From a virus: a stretch of DNA of 64,000 nucleotides. The translations under genes and the position numbers were made by a program. The DNA lies in IMG/VR virus record IMGVR_UViG_3300044633_000899, positions 232,331 through 296,330 of that record; one strand, 5' to 3'. Below, one piece after another: positions 1-64,000 of the stretch. Position 1 is the stretch's first letter. Every line of letters begins with the position of its first letter. The notes below the pieces were generated by a model. It saw only the letters and a list, made by a program, of their open reading frames with translations, had not been told where the DNA came from and did no database searches.

Positions 1-1
1 T

Positions 2-529
2 ATCGGTAATACATCAACAACATTATTTAGACCATACGGAAATGTTTTGGTTGACGGAGCATTAAGTGTAACAACAATCTCAGCAACAACATATCAAAAC
101 TTACCAGTTAGTGGTTTAACAGAAGGATCAAACATAAGTTTAACAAACAATAGTGGAAACTATACTGTGGCCGTTACTGGTATTACAAACCCAATCAATA
201 GTTATTTTAGTGCTGGTAGTGGAACAACAGTAAACTGGGATGTTTCGGGTCAAAGTACCAATTACGAAATTACTTTAACTGGTACAACAACATTAAATTT
301 AACAAACGTTAGAAATGGTGATTTCGGAACTATCATAATTAGACAAGACGGTGTTGGTGGAAGGACATTAACTTTGGGAACAATAAATGGACCATTAGGA
401 ACACATATAGTTGCGAATGGTGGTGGTGGTTCTATAATATTAACATCAAATGCTAGTGCTATTGATGTTCTAACATTCACATATAATGGTTCAATAATGT
501 TTTGGACAGTTGGAAATGATTACACCTAA
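2..529 (+). CDS. Tail-fibre-like virion protein, 5' end cut off by the window
   Basis: The reading frame is open to the left edge, so only the C-terminal part (about 175 residues) is visible. A TTG at 47 is the first possible internal start, but the frame reads through it without a stop, so a longer protein is more likely. The visible part is rich in Thr, Ser, Asn and Gly with alternating beta-type residues, and has a Gly-rich stretch near the end. This is typical of phage fibre or baseplate beta-structures, but no family is recognised. It lies 10 bases before the leucine-rich-repeat protein on the same strand, which suggests an adhesin operon at the distal tail. The role is inferred from composition and neighbours only. 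Confidence 0.55.
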   Translation: MGNTSTTLFRPYGNVLVDGALSVTTISATTYQNLPVSGLTEGSNISLTNNSGNYTVAVTGITNPINSYFSAGSGTTVNWDVSGQSTNYEITLTGTTTLNLTNVRNGDFGTIIIRQDGVGGRTLTLGTINGPLGTHIVANGGGGSIILTSNASAIDVLTFTYNGSIMFWTVGNDYT

Positions 530-539
530 AAACTAAAAT

Positions 540-1847
540 ATGAGTAGACAACAATTTACGGCAAGAAATAATATTGGTAGTGTGTTAACATTTCAAAAGA
601 GTGGTGCGACCGCGTCTTTTGATCCTTTTGTTTCATTTAGTAGTGGTTCACGACGTGTTTCTTGGAAATTAGATAATGGTACAAATGTTACTCAAACCGC
701 AGGTAATGGTATTACTTATACTGGATTTACTTCAGATACTGGAATTAGGACAATACAAATGAAAGGTAATAGTTTTAGGGATATAAACTTTTTTAGATTA
801 GATAATGATAATTTATATGGTCATTTAGATCTAACCCAATTATCAGAGTTGAGTAATGTTTTTAGGGTGGATGGTAATATAAATTTAACCGGTATTACAC
901 ACGCGCCGTCATCACAAAATTTCTTACAATACCAAGCTAATAATTGTAAACTGACAGGAAATTTAGATTTAACACCATTATCTGGGTTAGGTGGTAGCTT
1001 TCAGGTTTCTAGTAATATAAATTTAACCGGTATTACACACGCGCCGTCATCACAAAATTTCTCACAATACATTGCTAATAATTGTAACCTAACCGGAAAT
1101 TTAGATTTAACACCATTGTCTGGGTTAGGTGGTGGGTTTTGGTTATATACAAACCCAAAATTAACTGGAATAACACACACACAATCATCACAAATTTTTA
1201 GTAATTATTACGCACAGTTTTGTAATCTAATAGGAATTTTAGATTTAACACCATTGTCTGGATTAGGTGGTGATATTAGAATTAATTCTAATACTGGTTT
1301 AACCAATGTAAACTTTACTATAAGTACACAAAACATAACAGCGTTAGCCTTGGACGGGTGTGACATAACGGGAGAAATAGATTTATCACCATTAACAAAA
1401 TTAGGCGCATCAAGCAGTGGTGTCACATTTAGTTGGGTGAGTTTACATACAAACCCAAACTTAACTAGTGTTATTTTCCCAAATACCAATCAGTTTTTTA
1501 AAAATGGTGTAGGGGGTGCCGAAGTGGTTAGCGTTTTTAGGTTATATGGTTGTAACTTAGATTACGTTGACTTTACCCCACTATCAGGTGCAACATTAGT
1601 GTCTGGTACAACACAAGGAAGACCAAGAATATCATTACGAGATAACAATATGTTAGCAGCAGATGTTAACCATATATTAGTTGATTTCAGTGGAAACACA
1701 ACATATAACCCAACAGGGTGGTCAAATGTAAATTTAAATATTGGAGGAACAAACGATCCCCCAGACTCATTTTCGGGTGGATATGATGGTTTAGCTGCAA
1801 TAAGTTTTTTAACGGGTTCACCGTATAATTGGATAATAACAACGTAA
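540..1847 (+). CDS. Leucine-rich-repeat-like tail adhesin
   Basis: A 435-residue protein built mostly of repeats. A unit of about 46 residues recurs with the signatures NLTGITHAPSSQNF, NNC-L-TGNLDL and TPLSGLGG. At least three good copies lie at roughly residues 95-245, followed by degenerate copies to about residue 360. The regular Leu and Asn spacing resembles leucine-rich-repeat solenoids seen in bacterial surface adhesins. Two units share an identical stretch of about 50 bases, so the duplication is recent. There is no signal peptide or membrane segment. With the fibre-like protein just upstream, a host-recognition role at the tail tip is likely, but this is inference. A secreted or host-acting LRR protein is the alternative. 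Confidence 0.6.
   Translation: MSRQQFTARNNIGSVLTFQKSGATASFDPFVSFSSGSRRVSWKLDNGTNVTQTAGNGITYTGFTSDTGIRTIQMKGNSFRDINFFRLDNDNLYGHLDLTQLSELSNVFRVDGNINLTGITHAPSSQNFLQYQANNCKLTGNLDLTPLSGLGGSFQVSSNINLTGITHAPSSQNFSQYIANNCNLTGNLDLTPLSGLGGGFWLYTNPKLTGITHTQSSQIFSNYYAQFCNLIGILDLTPLSGLGGDIRINSNTGLTNVNFTISTQNITALALDGCDITGEIDLSPLTKLGASSSGVTFSWVSLHTNPNLTSVIFPNTNQFFKNGVGGAEVVSVFRLYGCNLDYVDFTPLSGATLVSGTTQGRPRISLRDNNMLAADVNHILVDFSGNTTYNPTGWSNVNLNIGGTNDPPDSFSGGYDGLAAISFLTGSPYNWIITT
874..1062 (+). repeat. Tandem repeat inside the LRR-like gene, period 138 bases
   Basis: An identical stretch of about 51 bases occurs at 874-924 and again at 1012-1062, exactly 138 bases (46 codons) apart. Similar but diverged units follow near 1150 and 1290. 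The period preserves the reading frame, so copy number could expand or contract without breaking the protein. Confidence 0.85.
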
Positions 1848-1854
1848 TAAACAT

Positions 1855-1885
1855 TTGACAATTATTAATTAATATCGTATGTTTT
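1855..1885 (+). promoter_or_regulatory. Bacteroidota-type promoter for the DNA polymerase
   Basis: TTGACA begins at 1855 and TATGTTTT lies at 1878-1885, with 20 bases between TTG and TA. This matches the Bacteroidota primary sigma consensus (TTG, 19-21 bases, TAnnTTTG) except for the last base. The polymerase start follows about 60 bases downstream. Confidence 0.65.
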
Positions 1886-1946
1886 TATTGTAAAGGTAAA
1901 TGTCGTTAGAACACACGGCAGCGAATAAACCAAATAAAAACATATT

Positions 1947-4886
1947 ATGATATCAGCAGAAGAAATTAAATCCTTCCTAGAAGGGAATGATCCAGAAGAA
2001 CACATAGTCGCAATTGAGTTTGATTACCAAAAGGACTGTATATATAAAATCAAAGAAATCCCAGATAAGGGAAAATCTATCGTTAAAGATAGTTTAATAG
2101 CATTCGCTTGGGTTGGTGACCTACGTGGGTTAAATTTTTACCAAGGTTCAAAAGCATTACAAAAAGAAGCAATGTCCAAATATGGTATTGTTATTGATAA
2201 ATTACGAACCGATGGAAACGAACAATTAGAAAAAGGTTTAACATTCTTAGTTAAATCAATGAAAGGTTATAGATCATTAACACAATTCTTTAAAGATGGT
2301 GGTATTGATCCGTGGGGTGAAAAAGCAAAAGATAAATTCATAATGTTAACCCCCACAGAACAATTCCTAGTATCAAAAGAAAAAAGATTGTTTAAAGGTT
2401 TTGAGGATTATAACACTGTTACCAGACTTGTATTTGACCTTGAGACAACCTCTTTAGAACCAAAAGATGGTAGGATATTTATGATTGGTATCAAAACCAA
2501 TAAAGGATACAGAAAGGTTATTGAGTGTACAAACGATGATGAAGAAAGAAAAGGTATTACCGAATTTTTTAAAATCATTGACGAATTAAAACCATCAATA
2601 ATATCTGGTTACAATTCATTTAACTTTGACTGGAAATGGATTTATGAAAGATGTGAAATCTTAAACATTGACATAAAAAGAATCGCAAAAACATTAAACA
2701 GTCAACGTCCAATATCACAAAAAGATTCAATGTTAAAATTGGGTAACGAAGTTGAGAGGTTTGTTCAAACTCAAATGTGGGGTTATAACAATATTGATAT
2801 TATCCATTCTGTACGTAGAGCACAAGCAATTAATTCATCAATAAAAGAAGCGGGTCTTAAATACATAACAAAACATATTAACGCAGAAGCAAAAGATCGT
2901 GTGTATATTGATCATAATAAAATTGGGTCAATGTATAGAGATAAGGAAGAACATTGGTTAAATATTGAGAATGGTAATTATAAAAAGATTGGTGTTGACC
3001 CAAAGATTGATGAGATTTGTGAACGAAGAAACGATATCTATATTAAAACAACAGGTGATGATATTGTTGAGAGATACCTTGACGATGACCTTGAAGAAAC
3101 GTTATTAGTTGACGAACAGTTTAATCAAGGATCATTTCTATTAGCGTCATTACTTCCAACAACTTATGAGAGAGTATCAACAATGGGTACTGCGACAATC
3201 TGGAAATTGGTAATGTTGGCGTGGTCATATAAAAATGGTTTGGCAATTCCTGCGAAAAAAGAAAAACGAAACTTTGTTGGTGGATTGTCACGATTGTTAA
3301 AGGTGGGTTACTCAAGAGACGTTTTAAAATTAGACTACTCGTCACTTTACCCATCAATCCAACTTACACACGATGTGTTTCCAGAATCAGATATAACTGG
3401 TGTTATGAAAGGTTTATTATCTTACTTTAGGGATACTCGTATTATGTATAAGAATTTATCCGCCGAATGGAAATCAAAAGATGTTAAAATATCACAGAAG
3501 TATGATAATTTCCAATTACCTGTAAAAATATTTATTAATTCACTTTTTGGTGCGTTATCAGCACCACAAGTATTTCCGTGGGGTGATATGGACAGAGGTG
3601 AAATGATAACCTGTACCGGTCGTCAGTATTTAAGAATGATGATAAATTTTTTTACAGAAAGGGGTTACAATGCGAGCGTGATGGACACTGACGGCATTAA
3701 TTTCTCTGTTCCAAGTGGTGTTGAAAATAGAAGGTATGTTGGTAAAGGTCTTAACTGGTTGGTGGAAGAAGGTAAAGAATATGTTGGGGCTGACGCTGAT
3801 GTTGCGGAATTTAACGATATGTGTATGAGGGGAACGATGGGCCTCGATACTGACGGGAGTTGGCCAGCATGTATTAATCTTGCTCGTAAAAATTATGCGT
3901 TATTAACAGATAAAGGTAAAGTCAAGTTAACGGGTAACTCAATTAAGTCCAAAAAAATGCCAAAATATATTGAGGTGTTTTTAGATAAAGGAATTAAAAT
4001 GTTATTAAATGGTTATGGTCAAGATTTTGTTGAGTGGTATTATGATTATTTACATAGAATTTTTGACCAAGATATCCCCCTAATGGAAATTGCGAATAAA
4101 GCCAAGATTAAACAAAGTGTTGGTGATTACATTAAAAGAAGTAAAACAACAACCAAATCTGGTGCGTTAATGTCAAGACAAGCACATATGGAGTTGGCGA
4201 TTTTAGAGAACTTAAACGTCAATCTCGGTGATGTCATCTATTATGTAAACAACGGAACAAAGGCAACACACGGAGATGTACAAAAAGTTAATAAACCAAA
4301 GGCGGGTTGGAACGATGAACAAATAAAATTATTTTTTTCCGATTCTACAACATCTAAAGTTACTTACAAAGAAAAAGAAAGTTTCCTGCTTGAAAATGGT
4401 TGGGAAAAGTCTTGGTCAGAAGATAATTGGGTACGTAGTAATTCTAAAAATAAAGAGGCAAATACTGGTATACCAACAGATACCGCTTATAAAGTTGCTA
4501 ATTCAGATTCCGTTATCCAATTAAATTGTTATAGAATTGACCCCCAGGAATTAGAGAGTAACCCTAATCTAAGAGGTGAATATAATGTTCAAAGGGCAAT
4601 CGCAACATTTAATAAAAGGGTTGAACCATTATTGGTATGTTTTAAAGAAGAAGTTAGAAATGGATTGTTAGTTAAAAATCCAGAAGAAAGACCTTACTTT
4701 ACAAAAGATCAGTGTGAACTAATCAATGGCGTTCCTTTTGATGATGAAGATCAGGATAAATTGGAGGACGTTATGGAAATGTCAGACGATGAGGTTGTGT
4801 TTTGGGAAAAGGTTGGTGTTTCACCATATCATATGTATGATAACATTGACCCATATATGGTCAAATTCATACCTCAAGAAGTTTAA
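1947..4886 (+). CDS. 43: Family B DNA polymerase (T4 gp43-like)
   Basis: Replicative DNA polymerase of 979 residues, slightly longer than T4 gp43 (898). The N-terminal proofreading domain shows ExoI FDLETTSL with Asp164 and Glu166, and an ExoII-type YNSFNFD near residue 222. The polymerase domain shows motif A with DYSSLYPS (Asp463), motif B KIFINSLFGAL near residue 526, and motif C MDTDG (catalytic Asp580 and Asp582; the usual YxDTDS is changed to DTDG). The first 160 residues and the last 200 have no obvious matches beyond the gp43 fold, and no intein or intron break was seen. It has its own host-type promoter and no TATTTAT element, as expected for an early gene. The minus-strand neck genes converge and overlap its last four bases. 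Confidence 0.95.
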   Translation: MISAEEIKSFLEGNDPEEHIVAIEFDYQKDCIYKIKEIPDKGKSIVKDSLIAFAWVGDLRGLNFYQGSKALQKEAMSKYGIVIDKLRTDGNEQLEKGLTFLVKSMKGYRSLTQFFKDGGIDPWGEKAKDKFIMLTPTEQFLVSKEKRLFKGFEDYNTVTRLVFDLETTSLEPKDGRIFMIGIKTNKGYRKVIECTNDDEERKGITEFFKIIDELKPSIISGYNSFNFDWKWIYERCEILNIDIKRIAKTLNSQRPISQKDSMLKLGNEVERFVQTQMWGYNNIDIIHSVRRAQAINSSIKEAGLKYITKHINAEAKDRVYIDHNKIGSMYRDKEEHWLNIENGNYKKIGVDPKIDEICERRNDIYIKTTGDDIVERYLDDDLEETLLVDEQFNQGSFLLASLLPTTYERVSTMGTATIWKLVMLAWSYKNGLAIPAKKEKRNFVGGLSRLLKVGYSRDVLKLDYSSLYPSIQLTHDVFPESDITGVMKGLLSYFRDTRIMYKNLSAEWKSKDVKISQKYDNFQLPVKIFINSLFGALSAPQVFPWGDMDRGEMITCTGRQYLRMMINFFTERGYNASVMDTDGINFSVPSGVENRRYVGKGLNWLVEEGKEYVGADADVAEFNDMCMRGTMGLDTDGSWPACINLARKNYALLTDKGKVKLTGNSIKSKKMPKYIEVFLDKGIKMLLNGYGQDFVEWYYDYLHRIFDQDIPLMEIANKAKIKQSVGDYIKRSKTTTKSGALMSRQAHMELAILENLNVNLGDVIYYVNNGTKATHGDVQKVNKPKAGWNDEQIKLFFSDSTTSKVTYKEKESFLLENGWEKSWSEDNWVRSNSKNKEANTGIPTDTAYKVANSDSVIQLNCYRIDPQELESNPNLRGEYNVQRAIATFNKRVEPLLVCFKEEVRNGLLVKNPEERPYFTKDQCELINGVPFDDEDQDKLEDVMEMSDDEVVFWEKVGVSPYHMYDNIDPYMVKFIPQEV

Positions 4887-5260
4887 TTAAATTTAACACC
4901 ATCACTTGCGATAACATACCAATTACCTTCAAGAAACTGGAACTGAACACAGGCACCCTTCTCTAAAAGAAGTTCGTCCCATTCTTCATCTATAGAACCA
5001 ACATCAGTTTTAATTAAAACATTTGTTAGTGATTTAATTGTTATTTTATTTGTTTTTCCCGATTTTAAAGTAACTTCAGAATATTCAACGTCTTTAACAA
5101 TTAAAAATGACTCATCGTTAATTATGTAATTATCAACAGAAATTATTTTTTGTATTTCCGTTGGTTTTTCAACAACTACTTTTGGTTCAACAACCGTTTG
5201 TGTGTGATATCTAACAACATTTTTTCGTTGTGTGATATTTTCTACTCTTAATCCACCCAT
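4883..5260 (-). CDS. Small virion-associated protein downstream of the neck protein
   Basis: A 125-residue protein not assigned to a named family. The N-terminal 40 residues are basic and Val/Glu-rich and probably extended. Residues 45-125 alternate hydrophobic and polar positions (SFLIVKDVEYSEVTLKSG, then FLEGNWYVIASDG), suggesting a small beta-barrel of the kind found at the C-terminus of phage decoration or fibre proteins. Its start overlaps the stop of the gp13-like gene by one base, so the two are co-transcribed and probably translationally coupled. A head, neck or decoration role is inferred from that linkage. Confidence 0.55.
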   Translation of the reverse strand: MGGLRVENITQRKNVVRYHTQTVVEPKVVVEKPTEIQKIISVDNYIINDESFLIVKDVEYSEVTLKSGKTNKITIKSLTNVLIKTDVGSIDEEWDELLLEKGACVQFQFLEGNWYVIASDGVKFN

Positions 5261-6387
5261 TATATTACGTATATTTGTCTTGGCATCGCCCTAAATTTTA
5301 GGGATTTATTTAAATTTTCAGCAAGTAATGCTTCTCTTTCAATTACTTTGTCTGGTTTCAATCTTGTTAATCTTCCTTCAGCACCAATTAACTCATCAAT
5401 TAATTTTGTTTTTTCATCTTTCGCTTCAGTTGCAAGTGATGTGTAATCCATTGTTAAGTCACCGTCTGGTGTTTTTAAGTTACCACTGAATTTTCCACGT
5501 ACTCTAGAAAGTGTTTCTTTACAGTAAGCAATAAACCATCGTCTAACCCAAATTTGAGAGGGGTTATTTAAGTCCACCCAACTCATTTTATCAAATGGTA
5601 CATCAGAAGGTAATTTAATAATGTCTGGGTTGTCTTTTAAACATTTGTCTCTATCGGCAGGACCAACATCATAATACCAATACCAGACCTTTCCTTTTGT
5701 TAGTGTTCCATTACCAAAGTCAAATTTACCACCAGGTGTGTTCATTAAGTGTATCGCTTTTTTACCATCGGGTAACGCTGTTACTCTATATGTTAAATCA
5801 CCTGCGATAATTCTTCTTTGTATGTTTATTTCTTGCATTCTTAATAACATATCAAACGCCGGCATCATAAAATAACTTCCGGCCATATTACCCATTTGTG
5901 CAAGACCTCCGCCACCACCAAGACCACCTCCGGCACCTAACGCACCAAAAGACCAAGGGTCAAACATTGTATTATTTAATGTCGCTGGGGTAAACCATAG
6001 TAATTCGTTTAATTCACGATTGGCAGGTATTTCATATATTTGTTGGTTTGGTGCTAATTGAATGTAGTCTTTTTTTAAGACACTCTCACCGCCTGCTTGT
6101 AACCCAACAATTTTTGAGTAAGCATAAGTATATCTTGTTTCATAATCTAAACTTCTTGTCGTAAACGCTTTTGATAAAGATTGTGTGTCTAAGTTTAAAT
6201 TGTTTAATGCAGTCCATTGTGACTCAATTAACCAATCTTGTACATATTGTGAATATTCATCAATTGAGAACTCTAAAAGTGTATCCATTTGTTCGTCCTC
6301 TAACTCAACACTTCTCTGTGGAGCACCTAATAAATGTCTAACTTTTTTATATAAGTTACTTCTTTCTGGTTCGTCAATTATTCCCAT
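5260..6387 (-). CDS. 13: Neck protein, gp13-like head-tail connector component
   Basis: A 375-residue protein with features of the T4-type neck protein gp13. It has a charged helical N-terminus (YKKVRHLLGAPQRSVELEDE) and a central Gly-rich loop (GALGAGGGLGGGGG) near residue 150. The conserved C-terminal segment WVRRWFIAYCKETLSRVRG lies near residue 275 and precedes a helical tail. T4 gp13 has 309 residues; the excess here is mostly the Gly-rich loop and the C-terminus. It would sit between portal and tail and help seal the filled head. A TATTTAT element lies 13 bases upstream of the start. Naming as gp13 rests on remembered family patterns and genomic role. Confidence 0.65.
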   Translation of the reverse strand: MGIIDEPERSNLYKKVRHLLGAPQRSVELEDEQMDTLLEFSIDEYSQYVQDWLIESQWTALNNLNLDTQSLSKAFTTRSLDYETRYTYAYSKIVGLQAGGESVLKKDYIQLAPNQQIYEIPANRELNELLWFTPATLNNTMFDPWSFGALGAGGGLGGGGGLAQMGNMAGSYFMMPAFDMLLRMQEINIQRRIIAGDLTYRVTALPDGKKAIHLMNTPGGKFDFGNGTLTKGKVWYWYYDVGPADRDKCLKDNPDIIKLPSDVPFDKMSWVDLNNPSQIWVRRWFIAYCKETLSRVRGKFSGNLKTPDGDLTMDYTSLATEAKDEKTKLIDELIGAEGRLTRLKPDKVIEREALLAENLNKSLKFRAMPRQIYVI

Positions 6388-6400
6388 AGTGATTTTTTAT

Positions 6401-6407
6401 ATAAATA
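6401..6407 (-). promoter_or_regulatory. TATTTAT late-promoter candidate for the neck genes
   Basis: Read on the minus strand, GATATTTATATAA precedes the ATG of the gp13-like gene with 13 bases between element and start codon. It belongs to the TATTTAT class found in front of most virion genes here. Confidence 0.55.
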
Positions 6408-6423
6408 TCAACAAGTTTAAATT

Positions 6424-6870
6424 TTAACCGATTACCATTAATTTTGGGTTGTAGTTTCTAACTGGGTTTGCGTCACTTATGTTAAACGTTTTGTCTAACC
6501 ACACTTTTATAATTGATTCTGTTTGTTCTGGTGTTAATTTAAAAAAATTTTCTAACACCATCCAAAATTCAGAATTGTTAATAAACATTTTTTTTGTCAA
6601 TAGATTAAAAACTATCAAATTGTCATTTGGTTTTTTGCGAAACAACATTAAATTAGATGATGTTTTACTTATAACCGTTTCTAAATCGTTATACAAATTT
6701 AAAAACTCAAACGGATTGTTGTCAAACCCTTTTGATATGATTGTGTCAATACTATTAAAATATATTAATTTATTCCACCCCTCATTTTTAATCTTATTTT
6801 GGATGATTTCTTTTTCACTTAAAGATTCATTTAATCTTTTGTACTGACTTTCGGATATAATAATTTTCAT
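6424..6870 (-). CDS. Divergent member (A1) of the leader-bearing 'A' family
   Basis: A 148-residue protein beginning MKIIISESQYKRLNE. The leader ends in LNE, an I/L-x-E site like those cut by T4-type prohead proteases. The body keeps only the skeleton of the family domain: FEFLNLYNDLE (others have MDFLNLFNDLE), a central LFRKKPNDNLIVF and the helix ending in WLDKTF. It is the most diverged copy and the last of the minus-strand array. TATTTAT lies exactly four bases before its ATG. No enzyme motif is visible. Packaging inside the capsid is inferred from the leader; the body's function is unknown. Confidence 0.7.
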   Translation of the reverse strand: MKIIISESQYKRLNESLSEKEIIQNKIKNEGWNKLIYFNSIDTIISKGFDNNPFEFLNLYNDLETVISKTSSNLMLFRKKPNDNLIVFNLLTKKMFINNSEFWMVLENFFKLTPEQTESIIKVWLDKTFNISDANPVRNYNPKLMVIG

Positions 6871-6874
6871 ATTG

Positions 6875-6881
6875 ATAAATA
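6875..6881 (-). promoter_or_regulatory. TATTTAT four bases before the start of A1
   Basis: Minus-strand TATTTAT-CAAT-ATG. The four-base gap recurs in every member of the A family, so transcription from this element would begin at or near the start codon. Confidence 0.5.
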
Positions 6882-6891
6882 TTCTATTTTT

Positions 6892-7341
6892 TCAATTTGT
6901 AGACCTCATCCAATTGTCATCAACACCAATTATCAATGGTATGACATCCCTTAAATTGTGGGTCAACCATTTCTGTATAAGTTTCTGTATATTAGTGTAG
7001 TTAAGACCAAAGTTACCTTCCAAAACTGACCAAATTTCATTATAATTAATATAAACCTCATCACTTTCTCTATCGTGAATGATAAAATTATGACCTTTTT
7101 TAAAACGATATAATGTCCAATATTCTTCTTCTTCACTCTGAACCGATTCCAGATCATTAAATAAGTTTAAGAAATCCATTGGTTCTTTAATGTCAAAAAT
7201 TTCAAGAGTTTTATCCAAGGACCCAACAATCTTTGTTACAGATTCAAAACCAACCTTTTTTATTAAACCCAATAATTTTTCTTTTAAAGAAACGTTTTCT
7301 TTAATTAGTTTGTATTGACTTTCGGTGATGATAATTTTCAT
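6892..7341 (-). CDS. Leader-bearing 'A' family protein (A2)
   Basis: A 149-residue member of the array. The leader is MKIIITESQYKLIKE, with the I-K-E candidate cleavage site at residues 13-15. It is followed by VSLKEKLLGLIKK and the domain signatures VGSLDKTLEIFD, MDFLNLFNDLESVQSEE, LYRFKKGHNF and YINYNEIWSVLE. The fold looks mixed alpha/beta and soluble, with no Cys cluster or signal peptide, and is not assigned to a known family. The C-terminal helix (WLTHNLRDV) aligns with WLDEVYNLRGV of its paralogs. Its last codons come from a second, out-of-phase partial copy of the 3' repeat. It is clearly a duplicate of the downstream-numbered neighbours. Delivery into the host cell is inferred from the leader. 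Confidence 0.75.
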   Translation of the reverse strand: MKIIITESQYKLIKENVSLKEKLLGLIKKVGFESVTKIVGSLDKTLEIFDIKEPMDFLNLFNDLESVQSEEEEYWTLYRFKKGHNFIIHDRESDEVYINYNEIWSVLEGNFGLNYTNIQKLIQKWLTHNLRDVIPLIIGVDDNWMRSTN

Positions 7342-7345
7342 ATTG

Positions 7346-7352
7346 ATAAATA
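7346..7352 (-). promoter_or_regulatory. TATTTAT four bases before the start of A2
   Basis: Minus-strand TATTTAT-CAAT-ATG, same arrangement as the other A-family genes. Confidence 0.5.
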
Positions 7353-7377
7353 TTCTAATTTTTTTAAATTGTAGATA

Positions 7378-7827
7378 TCATTCAATTTTTCCAATTACTT
7401 CCGTGCTGTTTGCGTAGATTCTGACTCCCCTTAAATTGTAGACCTCACCCAACCATATCTCTATAATTTTCTGTCTTTCAGAAAATTTAAGACCAAATTT
7501 ATCTTCCAATACTGACCAAATTTCATCAGAATTGATATAAACAGAATCATTTTTTCTATCGTAAACCATAAAGTTATGACCTTTTCTATAACGATACAAT
7601 GTCCAATTTTCATCTTCCTCACTCTGAACCGATTCCAAATCATTAAATAAATTTAAGAAATCCATCGGTTCTTTGACATCAAAGATTTCAAATGTTTTAT
7701 CCAAAGATCCAACAATCTTTGTTACAGATTTAAAACCAACTTTTTTTATTAAACCCAACAATTTTTCCTTTAAAGAAACGTTTTCTTTGATTAGTTTGTA
7801 TTGACTTTCGGATATAATAATTTTCAT
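7378..7827 (-). CDS. Leader-bearing 'A' family protein (A3)
   Basis: A 149-residue protein that is nearly collinear with A2 and very similar to it. The leader is MKIIISESQYKLIKE (candidate cut after Glu15), then VSLKEKLLGLIKKVGFKS. Body signatures are VGSLDKTFEIFD, MDFLNLFNDLESVQSEED, LYRYRKGHNF, YINSDEIWSVLE and WLGEVYNLRGV. After this the sequence diverges completely into a 14-residue tail (RIYANSTEVIGKIE), where other members have unrelated tails. The stop is created by a second, shifted copy of the 3' repeat that starts 67 bases after the first. The body's function is unknown. Confidence 0.75.
   Translation of the reverse strand: MKIIISESQYKLIKENVSLKEKLLGLIKKVGFKSVTKIVGSLDKTFEIFDVKEPMDFLNLFNDLESVQSEEDENWTLYRYRKGHNFMVYDRKNDSVYINSDEIWSVLEDKFGLKFSERQKIIEIWLGEVYNLRGVRIYANSTEVIGKIE
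7422..7454 (-). repeat. 3' repeat copy inside A3 (one mismatch to the 38-base form)
   Basis: On the minus strand this stretch encodes WLGEVYNLRGV and matches the repeat in the dismutase gene and in the plus-strand gene at 51314, apart from one base in the compared core. A degenerate second copy follows 67 bases later, across the A3 stop. Confidence 0.75.
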
Positions 7828-7831
7828 ATTG

Positions 7832-7838
7832 ATAAATA
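7832..7838 (-). promoter_or_regulatory. TATTTAT four bases before the start of A3
   Basis: Minus-strand TATTTAT-CAAT-ATG. Confidence 0.5.
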
Positions 7839-7848
7839 TTCTAATTTT

Positions 7849-7869
7849 TTAAATTGTAGACCTCATCCA
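7849..7869 (-). repeat. Truncated 3' repeat copy at the end of the dismutase gene
   Basis: Twenty-one bases of the repeat core lie across the stop codon of the three-domain dismutase gene, 67 bases from the full copy at 7902-7939. The TGA stop of that gene is formed inside this second copy. Confidence 0.7.
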
Positions 7870-9386
7870 GTAAAGAAATCCATTGGCATAAATACAAATT
7901 TAGGTGTGACTCCCCTTAAATTGTAGACCTCATCCAACCACCTCTCTGTAAGTTTTTGTATTTCAGAGTAGTTAAGACCAAATTTATCTTCCAAAACTGA
8001 CCAAATTTCATCATAATTGATATAAACATAATCCTTTTTTCTATCGTAAATCATTATATTATGATCTTTTTTATAACGAAATAATATCCAATTTTCTTTT
8101 TCTTCAGATTGGGTACCTTTCAAATCATTAAATAGATGTAAGAAATCCATCGGTTCTTTAATGTCAAAAATTTTAAATAAATTATCCAAGGATCCAACAA
8201 TTTTTGTTACAGATTCAAAACCAACTTTTTTGATTAAACCCAATAATTTTTCTTTTAAAGATATTGATTCATTTAATGGTTTTTTATTATCCTCTTTTTT
8301 TGTTTTTGAGATATATAAATCATTAACAAATTCCCAATTAACACAATTCCAAAAGTTTTTAATATATTCGTCACGTTTATTTTGATATTTTAAATAATAC
8401 GCGTGTTCCCAGACATCCAACCCCAACAATGGATAACCACCATCTTTAATGATATTCATTAATGGATTATCTTGATTTGGTGTGGACATAATTTTAAGTC
8501 TATTTGTTTTTGTTAAGACAAGCCAAACCCAACCAGAACCAAATCTATCTTTTGCAATTTGGTTAAACTCATCTTTCATCTTTTTTATATTACCATATTG
8601 TTTGGTAATTTTATCAAAAATTTCACCCTTTGGTATTTGTTTCTTTGGTGACAACATCTTCCAAAACAAAGCGTGGTTAAAAGCACCCCCAGCGTTGTTT
8701 CGTACTTTCTCATCAAATTTACTAATTGATTTTATAATATCTTCTAATTCAAGATCTTTATGTTTTTTTTCAGATAAAGCATCATTTAATTTTTTAACAT
8801 AACCTTTATAATGTTTGTTGTAATGAATATCCATCGTTTTTGGATCAACAAATTGTTTTAATGCGGAATATGAATATGGTAATTTTTCAATACCAATTTT
8901 TTTCATTTCCATAATAAACTCTTCTTTGATGTTTTCTTTTTCCGTTAAGAGAATTTGTTCTGAGATAAGATTAATTTTATTAACTATTTTTTCTGAACAC
9001 TCAAAAACCAATTGATTATAATCTGGGTATTCTTTTTCAAACATTTTTATTAATCTACCAGCAAAAGCGTTTGCCTCATCTTCATTTTGACCACCAATAT
9101 CTGGTCCTCGTTCTCTACCTAAAGAAAAACGTTGGTGTGCGTGAACCCACTCGTGAGCCAAGGTTCTCATAATGTCACGATTTAATCTATTTTTTGATAA
9201 AATTTTTAATGTACCGTCCATACTCTGACTACCAGTTGACATTTGACCCATTTTATCACCCAAAAACAAAATTGTTAAATCTTGATTAACAGGATAATGA
9301 TTACCTAAAAACTTGATAAAATCATTGTACATTTTTTTATCGTTAGCATCAAGTCCAGAATCATTATGTTTAATTGTGATTTTCAT
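7863..9386 (-). CDS. Three-domain fusion: metallopeptidase-like, Fe/Mn superoxide dismutase, 'A' domain
   Basis: A 507-residue fusion. Residues 1-120 look like a zincin metallopeptidase: HEWVH at 78-82 and a downstream EANAFAG with Glu104, an arrangement like the M78 (ImmA/IrrE) family. Residues about 167-358 are a full-length Fe/Mn superoxide dismutase with all four metal ligands: His188 (IHYNKHY), His238 (FNHALFW), Asp324 and His328 (DVWEHAYY). Residues 374-495 are the domain shared with the neighbouring A genes. The N-terminus lacks the usual leader, but leader-like stretches lie at the domain junctions: ILLTEKENIKE at 145-155 and PLNESISLKE at 370-379, each with an I/L-x-E site. The dismutase would convert superoxide to peroxide and oxygen. 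Presence in the capsid and release of separate domains by the prohead protease are inference. Confidence 0.9.
   Translation of the reverse strand: MKITIKHNDSGLDANDKKMYNDFIKFLGNHYPVNQDLTILFLGDKMGQMSTGSQSMDGTLKILSKNRLNRDIMRTLAHEWVHAHQRFSLGRERGPDIGGQNEDEANAFAGRLIKMFEKEYPDYNQLVFECSEKIVNKINLISEQILLTEKENIKEEFIMEMKKIGIEKLPYSYSALKQFVDPKTMDIHYNKHYKGYVKKLNDALSEKKHKDLELEDIIKSISKFDEKVRNNAGGAFNHALFWKMLSPKKQIPKGEIFDKITKQYGNIKKMKDEFNQIAKDRFGSGWVWLVLTKTNRLKIMSTPNQDNPLMNIIKDGGYPLLGLDVWEHAYYLKYQNKRDEYIKNFWNCVNWEFVNDLYISKTKKEDNKKPLNESISLKEKLLGLIKKVGFESVTKIVGSLDNLFKIFDIKEPMDFLHLFNDLKGTQSEEKENWILFRYKKDHNIMIYDRKKDYVYINYDEIWSVLEDKFGLNYSEIQKLTERWLDEVYNLRGVTPKFVFMPMDFFTG
7902..7939 (-). repeat. 38-base 3' repeat, identical to plus-strand copies at 51.7 kb
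   Basis: This stretch is the exact reverse complement of the copies at 51687-51724 and 51756-51793. It encodes the end of the A domain (LDEVYNLRGVTP) in the dismutase fusion. Exact identity across 44 kb, while neighbouring sequence differs, suggests recent copying or recombination. Confidence 0.85.
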
Positions 9387-9390
9387 AATT

Positions 9391-9397
9391 ATAAATA
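9391..9397 (-). promoter_or_regulatory. TATTTAT four bases before the dismutase fusion start
   Basis: Minus-strand TATTTAT-AATT-ATG. The spacing is the same as for the other A genes although the coding start is unrelated. Confidence 0.5.
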
Positions 9398-9423
9398 TCT
9401 AATGATTGTAAAATATAGTTTTA

Positions 9424-9870
9424 TTAAATCATAGATATCATCCAATCCCAATTCTGAAAGTTCTCAAAAACCCAAGTCGGTCTGGTTCTCTTTAAATTGT
9501 AGGTATCATCCAACCAATCCTTAATAAGGTTACTTATATCATAATAGTTTGTTAAATGTTTCTGTTCTAAAACTGACCAAATGTCACCATAATTGATATA
9601 AACAGCATCACTTCTTCTGTCGTGAATCATAATGTTATAACCTTTTTTATAACGATATAATGTCCAAGATGGTCTTTCCTCACTCTGAATTACATCCAAT
9701 TCATTAAATAAATTTAAGAAATCCATCGGTTCTTTGATATCCAAAATTTCAAGTGTTTTATCCAAGGATCCAACAATTTTTGTTGTGGACTTAAAACCAA
9801 TTTTTTTAACTAAACCTAGTAATTTTTCTTTAATCGATTTATATTGATTTTCGGTTATAATAATTTTCAT
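9424..9870 (-). CDS. Leader-bearing 'A' family protein (A5)
   Basis: A 148-residue member. The leader MKIIITENQYKSIKE runs straight into KLLGLVKKIGFKS: the NVSLKE segment present in its paralogs is deleted, yet the I-K-E site at 13-15 is kept. This suggests the site is under selection. Body signatures are VGSLDKTLEILD, MDFLNLFNELDVIQSEE, LYRYKKGYNIMI, YINYGDIWSVLE and WLDDTYNLKR. A Trp/Phe-rich tail (TWVFENFQNWDW) unlike any other member follows. The 3' repeat copies are diverged here and spaced 68 bases. It sits between the dismutase fusion and A6, all on the minus strand. Function unknown. Confidence 0.75.
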   Translation of the reverse strand: MKIIITENQYKSIKEKLLGLVKKIGFKSTTKIVGSLDKTLEILDIKEPMDFLNLFNELDVIQSEERPSWTLYRYKKGYNIMIHDRRSDAVYINYGDIWSVLEQKHLTNYYDISNLIKDWLDDTYNLKRTRPTWVFENFQNWDWMISMI

Positions 9871-9874
9871 ATTG

Positions 9875-9881
9875 ATAAATA
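9875..9881 (-). promoter_or_regulatory. TATTTAT four bases before the start of A5
   Basis: Minus-strand TATTTAT-CAAT-ATG. Confidence 0.5.
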
Positions 9882-9891
9882 TTTCACTTTT

Positions 9892-10341
9892 TTAAATTGT
9901 GGTGTTGTGTATACCAACAATATGGTTATACGTTGTGATTCCCTTTAAATCATAGACCTCATCCAACCACGTTTCTACAAGGGTTGTAATGTCACCAAAG
10001 TTAATATCAAAATTATCTTCCAAAATTGTCCATATTTCGTCATAATTAATGAAAACATATTTAATTTTTCTATCGTAAATCATAAAATTATGACCTTTTT
10101 TATATCTATACAATACCCAATTTGGTTCTTCTTCACTCTGAACAACATCCAAATCATTAAATAAGTTCAAGAAATCCATTGGTTCTTTAATATCAAAGAT
10201 ATCAAAAGTTTTATCCAAAGACCCAACAACTCTTATCGTTGATTCAAATCCAACCTTTTTGATTAAACTCAATAATTTTTCTTTTAAAGAAACGTTTTCT
10301 TTGATTAGTTTGTATTGACTTTCGGTTATTATTATTCGCAT
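9892..10341 (-). CDS. Leader-bearing 'A' family protein (A6)
   Basis: A 149-residue member and the first of the minus-strand array. The leader is MRIIITESQYKLIKE, with candidate cleavage after Glu15, followed by NVSLKEKLLSLIKKVGF. Body signatures are VGSLDKTFDIFDI, MDFLNLFNDLDVVQSEE, LYRYKKGHNFMIYD, FINYDEIWTILED and WLDEVYDLKGI. The variable tail is TTYNHIVGIHNTTI. The gene ends 11 bases from the SNF2-like helicase stop region, both on the minus strand. Its TATTTAT element lies within or just past the end of that helicase gene, so it can be transcribed independently. The body's function is unknown; internal virion location is inferred. Confidence 0.75.
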   Translation of the reverse strand: MRIIITESQYKLIKENVSLKEKLLSLIKKVGFESTIRVVGSLDKTFDIFDIKEPMDFLNLFNDLDVVQSEEEPNWVLYRYKKGHNFMIYDRKIKYVFINYDEIWTILEDNFDINFGDITTLVETWLDEVYDLKGITTYNHIVGIHNTTI

Positions 10342-10345
10342 AATA

Positions 10346-10352
10346 ATAAATA
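10346..10352 (-). promoter_or_regulatory. TATTTAT four bases before the start of A6
   Basis: Minus-strand TATTTAT-ATT(A)-ATG arrangement between the helicase stop codon and A6. Confidence 0.5.
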
Positions 10353-12110
10353 TTACATTTTTTGATTAATTGATTTTAAAATTTCTTCAACGGTATCACC
10401 AGGGTCTGAACTAACATCACCCATAACAGTACCAATTATTTTTTTCTTATTGTTTAATATGTCATAAATAGCACCCTCAATTGTGTTGATAAACAAAGGA
10501 TAATAAACCAATACATTATTTTTTTGACCATATCTGTACGCCCTATCTTCGGCTTGTGCGTGTTCCGCTGGGACAAAAGATAAGTCATTCATTATTACCG
10601 CTTCAGCCTTTGTTAGTGTTAAACCAACCCCCGCCGCTTTTAGATTTCCAACAAATACTTTTATCTTGTCGTTTTCTTGAAACTGGTCAACAGCATATTG
10701 TCTTTGTGTTTTATTACAACTACCATCCAAATAGACAGATTGTTTACCGAAGTGATTATGAATCATTTGTAACGTTTCCGTAAAGTTTGTAAAAATAATA
10801 ACTTTCTTATCTTGATCAATTATATTTTGGGCAAATTCAATTGTTTCTTTAACCTTTTCATTAGCAATCAATTTTCTAATTTGCATAAGTTTTGAAAATT
10901 GTACCGTTAACGACGACGACCCTTCTTCTTTATCCAACCACACATAATATTCACCCATAAGGTCTTTATACTCTTTTGATGTTGTTTTTAAATAAATTGG
11001 TGTTATTATCTTATCTGGTAAATCTAAAACCTCATCTTTTAACCTACGAAGAATTTGACCCGAAGTTCTTTCCCTTAGTTCTTCCAAGTTTGATGCACCA
11101 TTAACATTCCAAACCTTTCTATTGCCAGCCCTAAATTGATAACCTTCACAATAACGAATAGCATATGCCATCCAGTTTTGTGCAACAGGACTTTCAATCA
11201 AGTTTAATAAATTATAATAATTGATTGGTCTGTTTGTCATTGGTGTTCCCGTTAATAACCACAAATATTTGGCCTTTTTTGTAAAACTATTAATTATTTT
11301 TGTTCTGGCCGCCTGACTATTACTTACCATATGTGCCTCATCCAATATGATCAAATCAAAATTAATTTGACCTATAACCGAATCGTGGGGGTTTTTAATG
11401 TCATAAAAATTTTTTAAGATGTCATAATTAACAATTACAATGTCGTGTTCCGTTGAGAATTTTTTACCTTCCGCAATAAAAACAGATTTATCTGAATATA
11501 TTGCAATCTCTCGTTGCCAATTTATTTTAAGAGACGCGGGACAAACAACTAAAATCTTTTTCGCTTTGGTCTCAAGTGCTGCAATAATTGTGGAGCATGA
11601 CTTGCCAACGCCCATGTCATCCGCCAAAATAAACCTTTTTGACCCCACCAATTTCTCAATCGCTTCTTTTTGATGTGGTAATGGGGGTCTGTTGTCATAC
11701 TTTGAGTAATCAACCTCAACCTTTTCAATTGTATGTGATTTTATTAATGATGATTTTGGAATCCAAAATTCGGATAATTGATCCTTCTCAAAGAACTTAC
11801 CCCAAATATGGTAGGACTTATCTTTTTCAACTAATAATTTCTCAATGTAAATTTGTTTTGGTGTTTCAAGAAAATACCTTTCTTTAGCGAATTTTTCAGC
11901 AAAATACGTATCAAGGTCAACCCACTTTCTAGCGACTTTTGGGTTCGTACTATAATAATTTACAATATATTCCGCTTGAGTTCTAGTTGGGTAAAACTTT
12001 TTATTTGTTTGTTTTTTGACTTTCATATATAATATATGATTGTTCGCACCATCATATGTGTCCAATAATTCTAAAGCCTTATGTTCTATTAGTTGTTTTT
12101 GATTTTCCAA
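10353..12110 (-). CDS. SNF2-family DNA helicase/translocase
   Basis: A 585-residue two-lobed superfamily 2 ATPase. Lobe 1 shows the PHQ Q-motif-like start at 145, Walker A DDMGVGKS (164-171), DEAH (257-260) and TGTP (287-290). Lobe 2 shows FTNFTETL near 440, the GVGLTLTKA motif near 490 and the motif VI region AEDRAYRYGQ, characteristic of Swi2/Snf2 enzymes such as HepA/SMARCAL1. The first 140 residues are a family-unknown domain. It probably remodels forks or drives recombination, the niche of UvsW in T4. The only upstream start in frame is TTG at 12108-12110; the next ATG is codon 29. It is divergent from the tail-completion genes. Confidence 0.9.
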   Translation of the reverse strand: MENQKQLIEHKALELLDTYDGANNHILYMKVKKQTNKKFYPTRTQAEYIVNYYSTNPKVARKWVDLDTYFAEKFAKERYFLETPKQIYIEKLLVEKDKSYHIWGKFFEKDQLSEFWIPKSSLIKSHTIEKVEVDYSKYDNRPPLPHQKEAIEKLVGSKRFILADDMGVGKSCSTIIAALETKAKKILVVCPASLKINWQREIAIYSDKSVFIAEGKKFSTEHDIVIVNYDILKNFYDIKNPHDSVIGQINFDLIILDEAHMVSNSQAARTKIINSFTKKAKYLWLLTGTPMTNRPINYYNLLNLIESPVAQNWMAYAIRYCEGYQFRAGNRKVWNVNGASNLEELRERTSGQILRRLKDEVLDLPDKIITPIYLKTTSKEYKDLMGEYYVWLDKEEGSSSLTVQFSKLMQIRKLIANEKVKETIEFAQNIIDQDKKVIIFTNFTETLQMIHNHFGKQSVYLDGSCNKTQRQYAVDQFQENDKIKVFVGNLKAAGVGLTLTKAEAVIMNDLSFVPAEHAQAEDRAYRYGQKNNVLVYYPLFINTIEGAIYDILNNKKKIIGTVMGDVSSDPGDTVEEILKSINQKM

Positions 12111-12148
12111 AATTACCCGTTAATAAATAAAAATAATTATAAATTTGA

Positions 12149-12160
12149 TATTTATAAATA
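12149..12160. promoter_or_regulatory. Palindromic TATTTATAAATA between divergent genes
   Basis: This 12-base perfect palindrome holds the TATTTAT element in both orientations. It lies 14 bases before the ATG at 12175 (plus) and about 38 bases before the helicase start (minus), so it may serve both directions. Confidence 0.5.
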
Positions 12161-12174
12161 CAAAACAATTTAAA

Positions 12175-12690
12175 ATGAATACACCAAGAGTTCCAATAAC
12201 AAGATTAGGTAAGTTTTTTGGCTCAAATGATTTTGATTTAGAGGTCTCACTTTCCGAGGAATGGTTGATTGGCGATATGAATTACACTTGTGTGTTGTAC
12301 CGTGTTGATAAAACCAAAACCAAAACTGACGATGTTTACGGTGAAACGGTACCTGATGGTATTAAGTTTTTACCCCCAGTTGAGTTTAACGCACAGGTTA
12401 CAATTGCGTCACCAGAAAATAAACTTATGGGTTCAACAAAATTAGATCAACTTGAACCTGGTAATATAACTGTTTCGGTATTTTTAAAGACTTTGGACGA
12501 TCTTAATATTGATATTGAGTTTGGTGATTATATTGGGTATTACGACACAGAAAGTTTTGTAAGATATTATACCGTTGTTAACGATGGTCGTATAACGTCT
12601 GATACAAAACATACATATAAAGGATATCGTCCTTTTTATAGAACAATAACTGGAGCACCTGTTGGTCCTAACGAATTTAGGGGTTTATAA
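12175..12690 (+). CDS. Neck/tail-completion protein, gp14-like candidate
   Basis: A 171-residue protein from ATG 12175. An upstream in-frame TTG at 12145 is rejected because the TATTTAT element lies inside that extension. The sequence has an early ELSGD-like region (VSLSEEWLIGDMNY), LYRVDKTKTKTDDVYGE, and a C-terminal half with IDIEFGDYIGYYDTESF, ending in a Pro/Gly-rich tail (APVGPNEF). The D-VYGE pattern recalls T4-type gp14 neck proteins, but the match is from memory and weak. It is followed three bases later by a gp15-like gene, consistent with the T4 order 13-14-15. It would act at the head-tail joint. Confidence 0.5.
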   Translation: MNTPRVPITRLGKFFGSNDFDLEVSLSEEWLIGDMNYTCVLYRVDKTKTKTDDVYGETVPDGIKFLPPVEFNAQVTIASPENKLMGSTKLDQLEPGNITVSVFLKTLDDLNIDIEFGDYIGYYDTESFVRYYTVVNDGRITSDTKHTYKGYRPFYRTITGAPVGPNEFRGL

Positions 12691-12693
12691 TTT

Positions 12694-13734
12694 ATGGCAC
12701 TACCAAAAAAAATAAAAAAAGATATTAATCTAATAGAGAGTAAAACTTTATTACCTAGACGGCATGAGATGGCAGATATGATTTCACAAGATGGAACGTA
12801 TTTACCCAAATCATTATTACATTCCGATTTAGATAGGGGGTTTATGGATTTTGTTCGTGACGATTTAAAATGTGTTGTTGATGGAAAAATAATACCAACA
12901 ATTGATGTGTTGATAACAACTCAAAACTGGGCACAATTTACGGAAACTTGGGATTTTCAAAACATTGATAAAAACGCGGAACCACCATTTATTGGTATTG
13001 TTAGATCACCAGAAGTAACGTTTGGTAATAACCCATCAATTATGTTGTCAAATATTCCAAATAGAAGACAATATTTCTATATGAAAGTACCGACTTGGGA
13101 CGGTCAAAGAAATGGTTACGATATATATAAAATACCTCAACCAATACCTGTTGACATCAAATATACCGTTATTATCGTTTGTAATAGAATGCGTGAATTA
13201 AATAAATTAAACCAAATTATTATTACAAAATTCGCATCAAAACAAGCGTATCATATTATTAAGGGTCATTATATTCCTATTATTATGGGGAATATTTCCG
13301 ACGAATCAAGTATGGATTTGGAAAAAAGAAAGGTTTATTTACAAAAATACGAATTTACGTTACAAGGGTTTTTGATGGATGAAGATGAATTTGAGATAAC
13401 CCCAGCGATTACAAGAACGTTTCAGATTTATGAAACCGACACTAAAATAAAAACTAGAAAACCAAAAAAACAAATTCCTGAAATACCACAAACGTATACT
13501 GAAAAATATTCTATTGGTAATGTTGTATCTGTTTATAAGTTTAATTACACAACAAATCTTAAATTATCATCAAATCAAAACATCACTCAATTTGAGGTGT
13601 ATATTAATGATGATTTTTACGGTAATGATTTAACGGAAATACAAATAAATACTGGTGATGAATTAAGAATCACCGTAACAAAGGATAATATTGGTCAGGT
13701 TTCTGAGATTGTGTTTTTACAAGAGATTATTTAA
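12694..13734 (+). CDS. Tail-completion / sheath-terminator protein, gp15-like candidate
   Basis: A 346-residue virion protein. Residues 30-120 contain a predicted beta-rich region with DVLITTQNWAQFTETWDF, and residues 155-235 hold YTVIIVCNRMRELNKLNQ, HYIPIIMG and LQGFLMDEDEF. The latter pattern fits tail terminator proteins that cap the tube and sheath (T4 gp15, 272 residues). A Lys/Pro linker near 255 (KTRKPKKQIPEIP) joins a small extra beta domain of about 85 residues that T4 gp15 lacks. It is three bases behind the gp14-like gene and shares its promoter. The assignment depends on gene order and pattern similarity. Confidence 0.5.
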   Translation: MALPKKIKKDINLIESKTLLPRRHEMADMISQDGTYLPKSLLHSDLDRGFMDFVRDDLKCVVDGKIIPTIDVLITTQNWAQFTETWDFQNIDKNAEPPFIGIVRSPEVTFGNNPSIMLSNIPNRRQYFYMKVPTWDGQRNGYDIYKIPQPIPVDIKYTVIIVCNRMRELNKLNQIIITKFASKQAYHIIKGHYIPIIMGNISDESSMDLEKRKVYLQKYEFTLQGFLMDEDEFEITPAITRTFQIYETDTKIKTRKPKKQIPEIPQTYTEKYSIGNVVSVYKFNYTTNLKLSSNQNITQFEVYINDDFYGNDLTEIQINTGDELRITVTKDNIGQVSEIVFLQEII

Positions 13735-13772
13735 TATTTTTTATTAAAAAATCGTTTTTTTTTTTTTTGATA

Positions 13773-13779
13773 TATTTAT
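13773..13779 (+). promoter_or_regulatory. TATTTAT late-promoter candidate for the leader-bearing gene at 13795
   Basis: ATATATTTATAATAAAA lies 15 bases before the ATG, after a T-rich run that could end the preceding transcript. Confidence 0.55.
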
Positions 13780-13794
13780 AATAAAAAACATATT

Positions 13795-14211
13795 ATGAAA
13801 AAAATTTTAAGACTAACAGAAAACGATTTAACCCGTATCGTTAAACGAGTTATTCGTGAACAAGATGGTGAATCACATAATAAAATATCAGATGAAGATT
13901 TTGATTCTTTTTTAGATGTTTTATCACAATATGAATCAGGTGACATTACTTGGGATGACTTTTTAGAAAAAAGTGAAGCTATTGGTTCAAAATATGTGGT
14001 TGGACCAAAACCAAAATCAAACGTTTTTATTGGGTTGTCTAATCAAGTTGAAGAGTTTAATCAAAAGTTGTCAAACCATTATGATGACCTAATTAGAAAT
14101 TCTACGTTATTTGGTAATATTTATGATGCTTACGAATCTGGTGAATTAACTAACGATGAAGGGTTCACTCTATTGAAAATGATCCGTACGGTAGAATATA
14201 ACGACCGTTAA
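13795..14211 (+). CDS. Leader-bearing protein with 'B' type leader (B1)
   Basis: A 138-residue acidic protein beginning with the B leader: MKKILRLTENDLTRIVKRV, then IRE at 20-22. Two other genes here (47881 and 52024) share this leader but have unrelated bodies. I-R-E matches the I/L-x-E cleavage consensus of T4-type prohead proteases, so the mature protein would start with Gln23. The body has two related acidic segments, QYESGDITWDDF and AYESGELTNDEGF, each resembling a short helix-loop module; no enzyme motif is seen. After its TAA the same frame stays open for 26 more codons. Internal capsid location is inferred. Confidence 0.7.
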   Translation: MKKILRLTENDLTRIVKRVIREQDGESHNKISDEDFDSFLDVLSQYESGDITWDDFLEKSEAIGSKYVVGPKPKSNVFIGLSNQVEEFNQKLSNHYDDLIRNSTLFGNIYDAYESGELTNDEGFTLLKMIRTVEYNDR

Positions 14212-14292
14212 TGTTTAAAATCGTCCGATAAAGGTGATCCTATTGAAGTAATTAAAGAAGTTTCAGAACGAAGTGAAAGGGGTTTACAGTAA
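14212..14292 (+). other. In-frame open extension after the B1 stop codon
   Basis: Directly after the TAA at 14209-14211 the same frame reads 26 sense codons (including IEVIKEVSERSERG) to a second TAA at 14290-14292. It has no start codon of its own. It is either a remnant of a longer gene cut by a stop mutation or a readthrough tail. Confidence 0.4.
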
Positions 14293-14326
14293 ATTTTTAT
14301 AAAGTAATCACTAATGTTATCATATT

Positions 14327-15256
14327 TTAAAAATTTAATAGTTTCAATGTATGGTTAACATTGTTCCCATTAAGATATGTTGTGTAATATTGTCTTGCGT
14401 TTTTTGTTATAAATTTTAAAAATTCTAAATCATCTTTTACATTTAAAAATTTTTTTTCAATTAGTTTAGCGTGTTTTTCTAAACCTAACCTATCAGTTGA
14501 TAGTCCATTATGTCTTGGTATGTCGTCTGGTCTATCAACTGATATATAGTGATAATTTGGTATGAGTTTTGGGTTCAATTCACTTAGATATTCAAACCTT
14601 AAAAAAGGTATACCTAAACACATATATTCAATGTCTCTATAACATAATTCCCCAACTCCAGCTACTGATAGTCCAATTTTATATTTTATAATATCGTCAA
14701 AATAATTTGGAACTGGTTGAAACCCTTCAACATATTTTTTATCAAAAAATTGGGTTATTGGTCTTTCACTTACAGTACCCCTAAAGCACATCTTATCAAT
14801 ATAAGATTTAAATGTTTCTCTTTTTTCATAAAACATTTCATAATCAAAGACATCTTGAGGAAAATAAATCCAAGGACTATATTTTTCAATACTATCACCA
14901 ACATGTTGTTTTAGATAATTATAATTAAATTGTGACAATAAAACTTTTTTTAAAAACGGATTATTATGTTCATTTAAAATTGCTGTAGATAATCTATCTG
15001 AAACTGATAAAACATAAAATTCACCAGTATCATCAAATTCAATCACATATTCACATTCGTGTAATACGAAATATTTTGAGTTACCTTTTTTTAATTTTAT
15101 TGGAAACTGATGTGAATTTGCAAATTCAAAAAACCTATTTTCCACAACAACAAAACGTTTTTTTAATTCATCTGTTAATTTATCCCAAAATAAATTATAG
15201 TTTCTATAGTATCTTGTGTTTTCATTACACGGATTGTGTACGATAATTTTTCTCAT
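14327..15256 (-). CDS. Glycosyltransferase-like protein
   Basis: A 309-residue protein with a GT-B-like C-terminal half. The segment IGLSVAGVGELCYRDIEYMC at 195-213, followed by LGIPFLRFEY, matches the nucleotide-sugar-binding region of several bacterial glycosyltransferase families, where a Glu and a Gly/Pro turn bind the donor. The N-terminal half carries a FVVVENRFFEF strand and a conserved HECEYVIEF. There is no membrane segment or signal peptide. It may modify phage DNA bases, virion proteins or host glycans; nothing here decides which. It lies alone on the minus strand between two plus-strand virion genes, next to a small RHH protein, as accessory genes often do. Confidence 0.6.
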   Translation of the reverse strand: MRKIIVHNPCNENTRYYRNYNLFWDKLTDELKKRFVVVENRFFEFANSHQFPIKLKKGNSKYFVLHECEYVIEFDDTGEFYVLSVSDRLSTAILNEHNNPFLKKVLLSQFNYNYLKQHVGDSIEKYSPWIYFPQDVFDYEMFYEKRETFKSYIDKMCFRGTVSERPITQFFDKKYVEGFQPVPNYFDDIIKYKIGLSVAGVGELCYRDIEYMCLGIPFLRFEYLSELNPKLIPNYHYISVDRPDDIPRHNGLSTDRLGLEKHAKLIEKKFLNVKDDLEFLKFITKNARQYYTTYLNGNNVNHTLKLLNF

Positions 15257-15314
15257 AATTATATATTATTATGAATTTATTTTAAAAAAAAATATAGTGA
15301 TTTTTAATTATAAA

Positions 15315-15321
15315 ATAAATA
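15315..15321 (-). promoter_or_regulatory. TATTTAT candidate upstream of the glycosyltransferase
   Basis: Minus-strand TATTTAT about 58 bases before the glycosyltransferase ATG, in the spacer to the RHH gene. Confidence 0.35.
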
Positions 15322-15325
15322 ATAC

Positions 15326-15351
15326 TTATTATGAAAGTCATTCCATAATAA
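15326..15351. other. Inverted repeat TTATTATG/CATAATAA
   Basis: A perfect 8-base inverted repeat with a 10-base spacer lies between the small RHH gene and the glycosyltransferase. Ribbon-helix-helix proteins bind such short symmetric sites, so it could be an operator; a weak attenuator hairpin is the alternative. Confidence 0.35.
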
Positions 15352-15371
15352 TACGAAAACGTTAAAAATTT

Positions 15372-15536
15372 TTAATCATCCCCGTAAATATCTCTTTTTT
15401 CCTTACATTTTTCAATTATTAGACTCTCAAGAAATTTATACATTTTAATCCCTCGTTTATCACAATATTTCTTTAAAACATCGTGAACGTCCTTATCAAT
15501 CTTTAAATTTTTAATTTTTTTTTCGTTTGGTTCCAT
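15372..15536 (-). CDS. Small ribbon-helix-helix-like protein
   Basis: A 54-residue protein starting MEPNEKKIKNLKIDKDVHDV. The short beta strand (KIKNLKID), then helix 1 (DVHDVLKKYCDKRG) and helix 2 (MYKFLESLIIEKC), is the order of ribbon-helix-helix DNA-binding proteins. It lies upstream of the glycosyltransferase on the same strand and may be a repressor of that pair. The spacer upstream of its start carries an AGGTAG/CTACCT inverted repeat and a TATTTAT element. Too short for firm classification. Confidence 0.6.
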   Translation of the reverse strand: MEPNEKKIKNLKIDKDVHDVLKKYCDKRGIKMYKFLESLIIEKCKEKRDIYGDD

Positions 15537-15572
15537 AAGTAGAAAAAAGGTAGAAAAAAAACCTACCTATCT

Positions 15573-15579
15573 ATAAATA
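15573..15579 (-). promoter_or_regulatory. TATTTAT candidate for the small RHH gene
   Basis: Minus-strand AGTATTTATAGAT, 36 bases before the RHH start. An AGGTAG/CTACCT inverted repeat (about 15547-15567) lies between the element and the start codon. Confidence 0.4.
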
Positions 15580-15615
15580 CTTTTAAGTATGTAAAGTTTT
15601 TGATAAAAACGTGAA

Positions 15616-15622
15616 TATTTAT
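15616..15622 (+). promoter_or_regulatory. TATTTAT late-promoter candidate for the tail sheath
   Basis: GAATATTTATTAATAAAA, 34 bases before the sheath ATG, in a fully AT-rich leader. Confidence 0.5.
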
Positions 15623-15656
15623 TAATAAAATAAAATTATAAATAAAATTAAAATCT

Positions 15657-18600
15657 ATGGCAACTAACAGTAAAATATTTGTATCACCAGGTGTTTATAC
15701 TTCAGAAGTGGATTTAAGTTTTGTCGCGCAGAGTGTTGGTGTTACAACACTTGGTATTGCGGGGGAAACTTTAAAAGGTCCGGCTTTTGAACCAATTTTC
15801 ATTAAAAACTTTGACGAATTCCAAAATTATTTTGGGGGTACGTCACCGGAAAAATTTGTTAATACACAAATTCCGAAATATGAAGCGTCGTACATCGCAA
15901 AAGCGTATCTACAACAATCTAATCAATTATTTGTAACTAGAATCCTTGGATTATCTGGTTATGATGCGGGACCATCTTGGTCAATTGTAACTAAAGCAAA
16001 CGTTGATCCAACAACCGTTGATTTTATGTGTGAAAGTGGTCAAACGATTGATTGTGAATTTGTTTGTCAAGAACCAAGTGGTAACACGTTTAGTTTTGGA
16101 TTTGTCGGTTGTACAAATTCGTCTGAAACAATTGAATATTCTGAAACTTCATTACCAATTCAAATTGAAAGTATGTTGACCACACAATATGAAACATTTA
16201 ATGGGTCTGTATCAACATTGGATGCAAACATTAGAAGTTTGATTAGTGGTGTTATGGCCGAACCATCAACATCAGCAGATACTATTAGTTATTTCGGTTC
16301 AATTTGGGGTGACGATTATAGTACTTTATCAACATTGTTTACAAACGAAAATAATGTGTTTAATGTTCCCTCACCATCAAGTGAGTTAACAGACTACACA
16401 TCACCATTTAACGATCCTTGGTATTACGCTCAATTTGAAAACATTGGTAATGGTTTATACTCAGGTTTTTCATTCTTCTTATATGTTGACGAATTATCTG
16501 AAATTATACCAGTAACAACAACAACAACAACGTTACCACCAACTCCAACTCCAACACCAGATCCGTGTAATCCAACACCAACTACAACAACAACGACAAC
16601 AACACAACCAGAGGTTATTACTTGTTATTCAGGTAATGTTGTTGGTAAAATTTATTACTATTCAGGTATTTCTTATACGGAATATGATAATTTAGTTGTT
16701 GGAACATTAAGATCTAGAGGTATCGCAACATACGCTGACGGTAATAATCCAGTATTTGAGGTTTCAGCAACAACAAATGTTACTTTAAATATGGGTGGTC
16801 AGTATAGTCCTGTTCTTAAAGATCCGTATATGCCGTTTGCGATAAATGTAACAAATAACACTGGTACTAACTTTGTTTTTGAAGCGTCATTTTCTCAATC
16901 CGATTCACAATATATTGCTAAAGTATTTGGTGGTACAAATTTTGGGAAACCAAGAACCTCAACACCATTGTTTTTAGAAGAGAATTTCCAATCAATATTA
17001 AATTACGGATGGAAAAAAGGTTATATTAGAGGTTTAAGTTCTGATTTAATTGCGTTGGATTCGGCTCAAAGTAACGATTCATCATCAATTGGTTGGTATT
17101 TAGATAAATATCAAACACCATCTTCACCTTGGGTTGTTTCTGAATTAAGAGGTAATAAAACATTTAACCTATTTAAATTCTATACAATATCTGATGGTAA
17201 TTCAGCAAACAGCGAGGTTAAAGTTTCATTTATTAATATGTCATTCAATAACAGAACTTTTGATGTTTTAGTTAGAGATTATTATGATGTTGACGCAAAT
17301 CCAGTTGTACTTGAGAAATTTACAAACTGTACAATGGATCCGTCACAAAATAATTTTATCGCGAAAAAAATCGGTACACTAGATGGTGAATACCAGTTAA
17401 ATTCAAAATATATAATGGTTGAAATGAATGAGGACGCACCTACAGATGCTTTACCTTGTGGTTTTGATGGTTATGTGTTTAGAGAATACGCTGACGCTAA
17501 ATCACCATTCCCAGTTTATAAAACAAAATATGATTTCCCTGGTGAGGTTGTTTATAACCCCCCATTTGGTTTCTCAAGCGGAAATGACGATGCAATAATT
17601 TCTGGTGGTGATAATGTTAGAAAAACATATTTAGGATTTTCTAATAACATCGGATTTGATACTAGTTTCTTTGAATATAAAGGAAAAAGAACCCCTGTAT
17701 CTTCATGCGATTTAGAGGGTGGTGAATGGTCTTACAAGACACGAGGTTTCCATATGGATAAATTCGCTAGTGGTATAACAGTTTCAAACGGATTTACAAC
17801 AAGTGGATCACCAAAATATTACGTTGGTGATGCAGCATTTTCATCTGAACCAACAAGTATTGAAAGTCCTTATTATAGATTATTCTCAAGAAAATTCACA
17901 ATGCTTGTTGGTGGTGGATTTGACGGATGGGATATTTATAGAGAACATAGAACAAATAGTGATCGTTTCGTTTTAGGTCGTGCAGGATTCCTAAATGGTG
18001 CGTGTGTTTCTGATAGATATCCGAACGCTAAAGGTTGGGGTGCATTTAAACAAATCGCCGTTGGTGATGGTACTGTTGACTACGCAAACACTGATTACTA
18101 CGCTTATTTATTGGGTATTAGAACATTTGCAAATCCAGAAGCGGTTAATATAAACGTATTTGTATCACCAGGTATTGATTATGTGAATAATAGTGACTTA
18201 GTTGAAGCTACGATTGATATGGTTGAGAATGAAAGAGCCGATTCATTATATATCACAACAACACCAGATTATAATATGTTTGTTGCGTCAACAACAGAAG
18301 GTGATAATTTTATCTACCCACAAGAAGCGGTTGATAATTTAGAGGAAACTGGAATTGATTCAAACTATACTGCAACATATTACCCTTGGGTGTTAACTAG
18401 AGATAGTGTTAATAACACACAAGTTTATATACCAGCAACGGCTGAGGTTACAAAAAACCTAGCGTTAACTGATAATATCGCATTCCCTTGGTTCGCGGCC
18501 GCTGGATATACTCGTGGTATTGTAAATTCTGTTAAGGCTCGTAAAAAGTTAACACAAGAAGACAGAGACGTTCTATATACTGGTAGACTTAATCCAATTG

Positions 18601-18980
18601 CAACATTCGCTGACGTGGGTACTGTAATTTGGGGTAATAAAACATTACAAGTTAGAGAATCAGCACTTGATAGAATTAACGTTAGAAGATTGTTATTACA
18701 AGCACGTAAATTAATATCTGCGGTTTCTGTAAGGTTGTTATTTGACCAAAACGATGAACAAGTTAGACAAGACTTCTTGAACGCTGTTAATCCAATTTTG
18801 GATGCGATTAGAAGAGATAGAGGTTTATATGACTTTAGAGTTGAGGTATCAAGTGATACTGCTGATTTAGATAGAAATCAATTGACGGGGAAGGTGTATA
18901 TCAAGCCAACTAGATCGCTAGAATATATCGATATTACATTCTATATCACACCTACTGGTGCGTCGTTTGACAACATTTAA
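15657..18980 (+). CDS. 18: Tail sheath protein (gp18-like), enlarged
   Basis: A 1107-residue contractile tail sheath subunit; T4 gp18 has 659. The N-terminus SPGVYTSEVDLS and KGPAFEPIFIKNFDEF is typical of the family. The conserved C-terminal assembly domain has LNPIATFADVGTVIWGNKT, ESALDRINVRRLLL, LLFDQND, and the ending in which YIDITFYITP forms the handshake strand. A Thr/Pro linker (TTTTTTLPPTPTPTP, then CNPTPTTTTTTTT) at about residues 285-318 marks an inserted outer region. This and neighbouring insertions explain the excess length. It would polymerise around the tube and contract on infection. A strong hairpin terminator follows. The large insertion probably decorates the outside of the tail. 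Confidence 0.93.
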   Translation: MATNSKIFVSPGVYTSEVDLSFVAQSVGVTTLGIAGETLKGPAFEPIFIKNFDEFQNYFGGTSPEKFVNTQIPKYEASYIAKAYLQQSNQLFVTRILGLSGYDAGPSWSIVTKANVDPTTVDFMCESGQTIDCEFVCQEPSGNTFSFGFVGCTNSSETIEYSETSLPIQIESMLTTQYETFNGSVSTLDANIRSLISGVMAEPSTSADTISYFGSIWGDDYSTLSTLFTNENNVFNVPSPSSELTDYTSPFNDPWYYAQFENIGNGLYSGFSFFLYVDELSEIIPVTTTTTTLPPTPTPTPDPCNPTPTTTTTTTTQPEVITCYSGNVVGKIYYYSGISYTEYDNLVVGTLRSRGIATYADGNNPVFEVSATTNVTLNMGGQYSPVLKDPYMPFAINVTNNTGTNFVFEASFSQSDSQYIAKVFGGTNFGKPRTSTPLFLEENFQSILNYGWKKGYIRGLSSDLIALDSAQSNDSSSIGWYLDKYQTPSSPWVVSELRGNKTFNLFKFYTISDGNSANSEVKVSFINMSFNNRTFDVLVRDYYDVDANPVVLEKFTNCTMDPSQNNFIAKKIGTLDGEYQLNSKYIMVEMNEDAPTDALPCGFDGYVFREYADAKSPFPVYKTKYDFPGEVVYNPPFGFSSGNDDAIISGGDNVRKTYLGFSNNIGFDTSFFEYKGKRTPVSSCDLEGGEWSYKTRGFHMDKFASGITVSNGFTTSGSPKYYVGDAAFSSEPTSIESPYYRLFSRKFTMLVGGGFDGWDIYREHRTNSDRFVLGRAGFLNGACVSDRYPNAKGWGAFKQIAVGDGTVDYANTDYYAYLLGIRTFANPEAVNINVFVSPGIDYVNNSDLVEATIDMVENERADSLYITTTPDYNMFVASTTEGDNFIYPQEAVDNLEETGIDSNYTATYYPWVLTRDSVNNTQVYIPATAEVTKNLALTDNIAFPWFAAAGYTRGIVNSVKARKKLTQEDRDVLYTGRLNPIATFADVGTVIWGNKTLQVRESALDRINVRRLLLQARKLISAVSVRLLFDQNDEQVRQDFLNAVNPILDAIRRDRGLYDFRVEVSSDTADLDRNQLTGKVYIKPTRSLEYIDITFYITPTGASFDNI

Positions 18981-19005
18981 TAAGAATAAAATAAAAAAAT
19001 AAGAT

Positions 19006-19040
19006 AAGATCCTCCAAGTAATTTGGGGGATTTTGTTTTT
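19006..19040 (+). terminator. Terminator after the tail sheath
   Basis: Hairpin CCTCCAA (19011-19017) with TTGGGGG (19023-19029), followed by ATTTTGTTTTT. Ends the sheath transcript before the HAD-gene promoter. Confidence 0.75.
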
Positions 19041-19067
19041 GATATATAAGTTTTTTTTAAAAAAATG

Positions 19068-19097
19068 TTGTTGGTTAAATAAAAAATTATAACTTTG
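19068..19097 (+). promoter_or_regulatory. Bacteroidota-type promoter for the HAD-like gene
   Basis: TTG at 19068-19070, 19 bases, then TAACTTTG at 19090-19097, a perfect match to TAnnTTTG. The ATG at 19128 follows 30 bases later. Confidence 0.7.
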
Positions 19098-19127
19098 TCA
19101 AGTAAATAAAGAAATATATTAACAGAG

Positions 19128-19922
19128 ATGATAGACGAGAAGCCAAACCCAACTATGAAATATTACGCATTTGATTGGGATGATAATATTATGTTTATGC
19201 CAACAAAGATTTATCTTAAAGATGAAGATGGAAATAGTGTTGGTATGTCAACAGAGGACTTTGCTGAACACAGGACTGAAATTGGTGTAACACCTTTTAA
19301 GTGTGGTGATAGTATTATTGTAGGTTTTGATGACAATCCGTTCAGAGACTTTAAAGTTAGTGGTGACGAACACTTCTTACGTGACGCAATGAAAGCAACA
19401 ATAGGTCCAGCGTGGAATGATTTTGTGGAAGCGGTTAATAATGGTTCTGTTTTTGCAATAATAACAGCAAGAGGTCACACACCAGCGGTATTAAAAGAAA
19501 CCATATATCGTTTAATCACATCAAACAAACACGGATTAAAGTCCAATAAACTTATTAAAGTTTTAAAAAAATATAGAGAATTGGCTGATGAGGGTTTACT
19601 TTCCGATGACGAACTAATTAGATCCTATTTAGATTTGTGTAGGTTTCATCCAGTATCATTTGGTGATGGTTCCGCAATAAATCCAGAACAAGGTAAAATT
19701 GACGCTATGGAAATATTTGTTAGATACGTAATGTTGTTATCACATAGACTACAGAAAAAAGCGTTTATGAAAAATAAAATTAGTAACTATTTTACACCAA
19801 ACATCGGGTTCTCAGATGATGACATTAGAAACGTAGATAAAATAAAAACACATTTTAGTAAGAAGAAAGATAATATCTTACAAACTTATTTAACATCAGA
19901 AGGTAATAAGAAAAAGTATTAA
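19128..19922 (+). CDS. HAD-superfamily phosphatase-like protein
   Basis: A 264-residue protein. The N-terminus has the HAD motif I, FDWDDN, with Asp16 and Asp18 as nucleophile and acid/base, followed by FMPTKIYL. Motif II is IITARG near residue 113, and VSFGDGS near residue 178 may supply part of the later acidic motif. The C-terminal 70 residues are Lys-rich and helical. HAD enzymes with this motif I in phages include polynucleotide 3'-phosphatases and nucleotidases, but no kinase domain is present and the substrate is open. Its perfect host-type promoter suggests early expression, although it sits among tail genes. Confidence 0.65.
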   Translation: MIDEKPNPTMKYYAFDWDDNIMFMPTKIYLKDEDGNSVGMSTEDFAEHRTEIGVTPFKCGDSIIVGFDDNPFRDFKVSGDEHFLRDAMKATIGPAWNDFVEAVNNGSVFAIITARGHTPAVLKETIYRLITSNKHGLKSNKLIKVLKKYRELADEGLLSDDELIRSYLDLCRFHPVSFGDGSAINPEQGKIDAMEIFVRYVMLLSHRLQKKAFMKNKISNYFTPNIGFSDDDIRNVDKIKTHFSKKKDNILQTYLTSEGNKKKY

Positions 19923-20130
19923 GTTATTATTAATAATATATGTTATATAATAAATAATATTAATAATTAAGTTATATAAGTTAAGTTATATATAAGTTAT
20001 TAAGTAAGTTATATTAATATATATAATTTCAAAATAACTGAAAGTAAATAGAAAAATTTTTATTTGTTAAAATAACCGAGTAAACTATTTAAAATTTCAT
20101 ATTTCATTATTACATTTTTAATAAAAAATT
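19923..20130. other. Intergenic AT tract without cytosine on the plus strand
   Basis: About 107 bases from 19923 contain only A, T and a few G on the plus strand, with repeated AAGTTAT and TTAATAATAT words. The rest of the 208-base gap is AT-rich with no recognisable hairpin or promoter, apart from AT-rich sequence before the next ATG. It could be a DNA unwinding element or replication origin, or a transcription buffer. Confidence 0.4.
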
Positions 20131-20895
20131 ATGGAACAAGATTTAATTACTCACGGTCAAATGGATTTTAATTTACCACACGATGTGGTACCATTACCGT
20201 CTGGTGGTATTTTTTATAAATCAAAAAAGAAAAATGTTAAAGTTGGTTATTTAACCGCATCAGACGAAAACATATTAGTCAATATTGATGGTGCCAAAAC
20301 AATTAAAGAATCAATAATTATTCCGTTATTAAGAAATAAACTTTATGAACGAGAAATTAGACCTGAAGAATTATTGGAGGGTGATGTTGAGGCGATACTA
20401 TTGTTTTTAAGAAATACTTCTTTTGGCCCAGAATATAATATTATTGTTACAGATCCAAAAACAAGTAAACGTTTTGAAACATCAATTATGTTAGATGAAT
20501 TAAATATCGTCAAACCGGTGTTTCAACCAGATGAAAATGGATTGTTTAGTGTTACATTACCAGTTTCAAACACACAAGTAAAACTAAAGTTATTAAGTTT
20601 AACAGACACAATGGAAATTGATAATATTGTTAATTTATACCCAACAGGATATAATGCACCAATAGTTACAACGAGGTTGTCAAAAATGATTGTTGAGTTA
20701 AATGGTAGTACAGATGGTAATCAAATATCAACATTTGTGCAAACAATGCCGATTAGAGACTCAAAATTCATCAGATCGTTTATGAAAGAAAATGAACCTA
20801 AATTAGATCTTAAAAAAACAGTAATAGCCCCGTCTGGAGAAAAAGTTGATGTTGAAATCAACTTTGGGGTGGAATTTTTTCGGCCTTTCTTCTAA
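20131..20895 (+). CDS. gp26-like baseplate hub / tail assembly chaperone
   Basis: A 254-residue protein resembling the T4 baseplate protein family of gp26. The hallmark N-terminal block is VVPLPSGGIFYKSKKKNVKV followed by GYLTASDENIL and a KTIKESIIIPLLRNKL helix. Residues 90-130 and 150-200 form a beta-rich middle. It ends ...NFGVEFFRPFF. The next small ORF overlaps its 3' end in the +1 frame and a tape-measure-like gene follows, which is the arrangement of tail assembly chaperone pairs. It probably helps assemble the hub or tape measure and may not be in the final virion. Confidence 0.7.
   Translation: MEQDLITHGQMDFNLPHDVVPLPSGGIFYKSKKKNVKVGYLTASDENILVNIDGAKTIKESIIIPLLRNKLYEREIRPEELLEGDVEAILLFLRNTSFGPEYNIIVTDPKTSKRFETSIMLDELNIVKPVFQPDENGLFSVTLPVSNTQVKLKLLSLTDTMEIDNIVNLYPTGYNAPIVTTRLSKMIVELNGSTDGNQISTFVQTMPIRDSKFIRSFMKENEPKLDLKKTVIAPSGEKVDVEINFGVEFFRPFF
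20867..20883 (+). promoter_or_regulatory. Candidate +1 frameshift site GAATTTTTTCGG
   Basis: In the gp26-like frame the codons are GAA TTT TTT CGG. A slip of the Phe tRNA from TTT onto the overlapping TTC, helped by the rare CGG codon, would enter the +1 frame, which stays open to 21043. The product would fuse the gp26-like protein to the small helical ORF. Confidence 0.4.
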
Positions 20896-20908
20896 GTACT
20901 CACAACAT

Positions 20909-21043
20909 ATGTTAGATGAATTTTTCTATTTGTCTAAATCCTTACATATGCAATATAGTGAATTTCTAAAAGTCCCAACTTACGCTCGTAAGTATTTAAT
21001 ACAAAAAATGATTGACGACGTGAACCCAAATAAAATTGGGTGA
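20909..21043 (+). CDS. Small overlapping ORF between the gp26-like gene and the tape measure
   Basis: From ATG 20909 it encodes 44 residues (MLDEFFYLSKSLHMQYSEFL, then VPTYARKYLIQKMIDDVNP). The frame is open upstream across the end of the gp26-like gene, so it may instead be made by frameshifting. The helix-VPTYARKYLI-helix pattern is typical of the second half of tail assembly chaperones, where a membrane-free helical hairpin ends in Pro-x-x-x-R/K-x-x-x-I. It lies 26 bases before the tape-measure-like gene, the usual position. Either a separate small protein or the C-terminal part of a fusion. Confidence 0.6.
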   Translation: MLDEFFYLSKSLHMQYSEFLKVPTYARKYLIQKMIDDVNPNKIG

Positions 21044-21048
21044 TAAAG

Positions 21049-21055
21049 TATTTAT
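21049..21055 (+). promoter_or_regulatory. TATTTAT late-promoter candidate for the tape-measure-like gene
   Basis: AAGTATTTATAATATAAAA, 14 bases before ATG 21070. Confidence 0.5.
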
Positions 21056-21069
21056 AATATAAAATACTA

Positions 21070-22992
21070 ATGGACATTCAAGCCCTTGCTGCAAAAATTT
21101 TTGGTAAGCCGTGGAACACGTTTTCAAAGGAAGAAAAATCATACGCAGAAAAACTCTATAGTGCCGGTCAAAGTTCTGTAACATCATCAGATTCAGGTGG
21201 GACAACTTCAGAGGACGGGCCATTATCACTAGGTGGTGCTTTTAACGAAGGAATAACCTCCGCAGCATTAATAGGTAAATCTATAACTGAAATAGATGGT
21301 CACGTCAACGAACTAATTAACAAGGCCCAACAATTTGGTAATTCAATGGGTATCGGTAGAGCAAGAGCCTCCGAACTGAGAACAACGATTGCCGATACCG
21401 TACCAGAGTTAATGAAACTTGGTGTTACCCAAGATGAAGCATTAAGTAACATTACGGCCATTCCTGCGGCGCTTAAAACAAACACAATCCTTGCTAGTGA
21501 GACCATTGTAGAATTAGGTGCAACAGCTAAACTTACGGATCATAATATTGGTGCATTAGTTACGAGTTTCCAAGGTGTTGGTGTTCAATTGTCTGACGTT
21601 GGTACTCAGATGTCAAAAGCCGCAAGTTATGCAAAAAGTATTGGTGTTAATGTTAAAGAAGTAACAAATGGGGTTGTAACTAATTTAAAAAATCTAAATC
21701 TTTTTAATTTTGAAAATGGAGTCCAAGGATTAGCGAAAATGGTCGCAAACTCTGCAATAATGGGTGTTAATATGGACAAAGTATTAGCTAAAGCGGAAAC
21801 TTTATTAAACCCTGAATCAGCAATTGAATTTTCGTCGGCACTACAACGACTTGGCGTTACATCAAGTGAACTTTTAGACCCGTTAAATGCAATGGATTTA
21901 GCAATGAACAATCCTGAAAGATTGGCTGGTGAGATGACAAAGGTAGCACAACAATTTACAAGATTAAAAGCGGACGGTACTGGATTTGAGATTCTACCAG
22001 GTGCTAAACTTCAGTTAAGAGAAGTTGCTGGTGCTATGGGGATGACTGCGGACGAACTTGCTGGTATGGCAATTAAGTCATCAGAATTTGATATGAAATT
22101 AAAACAGATTAAATTCCCAAGTTTTGCCGCTAGTGAGGAAGACAAAACGTTAATTGCTAATATGTCACAAATGAAAGACGGTAAAGCGGTTATACAAATG
22201 ATGAATGATAAAACTGGTGAAATGGATTCCGTTGACGTTGAAAAATTAACAATAGACCAACTTGAGGAATTACGAAAAGATCAAACAAACCAAAATAAAA
22301 CAGCAGAACAATTAGCGGCAGAACAATTAACGGCACTAGAAACCATCGCATTCAACACTGCAGGTGGTGCTAAAGCCGCAGGTTACGGTGTTGCTAGCAT
22401 GCCAGCTATTCAAAGATTAGCAGACCTTAATTTAGGTACTCGTGAAGCCGCAGCAAAAAACATATACGGGGCACCAAAATCCAGTGGTATAAGAACGGAG
22501 GGTCAAAAATTAACTGGTGGTTTAGAAGAGAGTGTTGTAAAATTAGGAACAGAGGGAATCACATCTAGTTCTGTTAAGGACGTAGCGCAAAGTTTGGTGG
22601 ATATTATGCCCAAACTTACAGATTTGCTTGGAACCATTAAAGACCAAGGCGTGTTAGCACTTAAAAACACTAAAAAGGATATTGTTGAAAACGCACAAAA
22701 AACCTATGCTAATATTGGTGGTGTGTCAGAAGTTAAACCTAGTGTTATGACTAATAATATTGACCCTTCAATTTCTACAGGAAATTTAAACCAAATACAA
22801 ACAAACAATGTTAACTTTGAAAATAGAACAACAGTTGATTTAACAAATTCTGACGGTTCACTAAAAAATTTAACAGAAAGTCAAAAAGATGAAATAGTAA
22901 AAATACTAACGGATAAATTCCAAAACAACGCAGAAATGAAGAAAATTATTTATGATGTTGTCACTAAATATAATCCTAATCAAAACCAGTAA
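21070..22992 (+). CDS. Tape-measure-like tail/hub protein (gp29 position)
   Basis: A 640-residue protein of about the same length as T4 gp29 (590), the tape measure and hub component. It is mostly helical and Ala/Leu/Lys-rich, with long regular segments such as LINKAQQFGNSMGIG and VGTQMSKAASYAKSIGVNVK, typical of tape measures, but no membrane helix is obvious. The C-terminus from residue 560 (NINDPSI-like to NNVNFENRTTVDL) is different and polar. It follows the chaperone-like pair directly, which is the strongest argument for the role. It would set tail length and leave the tube on infection. Confidence 0.65.
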   Translation: MDIQALAAKIFGKPWNTFSKEEKSYAEKLYSAGQSSVTSSDSGGTTSEDGPLSLGGAFNEGITSAALIGKSITEIDGHVNELINKAQQFGNSMGIGRARASELRTTIADTVPELMKLGVTQDEALSNITAIPAALKTNTILASETIVELGATAKLTDHNIGALVTSFQGVGVQLSDVGTQMSKAASYAKSIGVNVKEVTNGVVTNLKNLNLFNFENGVQGLAKMVANSAIMGVNMDKVLAKAETLLNPESAIEFSSALQRLGVTSSELLDPLNAMDLAMNNPERLAGEMTKVAQQFTRLKADGTGFEILPGAKLQLREVAGAMGMTADELAGMAIKSSEFDMKLKQIKFPSFAASEEDKTLIANMSQMKDGKAVIQMMNDKTGEMDSVDVEKLTIDQLEELRKDQTNQNKTAEQLAAEQLTALETIAFNTAGGAKAAGYGVASMPAIQRLADLNLGTREAAAKNIYGAPKSSGIRTEGQKLTGGLEESVVKLGTEGITSSSVKDVAQSLVDIMPKLTDLLGTIKDQGVLALKNTKKDIVENAQKTYANIGGVSEVKPSVMTNNIDPSISTGNLNQIQTNNVNFENRTTVDLTNSDGSLKNLTESQKDEIVKILTDKFQNNAEMKKIIYDVVTKYNPNQNQ

Positions 22993-23027
22993 TCAAAAAT
23001 AACATCATAAAAAAACAATAAAAATTG

Positions 23028-23034
23028 TATTTAT
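23028..23034 (+). promoter_or_regulatory. TATTTAT late-promoter candidate for the large baseplate gene
   Basis: TTGTATTTATTAATAAAA, 15 bases before ATG 23050. Confidence 0.5.
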
Positions 23035-23049
23035 TAATAAAATACAAGA

Positions 23050-26000
23050 ATGGCCGAAAGCGTTTTATCATTTGTTAATTCATCAAGTTTTAGAAATCAA
23101 CTAATTTCTAGAAACTTAAAACCATATTCGGTTTCAGGTACGTTTTCCGGGCCAACAACAAACATTAATTACGAAACAAATTTAACTGTTAGTAGTGTTA
23201 TTGATTCCCCAGACACATTAATATCAACAAATACTTTTGCAAATACATTATATCCGTTAAATGAGTTTGGACCTGAAGGTGGGTTCAATGGCAAATATTC
23301 GTTACCAGGAGCACCATATCCTGTAGATTCAAATTCTGGGCCATACAATCCAAACGACACAAATCTTGATTTAATAAATGAATTTTTTATTGATGCGGCA
23401 TATATTCAAAACATATATGGGCCAGAAGGTGGATATAGTGATTTAGTTGTGATAACAGACGTTGTAGGAGGTCCAAAACTATATAAACCATACTGGGATC
23501 CGTCAGCATTTGTTACCTCAACATATAGTACGTATGATTTAGTCTTTAATAATAATCCGACAGGTTCAAACGGACCATTGTCACAAGATACATATTTAGC
23601 GAAGATTGGTGCACAACAATTAAAAAGTGCGTTTGACGAGAGAATTGCCGAACAAGTTAGAAAAAACACAATCGGTCGTATAAATTTGGATTCATTACAA
23701 GATCCATTTAGTGCGTCATTAGTTGCTACTGGTAAAGAACCGTTTATTGAAAAAAATTGGACAATTACACAACCAGAAAACCCAATTGCCGCAGCCGCGT
23801 CTTTCGCGTTAAGAATGTCTGGAACATATTTTCCTGTTTCAACAATTCCTGGTGATTATTTTAATGATACTAATATTCAATCACCATTACTTGAAAAAGC
23901 ACTAAACGTTGGTAACGCTTTAACTGGTGGTTTGTTAGGGCCAATCTTAGATGTTTATAGAAATCCATCTGAAACATTTGTTGCAAACACTGGTAATGGT
24001 CAACGGTCAATTCTATTTTCAACATTAGATTATAATAAATACAGACCAAAATATTCAAGGGGAATACTACAAAGTATAACAACTGGTATTGATCGTTTAT
24101 TAGATTCTGACAAACCAAATACTGGTGGGTATTACGTTGGAAGTCCGAACGCGGAACCATCACAAATAAGTTCCCCAGCAAACCAAATTCCAATTGGTCC
24201 TAACGGAAGACAAATAAACACAATTGTTTATGGTCCACAAGAGTTGGGTATACTATATGAAGGTAATGAAAACAGAATAGTAAACGGCCTAAAAGGTAAA
24301 TCACTTAATGATGGTGGTGGTATTTCAGGACAATTTGTTTGGACATCACCCAAATACAAAGATAATGCAGGATTTAAACAAGGTGTTGGTGGTAAAACAA
24401 CAACATTAGATGTTGGTTTTGAATCAATTAGTGCCGACTACGAACGATACCAATCAACCGAAATTCCATTTAAAGAGGGGTCAATATTAGACCAAACTCA
24501 AAGATTGATAGATTCGGCGGATAAAGTTACAGGCCAATCAAGATTAAAACACGTCGGAAATGCGATTAATCAAGTATCAAAAGTGTTTAATGATGGTTAT
24601 AAAGAATTAACAAAAGGTTCTCAAGTTTTATCATATAAAAATGATTCAGATGGTACTGAAGAAGGGCTTGAATATTGTCGTGTATTCACTAAAGACACAC
24701 CATATTACACATATGGTGATTTACAAAAAACAGATGGTATTACAGAAGAAGGTCGTAAGTTTTCTCACTCTGTGTTTGATAAAACATACAATTTAAATAT
24801 TGCACCATTAAAAATACCAGGATCAACAAATATTGTTGATAATAAAGTAAAAAAATATATGTTCTCAATTGAGAATTTGGCTTGGAGAACATCCGACAGA
24901 CCAGGGTATACGTATGATGACTTACCTGTTTGTGAAAGAGGTGCGAATGGTGGTCGTGTAATGTGGTTTCCACCATATGATTTAACTTTTTCAGACGAAA
25001 GTTCACCAACATTTAACCAAACATCGTTTTTGGGTAGACCAGAACCGATATATACATACAAAAACACAACAAGAAAGGGTTCCATTAGTTGGAAAATAAT
25101 TGTGGATCATCCAGCAGTTATGAATACAATCGTTCAAAAACAATTAAAAAATGTTGACCCAATAAAATTAAACTCAATGATGGACTCGTTTTTTGCGGGT
25201 TGTTTAAAATATGATTTATATGAGTTGGGGATTAAATTTAACACAATACCAACTAAAGATTTATTTACTTACCAACAAATATTAAATAACCCTAGATTAA
25301 CATCCGAAGAATTGGGTCAAGTGGCGTTAGAATTACCAAAAGACCAACAATCTGGCGGTGGAACTAAAGGTGACGCAAACGCAGTTGTTGATAATACACC
25401 TCAAGTTGCCGAAACAAAAGAAGACACCTCAAATGAATTACAATCTGTTGACTTAACTAAATTTGTTGGTTATGGATTTTATTTTGACAACGATTGTCCG
25501 GAATGTAAAAATAGTACATCAATTACTGCTAGTCAACCATATGATTCGTGGTATTCTCAATATGTTGGTAGAGAATCGGTATATCAATCTACAGCACCAA
25601 TAAAGGTTTATATTGACAACGGAACAACAGAATTTTCTAAAGATGGTATTGGTGAATTTTTTACACAAGTTGTAAAAGGAAATTATGATGTTATTAATAA
25701 TGATTTAATAAAACAACTTGGTGATATTTTATCAAAAGGTGGTAATGTTACAATTGATTTACAAGGATCCGCTTCAGCGGTTGCTTCAACAGGATATAAT
25801 GAAAAATTATCAAAACGAAGAATTGACTCGGTAAAAAAATGGTTAAAAACAAAACAAGATGTGAATGGTGTTTCTTTTAACGATTATATCACTAATAATA
25901 AAATAAAAATTACTGAAGATCCCAGAGGTGAAGAAATTTCAATACCAAAAACAAGCACAAAGGACAGTGAAACACAAACAGTTGTTAACACAGACAATAC

Positions 26001-28143
26001 ACAAGGTATATTATCAACAAATGTAAATTGTAACTCAAACGTACAAGAAAAAGTAGGAAATACGTTTAAAACAACAGTAAACGCTGAGATTTACTCAATA
26101 CCCGCGATGGCATGTAGACGTGTTGTTATTAAAAATATTACAGCGCAACAACCACCAGAAAAAACACCAGATGTGGTTGGTGGTGGTAGTCAAACTACAA
26201 CAACAACAACAATAAATGTTGCGGAGGTTAAAACAAAAGTTAGTGATACTATTAAACCAACACCAAACACAACAATTGAACAAAAGATAAAAGATGGTAT
26301 ATCTAAAAAAGTATTACGCCATTTATTTTCAGAATGTGATTATTTTGAGGTTATTAAAGAAAGTGACCCAATGGTTTATCAATCAATTAAGGATAAAATA
26401 AAACATTTTAATCCAGCGTTTCACTCAATGACACCAGAAGGTTTAAATTCACGTTTAACGTTTTTAAATCAATGTGTTAGACCAGGACAAACAATTCCAA
26501 TCATTGGTGCTGACGGTAGACCAAAATATAATGACGCATTAAACACATCATTTGGTGCACCACCAATTTTAGTTTTAAGGGTTGGTGACTTTTACCATAG
26601 TAAGATAGTACCAAATAGTTTATCGTTTTCTTATGATGATGCGAAATACGATTTAAATCCTGAAGGTATTGGTGTACAACCAATGATTGTTAAAGTATCA
26701 ATGAGTTTTGATTTTATTGGTGGTCACGGTTTAAAAGAACCTGTTGAAGAATTACAAAATGCACTATCATTTAATTTTTATGCAAATACTGAGATTTATG
26801 ACGAGAGAGCAACAGCAACAGAAGATGTTAGTGAGAGAGATAAATATGTTGTTGAAAAAATATTATCAAATCAACCACCAGTAAAAATAAATCAAGTACA
26901 AAACCAAATACCAAAAAGGGGTGGTAGTACAATTGGGAATATAGTTAGCGCTACTGAAATAGATTATACAAGTAGTTTAAACAATTTCTGGAAAAAAACT
27001 GTTGAGTACATTGATTCGGTTATTGATACAACAAACACGTTGGTTAAAACAACCAATATTGGTATTGTGTATTCATTATTTAACGATAGAGATTATACAA
27101 CAGGAACTTATGATGAGTACGGAACAGGTGGAACAATAACAATTTACGGAAAACCAAAAACTATTGAAGAAAAATTAGACAAACTTTACGAACGAGTTTT
27201 AGATGATATATCTAGTGACAACGATAGTAATAGTTTTATGAACCAAATTCAATTAAATTCAAATAACATAACAAAAAAAGACATACGTGAAATTGGTGAT
27301 AGACTTAAAACTTATGTTTCAACAATGAAAGATAGTTTTATTACGAATGTTAGTAACAATGTTAGTAAATTGGTTCTATTACAACAAGATTATGTACAGT
27401 ATGTTAGACAATATAATTTATTGTTAACAAAAACTGATGGGTCTATGAATTCAAATAATATACCGAATATATATAATTTATCTGGTGATAATTTAAATTT
27501 AATAACAAACGTTTATACAACAATAAAAAACAAACATATAGAATTTTTTGATAACCCTAACGGTATTATTAAAGGTGTTAGCAAAACAACTGGTGTGCAA
27601 TTTTATGGATTAACACTAGAACCAACCGTAAATGAAATTAACATCTATGATAATAAAACTTCAACATTTAAAGATGAGGGTTTTCGTGGGGATAGTGGTC
27701 TTGGTGAAATACAAGACGCAAAAGTCGCTTTTGCTTGGGAAACAGCATCTAACCCAGCCGACAATAGATTTTATCAAGTTATGGCACAAGTGTTTAATAA
27801 TACAACATTAACCAACGAATTAACAACACAATTACTAAACAGTAATGTATATAGTGATAAATCAAAGGTTGAGACCGCAATTAACCAAGCGATTACATAT
27901 TGGACAGATAGGAATTTTTATACTGAATATTGTAATAAAAGATTTTCAGATGAAATAAAAAAGGCACAAGAATATACAACATTAATTGAATCACCAATTG
28001 ACGATAGTGTAAAATATGTTGTAGATTACACATTTACAACTGAGGGAACACAAGATCAAAAAACAAGAATTAATAACATTTATTCAACAAATAACATTAA
28101 CACGAAAACAAATACGTTTGATGGTAAAATAAAATTTAATTAA
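23050..28143 (+). CDS. Giant baseplate/tail protein with an OmpA-like domain
   Basis: A 1697-residue protein. Residues 1-800 form a virion-type region (FVNSSSFRNQLISRNLKPYS at the start). Residues 800-850 are a charged linker. Residues about 855-1022 look like an OmpA C-terminal domain: TIDLQGSASA near 900, YNEKLSKRRIDSVKKWL, and the closing CRRVVIKNI. A Thr-rich linker (QTTTTTTINV) follows. Residues about 1150-1260 carry a tube/baseplate-type module: VLRVGDFYHSKIVPNSLSFS, then VKVSMSFDFIGGHGL. The last 350 residues are helical. OmpA-like domains bind peptidoglycan, so this may anchor the baseplate to the cell wall. It is followed three bases later by the gp53-like gene. Confidence 0.65.
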   Translation: MAESVLSFVNSSSFRNQLISRNLKPYSVSGTFSGPTTNINYETNLTVSSVIDSPDTLISTNTFANTLYPLNEFGPEGGFNGKYSLPGAPYPVDSNSGPYNPNDTNLDLINEFFIDAAYIQNIYGPEGGYSDLVVITDVVGGPKLYKPYWDPSAFVTSTYSTYDLVFNNNPTGSNGPLSQDTYLAKIGAQQLKSAFDERIAEQVRKNTIGRINLDSLQDPFSASLVATGKEPFIEKNWTITQPENPIAAAASFALRMSGTYFPVSTIPGDYFNDTNIQSPLLEKALNVGNALTGGLLGPILDVYRNPSETFVANTGNGQRSILFSTLDYNKYRPKYSRGILQSITTGIDRLLDSDKPNTGGYYVGSPNAEPSQISSPANQIPIGPNGRQINTIVYGPQELGILYEGNENRIVNGLKGKSLNDGGGISGQFVWTSPKYKDNAGFKQGVGGKTTTLDVGFESISADYERYQSTEIPFKEGSILDQTQRLIDSADKVTGQSRLKHVGNAINQVSKVFNDGYKELTKGSQVLSYKNDSDGTEEGLEYCRVFTKDTPYYTYGDLQKTDGITEEGRKFSHSVFDKTYNLNIAPLKIPGSTNIVDNKVKKYMFSIENLAWRTSDRPGYTYDDLPVCERGANGGRVMWFPPYDLTFSDESSPTFNQTSFLGRPEPIYTYKNTTRKGSISWKIIVDHPAVMNTIVQKQLKNVDPIKLNSMMDSFFAGCLKYDLYELGIKFNTIPTKDLFTYQQILNNPRLTSEELGQVALELPKDQQSGGGTKGDANAVVDNTPQVAETKEDTSNELQSVDLTKFVGYGFYFDNDCPECKNSTSITASQPYDSWYSQYVGRESVYQSTAPIKVYIDNGTTEFSKDGIGEFFTQVVKGNYDVINNDLIKQLGDILSKGGNVTIDLQGSASAVASTGYNEKLSKRRIDSVKKWLKTKQDVNGVSFNDYITNNKIKITEDPRGEEISIPKTSTKDSETQTVVNTDNTQGILSTNVNCNSNVQEKVGNTFKTTVNAEIYSIPAMACRRVVIKNITAQQPPEKTPDVVGGGSQTTTTTTINVAEVKTKVSDTIKPTPNTTIEQKIKDGISKKVLRHLFSECDYFEVIKESDPMVYQSIKDKIKHFNPAFHSMTPEGLNSRLTFLNQCVRPGQTIPIIGADGRPKYNDALNTSFGAPPILVLRVGDFYHSKIVPNSLSFSYDDAKYDLNPEGIGVQPMIVKVSMSFDFIGGHGLKEPVEELQNALSFNFYANTEIYDERATATEDVSERDKYVVEKILSNQPPVKINQVQNQIPKRGGSTIGNIVSATEIDYTSSLNNFWKKTVEYIDSVIDTTNTLVKTTNIGIVYSLFNDRDYTTGTYDEYGTGGTITIYGKPKTIEEKLDKLYERVLDDISSDNDSNSFMNQIQLNSNNITKKDIREIGDRLKTYVSTMKDSFITNVSNNVSKLVLLQQDYVQYVRQYNLLLTKTDGSMNSNNIPNIYNLSGDNLNLITNVYTTIKNKHIEFFDNPNGIIKGVSKTTGVQFYGLTLEPTVNEINIYDNKTSTFKDEGFRGDSGLGEIQDAKVAFAWETASNPADNRFYQVMAQVFNNTTLTNELTTQLLNSNVYSDKSKVETAINQAITYWTDRNFYTEYCNKRFSDEIKKAQEYTTLIESPIDDSVKYVVDYTFTTEGTQDQKTRINNIYSTNNINTKTNTFDGKIKFN

Positions 28144-28145
28144 TT

Positions 28146-28469
28146 ATGAATTTACAATATTTTAACCGATATAATCAATTTTTATCAAATGGTGTACAAC
28201 AAGTTGTTCCGTACATTAACCTACCATCAAAAGCGACGGATAAAACGTTTATATACCGTGCCGGACTATCTAGACTAGATAAGATCTCATTTCAATTTTA
28301 TGGAACACCATTCTTTGGGTGGTTAATCCAACAAGCAAACCCCCAATATTCTGGGTCTGAATGGAGCATACCAGACGGTGCTATCTTGACAATTCCATTT
28401 CCTTTACTAACTTCATTACAAGATTACAATAACGAATTAAACAACCACTTCTTCTATTATGGTAGATAA
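28146..28469 (+). CDS. 53: Baseplate wedge protein gp53-like (LysM-type)
   Basis: A 107-residue protein whose central segment LSRLDKISFQFYGTPFFGWL followed by IQQANP and IPDGAILTIPFPL is the LysM-like pattern shared by T4-type gp53 wedge proteins. T4 gp53 is about 196 residues; this is the core only. It overlaps the next giant gene by 11 bases, so the two are translated together. It would bind the wedge complex near the hub, or use the LysM fold for cell wall contact. Confidence 0.7.
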   Translation: MNLQYFNRYNQFLSNGVQQVVPYINLPSKATDKTFIYRAGLSRLDKISFQFYGTPFFGWLIQQANPQYSGSEWSIPDGAILTIPFPLLTSLQDYNNELNNHFFYYGR

Positions 28470-31400
28470 CGGAGAAAATATATTAGTAGAATTTGATTAT
28501 GACAACGTATCGCTTATTGACCCAAACAAAGTTATTGATAATGACGGTAAAGTAAAAGATAGGTTAGTCAAACAAGAAAATTTGGTAATGTATGCCAACC
28601 TTGAATGTAGTGTTGTACCAAGAACCAAACTGGCGATTGGTGCGGCATTAAACGATAATGTACGAACAATATCTGTTGGTAAAATAAATTTCCTAAATCC
28701 AGGGTTTAAAACATTTTTGGACAATAACTGGTCTGATGAAATAACAGGTAAAGGAACGATTAAAGGTGTTGGTGTTAACCAACCAAAATTAAACGCGGTG
28801 AAAAACCCCCAAAAATCGGACGATTATTATATAACACAATCAACATATTCAAATGGAACTCCAGGTGCTGTTGACAATGGATTATTGGGTATTAAAACAA
28901 TTGATGTATCAATTGACAGTAGTTTTTACCCCCAAATTACAATAACATTAGAGGACGTTAAAGGTCGTGCTTTATTTGAGGGTGGAAATAGTTCACCATA
29001 CGCTGCGTTCTACCAATTACCCTACCCAATTTTTTATTTAACACTAAAGGGTTATTACGGTAAGGCGGTTAGAATGCCATTAATGTTACAAACATTTAAT
29101 TCTGTTTTTGACGGAACAACAGGTAATTTTAAAGTTACATTAAAATTATTTGGTTATAAATATGGTATTATGTCCTATGTAAATTGGGGACATATGTTAG
29201 CCGTTCCACATATGTATAATTCGTTTGTAAGTACAAATCAAGTATCACAAGGTAATCAACAAACTGGGGGTGAAAACGTAAAACCAATTGTTGTATCTAG
29301 GGGGTATCAGAAAATGAAAGAATTATATTCAGAATATAAATCAAAAGGTTTAATTGACGATGATTTCCCAGAATACAATTTATTTCAATTGAAAAGTAAA
29401 TTAGATAAATTTATTACGAATATATTAGAAAAATTTACAAAAGAAAACTTAGGACCATTAACTGAGTTAGACAATTATGCAACAATATTGACTGAACTAC
29501 AAAATAGAGTTTTCTTTAACGGGAAATCGTGGTTTGCAACATATTTGGACGAAAAAGAACCATTAGTTTTACTGGATGGAACTAAAGTATATGGTTTTAG
29601 GAAAGAATTTAACACACCACAAAAAAAAATAACAGCACTCACAGAACTAGGTGGGATTATAATAGAATTTAAACAAAAGTTAGATAATAATAGTGTTTGT
29701 GGGACAAACGGAAAATATATTGTTGGTGGTAAAGAAACTAGAGCACAAGTACCACTTAATGTTAGTGTAGATAATGTTATTAAAACAATAACAACCAACG
29801 ATGTTGATTTTAATAAATCAGCCCAAGAAACTTTTAAAAAGACAACGATATCTGATTTGGCATTAGTTGAATACATCGCAACAAAAACTCGTGATATTAA
29901 CGCTAATAAAAATTATTATATTTTTGATGGTAAATCAAATTTTAATGATATTTGTAATCAAGCGGCAAAAGATTTAAAATCTTTAAGAACTGAAATTGAA
30001 AAACAAATTGGTGACAATTTATCAGATCAATTAGCAAGAAAAGATAGTGGTATTGGGTTTAAACCAACAATAAGAAACATATTAGCGGTTTTCTTTGCAC
30101 AAGGTGAAGCGTTTTTAAGGTTAATGGATGATGTTCACCACTCGGCTTGGGACGTTAGAGATAATCCATATCGTAAAGCGTCAGTTTTTACCTCATCAAC
30201 AGCACAAAGTGTTGATGTTAAGAACTCACAAGAACAAGGAGAACCTATATACCCTTGGCCACAAATAATTATTGAAAATCAAACAGGTGAGGGTGAGAAA
30301 TTTGAATGTAAATACCCTGGTGATCCTAAAATATCAGCAATAACAAAGGCGTATATTCCAGAGTTATGGCCAGAAGTTGAGTTTGTTGAAGAATTTATTA
30401 AAGGTTTTATTGAAAGGGAGGAAACACAACCAGATTTAGGTGATACAAATAATAGTGAACAACAACCGAATAGATTAAGTTTAAATGCGTTAGACTTCCC
30501 GATATCAAACGAGGTTTTCCAAAATAAAGAAGAGGTTAAATTTTATTATGAAATTTACGAGAGGATTATGGTTAACACTTTTTTTTCAAAACTAAGTCGT
30601 ATTGATGGATACCAATCTAGTGTTTATTTGGTTGAATCTGAAAACGAAAAAATTAACGCATTAAAAAGTTTGGGTGTTGATAGTCCATTTTTAATTAAAA
30701 AACTAAAACAATATTTAATTGAAGGTGATAATTTTTTAACTTTTTTACGACATATATCAAATCAGGGTGAAGGTGAAAGTTGGCAAAAATTTATTAGAGG
30801 TGAGTTTGTTACACCGTATATTAAAAATAATACTGATGTACCATACCAATTGTTTAATAAAAATATATTAACAAATCCAACATCACAACCAAATGTGTCG
30901 GCAACACAACAAGCGAAAATTGAGGATTATATAAATGTGAAAACGTATAGTAATCAATATGATTTTACTGATATGTATCCAATTACGAATTTAGATTGGT
31001 GTAAAAACTATTTGGCAAATGGTAAATCAACAAATGGTGTCAATGATATTTTTAATACGAATAAAACGTTAGTATATAGTACAACACATAAAAACATAAC
31101 AAATTTTAGTGATACGGATAACGAAGATACTAAACGACCGATAACAAATTTTAACTACACTTCCGAAATTTTTAATCAGACACTCAACACGAATTTAAAA
31201 GAATTTTATGAAAATAGAAAAATTGAAGAACAATTTATTACCGAAGGAAACGTTTATTATAGTGGGTATAATGGTTATTTAACTCAAAACCAAACAACAT
31301 CAATGTTAAACACACCATATTTTATCAACGCGATACAAGATGGTGTATTTAATTTTAGGTTTAACGTGAAAGAAACCAGTCCATATAAAGCGGCAGCGTT

Positions 31401-34400
31401 TTTATTTATAAACAGTTTACCAGTTGCAACATTAAAAGAAAAATTTAAAACAAAAGATTCTGTAAATGATCTTGATTATATTGTGTCAACATTGAAAAAA
31501 TTTGGCGGTGTTCACAAGTTACCATATGTTTGGATATTAAAATACGGATCAATTTGGCATAGATATAAAGTTTGGAATAGAGAAGGTAAAGATATCTTAA
31601 ATAACGCTTGGAAAGACTTTAACTATTTAGGTAATTTTGATCCAGTAAATTCTGCATCAACAAAAACATATTCACTCAATATTAATAACACAACCAGAGA
31701 TATAACATTAACAAATAATTTAGGTACTGGAACATACACGACATACATTAATACTGGGTTTTACCCCAAGTTAATTGACGATATGAATGTGTTTTTACAG
31801 GGTTTAAAGTTGTTTAGTGGTGCAACACAAATAAATGGTACTTGTAGTGTGTTTGATAACACAATGGTTGTATCAACATTAAGTGATAATAATTTAACAG
31901 TTGGTCAAATAATTTCAGGACCAAACGTTGATATTGGTACGACAATAACAGGACAATTAAGTGGTACAACTGGTGGTGTTGGTATTTATACCGTATCACC
32001 ATCACAAAACACAACAACAACAATTAATGGTACTTGTAGTGTTTTAGATTCAACAATGGAAATCACCGATATAACTGGTGGTACATTAAACATTGGTGAT
32101 ATTATCGCAGGACCAAATATAATACCTGGAACAAAAATTACTGGTCAAATAGTAGAAACATCAAACCCAAATTTGGTATATACGATTAACAACAATCAAA
32201 ATTTAAGTGGTGAGGTATTCTTTGTCTCAAATCCAACTGATTTTTTTGTAACTAATGTATCATCAATTGGATATAGTCAAACAGATATTCAAACACTAAT
32301 TAACGACAAACAAATTGTATTAACGACAAACACTAACTCAAAGATATTAAAACCACTAGGTTTTGACCCAAATAATCCATCAAGATTATTAAATTTAACA
32401 CCTTGGTCTGTATTATCAAAAGTAAAAAATAAAGAAGAATATTATGTTATACCTTCATTCGGCACAACAAAAAACCAGATAAATAATGAATGTTTTAAAA
32501 ACAATAAACTAAAGATAGAACTTACTGGTAATACAGCAATGTTTAATGGATCAACGAGGTTGTTTTGGGGTGCACCAAACTACGGGTATTTTGATAATAA
32601 TAAATTAACAATACCAACACCCGATTCATATTTAAAACAAATTTTTAACGATAAAACAATACAAGAAAACTTCTCCATTAATGGGGATGTAACAAAATAC
32701 TCAAAAATCTCAGAAATATTTACAACATTTGAAACTGAGGTTTTGGATTATCTGGAAGAGGAATTTTTAAATTTTAGTAAGTCAATTTATGATTATAAAA
32801 CATTAATTCCTGGTCAAGAAGACGAGGAAACTGAAACCGATATCGCAATTAAAAATTTCCAATATCTAATGCGTTTAATTTTAAAAATTGAAAAACCAAC
32901 ATCACTTGAAACTGAAGGTTTGATAGATGAGGTTATTACAAAACAAAACGCAACCTTTGGTTCATATTTTAATAAATTAATGACATATGATTGTGTTTTA
33001 AAATTAGGTAATCCAACAATGTTTGATAAAAAATTGTTTTATACATTCTCAACTAAATTTATTCAAGATCCAATAACATTTAATGGTTACAGTCAAGGGA
33101 TTGGAGATGTATTACCAACAACAAACGGAACAATATCATTAGCACAATCAAAACAAATTAATCCCCAAACGTGGAAAGATTTAGAATATTATGTTGGGTT
33201 TTCGGAAATACCAAAATTAAAATATACAGACAACGGATCCTATATCACAGATTTCTTTGTTGATTTAAATGTTGAGTTTACACAAAAAAACGTAAAAGCG
33301 TTTGCACCAATTATAAAACTGTATGCAACACAAAAACTACAAGACCCAACTATTGACGCATCAAAATTTTATGGTGCGATGAATCTATATTTGGACAATT
33401 GTGAATTATATTTAAAAAATGTTATTGATGATTTAATGACGGGTATTAGAAATGAGTTACCAGATATTACAATAAATAGAGAAGATTTGAGTGCGAAGGC
33501 ACCATTAACAGGTGACCAGAGTAGAGATGAACTTTGGGATTCATTTAAGTCACTAAACGACACTTGGATTTCAGGTAGTGATTTTAAAACAAAAACATTA
33601 TTTGAGGATATTTTATTATTTGACAGAGCATGTAGAGACGTTGGTCAAAAAGTGTTGGTTGATATTTTTATGGTTAAAGATATGATTGAGGGTGGTCAAC
33701 CAAAAAGTAGTATGGAAAACATCATTAAATCCATTATTCAACCCTATTTCAGCATGTTTCCATTACCGGCCTATAGTAATTTCTACAACGCACAAGACGC
33801 GGTTAAAAACGCAACACCAAGTCCAGAAGGATCAACAGAGTTTGCCAACTCAATTTGGGGTACGTTTTTAAATGTTGATTATAGAAACACTTCACCAAAA
33901 TATTTGTGTTATTATAGAAATGTACCTAGCAATCATTTAGCGATGAATGATAATGCTGATTGTAAATTTAGGGATGATGCTTTTGATTTACGAAGAGCAA
34001 GTGATAATCCATTATTGGAAAATCAATTAAATAAAACAGACTGGGATAAATCAAATAAAGTTTGTGGTTTTAATGTTGATTTTAGTAATCAAAACCAACA
34101 GATATTTACACAATTTAATTTACAACAAAGTGTTGGTAAACCAACCGCGGAATCATTACAAATGATTAATCAAATGGCAAACACCACAAGAAATAGAAGT
34201 ACTGGTGTTCAAAACCCATCACTATATAATATCTATAAAAACAGAAGTTATGAATGTACTATAGATATGATGGGTAACGCACTGATGCAACCTATGATGT
34301 ACTTTAATCTAAGAAACGTACCAATGTTTAGTGGTCCATATATGATACAAAAGATTTCACATAGTATTAGTGAGGGTGAATTTAAAACTAGTGTTACAGG

Positions 34401-35160
34401 AACTAGACAACCATTTTATGATCTACCAAAGGTTGATAATTTTATCCAATCGATTAATATAAATTTAATTAGTAAATTAAAAGAACAATTACAGAAAAAA
34501 GAAGCCGAAGATAGAAAATCAACAACAAATGTTATAACACAAATAAATAACGTTGTTTCAACCGCATTAGAAAAAGATGTTTTAACAACAAACCAAGACT
34601 GTGGTAATAATTTAAAACCTATTTACCAAAATTACACAACGATTGACGCACCAGAGTTAAAAACAATAAGTGCGCAAGTTTTAAACCAATTAATAATAAC
34701 TAAAGTTAGATCTTTTGGATATGAGGCAAACACACAAAGAGATTTTGATATTAGACAATTATTATTTAATTTAATTTATTTAGATTCGGGTAGTGGCAAT
34801 TCTTTTAAGGGTTATGAAAACAACTTATCATCAATATCATTAGATGAAACTTATGGTCCAGCATTTGTTAATTACGTTGATAAAAAATATTTTTGTGTTA
34901 ATAGAGGCAATATTAAAAATACGCCAATGGTTAGATTTACGAGTTTGGATAAATTTATGGAGTTTGCGGTTGCTAGGGCTAACAATCTTTTATCGGCATA
35001 CACATCTAATAAAACCCCAGAAAACATTGTTAAATTATACATCACCTCTTGGCCGGTCAACAGAGATTCTAGTGTTTATGATAAATTAATAGAAGAAGAT
35101 AGGAAAAAAATGGTTGATAGAGTTTTTGTTGGTGATAATCTTTTTGCGTCACAGAATTAA
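28459..35160 (+). CDS. Giant baseplate hub-type protein
   Basis: A 2233-residue protein, the largest in the window. The N-terminal 250 residues carry a hub-like region (VSIDSSFYPQITITLEDVKG, then YPIFYLTLKGYYGK). Residues about 1125-1255 hold two tandem copies of a small beta module beginning NGTCSV and containing VGQIISGPNV or IGDIIAGPNI, 64 codons apart. Near residue 1945-1985, MYFNLRNVPMFSGPYMIQKI and EGEFKTSVTGTRQPF match the end of gp27/gpD-type hub domains that cap the tube. The final 200 residues are an extra domain of unknown type. No lysozyme motif was seen. It probably forms the central hub or an extended spike complex. Confidence 0.6.
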   Translation: MVDNGENILVEFDYDNVSLIDPNKVIDNDGKVKDRLVKQENLVMYANLECSVVPRTKLAIGAALNDNVRTISVGKINFLNPGFKTFLDNNWSDEITGKGTIKGVGVNQPKLNAVKNPQKSDDYYITQSTYSNGTPGAVDNGLLGIKTIDVSIDSSFYPQITITLEDVKGRALFEGGNSSPYAAFYQLPYPIFYLTLKGYYGKAVRMPLMLQTFNSVFDGTTGNFKVTLKLFGYKYGIMSYVNWGHMLAVPHMYNSFVSTNQVSQGNQQTGGENVKPIVVSRGYQKMKELYSEYKSKGLIDDDFPEYNLFQLKSKLDKFITNILEKFTKENLGPLTELDNYATILTELQNRVFFNGKSWFATYLDEKEPLVLLDGTKVYGFRKEFNTPQKKITALTELGGIIIEFKQKLDNNSVCGTNGKYIVGGKETRAQVPLNVSVDNVIKTITTNDVDFNKSAQETFKKTTISDLALVEYIATKTRDINANKNYYIFDGKSNFNDICNQAAKDLKSLRTEIEKQIGDNLSDQLARKDSGIGFKPTIRNILAVFFAQGEAFLRLMDDVHHSAWDVRDNPYRKASVFTSSTAQSVDVKNSQEQGEPIYPWPQIIIENQTGEGEKFECKYPGDPKISAITKAYIPELWPEVEFVEEFIKGFIEREETQPDLGDTNNSEQQPNRLSLNALDFPISNEVFQNKEEVKFYYEIYERIMVNTFFSKLSRIDGYQSSVYLVESENEKINALKSLGVDSPFLIKKLKQYLIEGDNFLTFLRHISNQGEGESWQKFIRGEFVTPYIKNNTDVPYQLFNKNILTNPTSQPNVSATQQAKIEDYINVKTYSNQYDFTDMYPITNLDWCKNYLANGKSTNGVNDIFNTNKTLVYSTTHKNITNFSDTDNEDTKRPITNFNYTSEIFNQTLNTNLKEFYENRKIEEQFITEGNVYYSGYNGYLTQNQTTSMLNTPYFINAIQDGVFNFRFNVKETSPYKAAAFLFINSLPVATLKEKFKTKDSVNDLDYIVSTLKKFGGVHKLPYVWILKYGSIWHRYKVWNREGKDILNNAWKDFNYLGNFDPVNSASTKTYSLNINNTTRDITLTNNLGTGTYTTYINTGFYPKLIDDMNVFLQGLKLFSGATQINGTCSVFDNTMVVSTLSDNNLTVGQIISGPNVDIGTTITGQLSGTTGGVGIYTVSPSQNTTTTINGTCSVLDSTMEITDITGGTLNIGDIIAGPNIIPGTKITGQIVETSNPNLVYTINNNQNLSGEVFFVSNPTDFFVTNVSSIGYSQTDIQTLINDKQIVLTTNTNSKILKPLGFDPNNPSRLLNLTPWSVLSKVKNKEEYYVIPSFGTTKNQINNECFKNNKLKIELTGNTAMFNGSTRLFWGAPNYGYFDNNKLTIPTPDSYLKQIFNDKTIQENFSINGDVTKYSKISEIFTTFETEVLDYLEEEFLNFSKSIYDYKTLIPGQEDEETETDIAIKNFQYLMRLILKIEKPTSLETEGLIDEVITKQNATFGSYFNKLMTYDCVLKLGNPTMFDKKLFYTFSTKFIQDPITFNGYSQGIGDVLPTTNGTISLAQSKQINPQTWKDLEYYVGFSEIPKLKYTDNGSYITDFFVDLNVEFTQKNVKAFAPIIKLYATQKLQDPTIDASKFYGAMNLYLDNCELYLKNVIDDLMTGIRNELPDITINREDLSAKAPLTGDQSRDELWDSFKSLNDTWISGSDFKTKTLFEDILLFDRACRDVGQKVLVDIFMVKDMIEGGQPKSSMENIIKSIIQPYFSMFPLPAYSNFYNAQDAVKNATPSPEGSTEFANSIWGTFLNVDYRNTSPKYLCYYRNVPSNHLAMNDNADCKFRDDAFDLRRASDNPLLENQLNKTDWDKSNKVCGFNVDFSNQNQQIFTQFNLQQSVGKPTAESLQMINQMANTTRNRSTGVQNPSLYNIYKNRSYECTIDMMGNALMQPMMYFNLRNVPMFSGPYMIQKISHSISEGEFKTSVTGTRQPFYDLPKVDNFIQSININLISKLKEQLQKKEAEDRKSTTNVITQINNVVSTALEKDVLTTNQDCGNNLKPIYQNYTTIDAPELKTISAQVLNQLIITKVRSFGYEANTQRDFDIRQLLFNLIYLDSGSGNSFKGYENNLSSISLDETYGPAFVNYVDKKYFCVNRGNIKNTPMVRFTSLDKFMEFAVARANNLLSAYTSNKTPENIVKLYITSWPVNRDSSVYDKLIEEDRKKMVDRVFVGDNLFASQN

Positions 35161-35178
35161 TTTTATTGATTACTGGTA

Positions 35179-35185
35179 TATTTAT
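35179..35185 (+). promoter_or_regulatory. TATTTAT late-promoter candidate for the small genes at 35203
   Basis: GGTATATTTATAATAAAAA, 17 bases before ATG 35203. Confidence 0.55.
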
Positions 35186-35202
35186 AATAAAAACAAATAA
35201 CT

Positions 35203-35427
35203 ATGAGTACAAATTTAATATTAGACAATTTTTTAGGTAAAAACGCTAAAACGTCAGAGAAAGATCTTGGTAATGGAACAAAACAAGTTTGTGATTTAAC
35301 AAACGGTGAATGTTATGTTGTTAGAGAAAAAGATGGGTTAATTGAAAGAGTTGACAACACAATGAAAACAAATAAAAAAATCCAGGTTGAAACTAAAACT
35401 GGAATAAAACAACTTTTAAACGATTAA
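35203..35427 (+). CDS. Small late protein of unknown function
   Basis: A 74-residue Lys- and Asn-rich protein starting MSTNLILDNFLGKNAKTSEK. The middle has CDLTNGECYVVREKDGLIERV, two Cys separated by six residues on a predicted beta turn. The end is Lys-rich. It has its own TATTTAT element and lies one base before the Pro-rich protein gene, so it is likely a late virion or assembly protein. No family recognised. Confidence 0.6.
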   Translation: MSTNLILDNFLGKNAKTSEKDLGNGTKQVCDLTNGECYVVREKDGLIERVDNTMKTNKKIQVETKTGIKQLLND

Positions 35428-35428
35428 T

Positions 35429-36100
35429 ATGTCTATTGATAAAAAAATATTAGAAGAAATTGCAAGGTTTAATAATATAAATAATTATATTTTAGAACAA
35501 GAAGATCCGAATATGATACCACCTGCGGATCCTAACGCAATGCCGCCTGCTGACCCGAATATGATGCCACCGGCCGACCCTAACGCGATGCCACCTGCTG
35601 ACCCAAATGCCGCACCACCAGCCGATCCGAACGCACCACCAGCAGCACCAACACCAATTGATGTTGAAGCAGACAAAGACGTTGAAGTTATTGGTGATGA
35701 TGAAAATGAAGAATTAGAAATAACTGATCTTGTTGATTCACAAAAAAGTATTGGTGAGAAACAAGACGAATATTTTGATAATTTATTTGCACAAATAAAA
35801 GGTCTTGAAGAAAAATTATCGGCAATGGATCAATTAGTTTCAAAGATAGATAACTTAGAAACAAACATTGAGAAAATGAGACCTAAAACACCACAAGAAA
35901 AACTTGAATTAAGAAGTTTGGATTCTGGACCATTTAATCAAAAACTATCAGATTTTTTCACAGACAAACAAGAAGACTTTGAAAAAACTGGAAAAGAATA
36001 TGTATTAACAACAGATGATGTTGAACAATATTCTGGAAACCAAATTAAAGACTCATTCACCGATTACGAAGACAATGAGGAAGACACTGAAATGATGTAA
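35429..36100 (+). CDS. Pro/Ala/Asp-repeat protein with a leader ending in ILE
   Basis: A 223-residue protein. Residues 1-23 (MSIDKKILEEIARFNNINNY, then ILE) form a short helix ending in an I-L-E cleavage-type site. Residues about 25-70 are five PPADPN units with small variations, a flexible spacer. Residues 100-160 are a coiled coil (DEYFDNLFAQIKGLEEKLSA), and the tail is very acidic. Such proteins often act as internal head or scaffold components. Its leader differs in sequence from the other families but ends in the same kind of site. A hairpin terminator follows. Confidence 0.65.
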   Translation: MSIDKKILEEIARFNNINNYILEQEDPNMIPPADPNAMPPADPNMMPPADPNAMPPADPNAAPPADPNAPPAAPTPIDVEADKDVEVIGDDENEELEITDLVDSQKSIGEKQDEYFDNLFAQIKGLEEKLSAMDQLVSKIDNLETNIEKMRPKTPQEKLELRSLDSGPFNQKLSDFFTDKQEDFEKTGKEYVLTTDDVEQYSGNQIKDSFTDYEDNEEDTEMM

Positions 36101-36102
36101 CA

Positions 36103-36139
36103 AATAAGGTCGGAAAAAAAAACGACCTTATTTTTTTTT
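36103..36139 (+). terminator. Terminator between the Pro-rich gene and gp32
   Basis: Stem ATAAGGTCG with CGACCTTAT, an A-rich loop, followed by nine T. Separates the late transcript from the gp32 early promoter. Confidence 0.85.
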
Positions 36140-36146
36140 AAACATA

Positions 36147-36177
36147 TTGACTACGACAATTATTTATCTTATATTTT
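36147..36177 (+). promoter_or_regulatory. Bacteroidota-type promoter for the ssDNA-binding protein
   Basis: TTG at 36147-36149, 20 bases, then TATATTTT at 36170-36177 (TAnnTTTG with one mismatch). ATG 36208 lies 30 bases beyond. Confidence 0.65.
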
Positions 36178-36207
36178 CTATTGTAAACTTTTAAATTATA
36201 TACACAT

Positions 36208-37074
36208 ATGGCGACAAACAATGTTTTAGATGCAGTTTTGGCACAGTACGAAAACGCAAAACAAGGTGGTTCTTCTTCCACCTCAAAATTTTCACAAGAA
36301 GACAGAATGAAAAAGTATTTTGCTGCAATACTTAAAGATAACGAAAAACAAGGACAAAAAAGGATTCGTATCCTACCAACACCTGACGGTTCATCACCAT
36401 TTAAAGAAGTGTGGTTTCACGAAATCCAAGTTGATGGTAAATGGCAAAAATTTTACGACCCAGCAAAAAACGATAACGAAAGATCTCCATTAAGTGAGGT
36501 TTACGAAGAGTTAATGTCAACTGGAAAAGAATCCGACAAAGAATTGGCAAAACAATACAAACCTCGTAAGTTTTATATTGTTAAAGTTATTGACCGCGAC
36601 AACGAACAAGACGGAGTTAAGTTTTGGAGATTTAAACACAATTACAAACAAGAAGGAATTTTTGATAAAATTATTCCAATCTATAAGGCTAAAGGTGATG
36701 TTGCTGATGCGGAAAAAGGTAGAGACCTTATCCTTGAATTAACAAAAGCAAAAACACCAAAAGGGGCTTTTTATACCGTAATACAAACGGTAATGTATGA
36801 TGATCCATCACCAGTACACGATGAGGCAGATACAATGTCCGAATGGGTTAATGATGAATTAACTTGGGAAGATGTTTACTCTAAAAAACCAACAGAATAC
36901 TTGGAGTCAATCGCCAGAGGTGAAACACCAAGATGGGATACAGACGCTGGTAAATATGTGTATTCAGATACGTCAGAAGGCGAAATCACAATGGGTGGTT
37001 CTAAAACAACAACAGAACCAACATATGTAGATCCACAAGTCAACGAAGAAGTTGATGAAGAATTACCATTCTAA
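36208..37074 (+). CDS. 32: Single-stranded DNA-binding protein (gp32-like)
   Basis: A 288-residue ssDNA-binding protein like T4 gp32 (301). The N-terminus is basic and probably drives cooperative binding. The OB-fold core shows RIRILPTPDGSSPFKEVWFH near 51-70, FYDPAKNDN near 82 and FYIVKVIDRDNEQ near 121, a set typical of T4-like gp32. There are no cysteines, so the zinc module of T4 gp32 is absent. The acidic C-terminus ends DEELPF, which resembles the protein-binding tip of bacterial SSB. It would coat replicating DNA and recruit helicase and UvsX. It has its own early-type promoter. Confidence 0.9.
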   Translation: MATNNVLDAVLAQYENAKQGGSSSTSKFSQEDRMKKYFAAILKDNEKQGQKRIRILPTPDGSSPFKEVWFHEIQVDGKWQKFYDPAKNDNERSPLSEVYEELMSTGKESDKELAKQYKPRKFYIVKVIDRDNEQDGVKFWRFKHNYKQEGIFDKIIPIYKAKGDVADAEKGRDLILELTKAKTPKGAFYTVIQTVMYDDPSPVHDEADTMSEWVNDELTWEDVYSKKPTEYLESIARGETPRWDTDAGKYVYSDTSEGEITMGGSKTTTEPTYVDPQVNEEVDEELPF

Positions 37075-37093
37075 TTAAAATTTTAAAAAAATT

Positions 37094-37126
37094 ATATGGG
37101 TATATTGCTTGACAATGTACCCATAT
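37094..37126 (+). terminator. Hairpin after gp32 overlapping the uvsX promoter
   Basis: Perfect 9-base stem ATATGGGTA (37094-37102) with TACCCATAT (37118-37126), then TTTATT. The TTG of the uvsX promoter lies in the loop. It may terminate gp32 transcripts and modulate uvsX. Confidence 0.6.
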
Positions 37127-37139
37127 TTTATTATCTTTA
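37109..37139 (+). promoter_or_regulatory. Bacteroidota-type promoter for uvsX
   Basis: TTGACA from 37109, 20 bases after TTG, then TATCTTTA at 37132-37139 (TAnnTTTG with one mismatch). ATG 37152 is 12 bases downstream, so the leader is very short. Confidence 0.7.
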
Positions 37140-37151
37140 AATAAAAACATT

Positions 37152-38138
37152 ATGGCATTAAGGAAAAAAGAATTTAAATTTGAGGATATTAAATCAAAAT
37201 TCTCTAGCAAAACAAAATATAAACCAGAAGCGTTCTATAATTGTGGAGAAGCATTTATGGAAGCGTGCGGATTACCAGGTCCTGTAATGGGGGGTATATC
37301 GATGCTCTTGGGTCACAGCAACGCGTCAAAAACCACAGCAATGATTTTGGCTGCTGCGGATGCGCAAAAAAAAGGACATTTACCTGTGTTTATTATCAGT
37401 GAAAAAAAATGGAATTGGGACCACGCCGTAGAGTTAGGACTACAAGCGACAAAGAATGAAGAAGGTGAATGGGAGGGAATGTTTATATTTAATGATTCTT
37501 TTGACTATCTAGAACAAGCAACCGACTTTATGAATGAAATTTTAGATGCTCAAGAAAAGGGGGATATACCATATAGTATTGTATTTTGTTTTGACTCAAT
37601 CGGATCCATCCCATGTCAAATGACATACGAAGGAAAGGGTGGAGGCATGCATACAGCAAAAGTATTAGCAGATAAAGTTGGGATGGGACTACACTCAAGA
37701 ATTTCAAAATCAAAAAAAGAAGATTACCCATATTATAATACATTGATCGTGGTTAATCAGCCTTGGGTTCTTCTTCCGGACAACCCGTTCGGCCAGCCTG
37801 AAATCAAAAGTAAAGGTGGTGAGGCAATTTGGTTAGCTAGTAGTTTAATATTTCTTTTTGGAAATCAAAAAAAATCAGGTATTAACCATATTGACGCAAC
37901 AAAAAATGGTAGAAAAATTTCATTCGCAATACGAACCAAAATATCAATACTTAAAAATCACGTTAACGGATTAGGTTATAAAGATTCAAAAATTATTGCC
38001 GTTCATAATGGTTATATCTCAGACACAAAAGAATCGTTAGATAAATACAAAAAAGAATTTTCAGATTATTGGGCAACTAAAATGGGTGGTAATGATTTTT
38101 CATTGGAAGAATCAAAAGAACCTGATTTTGAAGATTAA
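37152..38138 (+). CDS. uvsX: UvsX recombinase (RecA-like)
   Basis: A 328-residue RecA-family strand-exchange protein, shorter than T4 UvsX (391). Walker A is GHSNASKTT at 54-62, a divergent form in which the Lys60 and Thr61 contacts are kept. Walker B is IVFCFDSIGS near 148. The DNA-binding loop region shows KGGEAIWLASSLIFLFG near 222. The C-terminal acidic tail is present. It would load on gp32-coated DNA for recombination-dependent replication. It is followed by a weak hairpin and then by an RHH-HNH-methyltransferase block that is not part of the T4 order. Confidence 0.9.
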   Translation: MALRKKEFKFEDIKSKFSSKTKYKPEAFYNCGEAFMEACGLPGPVMGGISMLLGHSNASKTTAMILAAADAQKKGHLPVFIISEKKWNWDHAVELGLQATKNEEGEWEGMFIFNDSFDYLEQATDFMNEILDAQEKGDIPYSIVFCFDSIGSIPCQMTYEGKGGGMHTAKVLADKVGMGLHSRISKSKKEDYPYYNTLIVVNQPWVLLPDNPFGQPEIKSKGGEAIWLASSLIFLFGNQKKSGINHIDATKNGRKISFAIRTKISILKNHVNGLGYKDSKIIAVHNGYISDTKESLDKYKKEFSDYWATKMGGNDFSLEESKEPDFED

Positions 38139-38165
38139 AAAAAATGTTTAAAATAACATTTTTAA
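38137..38165 (+). terminator. Weak terminator after uvsX
   Basis: Short stem AAAATGTT with AACATTTT followed by TT and an A run. Low GC makes it a weak candidate. Confidence 0.35.
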
Positions 38166-38177
38166 AAAAAAACTAGA

Positions 38178-38184
38178 TATTTAT
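38178..38184 (+). promoter_or_regulatory. TATTTAT six bases before the small RHH gene
   Basis: GATATTTATTAATAT then ATG 38191, a six-base gap comparable with the four-base gap in the A family. Confidence 0.4.
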
Positions 38185-38190
38185 TAATAT

Positions 38191-38352
38191 ATGGGAAGAG
38201 TTAAAGTTGATACAGATAAAAAAAAGAAAAGTATTTCGGTTGCAATGGAACCAGAGGTTCTTGATTATATTAGAAACAAACATATCAATCTTTCTTCCCT
38301 AGTTAATAAACTATTGAAAGATTATATTAAAAATGGAAACAAAGATTTGTAA
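38191..38352 (+). CDS. Small ribbon-helix-helix-like protein upstream of the HNH gene
   Basis: A 53-residue protein: MGRVKVDTDKKKKSISVAME, then PEVLDYIRNKH and LSSLVNKLLKDYI. The strand (KSISVAM) and two helices fit a ribbon-helix-helix or CopG-like DNA-binding fold. It overlaps the HNH endonuclease start by 20 bases, so the pair is co-translated. It may regulate its own small operon or accompany the endonuclease. Classification rests on pattern only. Confidence 0.6.
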   Translation: MGRVKVDTDKKKKSISVAMEPEVLDYIRNKHINLSSLVNKLLKDYIKNGNKDL

Positions 38353-39004
38353 CAAGTGTAAAATTGAAAAAGAACTAATAGAATTTTATAAATCAAAATC
38401 AAGTAAAGATGGTTATAATGGGTGGTGTAAAATTTGCCTTAATGAAAAAAATAATAAATGGCGTGAGAATAATAGGGATATTGTAAATCAGTGTTCTAAA
38501 AATTGGTATCAAAATAATAAAGATAAAAAATCTGAATATTTTGAAAAATATCGTTTAGAAACACCAGAAAAACTTAAAGAGACAGGAAGGAAGTATCGTG
38601 AAAAAAACAAAGAGATTATAAAACAAAAAAAGAAAATTTATAATGAAAATTATAAACAAAAAAGAAACGAACTTCGTAGAGAAAAATTAAAAACGGATAT
38701 TTTATTCAAACTCGTGAACAGCGTCAGATCTCGGTTAAGAAAATATCTAAAAACAAAAAACATAACCAAAAAAAACACAACTTTTGAAATTGTAGGTTGT
38801 ACACCCCAGGAATTAAAAGAACATTTAGAAAAACAATTTGTTGACGGAATGGGGTGGGAAAACAGATTTGAGTGGCATATTGATCATATTATACCATTAT
38901 CATCTGCTAAAACTGAGGAAGAATTATATCAGTTATGTCATTATACTAACCTACAACCACTTTGGGCTATTGACAATCTCAAAAAAAGTAACAATATTTT
39001 ATAA
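38333..39004 (+). CDS. HNH endonuclease, homing-type
   Basis: A 223-residue free-standing endonuclease. The N-terminus has a zinc-ribbon-like pair (Cys6/Cys9 and Cys32/Cys35), followed by a long Lys/Glu/Asn-rich helical stretch that probably grips DNA. A conserved C-terminal HNH domain shows WHIDHIIPLSSA (His182, Asp184, His185), then YTNLQPLWAIDNLKKSNN. Such genes spread between phage genomes by cutting insertion-free alleles. Its place between uvsX and the methyltransferase, overlapping an RHH gene, is typical of a mobile insertion. It ends ten bases before the methyltransferase start. Confidence 0.85.
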   Translation: METKICNKCKIEKELIEFYKSKSSKDGYNGWCKICLNEKNNKWRENNRDIVNQCSKNWYQNNKDKKSEYFEKYRLETPEKLKETGRKYREKNKEIIKQKKKIYNENYKQKRNELRREKLKTDILFKLVNSVRSRLRKYLKTKNITKKNTTFEIVGCTPQELKEHLEKQFVDGMGWENRFEWHIDHIIPLSSAKTEEELYQLCHYTNLQPLWAIDNLKKSNNIL

Positions 39005-39014
39005 AAAAAAACAA

Positions 39015-40028
39015 ATGAACGATAAATTAAAAGTAATTTCACTATTTTCCGGATACGGAACACAAGAATTGGCATTAAAGTATATTGGTGTGGATTATGA
39101 TGTTATTGCAAACTGTGATAACTTTAAGGCGGCCAACGAATGTTATGACGCACTACACACAACACAAAATGGTAACTTGGGTGATATTAGACAAGTAAAT
39201 GAGAACACTTTTCCCAATTCTGATCTATTAACATACTCTTTTCCTTGTCAGTCAATTTCTATTTCCGGTAAACAAGAAGGAATTAAAGAAGGTACAAGAA
39301 GTGGGTTATTGTATGAGGTTGAAAGACTTTTGTCTGTTAATAGACCAAAGGTTTTATTAATGGAAAACGTTAAGAACCTAGTTTCAAAGAACCACTATGA
39401 AGCGTTTAAAAAACACATTTATTTCTTACGAGGACTTGGGTATTCATCTTACTGGAGATTATTAAATGGTGCTGATTTCGGTTGCCCCCAGAATAGAGAG
39501 AGGGTTTTTATGATTTCAGTATTACACGGTAATCCAAATGAGGTTAAAGAAAAGATGATGAATGTTGATCGTTATAAAAAACCGAGAGTACCAATGTTGT
39601 CATTTATTGATAGTAATATTGATGAGTCTTTGTTTGTTGATTGTCCGTTCACCTTACACGAAGCAAAACAAAATACTGTTTGTAAATTGGTTGCAAGGAG
39701 AGATGATATTAACTATGATCAAATGAGACGTATTTATTCGTTGGATGCTTGTTCACCTTGTTTAACAACCAGTGGGTCACCACAAATTATGACACCAGAT
39801 GATAGGGTACGAACACTTACTGCTAGAGAGGGTTATAGATTTATGGGTGTTAAAGATTCTGATATTGACGTTATGTTAACAACATCGTTATCAACTAGGG
39901 CTCACATTTCATTGGCCGGTAATTCTATTTGTGTTCCAGTTATGGAAGCGATATTTAGTGAGTTTTTTGCGGATTACATTGTAGGTTCTACGGTGTCAAA
40001 TCCCCTTAATGAAACAACAAATGTCTAA
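39015..40028 (+). CDS. DNA cytosine-5 methyltransferase
   Basis: A 337-residue Dcm-type enzyme from ATG 39015; the longer in-frame ORF from 38838 runs through the HNH gene and is rejected. Motif I is SLFSGYGT (9-16), motif IV SFPCQSIS with catalytic Cys78, motif VI ENV (117-119), motif VIII QNRERVF (159-165), and motif X LAGNSICVPVMEAIF near the end. The target-recognition region between VIII and IX is short. No restriction enzyme gene is adjacent, so it is an orphan enzyme, perhaps protecting phage DNA from host restriction. Its last bases overlap the RNase H-like gene start by 20 bases. Confidence 0.92.
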   Translation: MNDKLKVISLFSGYGTQELALKYIGVDYDVIANCDNFKAANECYDALHTTQNGNLGDIRQVNENTFPNSDLLTYSFPCQSISISGKQEGIKEGTRSGLLYEVERLLSVNRPKVLLMENVKNLVSKNHYEAFKKHIYFLRGLGYSSYWRLLNGADFGCPQNRERVFMISVLHGNPNEVKEKMMNVDRYKKPRVPMLSFIDSNIDESLFVDCPFTLHEAKQNTVCKLVARRDDINYDQMRRIYSLDACSPCLTTSGSPQIMTPDDRVRTLTAREGYRFMGVKDSDIDVMLTTSLSTRAHISLAGNSICVPVMEAIFSEFFADYIVGSTVSNPLNETTNV

Positions 40029-41037
40029 GACCTTATTGGTTGATGGTAATAACCTACTGAAGATCGGAATACATGGTGTTAAAGACTTTTTTAATAATGG
40101 TGAACACGTTGGTGGTATTTGGCATTTTATTAATACGTTAAGAAAGTTCTTAGAAGATAACAATTATAACAAGATTGTTGTTTGTTGGGACAGTGAAACT
40201 GGATCCTCAGAGAGACGTTCGTTTTACCCCAAATACAAACTTAATCGGAAACAAAAGGGTGAAGGTGATCAAGACATTGAACATTCCTTTACACGTCAGA
40301 AAAACAGGGTAAAAGAATACCTTGAGGAAATGTTTGTTAGGCAGTTAGAGGTTGAAAATTCTGAAGCGGATGATTTAATCGCTTATTATTGTCAGATATC
40401 CCAGGATGAAGAAAAGACAATATTTTCATCTGATAGAGATTTGACACAATTAATATCTGATAAGGTGAGAATTTATTCACCACAACAAAAAAGATATTAT
40501 AATAATGGTGATAAGATTAAAATATATGAGGCCGAAATTCCCCACTATAACGTTAAGACCTATAAGATATTAACTGGTGATAGTTCAGATAATATTGATG
40601 GTATTTTTTATTTAGGTGAAAAAACATTTCTTAAATTTTTTCCTGAGATACTTGACACAGAAGTAAATTATACCGATATTTTAATAAAGGCCGAAGAATT
40701 ATTAAAGGAAAAAAAGAATTCCACTTTACAAAACCTTTTAAGTGGAAGAACTAAGGATGGTATATTTGGAAATGAGTTCTTTGTTGTAAATGAGAAATTG
40801 GTGGATTTGGATAACCCATTAATTTCAGAGGAGGGGAAAGAATTGGTTAAGTTGTATTATTCCGAAACGTTGGATCCAGATGGTAGAGGACATAGAAACT
40901 TAATTAGGATGATGATGGACGACGGATTCTTCAAGTATTTACCCAAAGGTGATGACGCTTGGGTTGGGTTTTTAAAACCATTTTTAAAGTTATCAAGAAA
41001 AGAAAAAACAAATTTTAGAAACAGAACAAAAAAGTAA
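40009..41037 (+). CDS. rnh: 5'-3' exonuclease / RNase H (T4 rnh-like)
   Basis: A 342-residue FEN/PIN-type nuclease like T4 RNase H (305). Acidic metal-binding motifs are LLVDGNNLL near the start, NSEADDLIAYY near 117-127, SSDRDLTQLI near 140-149 and GDSSDNIDGI near 184-193. It would remove RNA primers from Okazaki fragments. A second ATG at 40021 is also possible (MSKTLLVDGNN) and is closer to the start of homologs. It overlaps the methyltransferase stop. A hypothetical gene and the replicative helicase follow in the same direction. Confidence 0.88.
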   Translation: MKQQMSKTLLVDGNNLLKIGIHGVKDFFNNGEHVGGIWHFINTLRKFLEDNNYNKIVVCWDSETGSSERRSFYPKYKLNRKQKGEGDQDIEHSFTRQKNRVKEYLEEMFVRQLEVENSEADDLIAYYCQISQDEEKTIFSSDRDLTQLISDKVRIYSPQQKRYYNNGDKIKIYEAEIPHYNVKTYKILTGDSSDNIDGIFYLGEKTFLKFFPEILDTEVNYTDILIKAEELLKEKKNSTLQNLLSGRTKDGIFGNEFFVVNEKLVDLDNPLISEEGKELVKLYYSETLDPDGRGHRNLIRMMMDDGFFKYLPKGDDAWVGFLKPFLKLSRKEKTNFRNRTKK

Positions 41038-41040
41038 AAA

Positions 41041-41484
41041 ATGAGAGAGCAAGATGCAACAAAAATAGAATTTTTGTTAACGTGTAACGATAACATTGTC
41101 GTACAACGATTTTTTAATGTTAAGGGTTATAATAAAACTGCCCACAAATCAGAAGAGTTTTATGATTATATTAGAATGTTTTGTAATGATTTGCAAAATA
41201 ATTTAAAAATGCGAACTGTCGTATATATGTTGGAAAACAAATATGAGATTGGGGAAAATCCTGACGTGTTAAATACGTCAATAACAGAGGGTGATGAAAA
41301 TTTTAATTTATTTATTAAGGTGGATAATATGACAATTTGTCATAGAGTTTTTGATGCTAAAGTATACCCACCAAAGGTAAGATATACCGTAGACCTACGC
41401 CCAAGGCTAAAAACAATACTTACTGAGTTAACTGACATTTTTTCAGGTAAAAATTTTAATTATATCTATCCACAATTTATCTAA
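41041..41484 (+). CDS. Conserved small protein of the replication cluster
   Basis: A 147-residue protein starting MREQDATKIEFLLTCNDNIV. It has a mixed alpha/beta pattern with DYIRMFCNDLQNNLKMR near 40 and a C-terminal YTVDLRPRLKTILTELTD. There is no metal-binding or nucleotide-binding motif. It lies three bases after the RNase H-like gene, where T4 carries dsbA and gene 33 (late transcription co-activator), so a transcription or replication accessory role is possible. No family recognised. Confidence 0.55.
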   Translation: MREQDATKIEFLLTCNDNIVVQRFFNVKGYNKTAHKSEEFYDYIRMFCNDLQNNLKMRTVVYMLENKYEIGENPDVLNTSITEGDENFNLFIKVDNMTICHRVFDAKVYPPKVRYTVDLRPRLKTILTELTDIFSGKNFNYIYPQFI

Positions 41485-41493
41485 TATTAGTAG

Positions 41494-41500
41494 TATTTAT
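41494..41500 (+). promoter_or_regulatory. TATTTAT element before the helicase gene
   Basis: TAGTATTTATCATTAC, 23 bases before ATG 41524. This is the one clear case in front of a replication gene. Confidence 0.35.
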
Positions 41501-41523
41501 CATTACTAACAGAAAGAAAAACT

Positions 41524-42900
41524 ATGGCGACAAACAAAAACTTTGAATATCTTGGAAACAATTTCCAAATCCAGTTACTTAACCAAATCGTATTAGATAA
41601 GGAGTTTTCACATTCAATTGTGGAGGTGATTGAAAACAACTATTTTGAAAACAAATACTTTAAAATCATTATACAAATGATTAAAGAGTATCATAAAAAA
41701 TATGATCACACACCATCATTTGACACACTAGAACAGGTGGCTAAGTCTGAATTACAACAAGAAACGGCGATTAAAGTTGTTCTTGACACAATTAAGAAAA
41801 TTAAGAACGCGCCAATTGAGGGTGCCGATTTTGTACAAGAAAAAGCGTTGAAATTTTGTAAACAACAAGAGTTACAACGTGTTATGAAACAAGCACAAAA
41901 GATTATTGATGGTGGTGAGTTTGAAAACTATGATACCCTAGAGGAAATGGTTAGAGAAGCGTTGATGGTTGGGTCAAAAGATACAACAACAATGGACGTT
42001 TTTTCAAATCTAGATCAAGTGTTAGATGAAGATTATAGACACCCAATACCAATGGGAATACCTGGTATTGATAGACTATTAAAAGGTGGTTTAGCAAAAG
42101 GTGAATTGGGGGTTATCTTGGCACCAACAGGTGTGGGTAAATCAACAATCTTAACAAAGATTGCTAATCATGCGTATAACCTTGGATTTAATGTCTTACA
42201 AATATTCTTTGAAGACAACCCTAAAGTAATCCAGAGAAAACATTTCACACTTTGGACTAAGATTCATCCTGATGAATTATCAGAAAAAAAAGATGAGGTA
42301 ATGACTAAAGTTAGGGATATTGAAAAAACAATGTCAAACACATTAGATTTAAAAAAATTACCATCTGACACTAAAACAATGTCACAAATAAAAAACGAGA
42401 TTCGTAAAATGATTGGTGACGGTATTAAAGTGGATATGGTTGTATTAGATTATATTGACTGTGTTTTACCAGATAAAAACTTAGGTGACGAATGGAAAAG
42501 TGAAGGGTCCGTAATGAGAGGTTTTGAGGCTATGTGTCACGAATTAAATCTTGTGGGGTGGACAGCAACCCAAGGAAATCGATCAAGTATTTCATCACAA
42601 GTTGTTACAACAGACCAAATGGGTGGTTCAATTAAGAAAGCACAAGTAGGTCACGTTATTATATCTATAGCGAAATCGTTACAACAAAAAGAGATGAAGT
42701 TAGCAACAATCGCAATTACCAAATCCAGAATCGGAGATGATGGTGTTGTATTTGAAAATTGTAAATTTGATAATAGTATGATTGAAATTGATACAGAATC
42801 AACAACAACATTCCTTGGTATTGAAGAACAAAAAGAAGAACGCCAACGACAAAGAGTTAAGGAATTGTTGGAAAGAAGAAAAGAAAGAGAAGGTAAATAA
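41524..42900 (+). CDS. 41: Replicative DNA helicase (DnaB/gp41-like)
   Basis: A 458-residue hexameric helicase, about the length of T4 gp41 (475). The N-terminal 150 residues are helical. The RecA-fold ATPase has [16 protein letters not shown], Walker [10 protein letters not shown] (200-208), a Glu-type Walker B region ([10 protein letters not shown] near 310), and the H4 arginine-finger region [11 protein letters not shown] near 400. The C-terminus is a charged helix ([18 protein letters not shown]). It would unwind the fork with the polymerase. The primase (gp61) is not in the window. Confidence 0.9.
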
Positions 42901-42923
42901 TAAAAATAATTAAAATAAAGAAT

Positions 42924-43871
42924 ATGGAAAAAATATTAGTAAATAACCCCAACCGATTTGTGATTTTCCCAATTGAACATAATGACATTTGGGATTATTA
43001 TAAACAACATCAAGCGGCTTTCTGGACGGCAGAAGAAGTTGATTTGACAAATGACATTAGAGACTGGGAAGGCTTAACTGAAAATGAAAAATATTTCATT
43101 AAAAATGTGTTATCATTTTTTGCAGCGTCTGATGGGATTGTTAATGAGAATTTAGCGGAAAACTTTTATAGAGAGGTACAATACCCTGAAGCAAAATTCT
43201 TTTATGGATTTCAGTTGGCAATGGAAAACATTCATTCATTAATGTATTCATTGTTAATTGATACGTACATTACAGATCAAAAAGAAAAGGATGAATGTTT
43301 TAATGCAATTGATAGATTACCAGCGGTACAAAAAAAGGCAAAATGGGCTTTAGAATGGATTGAAAACGCGTCGTTCGCGGAACGTTTAGTTGCGTTTGCT
43401 GCAGTTGAAGGTATATTCTTCTCAGGTTCGTTCTGTTCTATCTTCTGGTTAAAATCTAGGGGTATTATGCAGGGGTTATGTAATGCTAACACATTGATTT
43501 TTAAAGATGAAAATCTACATTGTGATTTTGCTATCCATTTGTTGAATAATCACTTAGAAAATAAACCATCAGAAGACCGAATTAAAGAAATACTATTATC
43601 GGCACTTGAGATTGAAAAAGAATTTATAACAGAATCATTATCGGTATCGTTAATTGGGATGAACTCAAACTTAATGAAACAATACCTTGAGTTTGTTGTT
43701 GACGGATTACTACTTAAATTTGGTTGTAGTAAACACTTCAATGTTGAACAACCGTTTAAATTTATGGAACAAATTGCTCTTGAAACAAAAGGTAATTTCT
43801 TTGAATCAAGAACAATGGAATATCAAAAAGCCAAATTAAATGAAACAATAACATTCACGGAGGATTTTTAA
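42924..43871 (+). CDS. nrdB: Ribonucleotide reductase small subunit (class Ia, R2)
   Basis: A 315-residue R2 subunit. The di-iron ligands are visible: Asp40 (AEEVDL), a Glu near 76 (NENLAE), Glu101 with His104 (ENIHS), a second-half Glu in [12 protein letters not shown], and Glu/His in [10 protein letters not shown]. The radical tyrosine is Tyr108 ([10 protein letters not shown]). The C-terminal ITFTEDF would dock on NrdA. The sequence resembles the eukaryote-like R2 group rather than the E. coli type. It lies ten bases before nrdA and the two are co-transcribed with the helicase. Confidence 0.93.
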
Positions 43872-43881
43872 AATATAATTT

Positions 43882-46299
43882 ATGTCACTAAAAATAATTA
43901 AACGAGATGGGGAGATCGTATCATTTAATCCCCAAAAAATATACAACAGAATTAAAAAATCCGCTAAAGGGTTAAATGTTAACTCTGATGAAATCTTTAT
44001 TAAAGTAATTACATCTGTACCAACAGAAGGTGAAGTAACAACAAAGGAGTTGGACAAGTTGGTATATGAGATTGCTGCGGCGTATACAGGTAGTCACCAC
44101 GACTACTCAAGGTTAGCGGCAACGGTTGCAATATCATCATATCACAAAGAAACAAACCCTAGTTTTACACAAACAATGTTTGAACTTTATGAAGAAGGTA
44201 TTATTAACGATATACTAATTGAAACAATTAAAGAGTATGGTGAAGAAAATATTGACGCAATAATTGAACACGAAAACGATTATAACTTTGATTATTTTGC
44301 TTGGAGATCGTTACAAGAAATGTATTTATTAAAAAAATCAAACGGTAAAACGATTGAAAGACCTCAACATATGTATATGCGTGTTGCATTGTGGACAACC
44401 AATACTTTTGAAGAGGCTGTTGATTATTATAAATCATTGTCAAAACAATTAATTTCCAAAGCAACACCAATTATGATTAATTCTGGAACAAAAGTTCCTC
44501 AATTAGCATCGTGTGTATTACATTATAATAATGCGGATTCAAGACAAGGTCTTTTGGATACATTGACAGATATCTCAACGTTTTCATCTGATGCCGCGGG
44601 GATTGGATTAGCAATGTCTAATATCCGAAGTAAAGAAAGTAGAATATCAACATCTGGTGGTTATGCTGGTGGTTTATTGAAATACCTTAAAATTGTTAAT
44701 GAATCATTAAGATTTTTTAACCAACAAGGTCGTAGACCAGGATCCGCGGCAATTTATTTAGAACCTTGGCATAAGGACATTATTGATTTATTGGAAATCA
44801 AGAAAAACACAGGAGCTGAAGAACTAAGAGCCCGTGATCTATTCACAGCGCTTTGGATACCAGATAATTTTATGGAAGCGGTTAAGAACAATGGTGACTG
44901 GTATTTATTTTGTCCAAGTGATATTATTAAATCTGGGTTAAAACCACTACAAGATACTTATGGTGATGAATATGAAACAAACTATAATAAGGCGGTTAGT
45001 TTAGGTTTAGGTAAAAAAGTTAAGGCACAAGATATATGGTCAAAAATCATTGAATCACAAGTTGAAACTGGTGTTCCTTATTTATGTGCTAAGGATAGTG
45101 CTAATAAAAAAACCAACCATCAAAACATTGGGGTTCTTAAACAATCCAACCTCTGCTCCGAAATTTTCCAAACGACGGATGAGGCAACCACCGCGATTTG
45201 CAGTCTATCATCAATAGTTATAAAGAATTTTATACAAGGGGGTAAATTTAATCACGAGTTATTATTCCAAGAGGTTAGAAAGGTTGTGAGATCGTTAAAT
45301 AAAGTAATTGATATAAACAACTACTCAACAGAAAAGGGTAGAAAGGGTGGTCTAGAACAACGAGCAATTGCTATTGGTGTACAAGGACTTGCGGATGTTT
45401 TTTACTTAATGGATTATATCTTCACATCAGAAGAAGCAAAACGACTTAATAAAGAAATATTTGAAACGATATACTATGGTGCGATTTACGAAAGTAATCA
45501 ACTATGTATTGAGGGTAAATATAAACCATATGACTATTTTGATGGGTCACCGATGTCACAAGGTGTGTTTCAATTTGATATGTGGGGGTTAAATGAGGGT
45601 AGTTTATTTTGGGATTGGTCAACATTAAAAGAAAACGTTATTAAACACGGTATTTGTAACTCACTATTTACTGCTCAGATGCCAGTAGCCTCGTCGGCAA
45701 AAATTACCGGTTCATATGAAATGACAGAACCAGCACATTCCGCAATATTTAATAGACGTGTTGTTGGGGGTGAAATTACGATTGTTAACAAGTATTTAAT
45801 TAATGATTTTGAAAAAATTGGAATATGGTGTGAGGATTTAAAGAATGAAATTATTATGAACGAAGGTTCAGTCCAAAATATCAATTTTAATAATTACCTT
45901 GATCCAGAAGATAAAAATTATATTAAAAAGGTAAAAAGAATTGAACATCTAATACCAAAATATAAAACAATCTGGGAGATATCACAAAAACAACTTATTG
46001 ATATGGCAACAGATAGAGCGCCTTTTATTGATCAATCACAATCAATGAATATCTATATGGCAGACCCAACACTATCAAAAATCACATCATCACATTTTCA
46101 TTCTTGGGAAAGTGGTTTAAAAACATTGTGTTATTATGTTAGAACAAAGGCTATCTCAACTGGGGCGAAACATTTGGCTGTAGACATTACAAAAAGAGAA
46201 ACACCAAAACAGGAACAACCAAAAATAAATTATACAAATATTAATTTACCACCAAAACCCGAAAATTCTGACTTTGAATGTTTTGGATGTTCATCATAA
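43882..46299 (+). CDS. nrdA: Ribonucleotide reductase large subunit (class Ia, R1)
   Basis: An 805-residue R1 subunit. The N-terminal 90 residues are an ATP-cone allosteric domain (LKIIKRDGEIVSFNPQKIY). The active site cysteines are in VPQLASCVLH near 215 and the NLCSEIF motif near 423. The C-terminal redox pair is in FECFGCSS. It makes dNDPs from NDPs with NrdB and supplies nucleotides for phage DNA synthesis. No intein or intron was seen. A hairpin terminator follows and separates it from the late leader-bearing genes. Confidence 0.95.
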   Translation: MSLKIIKRDGEIVSFNPQKIYNRIKKSAKGLNVNSDEIFIKVITSVPTEGEVTTKELDKLVYEIAAAYTGSHHDYSRLAATVAISSYHKETNPSFTQTMFELYEEGIINDILIETIKEYGEENIDAIIEHENDYNFDYFAWRSLQEMYLLKKSNGKTIERPQHMYMRVALWTTNTFEEAVDYYKSLSKQLISKATPIMINSGTKVPQLASCVLHYNNADSRQGLLDTLTDISTFSSDAAGIGLAMSNIRSKESRISTSGGYAGGLLKYLKIVNESLRFFNQQGRRPGSAAIYLEPWHKDIIDLLEIKKNTGAEELRARDLFTALWIPDNFMEAVKNNGDWYLFCPSDIIKSGLKPLQDTYGDEYETNYNKAVSLGLGKKVKAQDIWSKIIESQVETGVPYLCAKDSANKKTNHQNIGVLKQSNLCSEIFQTTDEATTAICSLSSIVIKNFIQGGKFNHELLFQEVRKVVRSLNKVIDINNYSTEKGRKGGLEQRAIAIGVQGLADVFYLMDYIFTSEEAKRLNKEIFETIYYGAIYESNQLCIEGKYKPYDYFDGSPMSQGVFQFDMWGLNEGSLFWDWSTLKENVIKHGICNSLFTAQMPVASSAKITGSYEMTEPAHSAIFNRRVVGGEITIVNKYLINDFEKIGIWCEDLKNEIIMNEGSVQNINFNNYLDPEDKNYIKKVKRIEHLIPKYKTIWEISQKQLIDMATDRAPFIDQSQSMNIYMADPTLSKITSSHFHSWESGLKTLCYYVRTKAISTGAKHLAVDITKRETPKQEQPKINYTNINLPPKPENSDFECFGCSS

Positions 46300-46303
46300 A
46301 ATA

Positions 46304-46334
46304 TAAAAAACCACTAATTAGTGGTTTTTTTTTG
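46304..46334 (+). terminator. Terminator after nrdA
   Basis: Stem AAACCACTAAT with ATTAGTGGTTT and a T run of nine. Confidence 0.85.
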
Positions 46335-46345
46335 TTATAACGATA

Positions 46346-46352
46346 TATTTAT
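46346..46352 (+). promoter_or_regulatory. TATTTAT late-promoter candidate for the leader-bearing gene at 46365
   Basis: CGATATATTTATAAATAAAA, 12 bases before ATG 46365. Confidence 0.6.
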
Positions 46353-46364
46353 AAATAAAAAATT

Positions 46365-47051
46365 ATGAAATTAATTATTACAGAAGAAGAAAAAAATAGA
46401 ATACTTGGTATGCACCAATCGGCAACCTCAAGACAGTATTTAAAGGAAAATACGGGATATGATAGTTCTGGTGGTGCGCCAATAAATGATGGGTCTGGTG
46501 CTTATAATTATTTTATGGGTTTAATAAAAAAAACTGGAAAATTAGATAAAAACACTGCTTGGCTCGGTAAAACGACATATTGGATTGTAACACAACCTTG
46601 GCAAGAAGGAACCGGTACCATTCCTGGAAATTTTGCTTATTTAACAATGAGAGGAATTGTGAAGAGAAATGGTCTTTATTTTGACGTTTCAAATGATAAT
46701 GAATCTATCACAACATTCAAGTTAGGAAAAACAAATGCTGATTCATTTTTGATTGCCGAAACAGCAAATGAAGTTGAAAATTGGTTACCAAACACACAAA
46801 CATTAAAATCACTAGGTGCGGGAACTCCAGGTGGAAATATGGGACTTGTAGGTGGTTTAACAAATTTTAAATCAATGGTTAAAAATTTACCTAATAAGGA
46901 CCTTTTATTAAAAAATTATGTTAATGCGTCAGCTCAACCTAATTTTAAAAATGCAGTACCACAAGATCAGATGGATTTATACACAACATCCGCAACATCC
47001 GTTAAACCAGCAACATCCGTTAAACCAGCAACACCAACAAAACCACAATAA
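46365..47051 (+). CDS. Leader-bearing protein with 'C' type leader (C1)
   Basis: A 228-residue protein starting MKLIITEEEKNRILGMHQSA and continuing to YLKE, where L-K-E at 26-28 is a candidate prohead-protease site. The body contains a compact domain (WIVTQPWQEGTG, FAYLTMRGIVKR, LYFDVSNDNES) of unknown type. The end is a short repeat, TSVKPATSVKPATPTKPQ; the ATPTKP ending is shared with the next two genes. It is followed six bases later by a second C-leader gene. Late promoter and leader suggest an internal capsid protein. Confidence 0.7.
   Translation: MKLIITEEEKNRILGMHQSATSRQYLKENTGYDSSGGAPINDGSGAYNYFMGLIKKTGKLDKNTAWLGKTTYWIVTQPWQEGTGTIPGNFAYLTMRGIVKRNGLYFDVSNDNESITTFKLGKTNADSFLIAETANEVENWLPNTQTLKSLGAGTPGGNMGLVGGLTNFKSMVKNLPNKDLLLKNYVNASAQPNFKNAVPQDQMDLYTTSATSVKPATSVKPATPTKPQ
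47028..47045 (+). repeat. Shared 3' end of three adjacent genes, copy 1
   Basis: The 18 bases encoding ATPTKP are identical at 47028-47045, 47826-47843 and 48355-48372, each just before a stop codon. Confidence 0.8.
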
Positions 47052-47057
47052 AAAATA

Positions 47058-47846
47058 ATGAAAAAATTCTTAATAACAGAAGAAGAAAAATCAAGAATAC
47101 TTGGTATGCACAAAAGTGCAATTGCTAGAGAATTTTTAGGTGAACAAGGAACTCCAGCAGTACCAACAGGTACACAACCAGCACAACAACCAGCAACTCC
47201 AGTAGTCGCGCCGGTAGCCGCAGGAACACAACCAGCACAACAACCGAATCCAACATTGGATCGTTTAAATCAACTTATGGGTACGTCATTACCTCAAAAC
47301 GCAAGAAACGAAGACGTAATTAATGCGTATAAAACATATTTGGGTACAGATATTAATGGTATGGTTGGTAAAACGATTGTTGTGTTTAAAAACGCAAACA
47401 CAGCAAACCCAACAATTTTAGGTTCTACAATTGCTTCTGAATTTATTATTGGATCATTATACTTTAATGGTACTAATACAACCTGGGTTTGGAAAACACC
47501 AATTAAAACTAACTTTAATGAAAGTGACCAAGAGAATAATTACACCGTTACAGATGGCGTTAACGCAATAAGAAAGGGTGTAAGTTTATTCACATTACAA
47601 GGTGGTGCAGTTACAGACTTACAAAACATTGGTTTAGTAAAACAAAGACTAACACCACTTGTTGGTACTTTTGGTATGGTAGCAAAAAATCAGACACCAT
47701 ACTCAAGTTGGGTAACTAAAGCGAACCCACAAAATACAGACACAGGATTTTTTACTATAACACCATTTATTGCCGGCACTGGATCACAATTATCATCAAC
47801 GATTACACCGATTGCGGCAACACCAGCAACACCAACAAAACCATAA
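47058..47846 (+). CDS. Leader-bearing protein with 'C' type leader (C2)
   Basis: A 262-residue protein starting MKKFLITEEEKSRILGMHKS and continuing to FLGE, with L-G-E at 27-29. Residues 30-75 are a Pro/Gln/Ala/Thr-rich flexible region (GTQPAQQPATP and similar). The body from about 75 (TLDRLNQLMGTSLPQNA) has a small domain with WVWKTPIKTNF and GTFGMVAKNQTPYSSW, unlike C1. It ends in ATPATPTKP. Neighbours on both sides share the leader type or the ending. Internal capsid location is inferred. Confidence 0.7.
   Translation: MKKFLITEEEKSRILGMHKSAIAREFLGEQGTPAVPTGTQPAQQPATPVVAPVAAGTQPAQQPNPTLDRLNQLMGTSLPQNARNEDVINAYKTYLGTDINGMVGKTIVVFKNANTANPTILGSTIASEFIIGSLYFNGTNTTWVWKTPIKTNFNESDQENNYTVTDGVNAIRKGVSLFTLQGGAVTDLQNIGLVKQRLTPLVGTFGMVAKNQTPYSSWVTKANPQNTDTGFFTITPFIAGTGSQLSSTITPIAATPATPTKP
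47826..47843 (+). repeat. Shared 3' end of three adjacent genes, copy 2
   Basis: Same 18 bases as at 47028-47045 and 48355-48372. Confidence 0.8.
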
Positions 47847-47861
47847 AAATAAACAATAATA

Positions 47862-47868
47862 TATTTAT
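47862..47868 (+). promoter_or_regulatory. TATTTAT late-promoter candidate for the leader-bearing gene at 47881
   Basis: TAATATATTTATAAATAAAA, 12 bases before ATG 47881, nearly identical to the element at 46346. Confidence 0.6.
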
Positions 47869-47880
47869 AAATAAAAAACA

Positions 47881-48375
47881 ATGAAAAAAATAATTAGATT
47901 AACAGAATCAGATCTTACAAGAATTGTAAGACGTGTGATTAAAGAACAAGGTGTTAGAACTCTTGTACCATTAACAATTTCGGTACCATTTAGAAAAGAC
48001 TCAACAGGTCAAATGGTTTTTGACCCAAATTATCAAGTTAAAATTTTTGCAAAGAATGGTGAAGGGACAGAACAAACTAGTTTGGAAAACTACACAAAAA
48101 TTGTAGGTCTCCAAATAACAAGTGAGTATTTTGTGAATCCAGTTACTAAAAAAGATGCTGCAGGAAATATCGTAGGTTCTTTCTCAATCGGAAATCAAAA
48201 AAACCTTGGAACTTACTTGAAAAACCAAGTAGGAAAAACAACACCTTTTTCGGATCAAAGTATTTCAATAACTATAGGTCAAGTACCTTCTGGTTCAACA
48301 ATAGTATACGGTGGTGGAACAAAATTTGTAATGTACGACACTGGTGCTAAAGTAGCAACACCAACAAAACCATAA
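47881..48375 (+). CDS. Leader-bearing protein with 'B' type leader (B2)
   Basis: A 164-residue protein starting MKKIIRLTESDLTRIVRRV, then IKE at 20-22, almost the same leader as at 13795 and 52024. The body has a beta-rich pattern (PLTISVPFRKDSTGQMVF, YQVKIFAKNGEG, SISITIGQVPSGSTIVYG), resembling a lipoprotein-like or Ig-type fold, but no family is assigned. It ends in AKVATPTKP. It combines the B leader with the same ending as its C-leader neighbours, so leaders, bodies and endings are shuffled here. A terminator follows. Confidence 0.7.
   Translation: MKKIIRLTESDLTRIVRRVIKEQGVRTLVPLTISVPFRKDSTGQMVFDPNYQVKIFAKNGEGTEQTSLENYTKIVGLQITSEYFVNPVTKKDAAGNIVGSFSIGNQKNLGTYLKNQVGKTTPFSDQSISITIGQVPSGSTIVYGGGTKFVMYDTGAKVATPTKP
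48355..48372 (+). repeat. Shared 3' end of three adjacent genes, copy 3
   Basis: Same 18 bases as at 47028-47045 and 47826-47843. Confidence 0.8.
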
Positions 48376-48377
48376 TA

Positions 48378-48406
48378 AAAAAAACCCATCTTTTGATGGG
48401 TTTTTC
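48378..48406. terminator. Bidirectional terminator between convergent genes
   Basis: Stem AAACCCATC with GATGGGTTT flanked by A and T runs on both sides. It can end both the leader-gene transcript and the minus-strand secreted-protein transcript. Confidence 0.85.
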
Positions 48407-48409
48407 ATT

Positions 48410-48826
48410 TTAAGAACCTTTTACAATTATAAAGTCTGAGAATTTGGTTAACTCAATAAAATTATCTGTGTTTGAAAACCAAGTTACTTGTTCGTTATCA
48501 ATATCGGTATTAATAACCATCCAGATGTTATATTCGTCAATTAAAAACTTAACTAAGATAACACCATCTTTATCATCAAAGGTAATTTCACCCTCACTCA
48601 AAACAATGTTGTTTTTGATGTGTGTGAATGACTTGTTTGTTAAATCAATGTTATATGTACTATTAACTTTTCTATATTCATAAACTAAACTGTCGTCATT
48701 AATAAGATTAAAAACACTGGTGTCATAACCATATGTGTCAATAACACCTGACACCTCAATTTTAATAACTTGTGAATTAACAGAAGTTGTAAATAACAGA
48801 CATAAAATAAAAATAATTGTTTTCAT
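48410..48826 (-). CDS. Secreted or periplasmic protein of unknown function
   Basis: A 138-residue protein with a classical Sec signal peptide: MKTIIFILCLLFTTSVNSQV, with likely cleavage after Ser18. There is no lipobox cysteine at that position, so it is probably soluble or envelope-associated rather than a lipoprotein. The mature part is beta-rich and acidic (NIDLTNKSFTHIKNNI, GEITFDDKDGVILVKFLI, NEQVTWFSNTDNF), resembling small Bacteroidota envelope proteins. It has its own host-type promoter element and lies against the surrounding late genes, as host-acting (moron) genes often do. Superinfection exclusion or envelope modification is possible but unproven. Confidence 0.65.
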   Translation of the reverse strand: MKTIIFILCLLFTTSVNSQVIKIEVSGVIDTYGYDTSVFNLINDDSLVYEYRKVNSTYNIDLTNKSFTHIKNNIVLSEGEITFDDKDGVILVKFLIDEYNIWMVINTDIDNEQVTWFSNTDNFIELTKFSDFIIVKGS

Positions 48827-48855
48827 AATGTTTGGGTTTTAAATTATTAATACAT

Positions 48856-48881
48856 CAAAGATATATATATTACTAAAACAA
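48856..48881 (-). promoter_or_regulatory. Host-type promoter element for the secreted protein
   Basis: Minus-strand TATCTTTG at 48856-48863, a perfect TAnnTTTG match, 29 bases before the ATG. The nearest TTG (48879-48881) is only 15 bases upstream of it, so the -33 part is imperfect. Confidence 0.45.
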
Positions 48882-48987
48882 ACGTAAATTTTAACATTTT
48901 TTAACAATTTGTCTTTTATATAAATATTTGAGAATGTTCCAGAACACAACAACATCTTTTTTCTTTATATAAAACAACCAACCATTA

Positions 48988-48994
48988 TATTTAT
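48988..48994 (+). promoter_or_regulatory. TATTTAT five bases before gp25
   Basis: ATTATATTTATTAAAT then ATG 49000. Confidence 0.5.
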
Positions 48995-48999
48995 TAAAT

Positions 49000-49458
49000 A
49001 TGGCAAATGGTGTAACATATGGGATAAATTTTCCTTTTAGAGATTCTTTTAATGGACGTTATTTAGATTTATCTGACACTACGGATGAAGAAATTAGAAC
49101 TGATTTGGTGCATTTATTATTATCCAGAAAAGGAACAAGATATTTTTTACCAGACTTTGGTACGAGATTATATGAATATATTTTTGAACCATTAGACGGG
49201 CCAACGTTTGCTGATGTTGAGTCTGAAATTAGGGATTCTGTTGAAAAATACATACCTGGGATTCAGATTTTAAATATTGAAATTAAAGATGCTTCTGAGG
49301 GTGAAGAAAATAAAGGTACATTTATTAATTCACAAGGTGAACGAGAATATACGGTACAAGGTATTGGTGAAAAAGAACATACGGCAAGAATAAAAATAAA
49401 TTATAGGGTAACAAATCAAGCGTTTGAAAGTACAGATTTTGTTATTATTAATATTTAA
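49000..49458 (+). CDS. 25: Baseplate wedge protein gp25-like
   Basis: A 152-residue baseplate wedge subunit; T4 gp25 has 132. The gp25/lysozyme-like fold signature is GTRYFLPDFGTRLYEYIFEP at 45-64, followed by IRDSVEKYIPGIQILNIEI. It starts the wedge operon and is followed six bases later by gp6. It would nucleate the sheath on the baseplate. Confidence 0.9.
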   Translation: MANGVTYGINFPFRDSFNGRYLDLSDTTDEEIRTDLVHLLLSRKGTRYFLPDFGTRLYEYIFEPLDGPTFADVESEIRDSVEKYIPGIQILNIEIKDASEGEENKGTFINSQGEREYTVQGIGEKEHTARIKINYRVTNQAFESTDFVIINI

Positions 49459-49463
49459 TAATT

Positions 49464-51302
49464 ATGGCAGAGAAAAAGATTTCATATACGGCTAGGGATT
49501 TCCAAACGATTAGAACGGAATTAATAAATTTTACACGAACGTATTATCCAGATTTAATCCAGAACTTTAATGATGCTGGTGTTTTTTCTGTTTTAATGGA
49601 TTTGAACGCGGCGGTAACTGATAATCTACAATTCCAAATAGATAGAAGTATTCAAGAAACGGTATTACAATACGCACAACAAAAATCATCAATTTATAAC
49701 ATAGCAAGAACATACGGATTAAAAATCCCTGGTCAACGACCTTCTGTTGCGTTAACTGATTTCTCAATTACGGTACCAGCGTTTGGTGATAAAGAAGATT
49801 TAAGATATTGTGGTATATTAAGACGAGGATCGCAAGTATCTGGTGCTGGACAACCATTTGAAACTGTTTATGATATTGATTTTGCATCACCATTAAATGG
49901 TGAGGGTTCACCAAATAGACTTAAAATACCAAATTTTGATTCAAACGGTAAAATTTTAAATTATACAATAACAAAAAGAGAGGTTGTTGTTAATGGGACA
50001 ACAAAGGTATTTAAGAGAGTTATTACACCAAATGATGTAAAACCTTATTTTGAATTATTCTTACCAGAAAAAAATGTTTTGGGAATAACAAGTGTTTTAT
50101 TAAAAGATGGTACACAATATACAACAATACCTGAACCACAAGAATTTCTTGGGTTGGATAACAGATGGTATGAAGTTAAAGCGTTGGCCGAAGATAGAGT
50201 GTTCATTGAGGACCCAACAAAGGTATCAGACCAACCTGGTGTTAAAGTAGGTAAATATATCACAACTAACACTAAATTCATTAGTGAATACACACCAGAA
50301 GGTTATCTAAAAATGACATTTGGTGGTGGTAATGTTTCGGCTGAAGAACAATTAAGAGAATTTACAAGAACTGGTAATTCATTTGATTTAAACAAATACT
50401 CAAACAATCTAGCACTAGGTGCTGCGTTAAAGTCAAACTCTACTTTATTTATTCAATATAGAATTGGTGGTGGACAATCAACAAACCTTGGATCAAATGT
50501 GATTACACAGATTGGTACGGTTTCGTTTTTTGTTAATGGACCATCAGAAACGATTAATAAAAGTGTTATTAATACATTAAGATGTAATAACGTGACAGCA
50601 GCAATAGGAGGGGCGAACGCACCAACAACTGAAGACGTAAGACAAATGGTTTCATTTAATTTTGCGGCACAAAACAGAGCGGTAACAATTAATGATTATG
50701 AATCAATAATAAAAACAATGCCATCACAATTTGGTGCACCAGCAAAAGTTGCGATAACTGAAGAAAACAATAAGATAAAAGTTAAAATGTTATCTTATGA
50801 TAGTAATGGTAATTTAACTGATACAATATCAAACACACTAAAAAGTAATTTATCAAATTATTTATCAAACTATAGAATGATAAATGATTATATCTCAATT
50901 GAGAGTGCAAACCCAATTGATCTATCTGTTGATGTTGATGTTGTATTAGACGCGACACAAAACCAAGGTGCTATCATATCAAAATTAATTAATATTGTAA
51001 CAACATTCTTTAGTCCAACAAATAGACAATTAGGACAAAACGTTAACGTATCTGAATTAAGAAGAATTATCCAGAACGAAAATGGAATTGTGAGTATTTC
51101 GGATTTAAGGTTTTTTAATAAGGTTGGGGGTCAGTATTCTTCATATCAGACATCACAAAGGTATTCCGATTTATCAACAAAACAAATTGAATTAATTAAT
51201 GATACGATATTTGCGGAACCAACACAGACTTATCAAGTTAGGTTTCCGAATAAGGATATTAATGTTAGGGTAATAAACTTAAAAACTGTGAATTTTTCAT
51301 AA
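49464..51302 (+). CDS. 6: Baseplate wedge protein gp6-like
   Basis: A 612-residue wedge protein, close to T4 gp6 (660). The N-terminus has YTARDFQTIRTELINF and DLNAAVTDNLQFQIDRS, and the middle has IYNIARTYGLKIPGQRPSV, all typical. A Baseplate_J-type region lies near residues 380-500 (APTTEDVRQMVSFNFAAQNR then AVTINDYE), with a C-terminal VNVSELRRIIQNENGI. It forms the ring of the baseplate with gp25 and gp53. The last gene of this block before an inserted A-family copy. Confidence 0.92.
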   Translation: MAEKKISYTARDFQTIRTELINFTRTYYPDLIQNFNDAGVFSVLMDLNAAVTDNLQFQIDRSIQETVLQYAQQKSSIYNIARTYGLKIPGQRPSVALTDFSITVPAFGDKEDLRYCGILRRGSQVSGAGQPFETVYDIDFASPLNGEGSPNRLKIPNFDSNGKILNYTITKREVVVNGTTKVFKRVITPNDVKPYFELFLPEKNVLGITSVLLKDGTQYTTIPEPQEFLGLDNRWYEVKALAEDRVFIEDPTKVSDQPGVKVGKYITTNTKFISEYTPEGYLKMTFGGGNVSAEEQLREFTRTGNSFDLNKYSNNLALGAALKSNSTLFIQYRIGGGQSTNLGSNVITQIGTVSFFVNGPSETINKSVINTLRCNNVTAAIGGANAPTTEDVRQMVSFNFAAQNRAVTINDYESIIKTMPSQFGAPAKVAITEENNKIKVKMLSYDSNGNLTDTISNTLKSNLSNYLSNYRMINDYISIESANPIDLSVDVDVVLDATQNQGAIISKLINIVTTFFSPTNRQLGQNVNVSELRRIIQNENGIVSISDLRFFNKVGGQYSSYQTSQRYSDLSTKQIELINDTIFAEPTQTYQVRFPNKDINVRVINLKTVNFS

Positions 51303-51309
51303 TATTTAT
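51303..51309 (+). promoter_or_regulatory. TATTTAT four bases before the plus-strand A-family gene
   Basis: CATAATATTTATTGAT then ATG 51314. The four-base gap is the same as in the minus-strand array. Confidence 0.5.
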
Positions 51310-51313
51310 TGAT

Positions 51314-51832
51314 ATGAAAATAATTATAACCGAAAATCAATACAAGTTAATTAAAGAAAACATTTCTTTAAAAGAAAAATTAAAGGACTTAATCAAAAAG
51401 GTTGGTTTTGAATCAATGGTAAGAGTTGTTGGATCCTTGGATAAAACGTTTGAAATCTTTGATGTCAAAGAACCGATGGATTTCTTAAATTTATTTAATG
51501 ATTTGGAATCGGTTCAGAGTGAAGAACGTGAAGATTGGACGTTATATCGTTATAAAAAAGGACATAATTTTATAGTTTACAATAGAAAAAATGATTATGT
51601 TCATATCAATTATGATGAAATTTGGTCAGTTTTAGAAGACAATTTTGGACTTAACTACTCTGAAACACAGAAACTTACAAAGAGATGGTTGGATGAGGTC
51701 TACAATTTAAGGGGAGTCACACCTTATATTTTTGACTTAACATCAACAGGGTTAAGGTTGGATGAGGTCTACAATTTAAGGGGAGTCACACCTCGCGAAA
51801 ATATATCGTTCGATATGTCTCGGATTGGATGA
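51314..51832 (+). CDS. Leader-bearing 'A' family protein (A7), plus-strand copy with repeated end
   Basis: A 172-residue member of the A family, 41 kb from the main array and on the opposite strand. The leader is MKIIITENQYKLIKE, then ISLKEKLKDLIKKVGFESM. Body signatures are VGSLDKTFEIFDV, MDFLNLFNDLESVQSEE, LYRYKKGHNFIVYN and YDEIWSVLEDN. The domain ends in WLDEVYNLRGVTP, and this end is repeated in frame: LRLDEVYNLRGVTPRENI. The stop codon arises inside a third, out-of-frame repeat copy. It lies inside the baseplate wedge operon, between gp6 and a second leader-bearing gene, as an apparent insertion. Confidence 0.75.
   Translation: MKIIITENQYKLIKENISLKEKLKDLIKKVGFESMVRVVGSLDKTFEIFDVKEPMDFLNLFNDLESVQSEEREDWTLYRYKKGHNFIVYNRKNDYVHINYDEIWSVLEDNFGLNYSETQKLTKRWLDEVYNLRGVTPYIFDLTSTGLRLDEVYNLRGVTPRENISFDMSRIG
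51687..51724 (+). repeat. 38-base 3' repeat, copy 1
   Basis: Encodes WLDEVYNLRGVTP. Identical to copy 2 and to the reverse complement at 7902-7939. Confidence 0.85.
51756..51793 (+). repeat. 38-base 3' repeat, copy 2
   Basis: Starts 69 bases after copy 1, in the same frame. The 31 bases between copies 1 and 2 are unrelated to those between copies 2 and 3. Confidence 0.85.
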
Positions 51833-51856
51833 GGTCTACAATTTAAGGGGAGTCAC
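51825..51856 (+). repeat. 3' repeat, copy 3 (32 bases)
   Basis: Starts 67 bases after copy 2 at the same point, so it is out of frame and supplies the TGA stop of A7. Confidence 0.85.
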
Positions 51857-51907
51857 CGTCTATTGTAATATTTCCACAAAAAAGACATTTTTGTGAAACA
51901 ACACCAA

Positions 51908-51958
51908 TCTTTTACTTTTTCACAAACAAGATTATTCTTTGAAAATAGGAAATAAACT
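51908..51958 (+). repeat. 51-base direct repeat flanking the B3 gene, left copy
   Basis: Identical to 52372-52422. It begins TCTTTTACTTTTTCACAAAC and ends GGAAATAAACT. The two copies bracket the B3 gene, its promoter and its terminator. Confidence 0.9.
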
Positions 51959-51989
51959 TAAAAAGTGTAAATTTTTCATAACATCAATA

Positions 51990-51996
51990 TATTTAT
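51990..51996 (+). promoter_or_regulatory. TATTTAT late-promoter candidate for B3
   Basis: CAATATATTTATATTGTAAA, 27 bases before ATG 52024. Confidence 0.5.
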
Positions 51997-52023
51997 ATTG
52001 TAAATAATAAATAAAAAAAAACG

Positions 52024-52326
52024 ATGAAAAAAACAGTTAGATTAACAGAAAGAGATTTAACAAGAATTGTTAAAAGAGTAATTAAAGAAGGTAGTGAAAA
52101 CATTGAAGATTTACGACACGAAAGATTAGACCTACTAAAAAGAATTAAAAGATTTGCAAACAAATCTTATAATTTAGAAAACACGGTAGATATTGATTTA
52201 GAAAACACGGTAGATATGGATGATGACGATATGTATGGTGTTGGTGAATGTGTTGAAACTGCAGACGAACTGCTCAAAGCCTTGAAAAGAATTGGTGAAG
52301 ATCACGATATTAACGATTTTGAATAA
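52024..52326 (+). CDS. Leader-bearing protein with 'B' type leader (B3)
   Basis: A 100-residue acidic protein starting MKKTVRLTERDLTRIVKRV, then IKE at 20-22. The body has a basic helix (LRHERLDLLKRIKRFANK), an internal near-duplication (LENTVDIDLENTVDMDDDD) and a helical end (ADELLKALKRIGEDHD). It is bracketed by perfect 51-base direct repeats together with its promoter and terminator, as an inserted cassette would be. Internal capsid location is inferred from the leader. Confidence 0.7.
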   Translation: MKKTVRLTERDLTRIVKRVIKEGSENIEDLRHERLDLLKRIKRFANKSYNLENTVDIDLENTVDMDDDDMYGVGECVETADELLKALKRIGEDHDINDFE

Positions 52327-52336
52327 ATTTTAAATT

Positions 52337-52369
52337 AAAAAAACCCCAATCTCAAGTTGGGGTTTTTTA
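52337..52369 (+). terminator. Terminator after B3
   Basis: Stem AAACCCCAA with TTGGGGTTT, followed by a T run. Confidence 0.85.
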
Positions 52370-52371
52370 TT

Positions 52372-52422
52372 TCTTTTACTTTTTCACAAACAAGATTATT
52401 CTTTGAAAATAGGAAATAAACT
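52372..52422 (+). repeat. 51-base direct repeat flanking the B3 gene, right copy
   Basis: Identical to 51908-51958. Its last base is the first base of the TATTTAT element for the next gene. Confidence 0.9.
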
Positions 52423-52428
52423 ATTTAT
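52422..52428 (+). promoter_or_regulatory. TATTTAT late-promoter candidate for the giant wedge-region gene
   Basis: AACTATTTATCAAAAAAG; the AGAAGGA before ATG 52446 is one of the few Shine-Dalgarno-like sites in the window. Confidence 0.5.
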
Positions 52429-52445
52429 CAAAAAAGAAGGAATTA

Positions 52446-55400
52446 ATGCCCAAGTCATATAGAATAAGAACCGAGATTGGTCAAGACAAGTATGTTAATG
52501 TTAAATTAGAACAAGATTTTGACCAATTAGAAATATTATCACTTAAAATAAACGAATCCGATATATACACTAGAGTTTGTTCGGATTATGGTGTTATTGT
52601 TGGTCGTGTTTTGGTTAATGGTGGGTTTGGAGTACCAAACGCAAAAGTATCGGTTTTTATACCGTTATCAGATGAGGATGAGTTAAACCCATTGATTTCT
52701 GAATTATACCCATATAAAAATTTAACTGATTTAAATGAAGATGGTTATAGATATAATTTATTACCAAAAGACCCCTCTTATACAACACACGCAGCAACGG
52801 GAACGTTTCCAACAAGGGATGAGGTTTTGTTAGAACAATCGTACATTGAGGTGTATGATAAATATTATAAATTTACGGTTAAAACAAATGAAAGTGGTGA
52901 CTATATGATATTTGGTGTACCAACAGGAACACAAACAATTGTAATGGATGTTGACTTATCCGATATCGGATGCTTTTCATTAACACCACAAGATTTAATT
53001 GACTCTGGTGTTGCCAACCCATCACAAGTTAACGGAAACACATTTAAAACCTCAACAAATTTAAACGAGTTACCACAAATTAAAACTTTAAATACGATTA
53101 CTGAAATCGCACCATTTTGGGGTGATGCTGATATTTGTCAATTTGGTATAAATCGTCTTGATTTTGACTTAACCGCCGAGGCAAATATCAAAATTGAACC
53201 AACCGCTATTTTTATGGGATCAATAATAACAACAGCGGATGATGATGCTTTAAAAACAAATTGTAAACCAAAAAACAATACTGGTAATTTATGTGAATTA
53301 ATATCTGGACCAGGTCAAATATTATCAATTAGACAAACAATATTTCCTGATAGTCAAAATTTACCGGTTTTAGAAGAGTATAAATTTGAACAAAATGGTA
53401 AAGTAATTGATGGTGACGGATCGTTTTTAACTAAAGTACCAATGAATTTGGATTATATTATTACAAATGAATTTGGACAACAAGTTTTATCAAACGACAT
53501 AACAAAAGGAATACCAACAAAAGGAAAATATAGATTCAAGTTTAAATTTGAAAATGAACAAGGATTACAAAATGAGTTTTTACGAGCAAATTTTCTTGTC
53601 CCAAATATAAAAGAACACGGATGGACATCATCATCTAACGACCCATTTGACCCAACTACAGCGGTACCTTTAATAATTACGTTACCAGTTGGTACATTAA
53701 CTGGAACGACAACAATAACACAAACAGGGGGGTTGTTATTTGAAAATACTATAAATTCATCTAATTTTTCCGTTGTCATAAATGGTCAACCATATTTTGG
53801 TGACACTGGTGTAATACCAGTAATTGCTGGTGACATAGTTCAGATAATCTCAAATCCAATTGATGATACACAATTACAAGATATAATCTTTAAATCGTTA
53901 CCTCAAGGTTATTTTGATGTCTTGAGATCGTATACGTTTAGTTTAGATTGGGATGATTATGCCGATACTCAATCAGCAATTGATTGTGAAGACACTTTTT
54001 ATGAGTTTCACTACAATAAAGTATATACGACATCGATGTTTCTTGACCGATACAAAAATGGTTTAGGTAGGGCAAAACACCTTGGAATTAAAGAAATTGA
54101 TAATAGAACTTGTAAGACAACAGTAAATACATTCCCTGTTAATGATGCTATAAGAAATTTTGATTTTATATTTTTTGTTTTTAATATATTAATAACAATA
54201 TTAACATTTCCGATACTAACGTTATTATTTGTGGCCCATCTAATTTCATTTATGTGGCCAATATTAAAATATGTTTTAATATTTTTAGGGATATATTTAA
54301 CTTATACTGCTGGTGTTGCATTGGTTGAGTCAATACAAAGTGGTATACAAACAATAAACACAGGCATTGCGGCGGTAACGAATGCTGGGTTAGCCCTTGA
54401 TTTTGTTAGGTTAATTTTATACACTGTTTATACCATTGGTGTGGCAGCATTTAAACTTGCAATGGCACTTGCGTTTTTAGCCTTTGCTGTTGTTGCGGCA
54501 CTACGAATTAAAGGTTTCCCAAGAATTGGGTTACCAATGTTATCTTACCCCGAATGTACAAGTTGTGATTGTAAATGTGGTAACGCAGAAATGGATGACG
54601 ACTTTGATGAAACGTCAATACAAAGTCAAATAGACGCAAACAATAACAATAATACAACTATAGCACAATCAAATTCATTTTTAGCACCTATAAATTTATC
54701 TGAAACATATGTTGTTGATCACCCTAACTTTGAAAATAGACCAGGGTTTGACGTAGACCAAAATAGTAAAGGTTGGTTCAACGACACAAGTACTGGGGGT
54801 TCTACAGATTATAACTATAGGTCACTTTTAAATCGTTTTTATGATCAAGAAATAACTGCTGAGGTTGTTGCACAATCATCAATTGACTTTAGAAGACTTT
54901 TTTCTGGGTGGGACGATTTGTCAACAACTAATAATCCTATGTATAAATCACCAGAGTTCTTCTTATTTGGTGCAGAAAAAGTTAGTGGTTCTAATAATGA
55001 TAAACGTTGGTTCGCAAAACCAACGAAACAGACATACCCACAAAGGTTAAATGAATTTAATACGAGGGATAAATACTTCAACGGAGTAAACCAAATAACA
55101 ACAACGATTAATCCATCTTTAGGTTCACAACAATTTAATGATCAACCATTAGTGTTACTAGTAAAAAAAGGGACTACCAATAATTTAGGGGTTGGTGAAA
55201 TATTTTCTTTTGTTGACCCAAAAAAATCTAATGGTCAGATAAATATTACTGGTGCAACATTAAACCAATTTGGTTTAAATTCTGTAACTGGGACAACAAT
55301 AACTGGAATCACAAGTTACCCTATAACATATGCACACCCATCAAATCCATCTGTGGGGTTAACAGCAAATATACAAATCGTACAAACAGGTAATACCGAA

Positions 55401-57884
55401 AATCAAGTACAATTTTTACCAGACATTGAGTACTTCCAAATTATTACAGGAATGACTGTTGGTGATTATGAAAACATATCCGAATCTATTAATGTTAACA
55501 CGACATTATATCATAGCACATATCTTAAACATAAAATATCATATTCTGTTTATAATAATAATGGAAATACATTATCAACACCCCCAACAACAATAACAAC
55601 TGAAGATAGTTTTGGTGATGTTGTAACAAAACAAGTTAATAATTATACCGCGATAGAAACTATTGCTGATTATAGTTCAGAATATGAAATAATTGTTGTT
55701 GTTCGTGGTGTTGACCCATATACACAGAAACAAATAATAAAATACGATTTATCAAAGATATTCGGTTATTCAACAACAAATCCAAACACCGTTATTGAAG
55801 GTCAGTACTACATAAACTGGCCTATCCAGTCTGGATCAATAGCACCTAAAACACATAATACTATTGATAATAATACAACAACTAATTTGTATTTTAATTC
55901 TTTAACCTTTACTCCGTCTGTTGATTATAGTGGTTTTACATCTAATAATCCATATTATTATATTTCTACTGATGATAATACTATGTTACCTTACACACTT
56001 GGTGGCCAAAATTACCAACCAGTTAATAACGCAAACCCACTTTCGTTTTTCACATCACCTGGAACACAATATTCTGTGACATTAAACCCATCAAGAATTT
56101 TACCATTACCACCATCTAATATACCATATTATATTGGGGGTGGTTCGTTTATTGGTATAAATACAAATATAAGCACTAGTGATTTGTATATTAATAATGT
56201 TACTGATTCCGAAGTTGGTTGGCCGTTTAGTAATAATAATTTACTACGATATACAATGTATTCTGCCGCATATTACAGATACACAAATACTGGGGAATTA
56301 CTAGGGGTAAACTTCTCAAATCGTAATAATATTGTTATGCGAAGTGATAGGTTACCAACATCTTCTTGTGTTGAAGACGGGTTCAATAACAGAACTGGAT
56401 ATGCTTTACATCAGAACAATAATTTTTGTTATTATAAAACAGATGGACAGACATCAAACCCAACACAAGGTGTTGCTTCTGACCTTCCTTCTGGAGAAGG
56501 TTTTGACAACGAACTTATTGGTTTGACACAAACTTTAAATTGTGATAATATGGTTTCGTTAAACTGTTATAGTGGAACTGGAACAAACGTTGGGGTCCTA
56601 CCACAAGGAGATTGTGATGTTCCAGACAATAGGGTTGTAAATGGGTGTTTTTGTTTATTAAATAAACGATATTTATTTGAATATGGTGATGACGCAAAAC
56701 TATTCTTAGAATGGAAAACTAGGTTTACAATAACGTTTGCGACGTGTAGAGGTGTGTTCGCACAAACTTTTCAAAATAATTGGGTAAATGGTGTTTTATA
56801 TATGTTTACATTTAATAAAACAGCAACATACCCAATAAATAACCCCAATGACCCAACCTATAATTATTGTTCAGACGTAATTGTTTATAATGATATAAAC
56901 AATGGGTTTTATTATAGATCGTCACCTTGGGATGGTAATGACTTTATAGGTAAAAACAGCCCAACAATACCAACAACTTGGCCGTCAGTGTTAGTTAATG
57001 ATTACCCAGGTACTGGTTATAACACAAAACAAATTCAATTCCCAACGACAATTGTTGATATGGGTCCTAGAGAAAAATTTATATCTGAAATCTGTAATAA
57101 TAATAATTTTAATAGTTATTACGTTGATAACATAAAATCAACGTCATACCAAGATCTATCTGATGTTATTCAGATTGGATTTTTATCTAGATTACTAAAC
57201 GATAATTTTAGACAAGCAATATTACCAATATCAAACCCTGCTGGTGATAATACTGAAGGTAAGGGTATAATCCAATTCTTTAATAGCACTAGACAAGCAG
57301 ATAGAATTGATGGTGATTTTGCACAAATGTTCTCGATAAATTCTGAATGGAAAATATCACCATTTTTAAGTGAAAACTACCCAAATCCGGATTCTATATT
57401 TTTTGGAAATGACACACAATCAGATCAAAGACCGGTTTTTGGTGTTTTTTATGAAGTACCACAAATTAATAATTCATATAGAAAAAACTTAACACCTGGA
57501 CTTGAAACCTTAAACTACTCACCACTATTACAATATTACTACGGATACCCAAAAACACAAGAAGTACCATTCTATAAATGGACAATTGAATCACAATCTG
57601 GTAATATTTTTGGTAATGAAAATAATAATTGGGACACAACCGGACCTTTCTATAAGAGAGGGTATCAAGATTTAGATTTTACAAATAATAACGAGTACTA
57701 CCAAACATCTACAACACAATTAGGATATTTAACAAATTTTGATCTAAATGGAGATCCTCAACCATTACAAAATAATTCTGGTAGTTACGTTGTTGGCGCA
57801 CCATTTCATTTTTATTTTGGTTTAAATAATGGTAAAACAGCAATTGATAAATTTGTTAAATTATATGTAAACACTGAGGAATAA
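52446..57884 (+). CDS. Giant baseplate-wedge-region protein with membrane segments and a Cys cluster
   Basis: A 1812-residue protein after gp25 and gp6, where T4 has gp7. The N-terminus is a virion-type region with a carboxypeptidase-regulatory-like beta domain (VIVGRVLVNGGFGVPNAKVS near 50-70, then TVKTNESGDYMIFGVP near 143). Residues about 570-690 hold three to four long hydrophobic helices (FFVFNILITILTFPILTLLF, FMWPILKYVLIFLGIYL, and a third near 655-685). Next comes CTSCDCKCG at about 702-710. The C-terminal 1000 residues are Asn/Thr-rich beta structure. Membrane helices in a baseplate protein could insert into the host membrane during penetration. The next gene starts on its stop codon. 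Confidence 0.6.
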   Translation: MPKSYRIRTEIGQDKYVNVKLEQDFDQLEILSLKINESDIYTRVCSDYGVIVGRVLVNGGFGVPNAKVSVFIPLSDEDELNPLISELYPYKNLTDLNEDGYRYNLLPKDPSYTTHAATGTFPTRDEVLLEQSYIEVYDKYYKFTVKTNESGDYMIFGVPTGTQTIVMDVDLSDIGCFSLTPQDLIDSGVANPSQVNGNTFKTSTNLNELPQIKTLNTITEIAPFWGDADICQFGINRLDFDLTAEANIKIEPTAIFMGSIITTADDDALKTNCKPKNNTGNLCELISGPGQILSIRQTIFPDSQNLPVLEEYKFEQNGKVIDGDGSFLTKVPMNLDYIITNEFGQQVLSNDITKGIPTKGKYRFKFKFENEQGLQNEFLRANFLVPNIKEHGWTSSSNDPFDPTTAVPLIITLPVGTLTGTTTITQTGGLLFENTINSSNFSVVINGQPYFGDTGVIPVIAGDIVQIISNPIDDTQLQDIIFKSLPQGYFDVLRSYTFSLDWDDYADTQSAIDCEDTFYEFHYNKVYTTSMFLDRYKNGLGRAKHLGIKEIDNRTCKTTVNTFPVNDAIRNFDFIFFVFNILITILTFPILTLLFVAHLISFMWPILKYVLIFLGIYLTYTAGVALVESIQSGIQTINTGIAAVTNAGLALDFVRLILYTVYTIGVAAFKLAMALAFLAFAVVAALRIKGFPRIGLPMLSYPECTSCDCKCGNAEMDDDFDETSIQSQIDANNNNNTTIAQSNSFLAPINLSETYVVDHPNFENRPGFDVDQNSKGWFNDTSTGGSTDYNYRSLLNRFYDQEITAEVVAQSSIDFRRLFSGWDDLSTTNNPMYKSPEFFLFGAEKVSGSNNDKRWFAKPTKQTYPQRLNEFNTRDKYFNGVNQITTTINPSLGSQQFNDQPLVLLVKKGTTNNLGVGEIFSFVDPKKSNGQINITGATLNQFGLNSVTGTTITGITSYPITYAHPSNPSVGLTANIQIVQTGNTENQVQFLPDIEYFQIITGMTVGDYENISESINVNTTLYHSTYLKHKISYSVYNNNGNTLSTPPTTITTEDSFGDVVTKQVNNYTAIETIADYSSEYEIIVVVRGVDPYTQKQIIKYDLSKIFGYSTTNPNTVIEGQYYINWPIQSGSIAPKTHNTIDNNTTTNLYFNSLTFTPSVDYSGFTSNNPYYYISTDDNTMLPYTLGGQNYQPVNNANPLSFFTSPGTQYSVTLNPSRILPLPPSNIPYYIGGGSFIGINTNISTSDLYINNVTDSEVGWPFSNNNLLRYTMYSAAYYRYTNTGELLGVNFSNRNNIVMRSDRLPTSSCVEDGFNNRTGYALHQNNNFCYYKTDGQTSNPTQGVASDLPSGEGFDNELIGLTQTLNCDNMVSLNCYSGTGTNVGVLPQGDCDVPDNRVVNGCFCLLNKRYLFEYGDDAKLFLEWKTRFTITFATCRGVFAQTFQNNWVNGVLYMFTFNKTATYPINNPNDPTYNYCSDVIVYNDINNGFYYRSSPWDGNDFIGKNSPTIPTTWPSVLVNDYPGTGYNTKQIQFPTTIVDMGPREKFISEICNNNNFNSYYVDNIKSTSYQDLSDVIQIGFLSRLLNDNFRQAILPISNPAGDNTEGKGIIQFFNSTRQADRIDGDFAQMFSINSEWKISPFLSENYPNPDSIFFGNDTQSDQRPVFGVFYEVPQINNSYRKNLTPGLETLNYSPLLQYYYGYPKTQEVPFYKWTIESQSGNIFGNENNNWDTTGPFYKRGYQDLDFTNNNEYYQTSTTQLGYLTNFDLNGDPQPLQNNSGSYVVGAPFHFYFGLNNGKTAIDKFVKLYVNTEE

Positions 57885-59623
57885 TGGGTATAGACAACAC
57901 AACAACAATTGTTTTAGGTAGTGAAAGATTTAAATCATCACAGAACCAAAGTATTTCTTTAAACGTCCCATTAGAACAGACACATAAAGAATCGGTTGAG
58001 TATGATAGAAATGTTGATTTAAATCTACAAATAGTTTTTGATCAAGAACGTCAATCGTCAACGGTTTTTAGACCAACTTGTAAGTACACTTTTATATTCC
58101 AAAATGAATTTAGTGGAACAACAACATACAAACCATATAAAGATAATTTATTTTATACAAATAGTATTAACAATAAAATATCACAAATAACTGGATCAAC
58201 AAATAATCCGTGGGATGGCAATCCACAATATTTTGAATTTGATTTATTTAGAAATGATAATAATACTTTAGGTTATACACAACCACCAAACAACCACATT
58301 AACTTTATAAACAAAAGTGCGACAACCTATAATTGGTCACATTACATAACATATGCGTTTGAGAGCGATTACGATAAACAACTATATGCTATTGACCCCC
58401 AAACACAAGCATCGTGGTATTGGTTAGCAAATGAGGGTATTCCATTTTATATTAAGTTTGGTACTGATTTAAACGGGAATGAAATATCGTTTCAAACACC
58501 GATGAAACACGGATTAAATGTTGGTGAATTTGTTAAATTACCTTTTAATTATAATGGTGTTGATATTTTTCAGGTAAGTAGTTTGGGTGACGTTGGTTAT
58601 GGTAGTGACGTTTATATTTTTAATATTGATAACATTGGGTATACTGGCACAACGTTTCAAACGGGTAATGTTGGTAATTTCAAACGAATAATCAATGATA
58701 CAAATACTGGTGAAACAACTTCTAAGTATTACGTTAGATTACATAAAGTATTAACAAACTCAGAATGTGCCGTATTAACTAAGGCTGGTTTTGAATTAAA
58801 TAATTTTAGTACTAAAACAAAATTAGAAAAGGCTGTCTTAACACCCAATAACACTGAAAGAACTTCAATTAAAGATGGTAATCAAAGTTATACATTATCA
58901 TTTAATTGTGATATAGATATTAATCCATTATTGGATAACCAAAAAAGACCAATTAGTGAATTATATTTTACAACAATTTGGAGAGGTTATTTTGGTTGGA
59001 CAAAAGATTTAAAACAAGGTTTTGATTTTAACGTACCATTAATTAATGGGTTAACAAATCCTTGGTGGGATCAAACAAACCCCCTCTCATCAACTGGTGT
59101 TTTGCAATCATCGTATAATTCAAATACACAACCACCAATAGGTCCATTTTATTATAATGAATTATTAACGATTGGTGATATTATTGATGGAGCGTATTGT
59201 GAATGGAATGATTATGATCAAATTGAACGTGTTATATCTGAAACGAATCATAAAATAACATTTAACGTTAGTCATTTTAATGTTCCTTCATTAATGTTAT
59301 CAACAAATCCATTAGGTTACTATTATAGACCGCACTCACCATTAAAAATTAGGGCGTTCTCGGATTATATTGAGGAAGCACCAGCGAGTGGTGTTATTGG
59401 GATTCCTAATTATGCGTTTTATTCAAATTTATCAAATAGTTTTAGATGGCGAGATATGTATCCATATGGATATATTGATACTGCTGATATTGGTGTTGAT
59501 TATCCGTTTTTAAACAGTAAACATTATCCGTATGATAATTATATTTTTAGGTTATACCCAGAGGGTATTGGACTACAAAACATAAGTGAAATTGAAATAC
59601 CAACAACAGATGAGTGTGAATAA
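57884..59623 (+). CDS. Large virion protein of the wedge region (579 residues)
   Basis: It starts MGIDNTTTIVLGSERFKSSQ and is beta-rich throughout, with Trp/Tyr-rich loops (YFTTIWRGYFGWTKDLKQGF near 365) and LSTNPLGYYYRPHSPLKIRA near 470. No known domain is recognised. Its start overlaps the stop of the giant gene by one base, and its end overlaps the next gene by 14 bases, so translation is coupled. The position corresponds to gp8 or another wedge/fibre-network protein in T4-like phages; this is inference from order. Confidence 0.6.
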   Translation: MGIDNTTTIVLGSERFKSSQNQSISLNVPLEQTHKESVEYDRNVDLNLQIVFDQERQSSTVFRPTCKYTFIFQNEFSGTTTYKPYKDNLFYTNSINNKISQITGSTNNPWDGNPQYFEFDLFRNDNNTLGYTQPPNNHINFINKSATTYNWSHYITYAFESDYDKQLYAIDPQTQASWYWLANEGIPFYIKFGTDLNGNEISFQTPMKHGLNVGEFVKLPFNYNGVDIFQVSSLGDVGYGSDVYIFNIDNIGYTGTTFQTGNVGNFKRIINDTNTGETTSKYYVRLHKVLTNSECAVLTKAGFELNNFSTKTKLEKAVLTPNNTERTSIKDGNQSYTLSFNCDIDINPLLDNQKRPISELYFTTIWRGYFGWTKDLKQGFDFNVPLINGLTNPWWDQTNPLSSTGVLQSSYNSNTQPPIGPFYYNELLTIGDIIDGAYCEWNDYDQIERVISETNHKITFNVSHFNVPSLMLSTNPLGYYYRPHSPLKIRAFSDYIEEAPASGVIGIPNYAFYSNLSNSFRWRDMYPYGYIDTADIGVDYPFLNSKHYPYDNYIFRLYPEGIGLQNISEIEIPTTDECE

Positions 59624-60422
59624 ATTTAAAATAGTGTTACCAGATAACGATCAGTTCGTAAATGTCCCTGTTGAGATGAAATGGGATTTTACTGGACGTG
59701 ACGATAGTATCGCTGAGTATCAAGAAAAAATGGTTAAAGAAATTATTGGTTTGGCCAATGATTTTGAAACAATTCGGTTTTCACACAATGAGTTCCAAAA
59801 CCAAACAACTGAAATTAATTATGAGTTTCAGTTTTATGACAATACTTTACCAATAAGTGCGACAACTGTAACACCATTAAATTGGGGTGTTACATATTTA
59901 AATAAGGGTTTTACACCATCTAATGTTTATTATTTTGTTAAACCATTCACAAAATCATTTTTTAAATTGGATTTTTATGATACACCACAAGATAAAACAC
60001 AAACATTATATTTCACAATTATATTACCCGTACAACAAGGCCAATTCCAAACGGGGATTTCAATTTCACCTTTATTACCACCAGTTGATATTAGAAAACC
60101 AAAATTTAATTTGGATTTTATTGGTGATAAGGAAGGTTTTTTTATTTATTGGTTAAGAAAAAGAGATTTCATTGATATATCTGAATTTTATATGTCGGCA
60201 AAATTTTTTAATGGTAGAACTGGCGTTTATTCAGTGATGACAAACACACCACAACCATTAATAACACCCAATAAATTCACATTTCAAGGGGAAAATTACT
60301 TTTACTATAAACTAAATTTAGATTATAACACAAACACATATGAGGTATTCTCAACAACAACAAACAATAGAGTTGGTGATACCACAAACCCAATAACTTG
60401 GTACGAATATATTAACCCATAA
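59610..60422 (+). CDS. Virion protein of the wedge region (270 residues)
   Basis: From ATG 59610 (MSVNKFKIVLPDNDQFVNVP); an upstream alternative start at 59586 lies inside the previous gene. Signatures include PVEMKWDFTGRDDSIAEYQE, LDFYDTPQDKTQTLYF and FIYWLRKRDFIDISEFYMS. The alternating hydrophobic pattern suggests beta sandwiches. It overlaps both neighbours, consistent with a tightly coupled late operon. No family recognised. Confidence 0.6.
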   Translation: MSVNKFKIVLPDNDQFVNVPVEMKWDFTGRDDSIAEYQEKMVKEIIGLANDFETIRFSHNEFQNQTTEINYEFQFYDNTLPISATTVTPLNWGVTYLNKGFTPSNVYYFVKPFTKSFFKLDFYDTPQDKTQTLYFTIILPVQQGQFQTGISISPLLPPVDIRKPKFNLDFIGDKEGFFIYWLRKRDFIDISEFYMSAKFFNGRTGVYSVMTNTPQPLITPNKFTFQGENYFYYKLNLDYNTNTYEVFSTTTNNRVGDTTNPITWYEYINP

Positions 60423-61597
60423 TGGAAGAACAAAAATATTATTTTAAGATATCACCCGAAAATATTAAATCGGACTTAACCACAGTAACATATACCGCTG
60501 GAACTGAAGTGTACTATGATGTTGATCTTTGTTGTTTAGTTACAGCAACAACAGAAAACACCATAACAGGAACTACTGGTTTATATTTGGATATGAGAGA
60601 TATTTTATCTGGTGGAACAAATGGAACGTCAATTTTAACTGGATTAACTATACCAATTTTATTCACACAAACTGCGATTGATTTTGGTTATTATTCGGTA
60701 TTTGACGGTGCTATACTACAAAAAGACGTTATAAATAATTTTGTATTTACTGCTAACACATCAAATCCTTATACTTACATATTCTATAATACATCAGATG
60801 TTGAGATGGTTAAATTTTTAGGTTTAATCACATACACTTTGAGTTGGGGTGACGGATCACCAGAAATTACATTAACAACACCTGGACCAATAAACCATAC
60901 ATACCCGTCATCAGATAGTGATTACACTATAACAATGAAAGCAAACTCACCCTGGGGTATATCTTTAGTACAAAAAACAATAACAGTACCATTTACTGGT
61001 ACAACAATAGCAAACCCAAACGGTGTTGCAACATTTACACCAACTGGTGGTAATTGGAGTGGTACACCCATAAGTTATGACTATATATTCACTGGTGATT
61101 CTAACACAAATTTGGTTGATTTTTATAGTAGTAATTACACTCAAGTACCGTTTTTAGTTAGTGGATATACTGAATCATCAATCAACGATTTATCACAATA
61201 TGGGCCAAAATATAATTTACTTGGTGGTAAATTCAAAATTGGTGTTGAAGTTACGGGAACAACAGGATGTGTTGGTACTGTTTGGGGTCCAGATGTGACA
61301 AATGTATACACAGCATACACGATAAATAACATTGACTATTTTGATTTTGAGGATTATACCTTATATGTTACATATTCGTCTGGTTTAACACAAAACGATC
61401 TTGTTATGTCGGCAATAACTAAAAATGAGGGATTAATTAATGTTATTGATCAACCTGAAGTTCAGACAAATGTTTTTATTGAAAGAGGGAAACAAGGTGT
61501 TTTAGAATATATAGAAAGGATTGGTGAGATTGATAACGTTGGTGATTTGGAAAAATATGGTTATGGGTTTTTTAATGTAAAAAAAGATACAGCATAA
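60422..61597 (+). CDS. Virion protein with a PKD/Ig-like domain (391 residues)
   Basis: Residues about 140-200 resemble a PKD-type Ig fold (LITYTLSWGDGSPEITLTT, then PINHTYPSSDSDYTITMKA). Flanking regions are Thr/Asn-rich. The C-terminal VFIERGKQGVLEYIERIGE and GDLEKYGYGFFNV is a separate, probably helical, end of the kind that recurs in phage baseplate proteins. Ig-like domains on virions often give weak contacts with cell-surface polysaccharides. It starts on the stop codon of the previous gene. Confidence 0.6.
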   Translation: MEEQKYYFKISPENIKSDLTTVTYTAGTEVYYDVDLCCLVTATTENTITGTTGLYLDMRDILSGGTNGTSILTGLTIPILFTQTAIDFGYYSVFDGAILQKDVINNFVFTANTSNPYTYIFYNTSDVEMVKFLGLITYTLSWGDGSPEITLTTPGPINHTYPSSDSDYTITMKANSPWGISLVQKTITVPFTGTTIANPNGVATFTPTGGNWSGTPISYDYIFTGDSNTNLVDFYSSNYTQVPFLVSGYTESSINDLSQYGPKYNLLGGKFKIGVEVTGTTGCVGTVWGPDVTNVYTAYTINNIDYFDFEDYTLYVTYSSGLTQNDLVMSAITKNEGLINVIDQPEVQTNVFIERGKQGVLEYIERIGEIDNVGDLEKYGYGFFNVKKDTA

Positions 61598-61598
61598 C

Positions 61599-61605
61599 TA
61601 TTTAT
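61599..61605 (+). promoter_or_regulatory. TATTTAT late-promoter candidate for the gene at 61643
   Basis: AACTATTTATTACTAAG, just past the stop codon of the previous gene and 37 bases before ATG 61643, followed by an AGAAGGA-like sequence. Confidence 0.45.
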
Positions 61606-61642
61606 TACTAAGAAGGATAAACAAAATTTTAAATATTAAAAG

Positions 61643-62548
61643 ATGTCAGTTGGCAATTACGGAACAATAAGAAGTGCGGATGTTAGTCCGGATGATGTTG
61701 AGATTATATTAAATTACACATCAAGTCGTGATGTGACAGATAATTTTGTATTAACAAAGTTGGATGCCAAATCAATATTAAAACCTTATTTTCATAATTC
61801 AGAAACTGGTGGGTCAAATAATGAAATTATTGGTGGTCTATATAATTTAAAACTACCGGCTGACGTGTTTAACAAGTTAGGTATCTACACATTATATATT
61901 AAACCAGCGGAAATAAGAACAACAATAACTGATTGTGGTGTTTTATCCGCATTACCGAACGTTAAAGGAATTGTAGTTGATTTAAACAATGTTCCATCAC
62001 AATTTAGAAATAAATTTGTCAATCAAGGACTTGTTGGTTTTAGAGTTGAATATTTAAATTCAGACGGAACAAAGATACCAAATTTTTTCAGAGTAATAAC
62101 GTCATCATTTTATTGTGAACCAGTTGTTCAGAATTTAACTAATACGTCACAAAAGTCTATTAGATATATCTATGTTGAAGGTGCGTCAAACTTATTATTT
62201 TGTACATTATCACCATCCTCATCACCAACTAACAAACCAAACGCAACACCATTTATTGGCCAACCAAATCAAAATATAATAATTTCTAATACATACTTTA
62301 ACCCAATAACCACTGAGATTGAAATTGTAGATCAGGATATTTCAACATTAGCGATTGCGTTATACGGAAATCAGACCAAATCTATGGATGATGGTATCTA
62401 CACAATTTACGATAGTAATAACAATATTTACAAACAATACAACTTATACGAAATTAAAGACCAATTTAATGACTTGTTATATGAAGTTAGACAAGACAGG
62501 GGTAATAACATTGATTTTAGTAAAGCGTTTAACAATATAACGGGATAA
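61643..62548 (+). CDS. Virion protein of the wedge region (301 residues)
   Basis: It starts MSVGNYGTIRSADVSPDDVE and has VTDNFVLTKLDAKSILKPYF, GIYTLYIKPAEIRTTITDCG and a C-terminal QYNLYEIKDQFNDLLYEVRQ. The composition is typical of phage tail structural proteins. No named family is assigned. It overlaps the next gene by one base. Confidence 0.6.
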   Translation: MSVGNYGTIRSADVSPDDVEIILNYTSSRDVTDNFVLTKLDAKSILKPYFHNSETGGSNNEIIGGLYNLKLPADVFNKLGIYTLYIKPAEIRTTITDCGVLSALPNVKGIVVDLNNVPSQFRNKFVNQGLVGFRVEYLNSDGTKIPNFFRVITSSFYCEPVVQNLTNTSQKSIRYIYVEGASNLLFCTLSPSSSPTNKPNATPFIGQPNQNIIISNTYFNPITTEIEIVDQDISTLAIALYGNQTKSMDDGIYTIYDSNNNIYKQYNLYEIKDQFNDLLYEVRQDRGNNIDFSKAFNNITG

Positions 62549-64000
62549 TGGCATTAAAAAAATATACATGCCCACCACAAACACCATCGGGAAGTGGGAC
62601 TTTTTCTGACAACTTAGTTGGTTTCCAATTAGTTGATGGGGGAGGTTTTACACAAGGAAATTTTGAATTTACAGAAAACTTAACAGAAAAACAAAATAGA
62701 ACATTCAATATTGGTTCTTTTTCTGACCCAATAAATTTGGATAGTTTAAAAATAACGAGTGTTGACGAATCTAGATTATTACAAGCAAAAAACTTCAGAG
62801 TTTTCCCAAATTTTGATTTATCACAAGTAACAAATTTTACGTTATATGGGTCGTTAGTAAAACGAATTTCAGTGTCTGTTACAAACATTATAAATTATTT
62901 TCCAGGTGGGTTAGAAATTATTACAACAAAACCTGACTTCACAAAAACGGAGACGGCAAAAAACATTGTTTACGATCCAATTGAGAATGAAACTTATTTT
63001 CAAATTCCATTAAATGCGATTAGAAATCCTTTTGGTGTTGATTACTCAAAAAATGCTACAAGAAATTTAGAAGTTAGTGAGTTAAAAGTTTCGCAATTAA
63101 GAAATTTTACACTAAATTATGATAAATACGCGGTTTTTGTTAATGGTAATAATTACATAATAAATACTTTTGAACCAACAACATCAACCTCACAAACATT
63201 AAATATGTATGTTGAGGGAAATCCATTTTCTGGTGAATCAATAACGTACACATCAATATTAATACGACCAACAGACTATTATGTTAGTAAAGTTTTTAAC
63301 GAAGAGTTTGATGAGGTTGAAAAGTTTTTACTAAATAGAAGTTCAGTACCACAATATACCGCAACATTTAATGTTACAAAAGAAAATGATGATGGTACGT
63401 TTTATTTAACAACTGAAAATATAACATTTCCTAAAAATGGTTTTTGGAATTTGGATATTAGTTCAGTTTCATTTGACAAATATTTAACACAATTAAATAC
63501 TTTTGCAGCAAGTTTAGATACTTTCAGAACAAATTTGGTATCTAGATTTTTAACAACTGGTGCTTTTAAAGATTTTGATACTGATGATCAAAAAATGGAA
63601 AAAATCTTACAAATTTATGGTAGGAGTTTTGATGAATCAATGAAATTTATATTGGCATTACCAAATATGAATAACGTTCATTATATTGTTAAAAATGATA
63701 TACCATCACAATTATTAAAAAACTTAGCACAAACATTAGGGTGGAAAACAAATATCTCACCAATAACCGAAGAACAATTATTGGATTCAGTTTTTAATAA
63801 TGGTTCTAACAATTTTTCTGGTGTTGGTATTGGTCAAACCCCAGAAGAGTTAAATTACCAATACTATAGAAATCTAATATTAAATTCGGCTTACTTATTC
63901 AAGTCAAAAGGAACCCGTAAATCTATTGAAATATTATTACGATTAATTGGTGCTCCAGAAATGTTAGTTGAATTTAATGAATACATTTATATTGCTGACC
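62548..64000 (+). CDS. Virion protein, 3' end cut off by the window
   Basis: At least 484 residues from ATG 62548 (MALKKYTCPPQTPSGSGTFS), still open at the right edge. The N-terminal part is beta-rich. Residues 340-460 are helical with SLDTFRTNLVSRFLTTGAF, LPNMNNVHYIVKNDIPSQLL and then a conserved-looking SKGTRKSIEILLRLIGAPEM. The latter resembles baseplate/tail-wedge proteins that bind gpJ-like subunits (gpI-type). It continues the late wedge operon. Its full extent is unknown. Confidence 0.6.
   Translation, partial: MALKKYTCPPQTPSGSGTFSDNLVGFQLVDGGGFTQGNFEFTENLTEKQNRTFNIGSFSDPINLDSLKITSVDESRLLQAKNFRVFPNFDLSQVTNFTLYGSLVKRISVSVTNIINYFPGGLEIITTKPDFTKTETAKNIVYDPIENETYFQIPLNAIRNPFGVDYSKNATRNLEVSELKVSQLRNFTLNYDKYAVFVNGNNYIINTFEPTTSTSQTLNMYVEGNPFSGESITYTSILIRPTDYYVSKVFNEEFDEVEKFLLNRSSVPQYTATFNVTKENDDGTFYLTTENITFPKNGFWNLDISSVSFDKYLTQLNTFAASLDTFRTNLVSRFLTTGAFKDFDTDDQKMEKILQIYGRSFDESMKFILALPNMNNVHYIVKNDIPSQLLKNLAQTLGWKTNISPITEEQLLDSVFNNGSNNFSGVGIGQTPEELNYQYYRNLILNSAYLFKSKGTRKSIEILLRLIGAPEMLVEFNEYIYIAD

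What the first reader, a model, noticed from the sequence alone, without database searches (positions are those of the whole stretch)
7863..9386. Phage-encoded fusion of metallopeptidase, superoxide dismutase and virion-associated domain
All four Fe/Mn-dismutase ligands are present, and the enzyme is fused to an ImmA/IrrE-like HEWVH zincin and to the domain of a leader-bearing family. This suggests that the phage delivers an antioxidant enzyme, and perhaps a protease against a host regulator, with its DNA. It could counter oxidative defence at the start of infection. I know of no such fusion.
Basis: partly seen in the sequence, partly recalled or inferred. Interest (0 to 1): 0.92.

Follow-up and report, generated by a model that had tools for sequence, protein, structure and literature searches.

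The report
Phage polyprotein carrying a superoxide dismutase
A large family of uncultured freshwater viruses of bacteria makes one long protein in which a metal-dependent protease, an antioxidant enzyme and an interchangeable last module are strung together at sites that look made to be cut while the virus head is built, so the pieces may be packed into the head and delivered with the DNA.

Summary
The fusion is real. ORF 7863-9386(-), 507 aa, is a HEWVH zincin-like domain (1-128), a complete Mn/Fe superoxide dismutase (161-360) and a copy of a domain found about 14 more times in this 296-kb T4-like phage record. It is no assembly join: 76 distinct zincin-SOD cores from many metagenomes keep the order, at one conserved locus. 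New here: the C-terminal module is interchangeable (none, this domain, or three other cargo types; up to five modules in series), with at least 13 changes on a tree. In the zincin-SOD linker two glutamates are invariant, and the residue two before each is always I or L; all 31 distinct SOD-cargo junctions also carry [IL]-x-E. That is the cleavage motif of the T4 prohead protease; this phage encodes such a protease. Over 30 other ORFs have leaders carrying [IL]-x-E, and the gene has the late-promoter-like motif those ORFs share. Best reading: a capsid-cargo polyprotein cut by the prohead protease, delivering an SOD, a peptidase and a swappable effector. Cleavage, packaging, injection and enzyme activity are inferred, not shown. 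'ImmA/IrrE-like' is not supported. It resembles T4 internal proteins and 'polyvalent proteins', but I found no described relative with SOD or this architecture.

The parts
7863..9386 (-). Fusion ORF, 507 aa: zincin - linker - Mn/Fe-SOD - junction - DUF module
   Evidence: same order in 76 distinct cores
9003..9386 (-). Zincin-like metallopeptidase domain, residues 1-128 (HEWVH 78-82, EDEAN 102-106)
   Evidence: AlphaFold2 model pLDDT 85.5, order beta-alpha-beta-beta-beta-alpha(HEXXH)-alpha(E); catalytic residues invariant
8907..9002 (-). Linker, residues 129-160, with two conserved [IL]-x-E sites, after E143 (8958-8960) and E160 (8907-8909)
   Evidence: E143 and E160 invariant; P3 is I or L in all distinct sequences; P2 variable
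8307..8906 (-). Mn/Fe superoxide dismutase, residues 161-360 (ligands H188, H238, D324, H328; Q305)
   Evidence: nearest cellular relatives Bacteroidota, up to 57% identity
8250..8306 (-). SOD-DUF junction, residues 361-379, with LNE373 and LKE379 sites
   Evidence: [IL]-x-E in 31 of 31 distinct junctions, background 31%
7866..8249 (-). C-terminal DUF module, residues 380-507, paralog of the tandem leader genes
   Evidence: AlphaFold2 model pLDDT 92.9, no PDB fold match
9390..9397 (-). Late-promoter-like octamer TATTTATA just upstream of the start codon
   Evidence: motif upstream of the fusion in 30 of 32 relatives and of 27 of 33 leader genes
6424..7827 (-). Three tandem paralog genes (6424-6870, 6892-7341, 7378-7827), leaders MKII(I/T)SESQYK ending LIKEN or RLNES
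9424..10341 (-). Two further tandem paralog genes with leaders (9424-9870, 9892-10341)
5260..6387 (-). Head-tail connector Ad2-like gene; conserved downstream neighbour
   Evidence: phrog_211, E 3.8e-10; synteny
10353..12110 (-). SNF2-type helicase; conserved upstream neighbour

Best explanation
The gene is expressed late and encodes a capsid-cargo polyprotein. During head assembly the precursor joins the prohead core, and the phage's own S77 prohead protease (T4 gp21 type, cuts after [IL]-x-E) cuts it in the zincin-SOD linker (after E143 and E160) and in the SOD-cargo junction (after E373 or E379). Cutting after E160 frees an SOD that starts MKKIGIEKLPYSY, a normal SOD N-terminus. The mature zincin peptidase, dismutase and last module would stay in the head and enter the cell with the DNA. 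There the SOD would blunt superoxide at the start of infection, and the zincin and the swappable module would act on host targets. Shown here: domains, intact catalytic residues, conservation of order, module exchange, motif conservation at boundaries, presence of the protease gene. Inferred: late timing, packaging, cleavage, injection, physiological role.
For: The core of 360 aa has ten invariant Glu columns. Only E143 and E160 have an exclusively I/L residue two before and a variable residue between, and both lie in or at the edge of the least conserved region. SOD-cargo junctions: 31 of 31 distinct carry [IL]-x-E and 74% carry two, against 31% and 7% for random phage windows; versions without a cargo end VNELYLLRTK with no site. 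The cargo changes at least 13 times on the tree, and four- and five-module chains keep a site at each boundary. The genome has an S77 prohead protease and a gp23 whose N-terminal region ends FLINE-ATGEG. Leaders: 29 of 33 carry [IL]-x-E at 10-34, against 8 of 32 at 41-65 of the same proteins and 69 of 263 other ORFs. A paralog gene sits next to the protease gene in the head cluster. Upstream motif TATTTAT: 27 of 33 leader genes, 67 of 256 others, 4.4% of random 60-mers; it precedes the fusion in 30 of 32 relatives. Synechococcus phage B23 has a stand-alone zincin that begins MNYKQFLRE-S, like a T4 capsid-targeting leader. The L/I-x-E specificity of gp21 and the role of such leaders: PMC9026906.
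Against: The fusion itself has no N-terminal leader, so how the precursor would enter the prohead is unknown. No proteomics exists for this family. [IL]-x-E is a short motif and also occurs inside folded parts of the modules (WLDETYNL). The sequences are related, so conservation counts are not independent events. Late timing rests on a motif, not on transcripts.
Confidence: 0.6

Rival explanations
1. The protein stays in the infected cell as one multi-domain enzyme: a late auxiliary SOD that protects the cell during phage production, with the other domains as partners. The [IL]-x-E sites are relics of fused leader genes.
For: SOD genes occur as ordinary stand-alone genes in other phages. The core has no N-terminal leader. 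DNA homology shows that the C-terminal module is a fused neighbour gene, which would bring a site along without any need for it.
Against: The linker sites are invariant across distinct sequences although the linker is otherwise variable. Junction sites persist through repeated cargo exchange. The upstream motif is the one shared with leader genes.
Confidence: 0.2
2. It is a polyvalent-type protein in which the zincin itself cuts the chain into parts, before or after injection.
For: Zincins are the hub domain of phage and plasmid polyvalent proteins and are proposed to process them (PMC5512222). The fold order matches that description.
Against: The boundary sites fit the specificity of T4-type prohead proteases and recur in leaders of proteins that have no zincin. 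There are two separate conserved sites in the linker rather than one.
Confidence: 0.12
3. The SOD fold serves as an oligomerisation or structural part of head or neck assembly, next to the head-tail connector gene, and the enzyme activity is incidental.
For: The fixed locus beside a head-tail connector gene.
Against: The ligand motifs are present in nearly all relatives (130-145 of 149 by motif search, some cut off by contig ends). Exchange of the C-terminal module does not fit a fixed structural part.
Confidence: 0.08

Closest known systems
T4 internal head proteins (IPI, IPII, IPIII, Alt) with capsid-targeting sequence
   Same: Late head cargo; [IL]-x-E sites of the gp21 type; a diverse set of cargo in one phage; T4 IPI counters a host restriction enzyme (PMC9026906, PMC3012670).
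   Different: T4 cargo are separate proteins, each with an N-terminal leader. Here several enzymes are in one chain with internal sites and no N-terminal leader, and one is an SOD. No virion data.
Polyvalent proteins of phages and conjugative elements (Iyer et al. 2017)
   Same: Several effector domains in one polypeptide, a zincin-like peptidase as common member, predicted delivery with the DNA (PMC5512222).
   Different: That paper does not mention superoxide (0 occurrences). Sites here point to the prohead protease rather than to the zincin. The module set differs.
Chlorovirus PBCV-1 Cu/Zn SOD (A245R)
   Same: A virus-encoded SOD expressed late and packaged in the virion; infected cells hold less superoxide than cells infected by a virus without it (PMC7019647).
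   Different: Cu/Zn type, unrelated to Mn/Fe-SOD; not described as a fusion; virus of a eukaryote.
SOD-like protein of Pseudomonas jumbo phage PA5oct (gp223)
   Same: Phage Fe/Mn-SOD homologue, marked ESI-MS/MS in its record, as are many structural proteins.
   Different: Stand-alone, about 27% identical. The same mark is on ribonucleotide reductase and thymidylate synthase, so virion location is uncertain.
Synechococcus phage B23 gp332 zincin
   Same: Related HEXXH..ENEAN domain (41% over 63 aa, 5e-6) with an N-terminal MNYKQFLRE-S leader-like start.
   Different: Stand-alone, 124 aa, no SOD.

Membership tests
Fe/Mn superoxide dismutase | Two Pfam domains and overall sequence similarity to solved SODs | tested here: met
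   Pfam 6e-40 and 4e-22; PDB 6gsc 1.8e-61
Fe/Mn superoxide dismutase | Four metal ligands H-H-D-H and second-sphere Gln | tested here: met
   H188, H238, D324, H328, Q305; motifs found in 130-145 of 149 relatives
Fe/Mn superoxide dismutase | Dismutase activity and bound Mn or Fe | not testable with these tools
   needs protein
ImmA/IrrE (Peptidase_M78) | Significant match to the M78 profile | tested here: not met
   3 of 21 members, best E 0.037; none for the window protein
Zincin-like metallopeptidase, gluzincin type | HEXXH on a helix plus a Glu on the next helix after a small sheet | tested here: met
   HEWVH and EDEAN invariant; model topology. Foldseek to PDB only weak: M61 peptidase E 0.04
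T4-type internal head protein with capsid-targeting leader | N-terminal targeting peptide ending in [IL]-x-E | tested here: not met
   The fusion starts directly with the zincin; such sites are internal only
T4-type internal head protein with capsid-targeting leader | Cleavage by the prohead protease and presence in virions | not testable with these tools
   sites conserved and protease gene present, but no peptide data
Polyvalent protein | Several effector domains in one polypeptide of a mobile element, often with a zincin-like peptidase | tested here: met
   2 to 5 modules including a zincin
Polyvalent protein | Zincin belongs to one of the 12 polyvalent clades | not tested
   clade alignments not available here
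PD-(D/E)XK nuclease (alternative cargo B) | E...D...(E/Q)xK signature | tested here: inconclusive
   Invariant E130, D170, Q183-V-K185 in alignment A4, but no significant Pfam, PHROG or PDB sequence match

The most novel reading that the evidence does not exclude
Phages of this group use the prohead protease to release interchangeable effector enzymes from beads-on-a-string polyproteins inside the capsid. A dismutase and a peptidase form the constant head of the string and the last one to three modules are swapped, so each virion injects a tailored enzyme set that includes an antioxidant.
Probability: 0.5. Interest if true: 0.85.

Novelty: new variant of a known kind. Interest (0 to 1): 0.72.

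Why it matters
If right, it would be the first phage known to me that delivers a superoxide dismutase with its DNA, which would suggest that superoxide matters in the first minutes of infection. It would also show a way to load many different enzymes into a capsid: one precursor with cleavage sites between swappable modules. It flags dozens of leader-bearing proteins in these phages as candidate injected effectors.

Tried and rejected
ImmA/IrrE membership rejected. The C-terminal DUF has no significant sequence or fold relative in Pfam, PHROGs or PDB. Alternative cargo modules have no significant family hit. The search for stand-alone copies of two alternative cargo types found only fused copies. 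The leader has no tblastn match in cultured phages, though Flavobacterium phage immuto has similar leaders (MKKQILSEQF..GIITE-S) and a gp23 N-terminal region ending IVSE-A. An internal start at the invariant M161 was considered; synonymous sites upstream are not specially conserved, so it is neither supported nor excluded. Alignment A2, with paralogs mixed in, was misaligned and not used. Other phage SODs (Vibrio phage 2.275, PA5oct) lack an obvious leader. Papers on an SOD in phage virions: none found.

Full report
WHAT IS THERE. The window is the last 64 kb of a 296,330-base virus record. It has a T4-like gene set: gp43-type DNA polymerase, tail sheath, head-tail connector, S77 prohead protease and gp23. 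The ORF at 7863-9386(-) encodes 507 aa. Residues 161-360 are a full Mn/Fe-SOD with all ligands (H188, H238, D324, H328) and the Mn-type Gln (Q305); its nearest cellular relatives are Bacteroidota, up to 57% identical. Residues 1-128 are a small zincin-like domain with HEWVH and EDEAN, modelled with mean pLDDT 85.5 for residues 1-157. It has no significant family in Pfam and no strong fold match. Residues about 369-507 are one copy of a paralogous domain present at about 14 other places in the record, five of them in tandem around this gene. That domain is modelled at pLDDT 92.9 and has no known fold relative.

NOT AN ARTEFACT. Viral contigs held 243 relatives of the whole protein and at least 561 of the zincin domain. 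Among the loci fetched, 149 ORFs join zincin and SOD in one frame, with 76 distinct cores; some contigs were fetched twice, so ORF counts are not independent. In the nine loci of different architecture that I examined, the gene lies between a SNF2-type helicase and a head-tail connector gene, wherever the contig reaches that far.

THE MODULES ARE EXCHANGED. Zincin-SOD is constant. What follows is nothing (ORFs of 360-365 aa), the DUF, or one of three other cargo types of about 340-380 aa. On a tree of the core, five tail states need 13 changes, several of them forced by well-supported branches; the window's own clade (support 100) holds DUF, cargo A and cargo B. Some relatives carry four or five modules, for example zincin-SOD-DUF-cargo B (821 aa) and zincin-SOD-DUF-DUF-cargo B (962 aa). 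Cargo B has a PD-(D/E)XK-like pattern of invariant residues and cargo A a weaker one; both are leads only. In the window the DUF module matches its neighbours at the DNA level from residue about 360-369 on. It therefore kept the second half of the neighbour's leader (LIKEN there, PLNES here) and lost the first.

THE BOUNDARIES LOOK LIKE CLEAVAGE SITES. The T4 prohead protease gp21 cuts after L/I-x-E (PMC9026906). In the zincin-SOD linker, the least conserved part of the core (mean top-residue frequency 0.61, against 0.70 and 0.88), E143 and E160 are invariant. The residue two before is I or L in every distinct sequence, in mixed proportion (45/31 and 43/33), and the residue between varies. None of the other eight invariant Glu columns of the core shows this. 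The residue after E160 is always Met, so a cut there leaves MKKIGIEKLPYSY, a usual SOD start; it may also mark the ancestral start codon. At the SOD-cargo junction, 31 of 31 distinct 32-mers hold [IL]-x-E (random windows of this phage's proteins: 31%) and 74% hold two (7%). A stricter form is in 87% against 7%. Forms without cargo lack the site. Two other fusions of the DUF in the same genome also keep the site: LIKEN in ORF 30782-31879 and QIKEG in ORF 100424-101947.

OTHER PARTS OF THE MACHINERY. The genome has an S77 prohead protease, with a paralog of the DUF close to it in the head cluster, and a gp23 whose N-terminal region ends FLINE-ATGEG, an expected cleavage position. At least 33 ORFs begin with leaders such as MKKIIRLTESDLTRIVKRVIKE or MKIIITESQYKLIKE, in front of largely unrelated bodies. 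An [IL]-x-E lies at 10-34 in 29 of 33, against 8 of 32 further in and 69 of 263 other ORFs. TATTTAT (with T or G first) lies within 60 bases upstream of 27 of 33 leader genes, 67 of 256 others and 4.4% of random 60-mers; the Bacteroidota-type TAnnTTTG is upstream of 0 of 33 leader genes. The fusion has the former in 30 of 32 relatives, and both exceptions are starts that I called too far in. A distant zincin in cultured Synechococcus phage B23 starts MNYKQFLRE-S.

HOW IT MOST LIKELY WORKS. A late precursor is taken into the prohead, cut by the prohead protease into peptidase, SOD and cargo, and the products enter the cell with the DNA. Late timing, targeting, cutting and injection are inference. 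The weak point is that the precursor has no N-terminal leader; the linker with EEF[IL]xE may do that job from inside. What the SOD is for is open: early superoxide in the host, or oxidants met by the particle in lit lake water. PBCV-1 shows that a virus can pack a late SOD in its virion and that infected cells then hold less superoxide (PMC7019647).

NOVELTY. Virion-delivered enzymes and multi-domain effectors of phages are known kinds. A superoxide dismutase in such a chain, and prohead-protease-type sites between exchangeable modules, are to my knowledge not described; ten paper searches of an open-access library found none, which does not cover subscription journals. I therefore call it a new variant of a known kind.

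Noticed in passing
6424-10341 (five tandem genes) and about nine more places in the record: A domain of about 130 aa is present in about 15 copies in one phage genome, mostly with the same leader and late-promoter-like motif; its modelled fold has no match in PDB.
   Followed up: partly
G000:C1:30782-31879 and 100424-101947 (outside the window): Two other ORFs carry the same domain at their C-terminus behind different bodies, with the leader's [IL]-x-E retained inside the chain.
   Followed up: partly
whole record: Leader ORFs share an upstream TATTTAT(A), the reverse complement of the T4 late octamer TATAAATA, while other ORFs sometimes have TAnnTTTG as in Bacteroidota promoters: a likely late/early split and a host hint.
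   Followed up: partly
G000:C1:110251-117788 (outside the window): A cluster of about a dozen leader-bearing ORFs with mostly unrelated bodies: candidate injected proteins.
   Followed up: no
L020:3603-5972 and L050:225-2300: The neighbouring helicase ORF in some relatives starts with or contains sequence that looks like an intein or homing-endonuclease insertion.
   Followed up: no
L298, 962-aa ORF: Five modules in one chain, zincin-SOD-DUF-DUF-cargo B, with an [IL]-x-E site at each SOD-side and DUF-side boundary.
   Followed up: yes
L285:1465-2013 (Pseudomonas phage PA5oct gp223): An SOD homologue annotated as hypothetical protein is marked ESI-MS/MS in its record and seems to keep the metal ligands.
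   Followed up: partly
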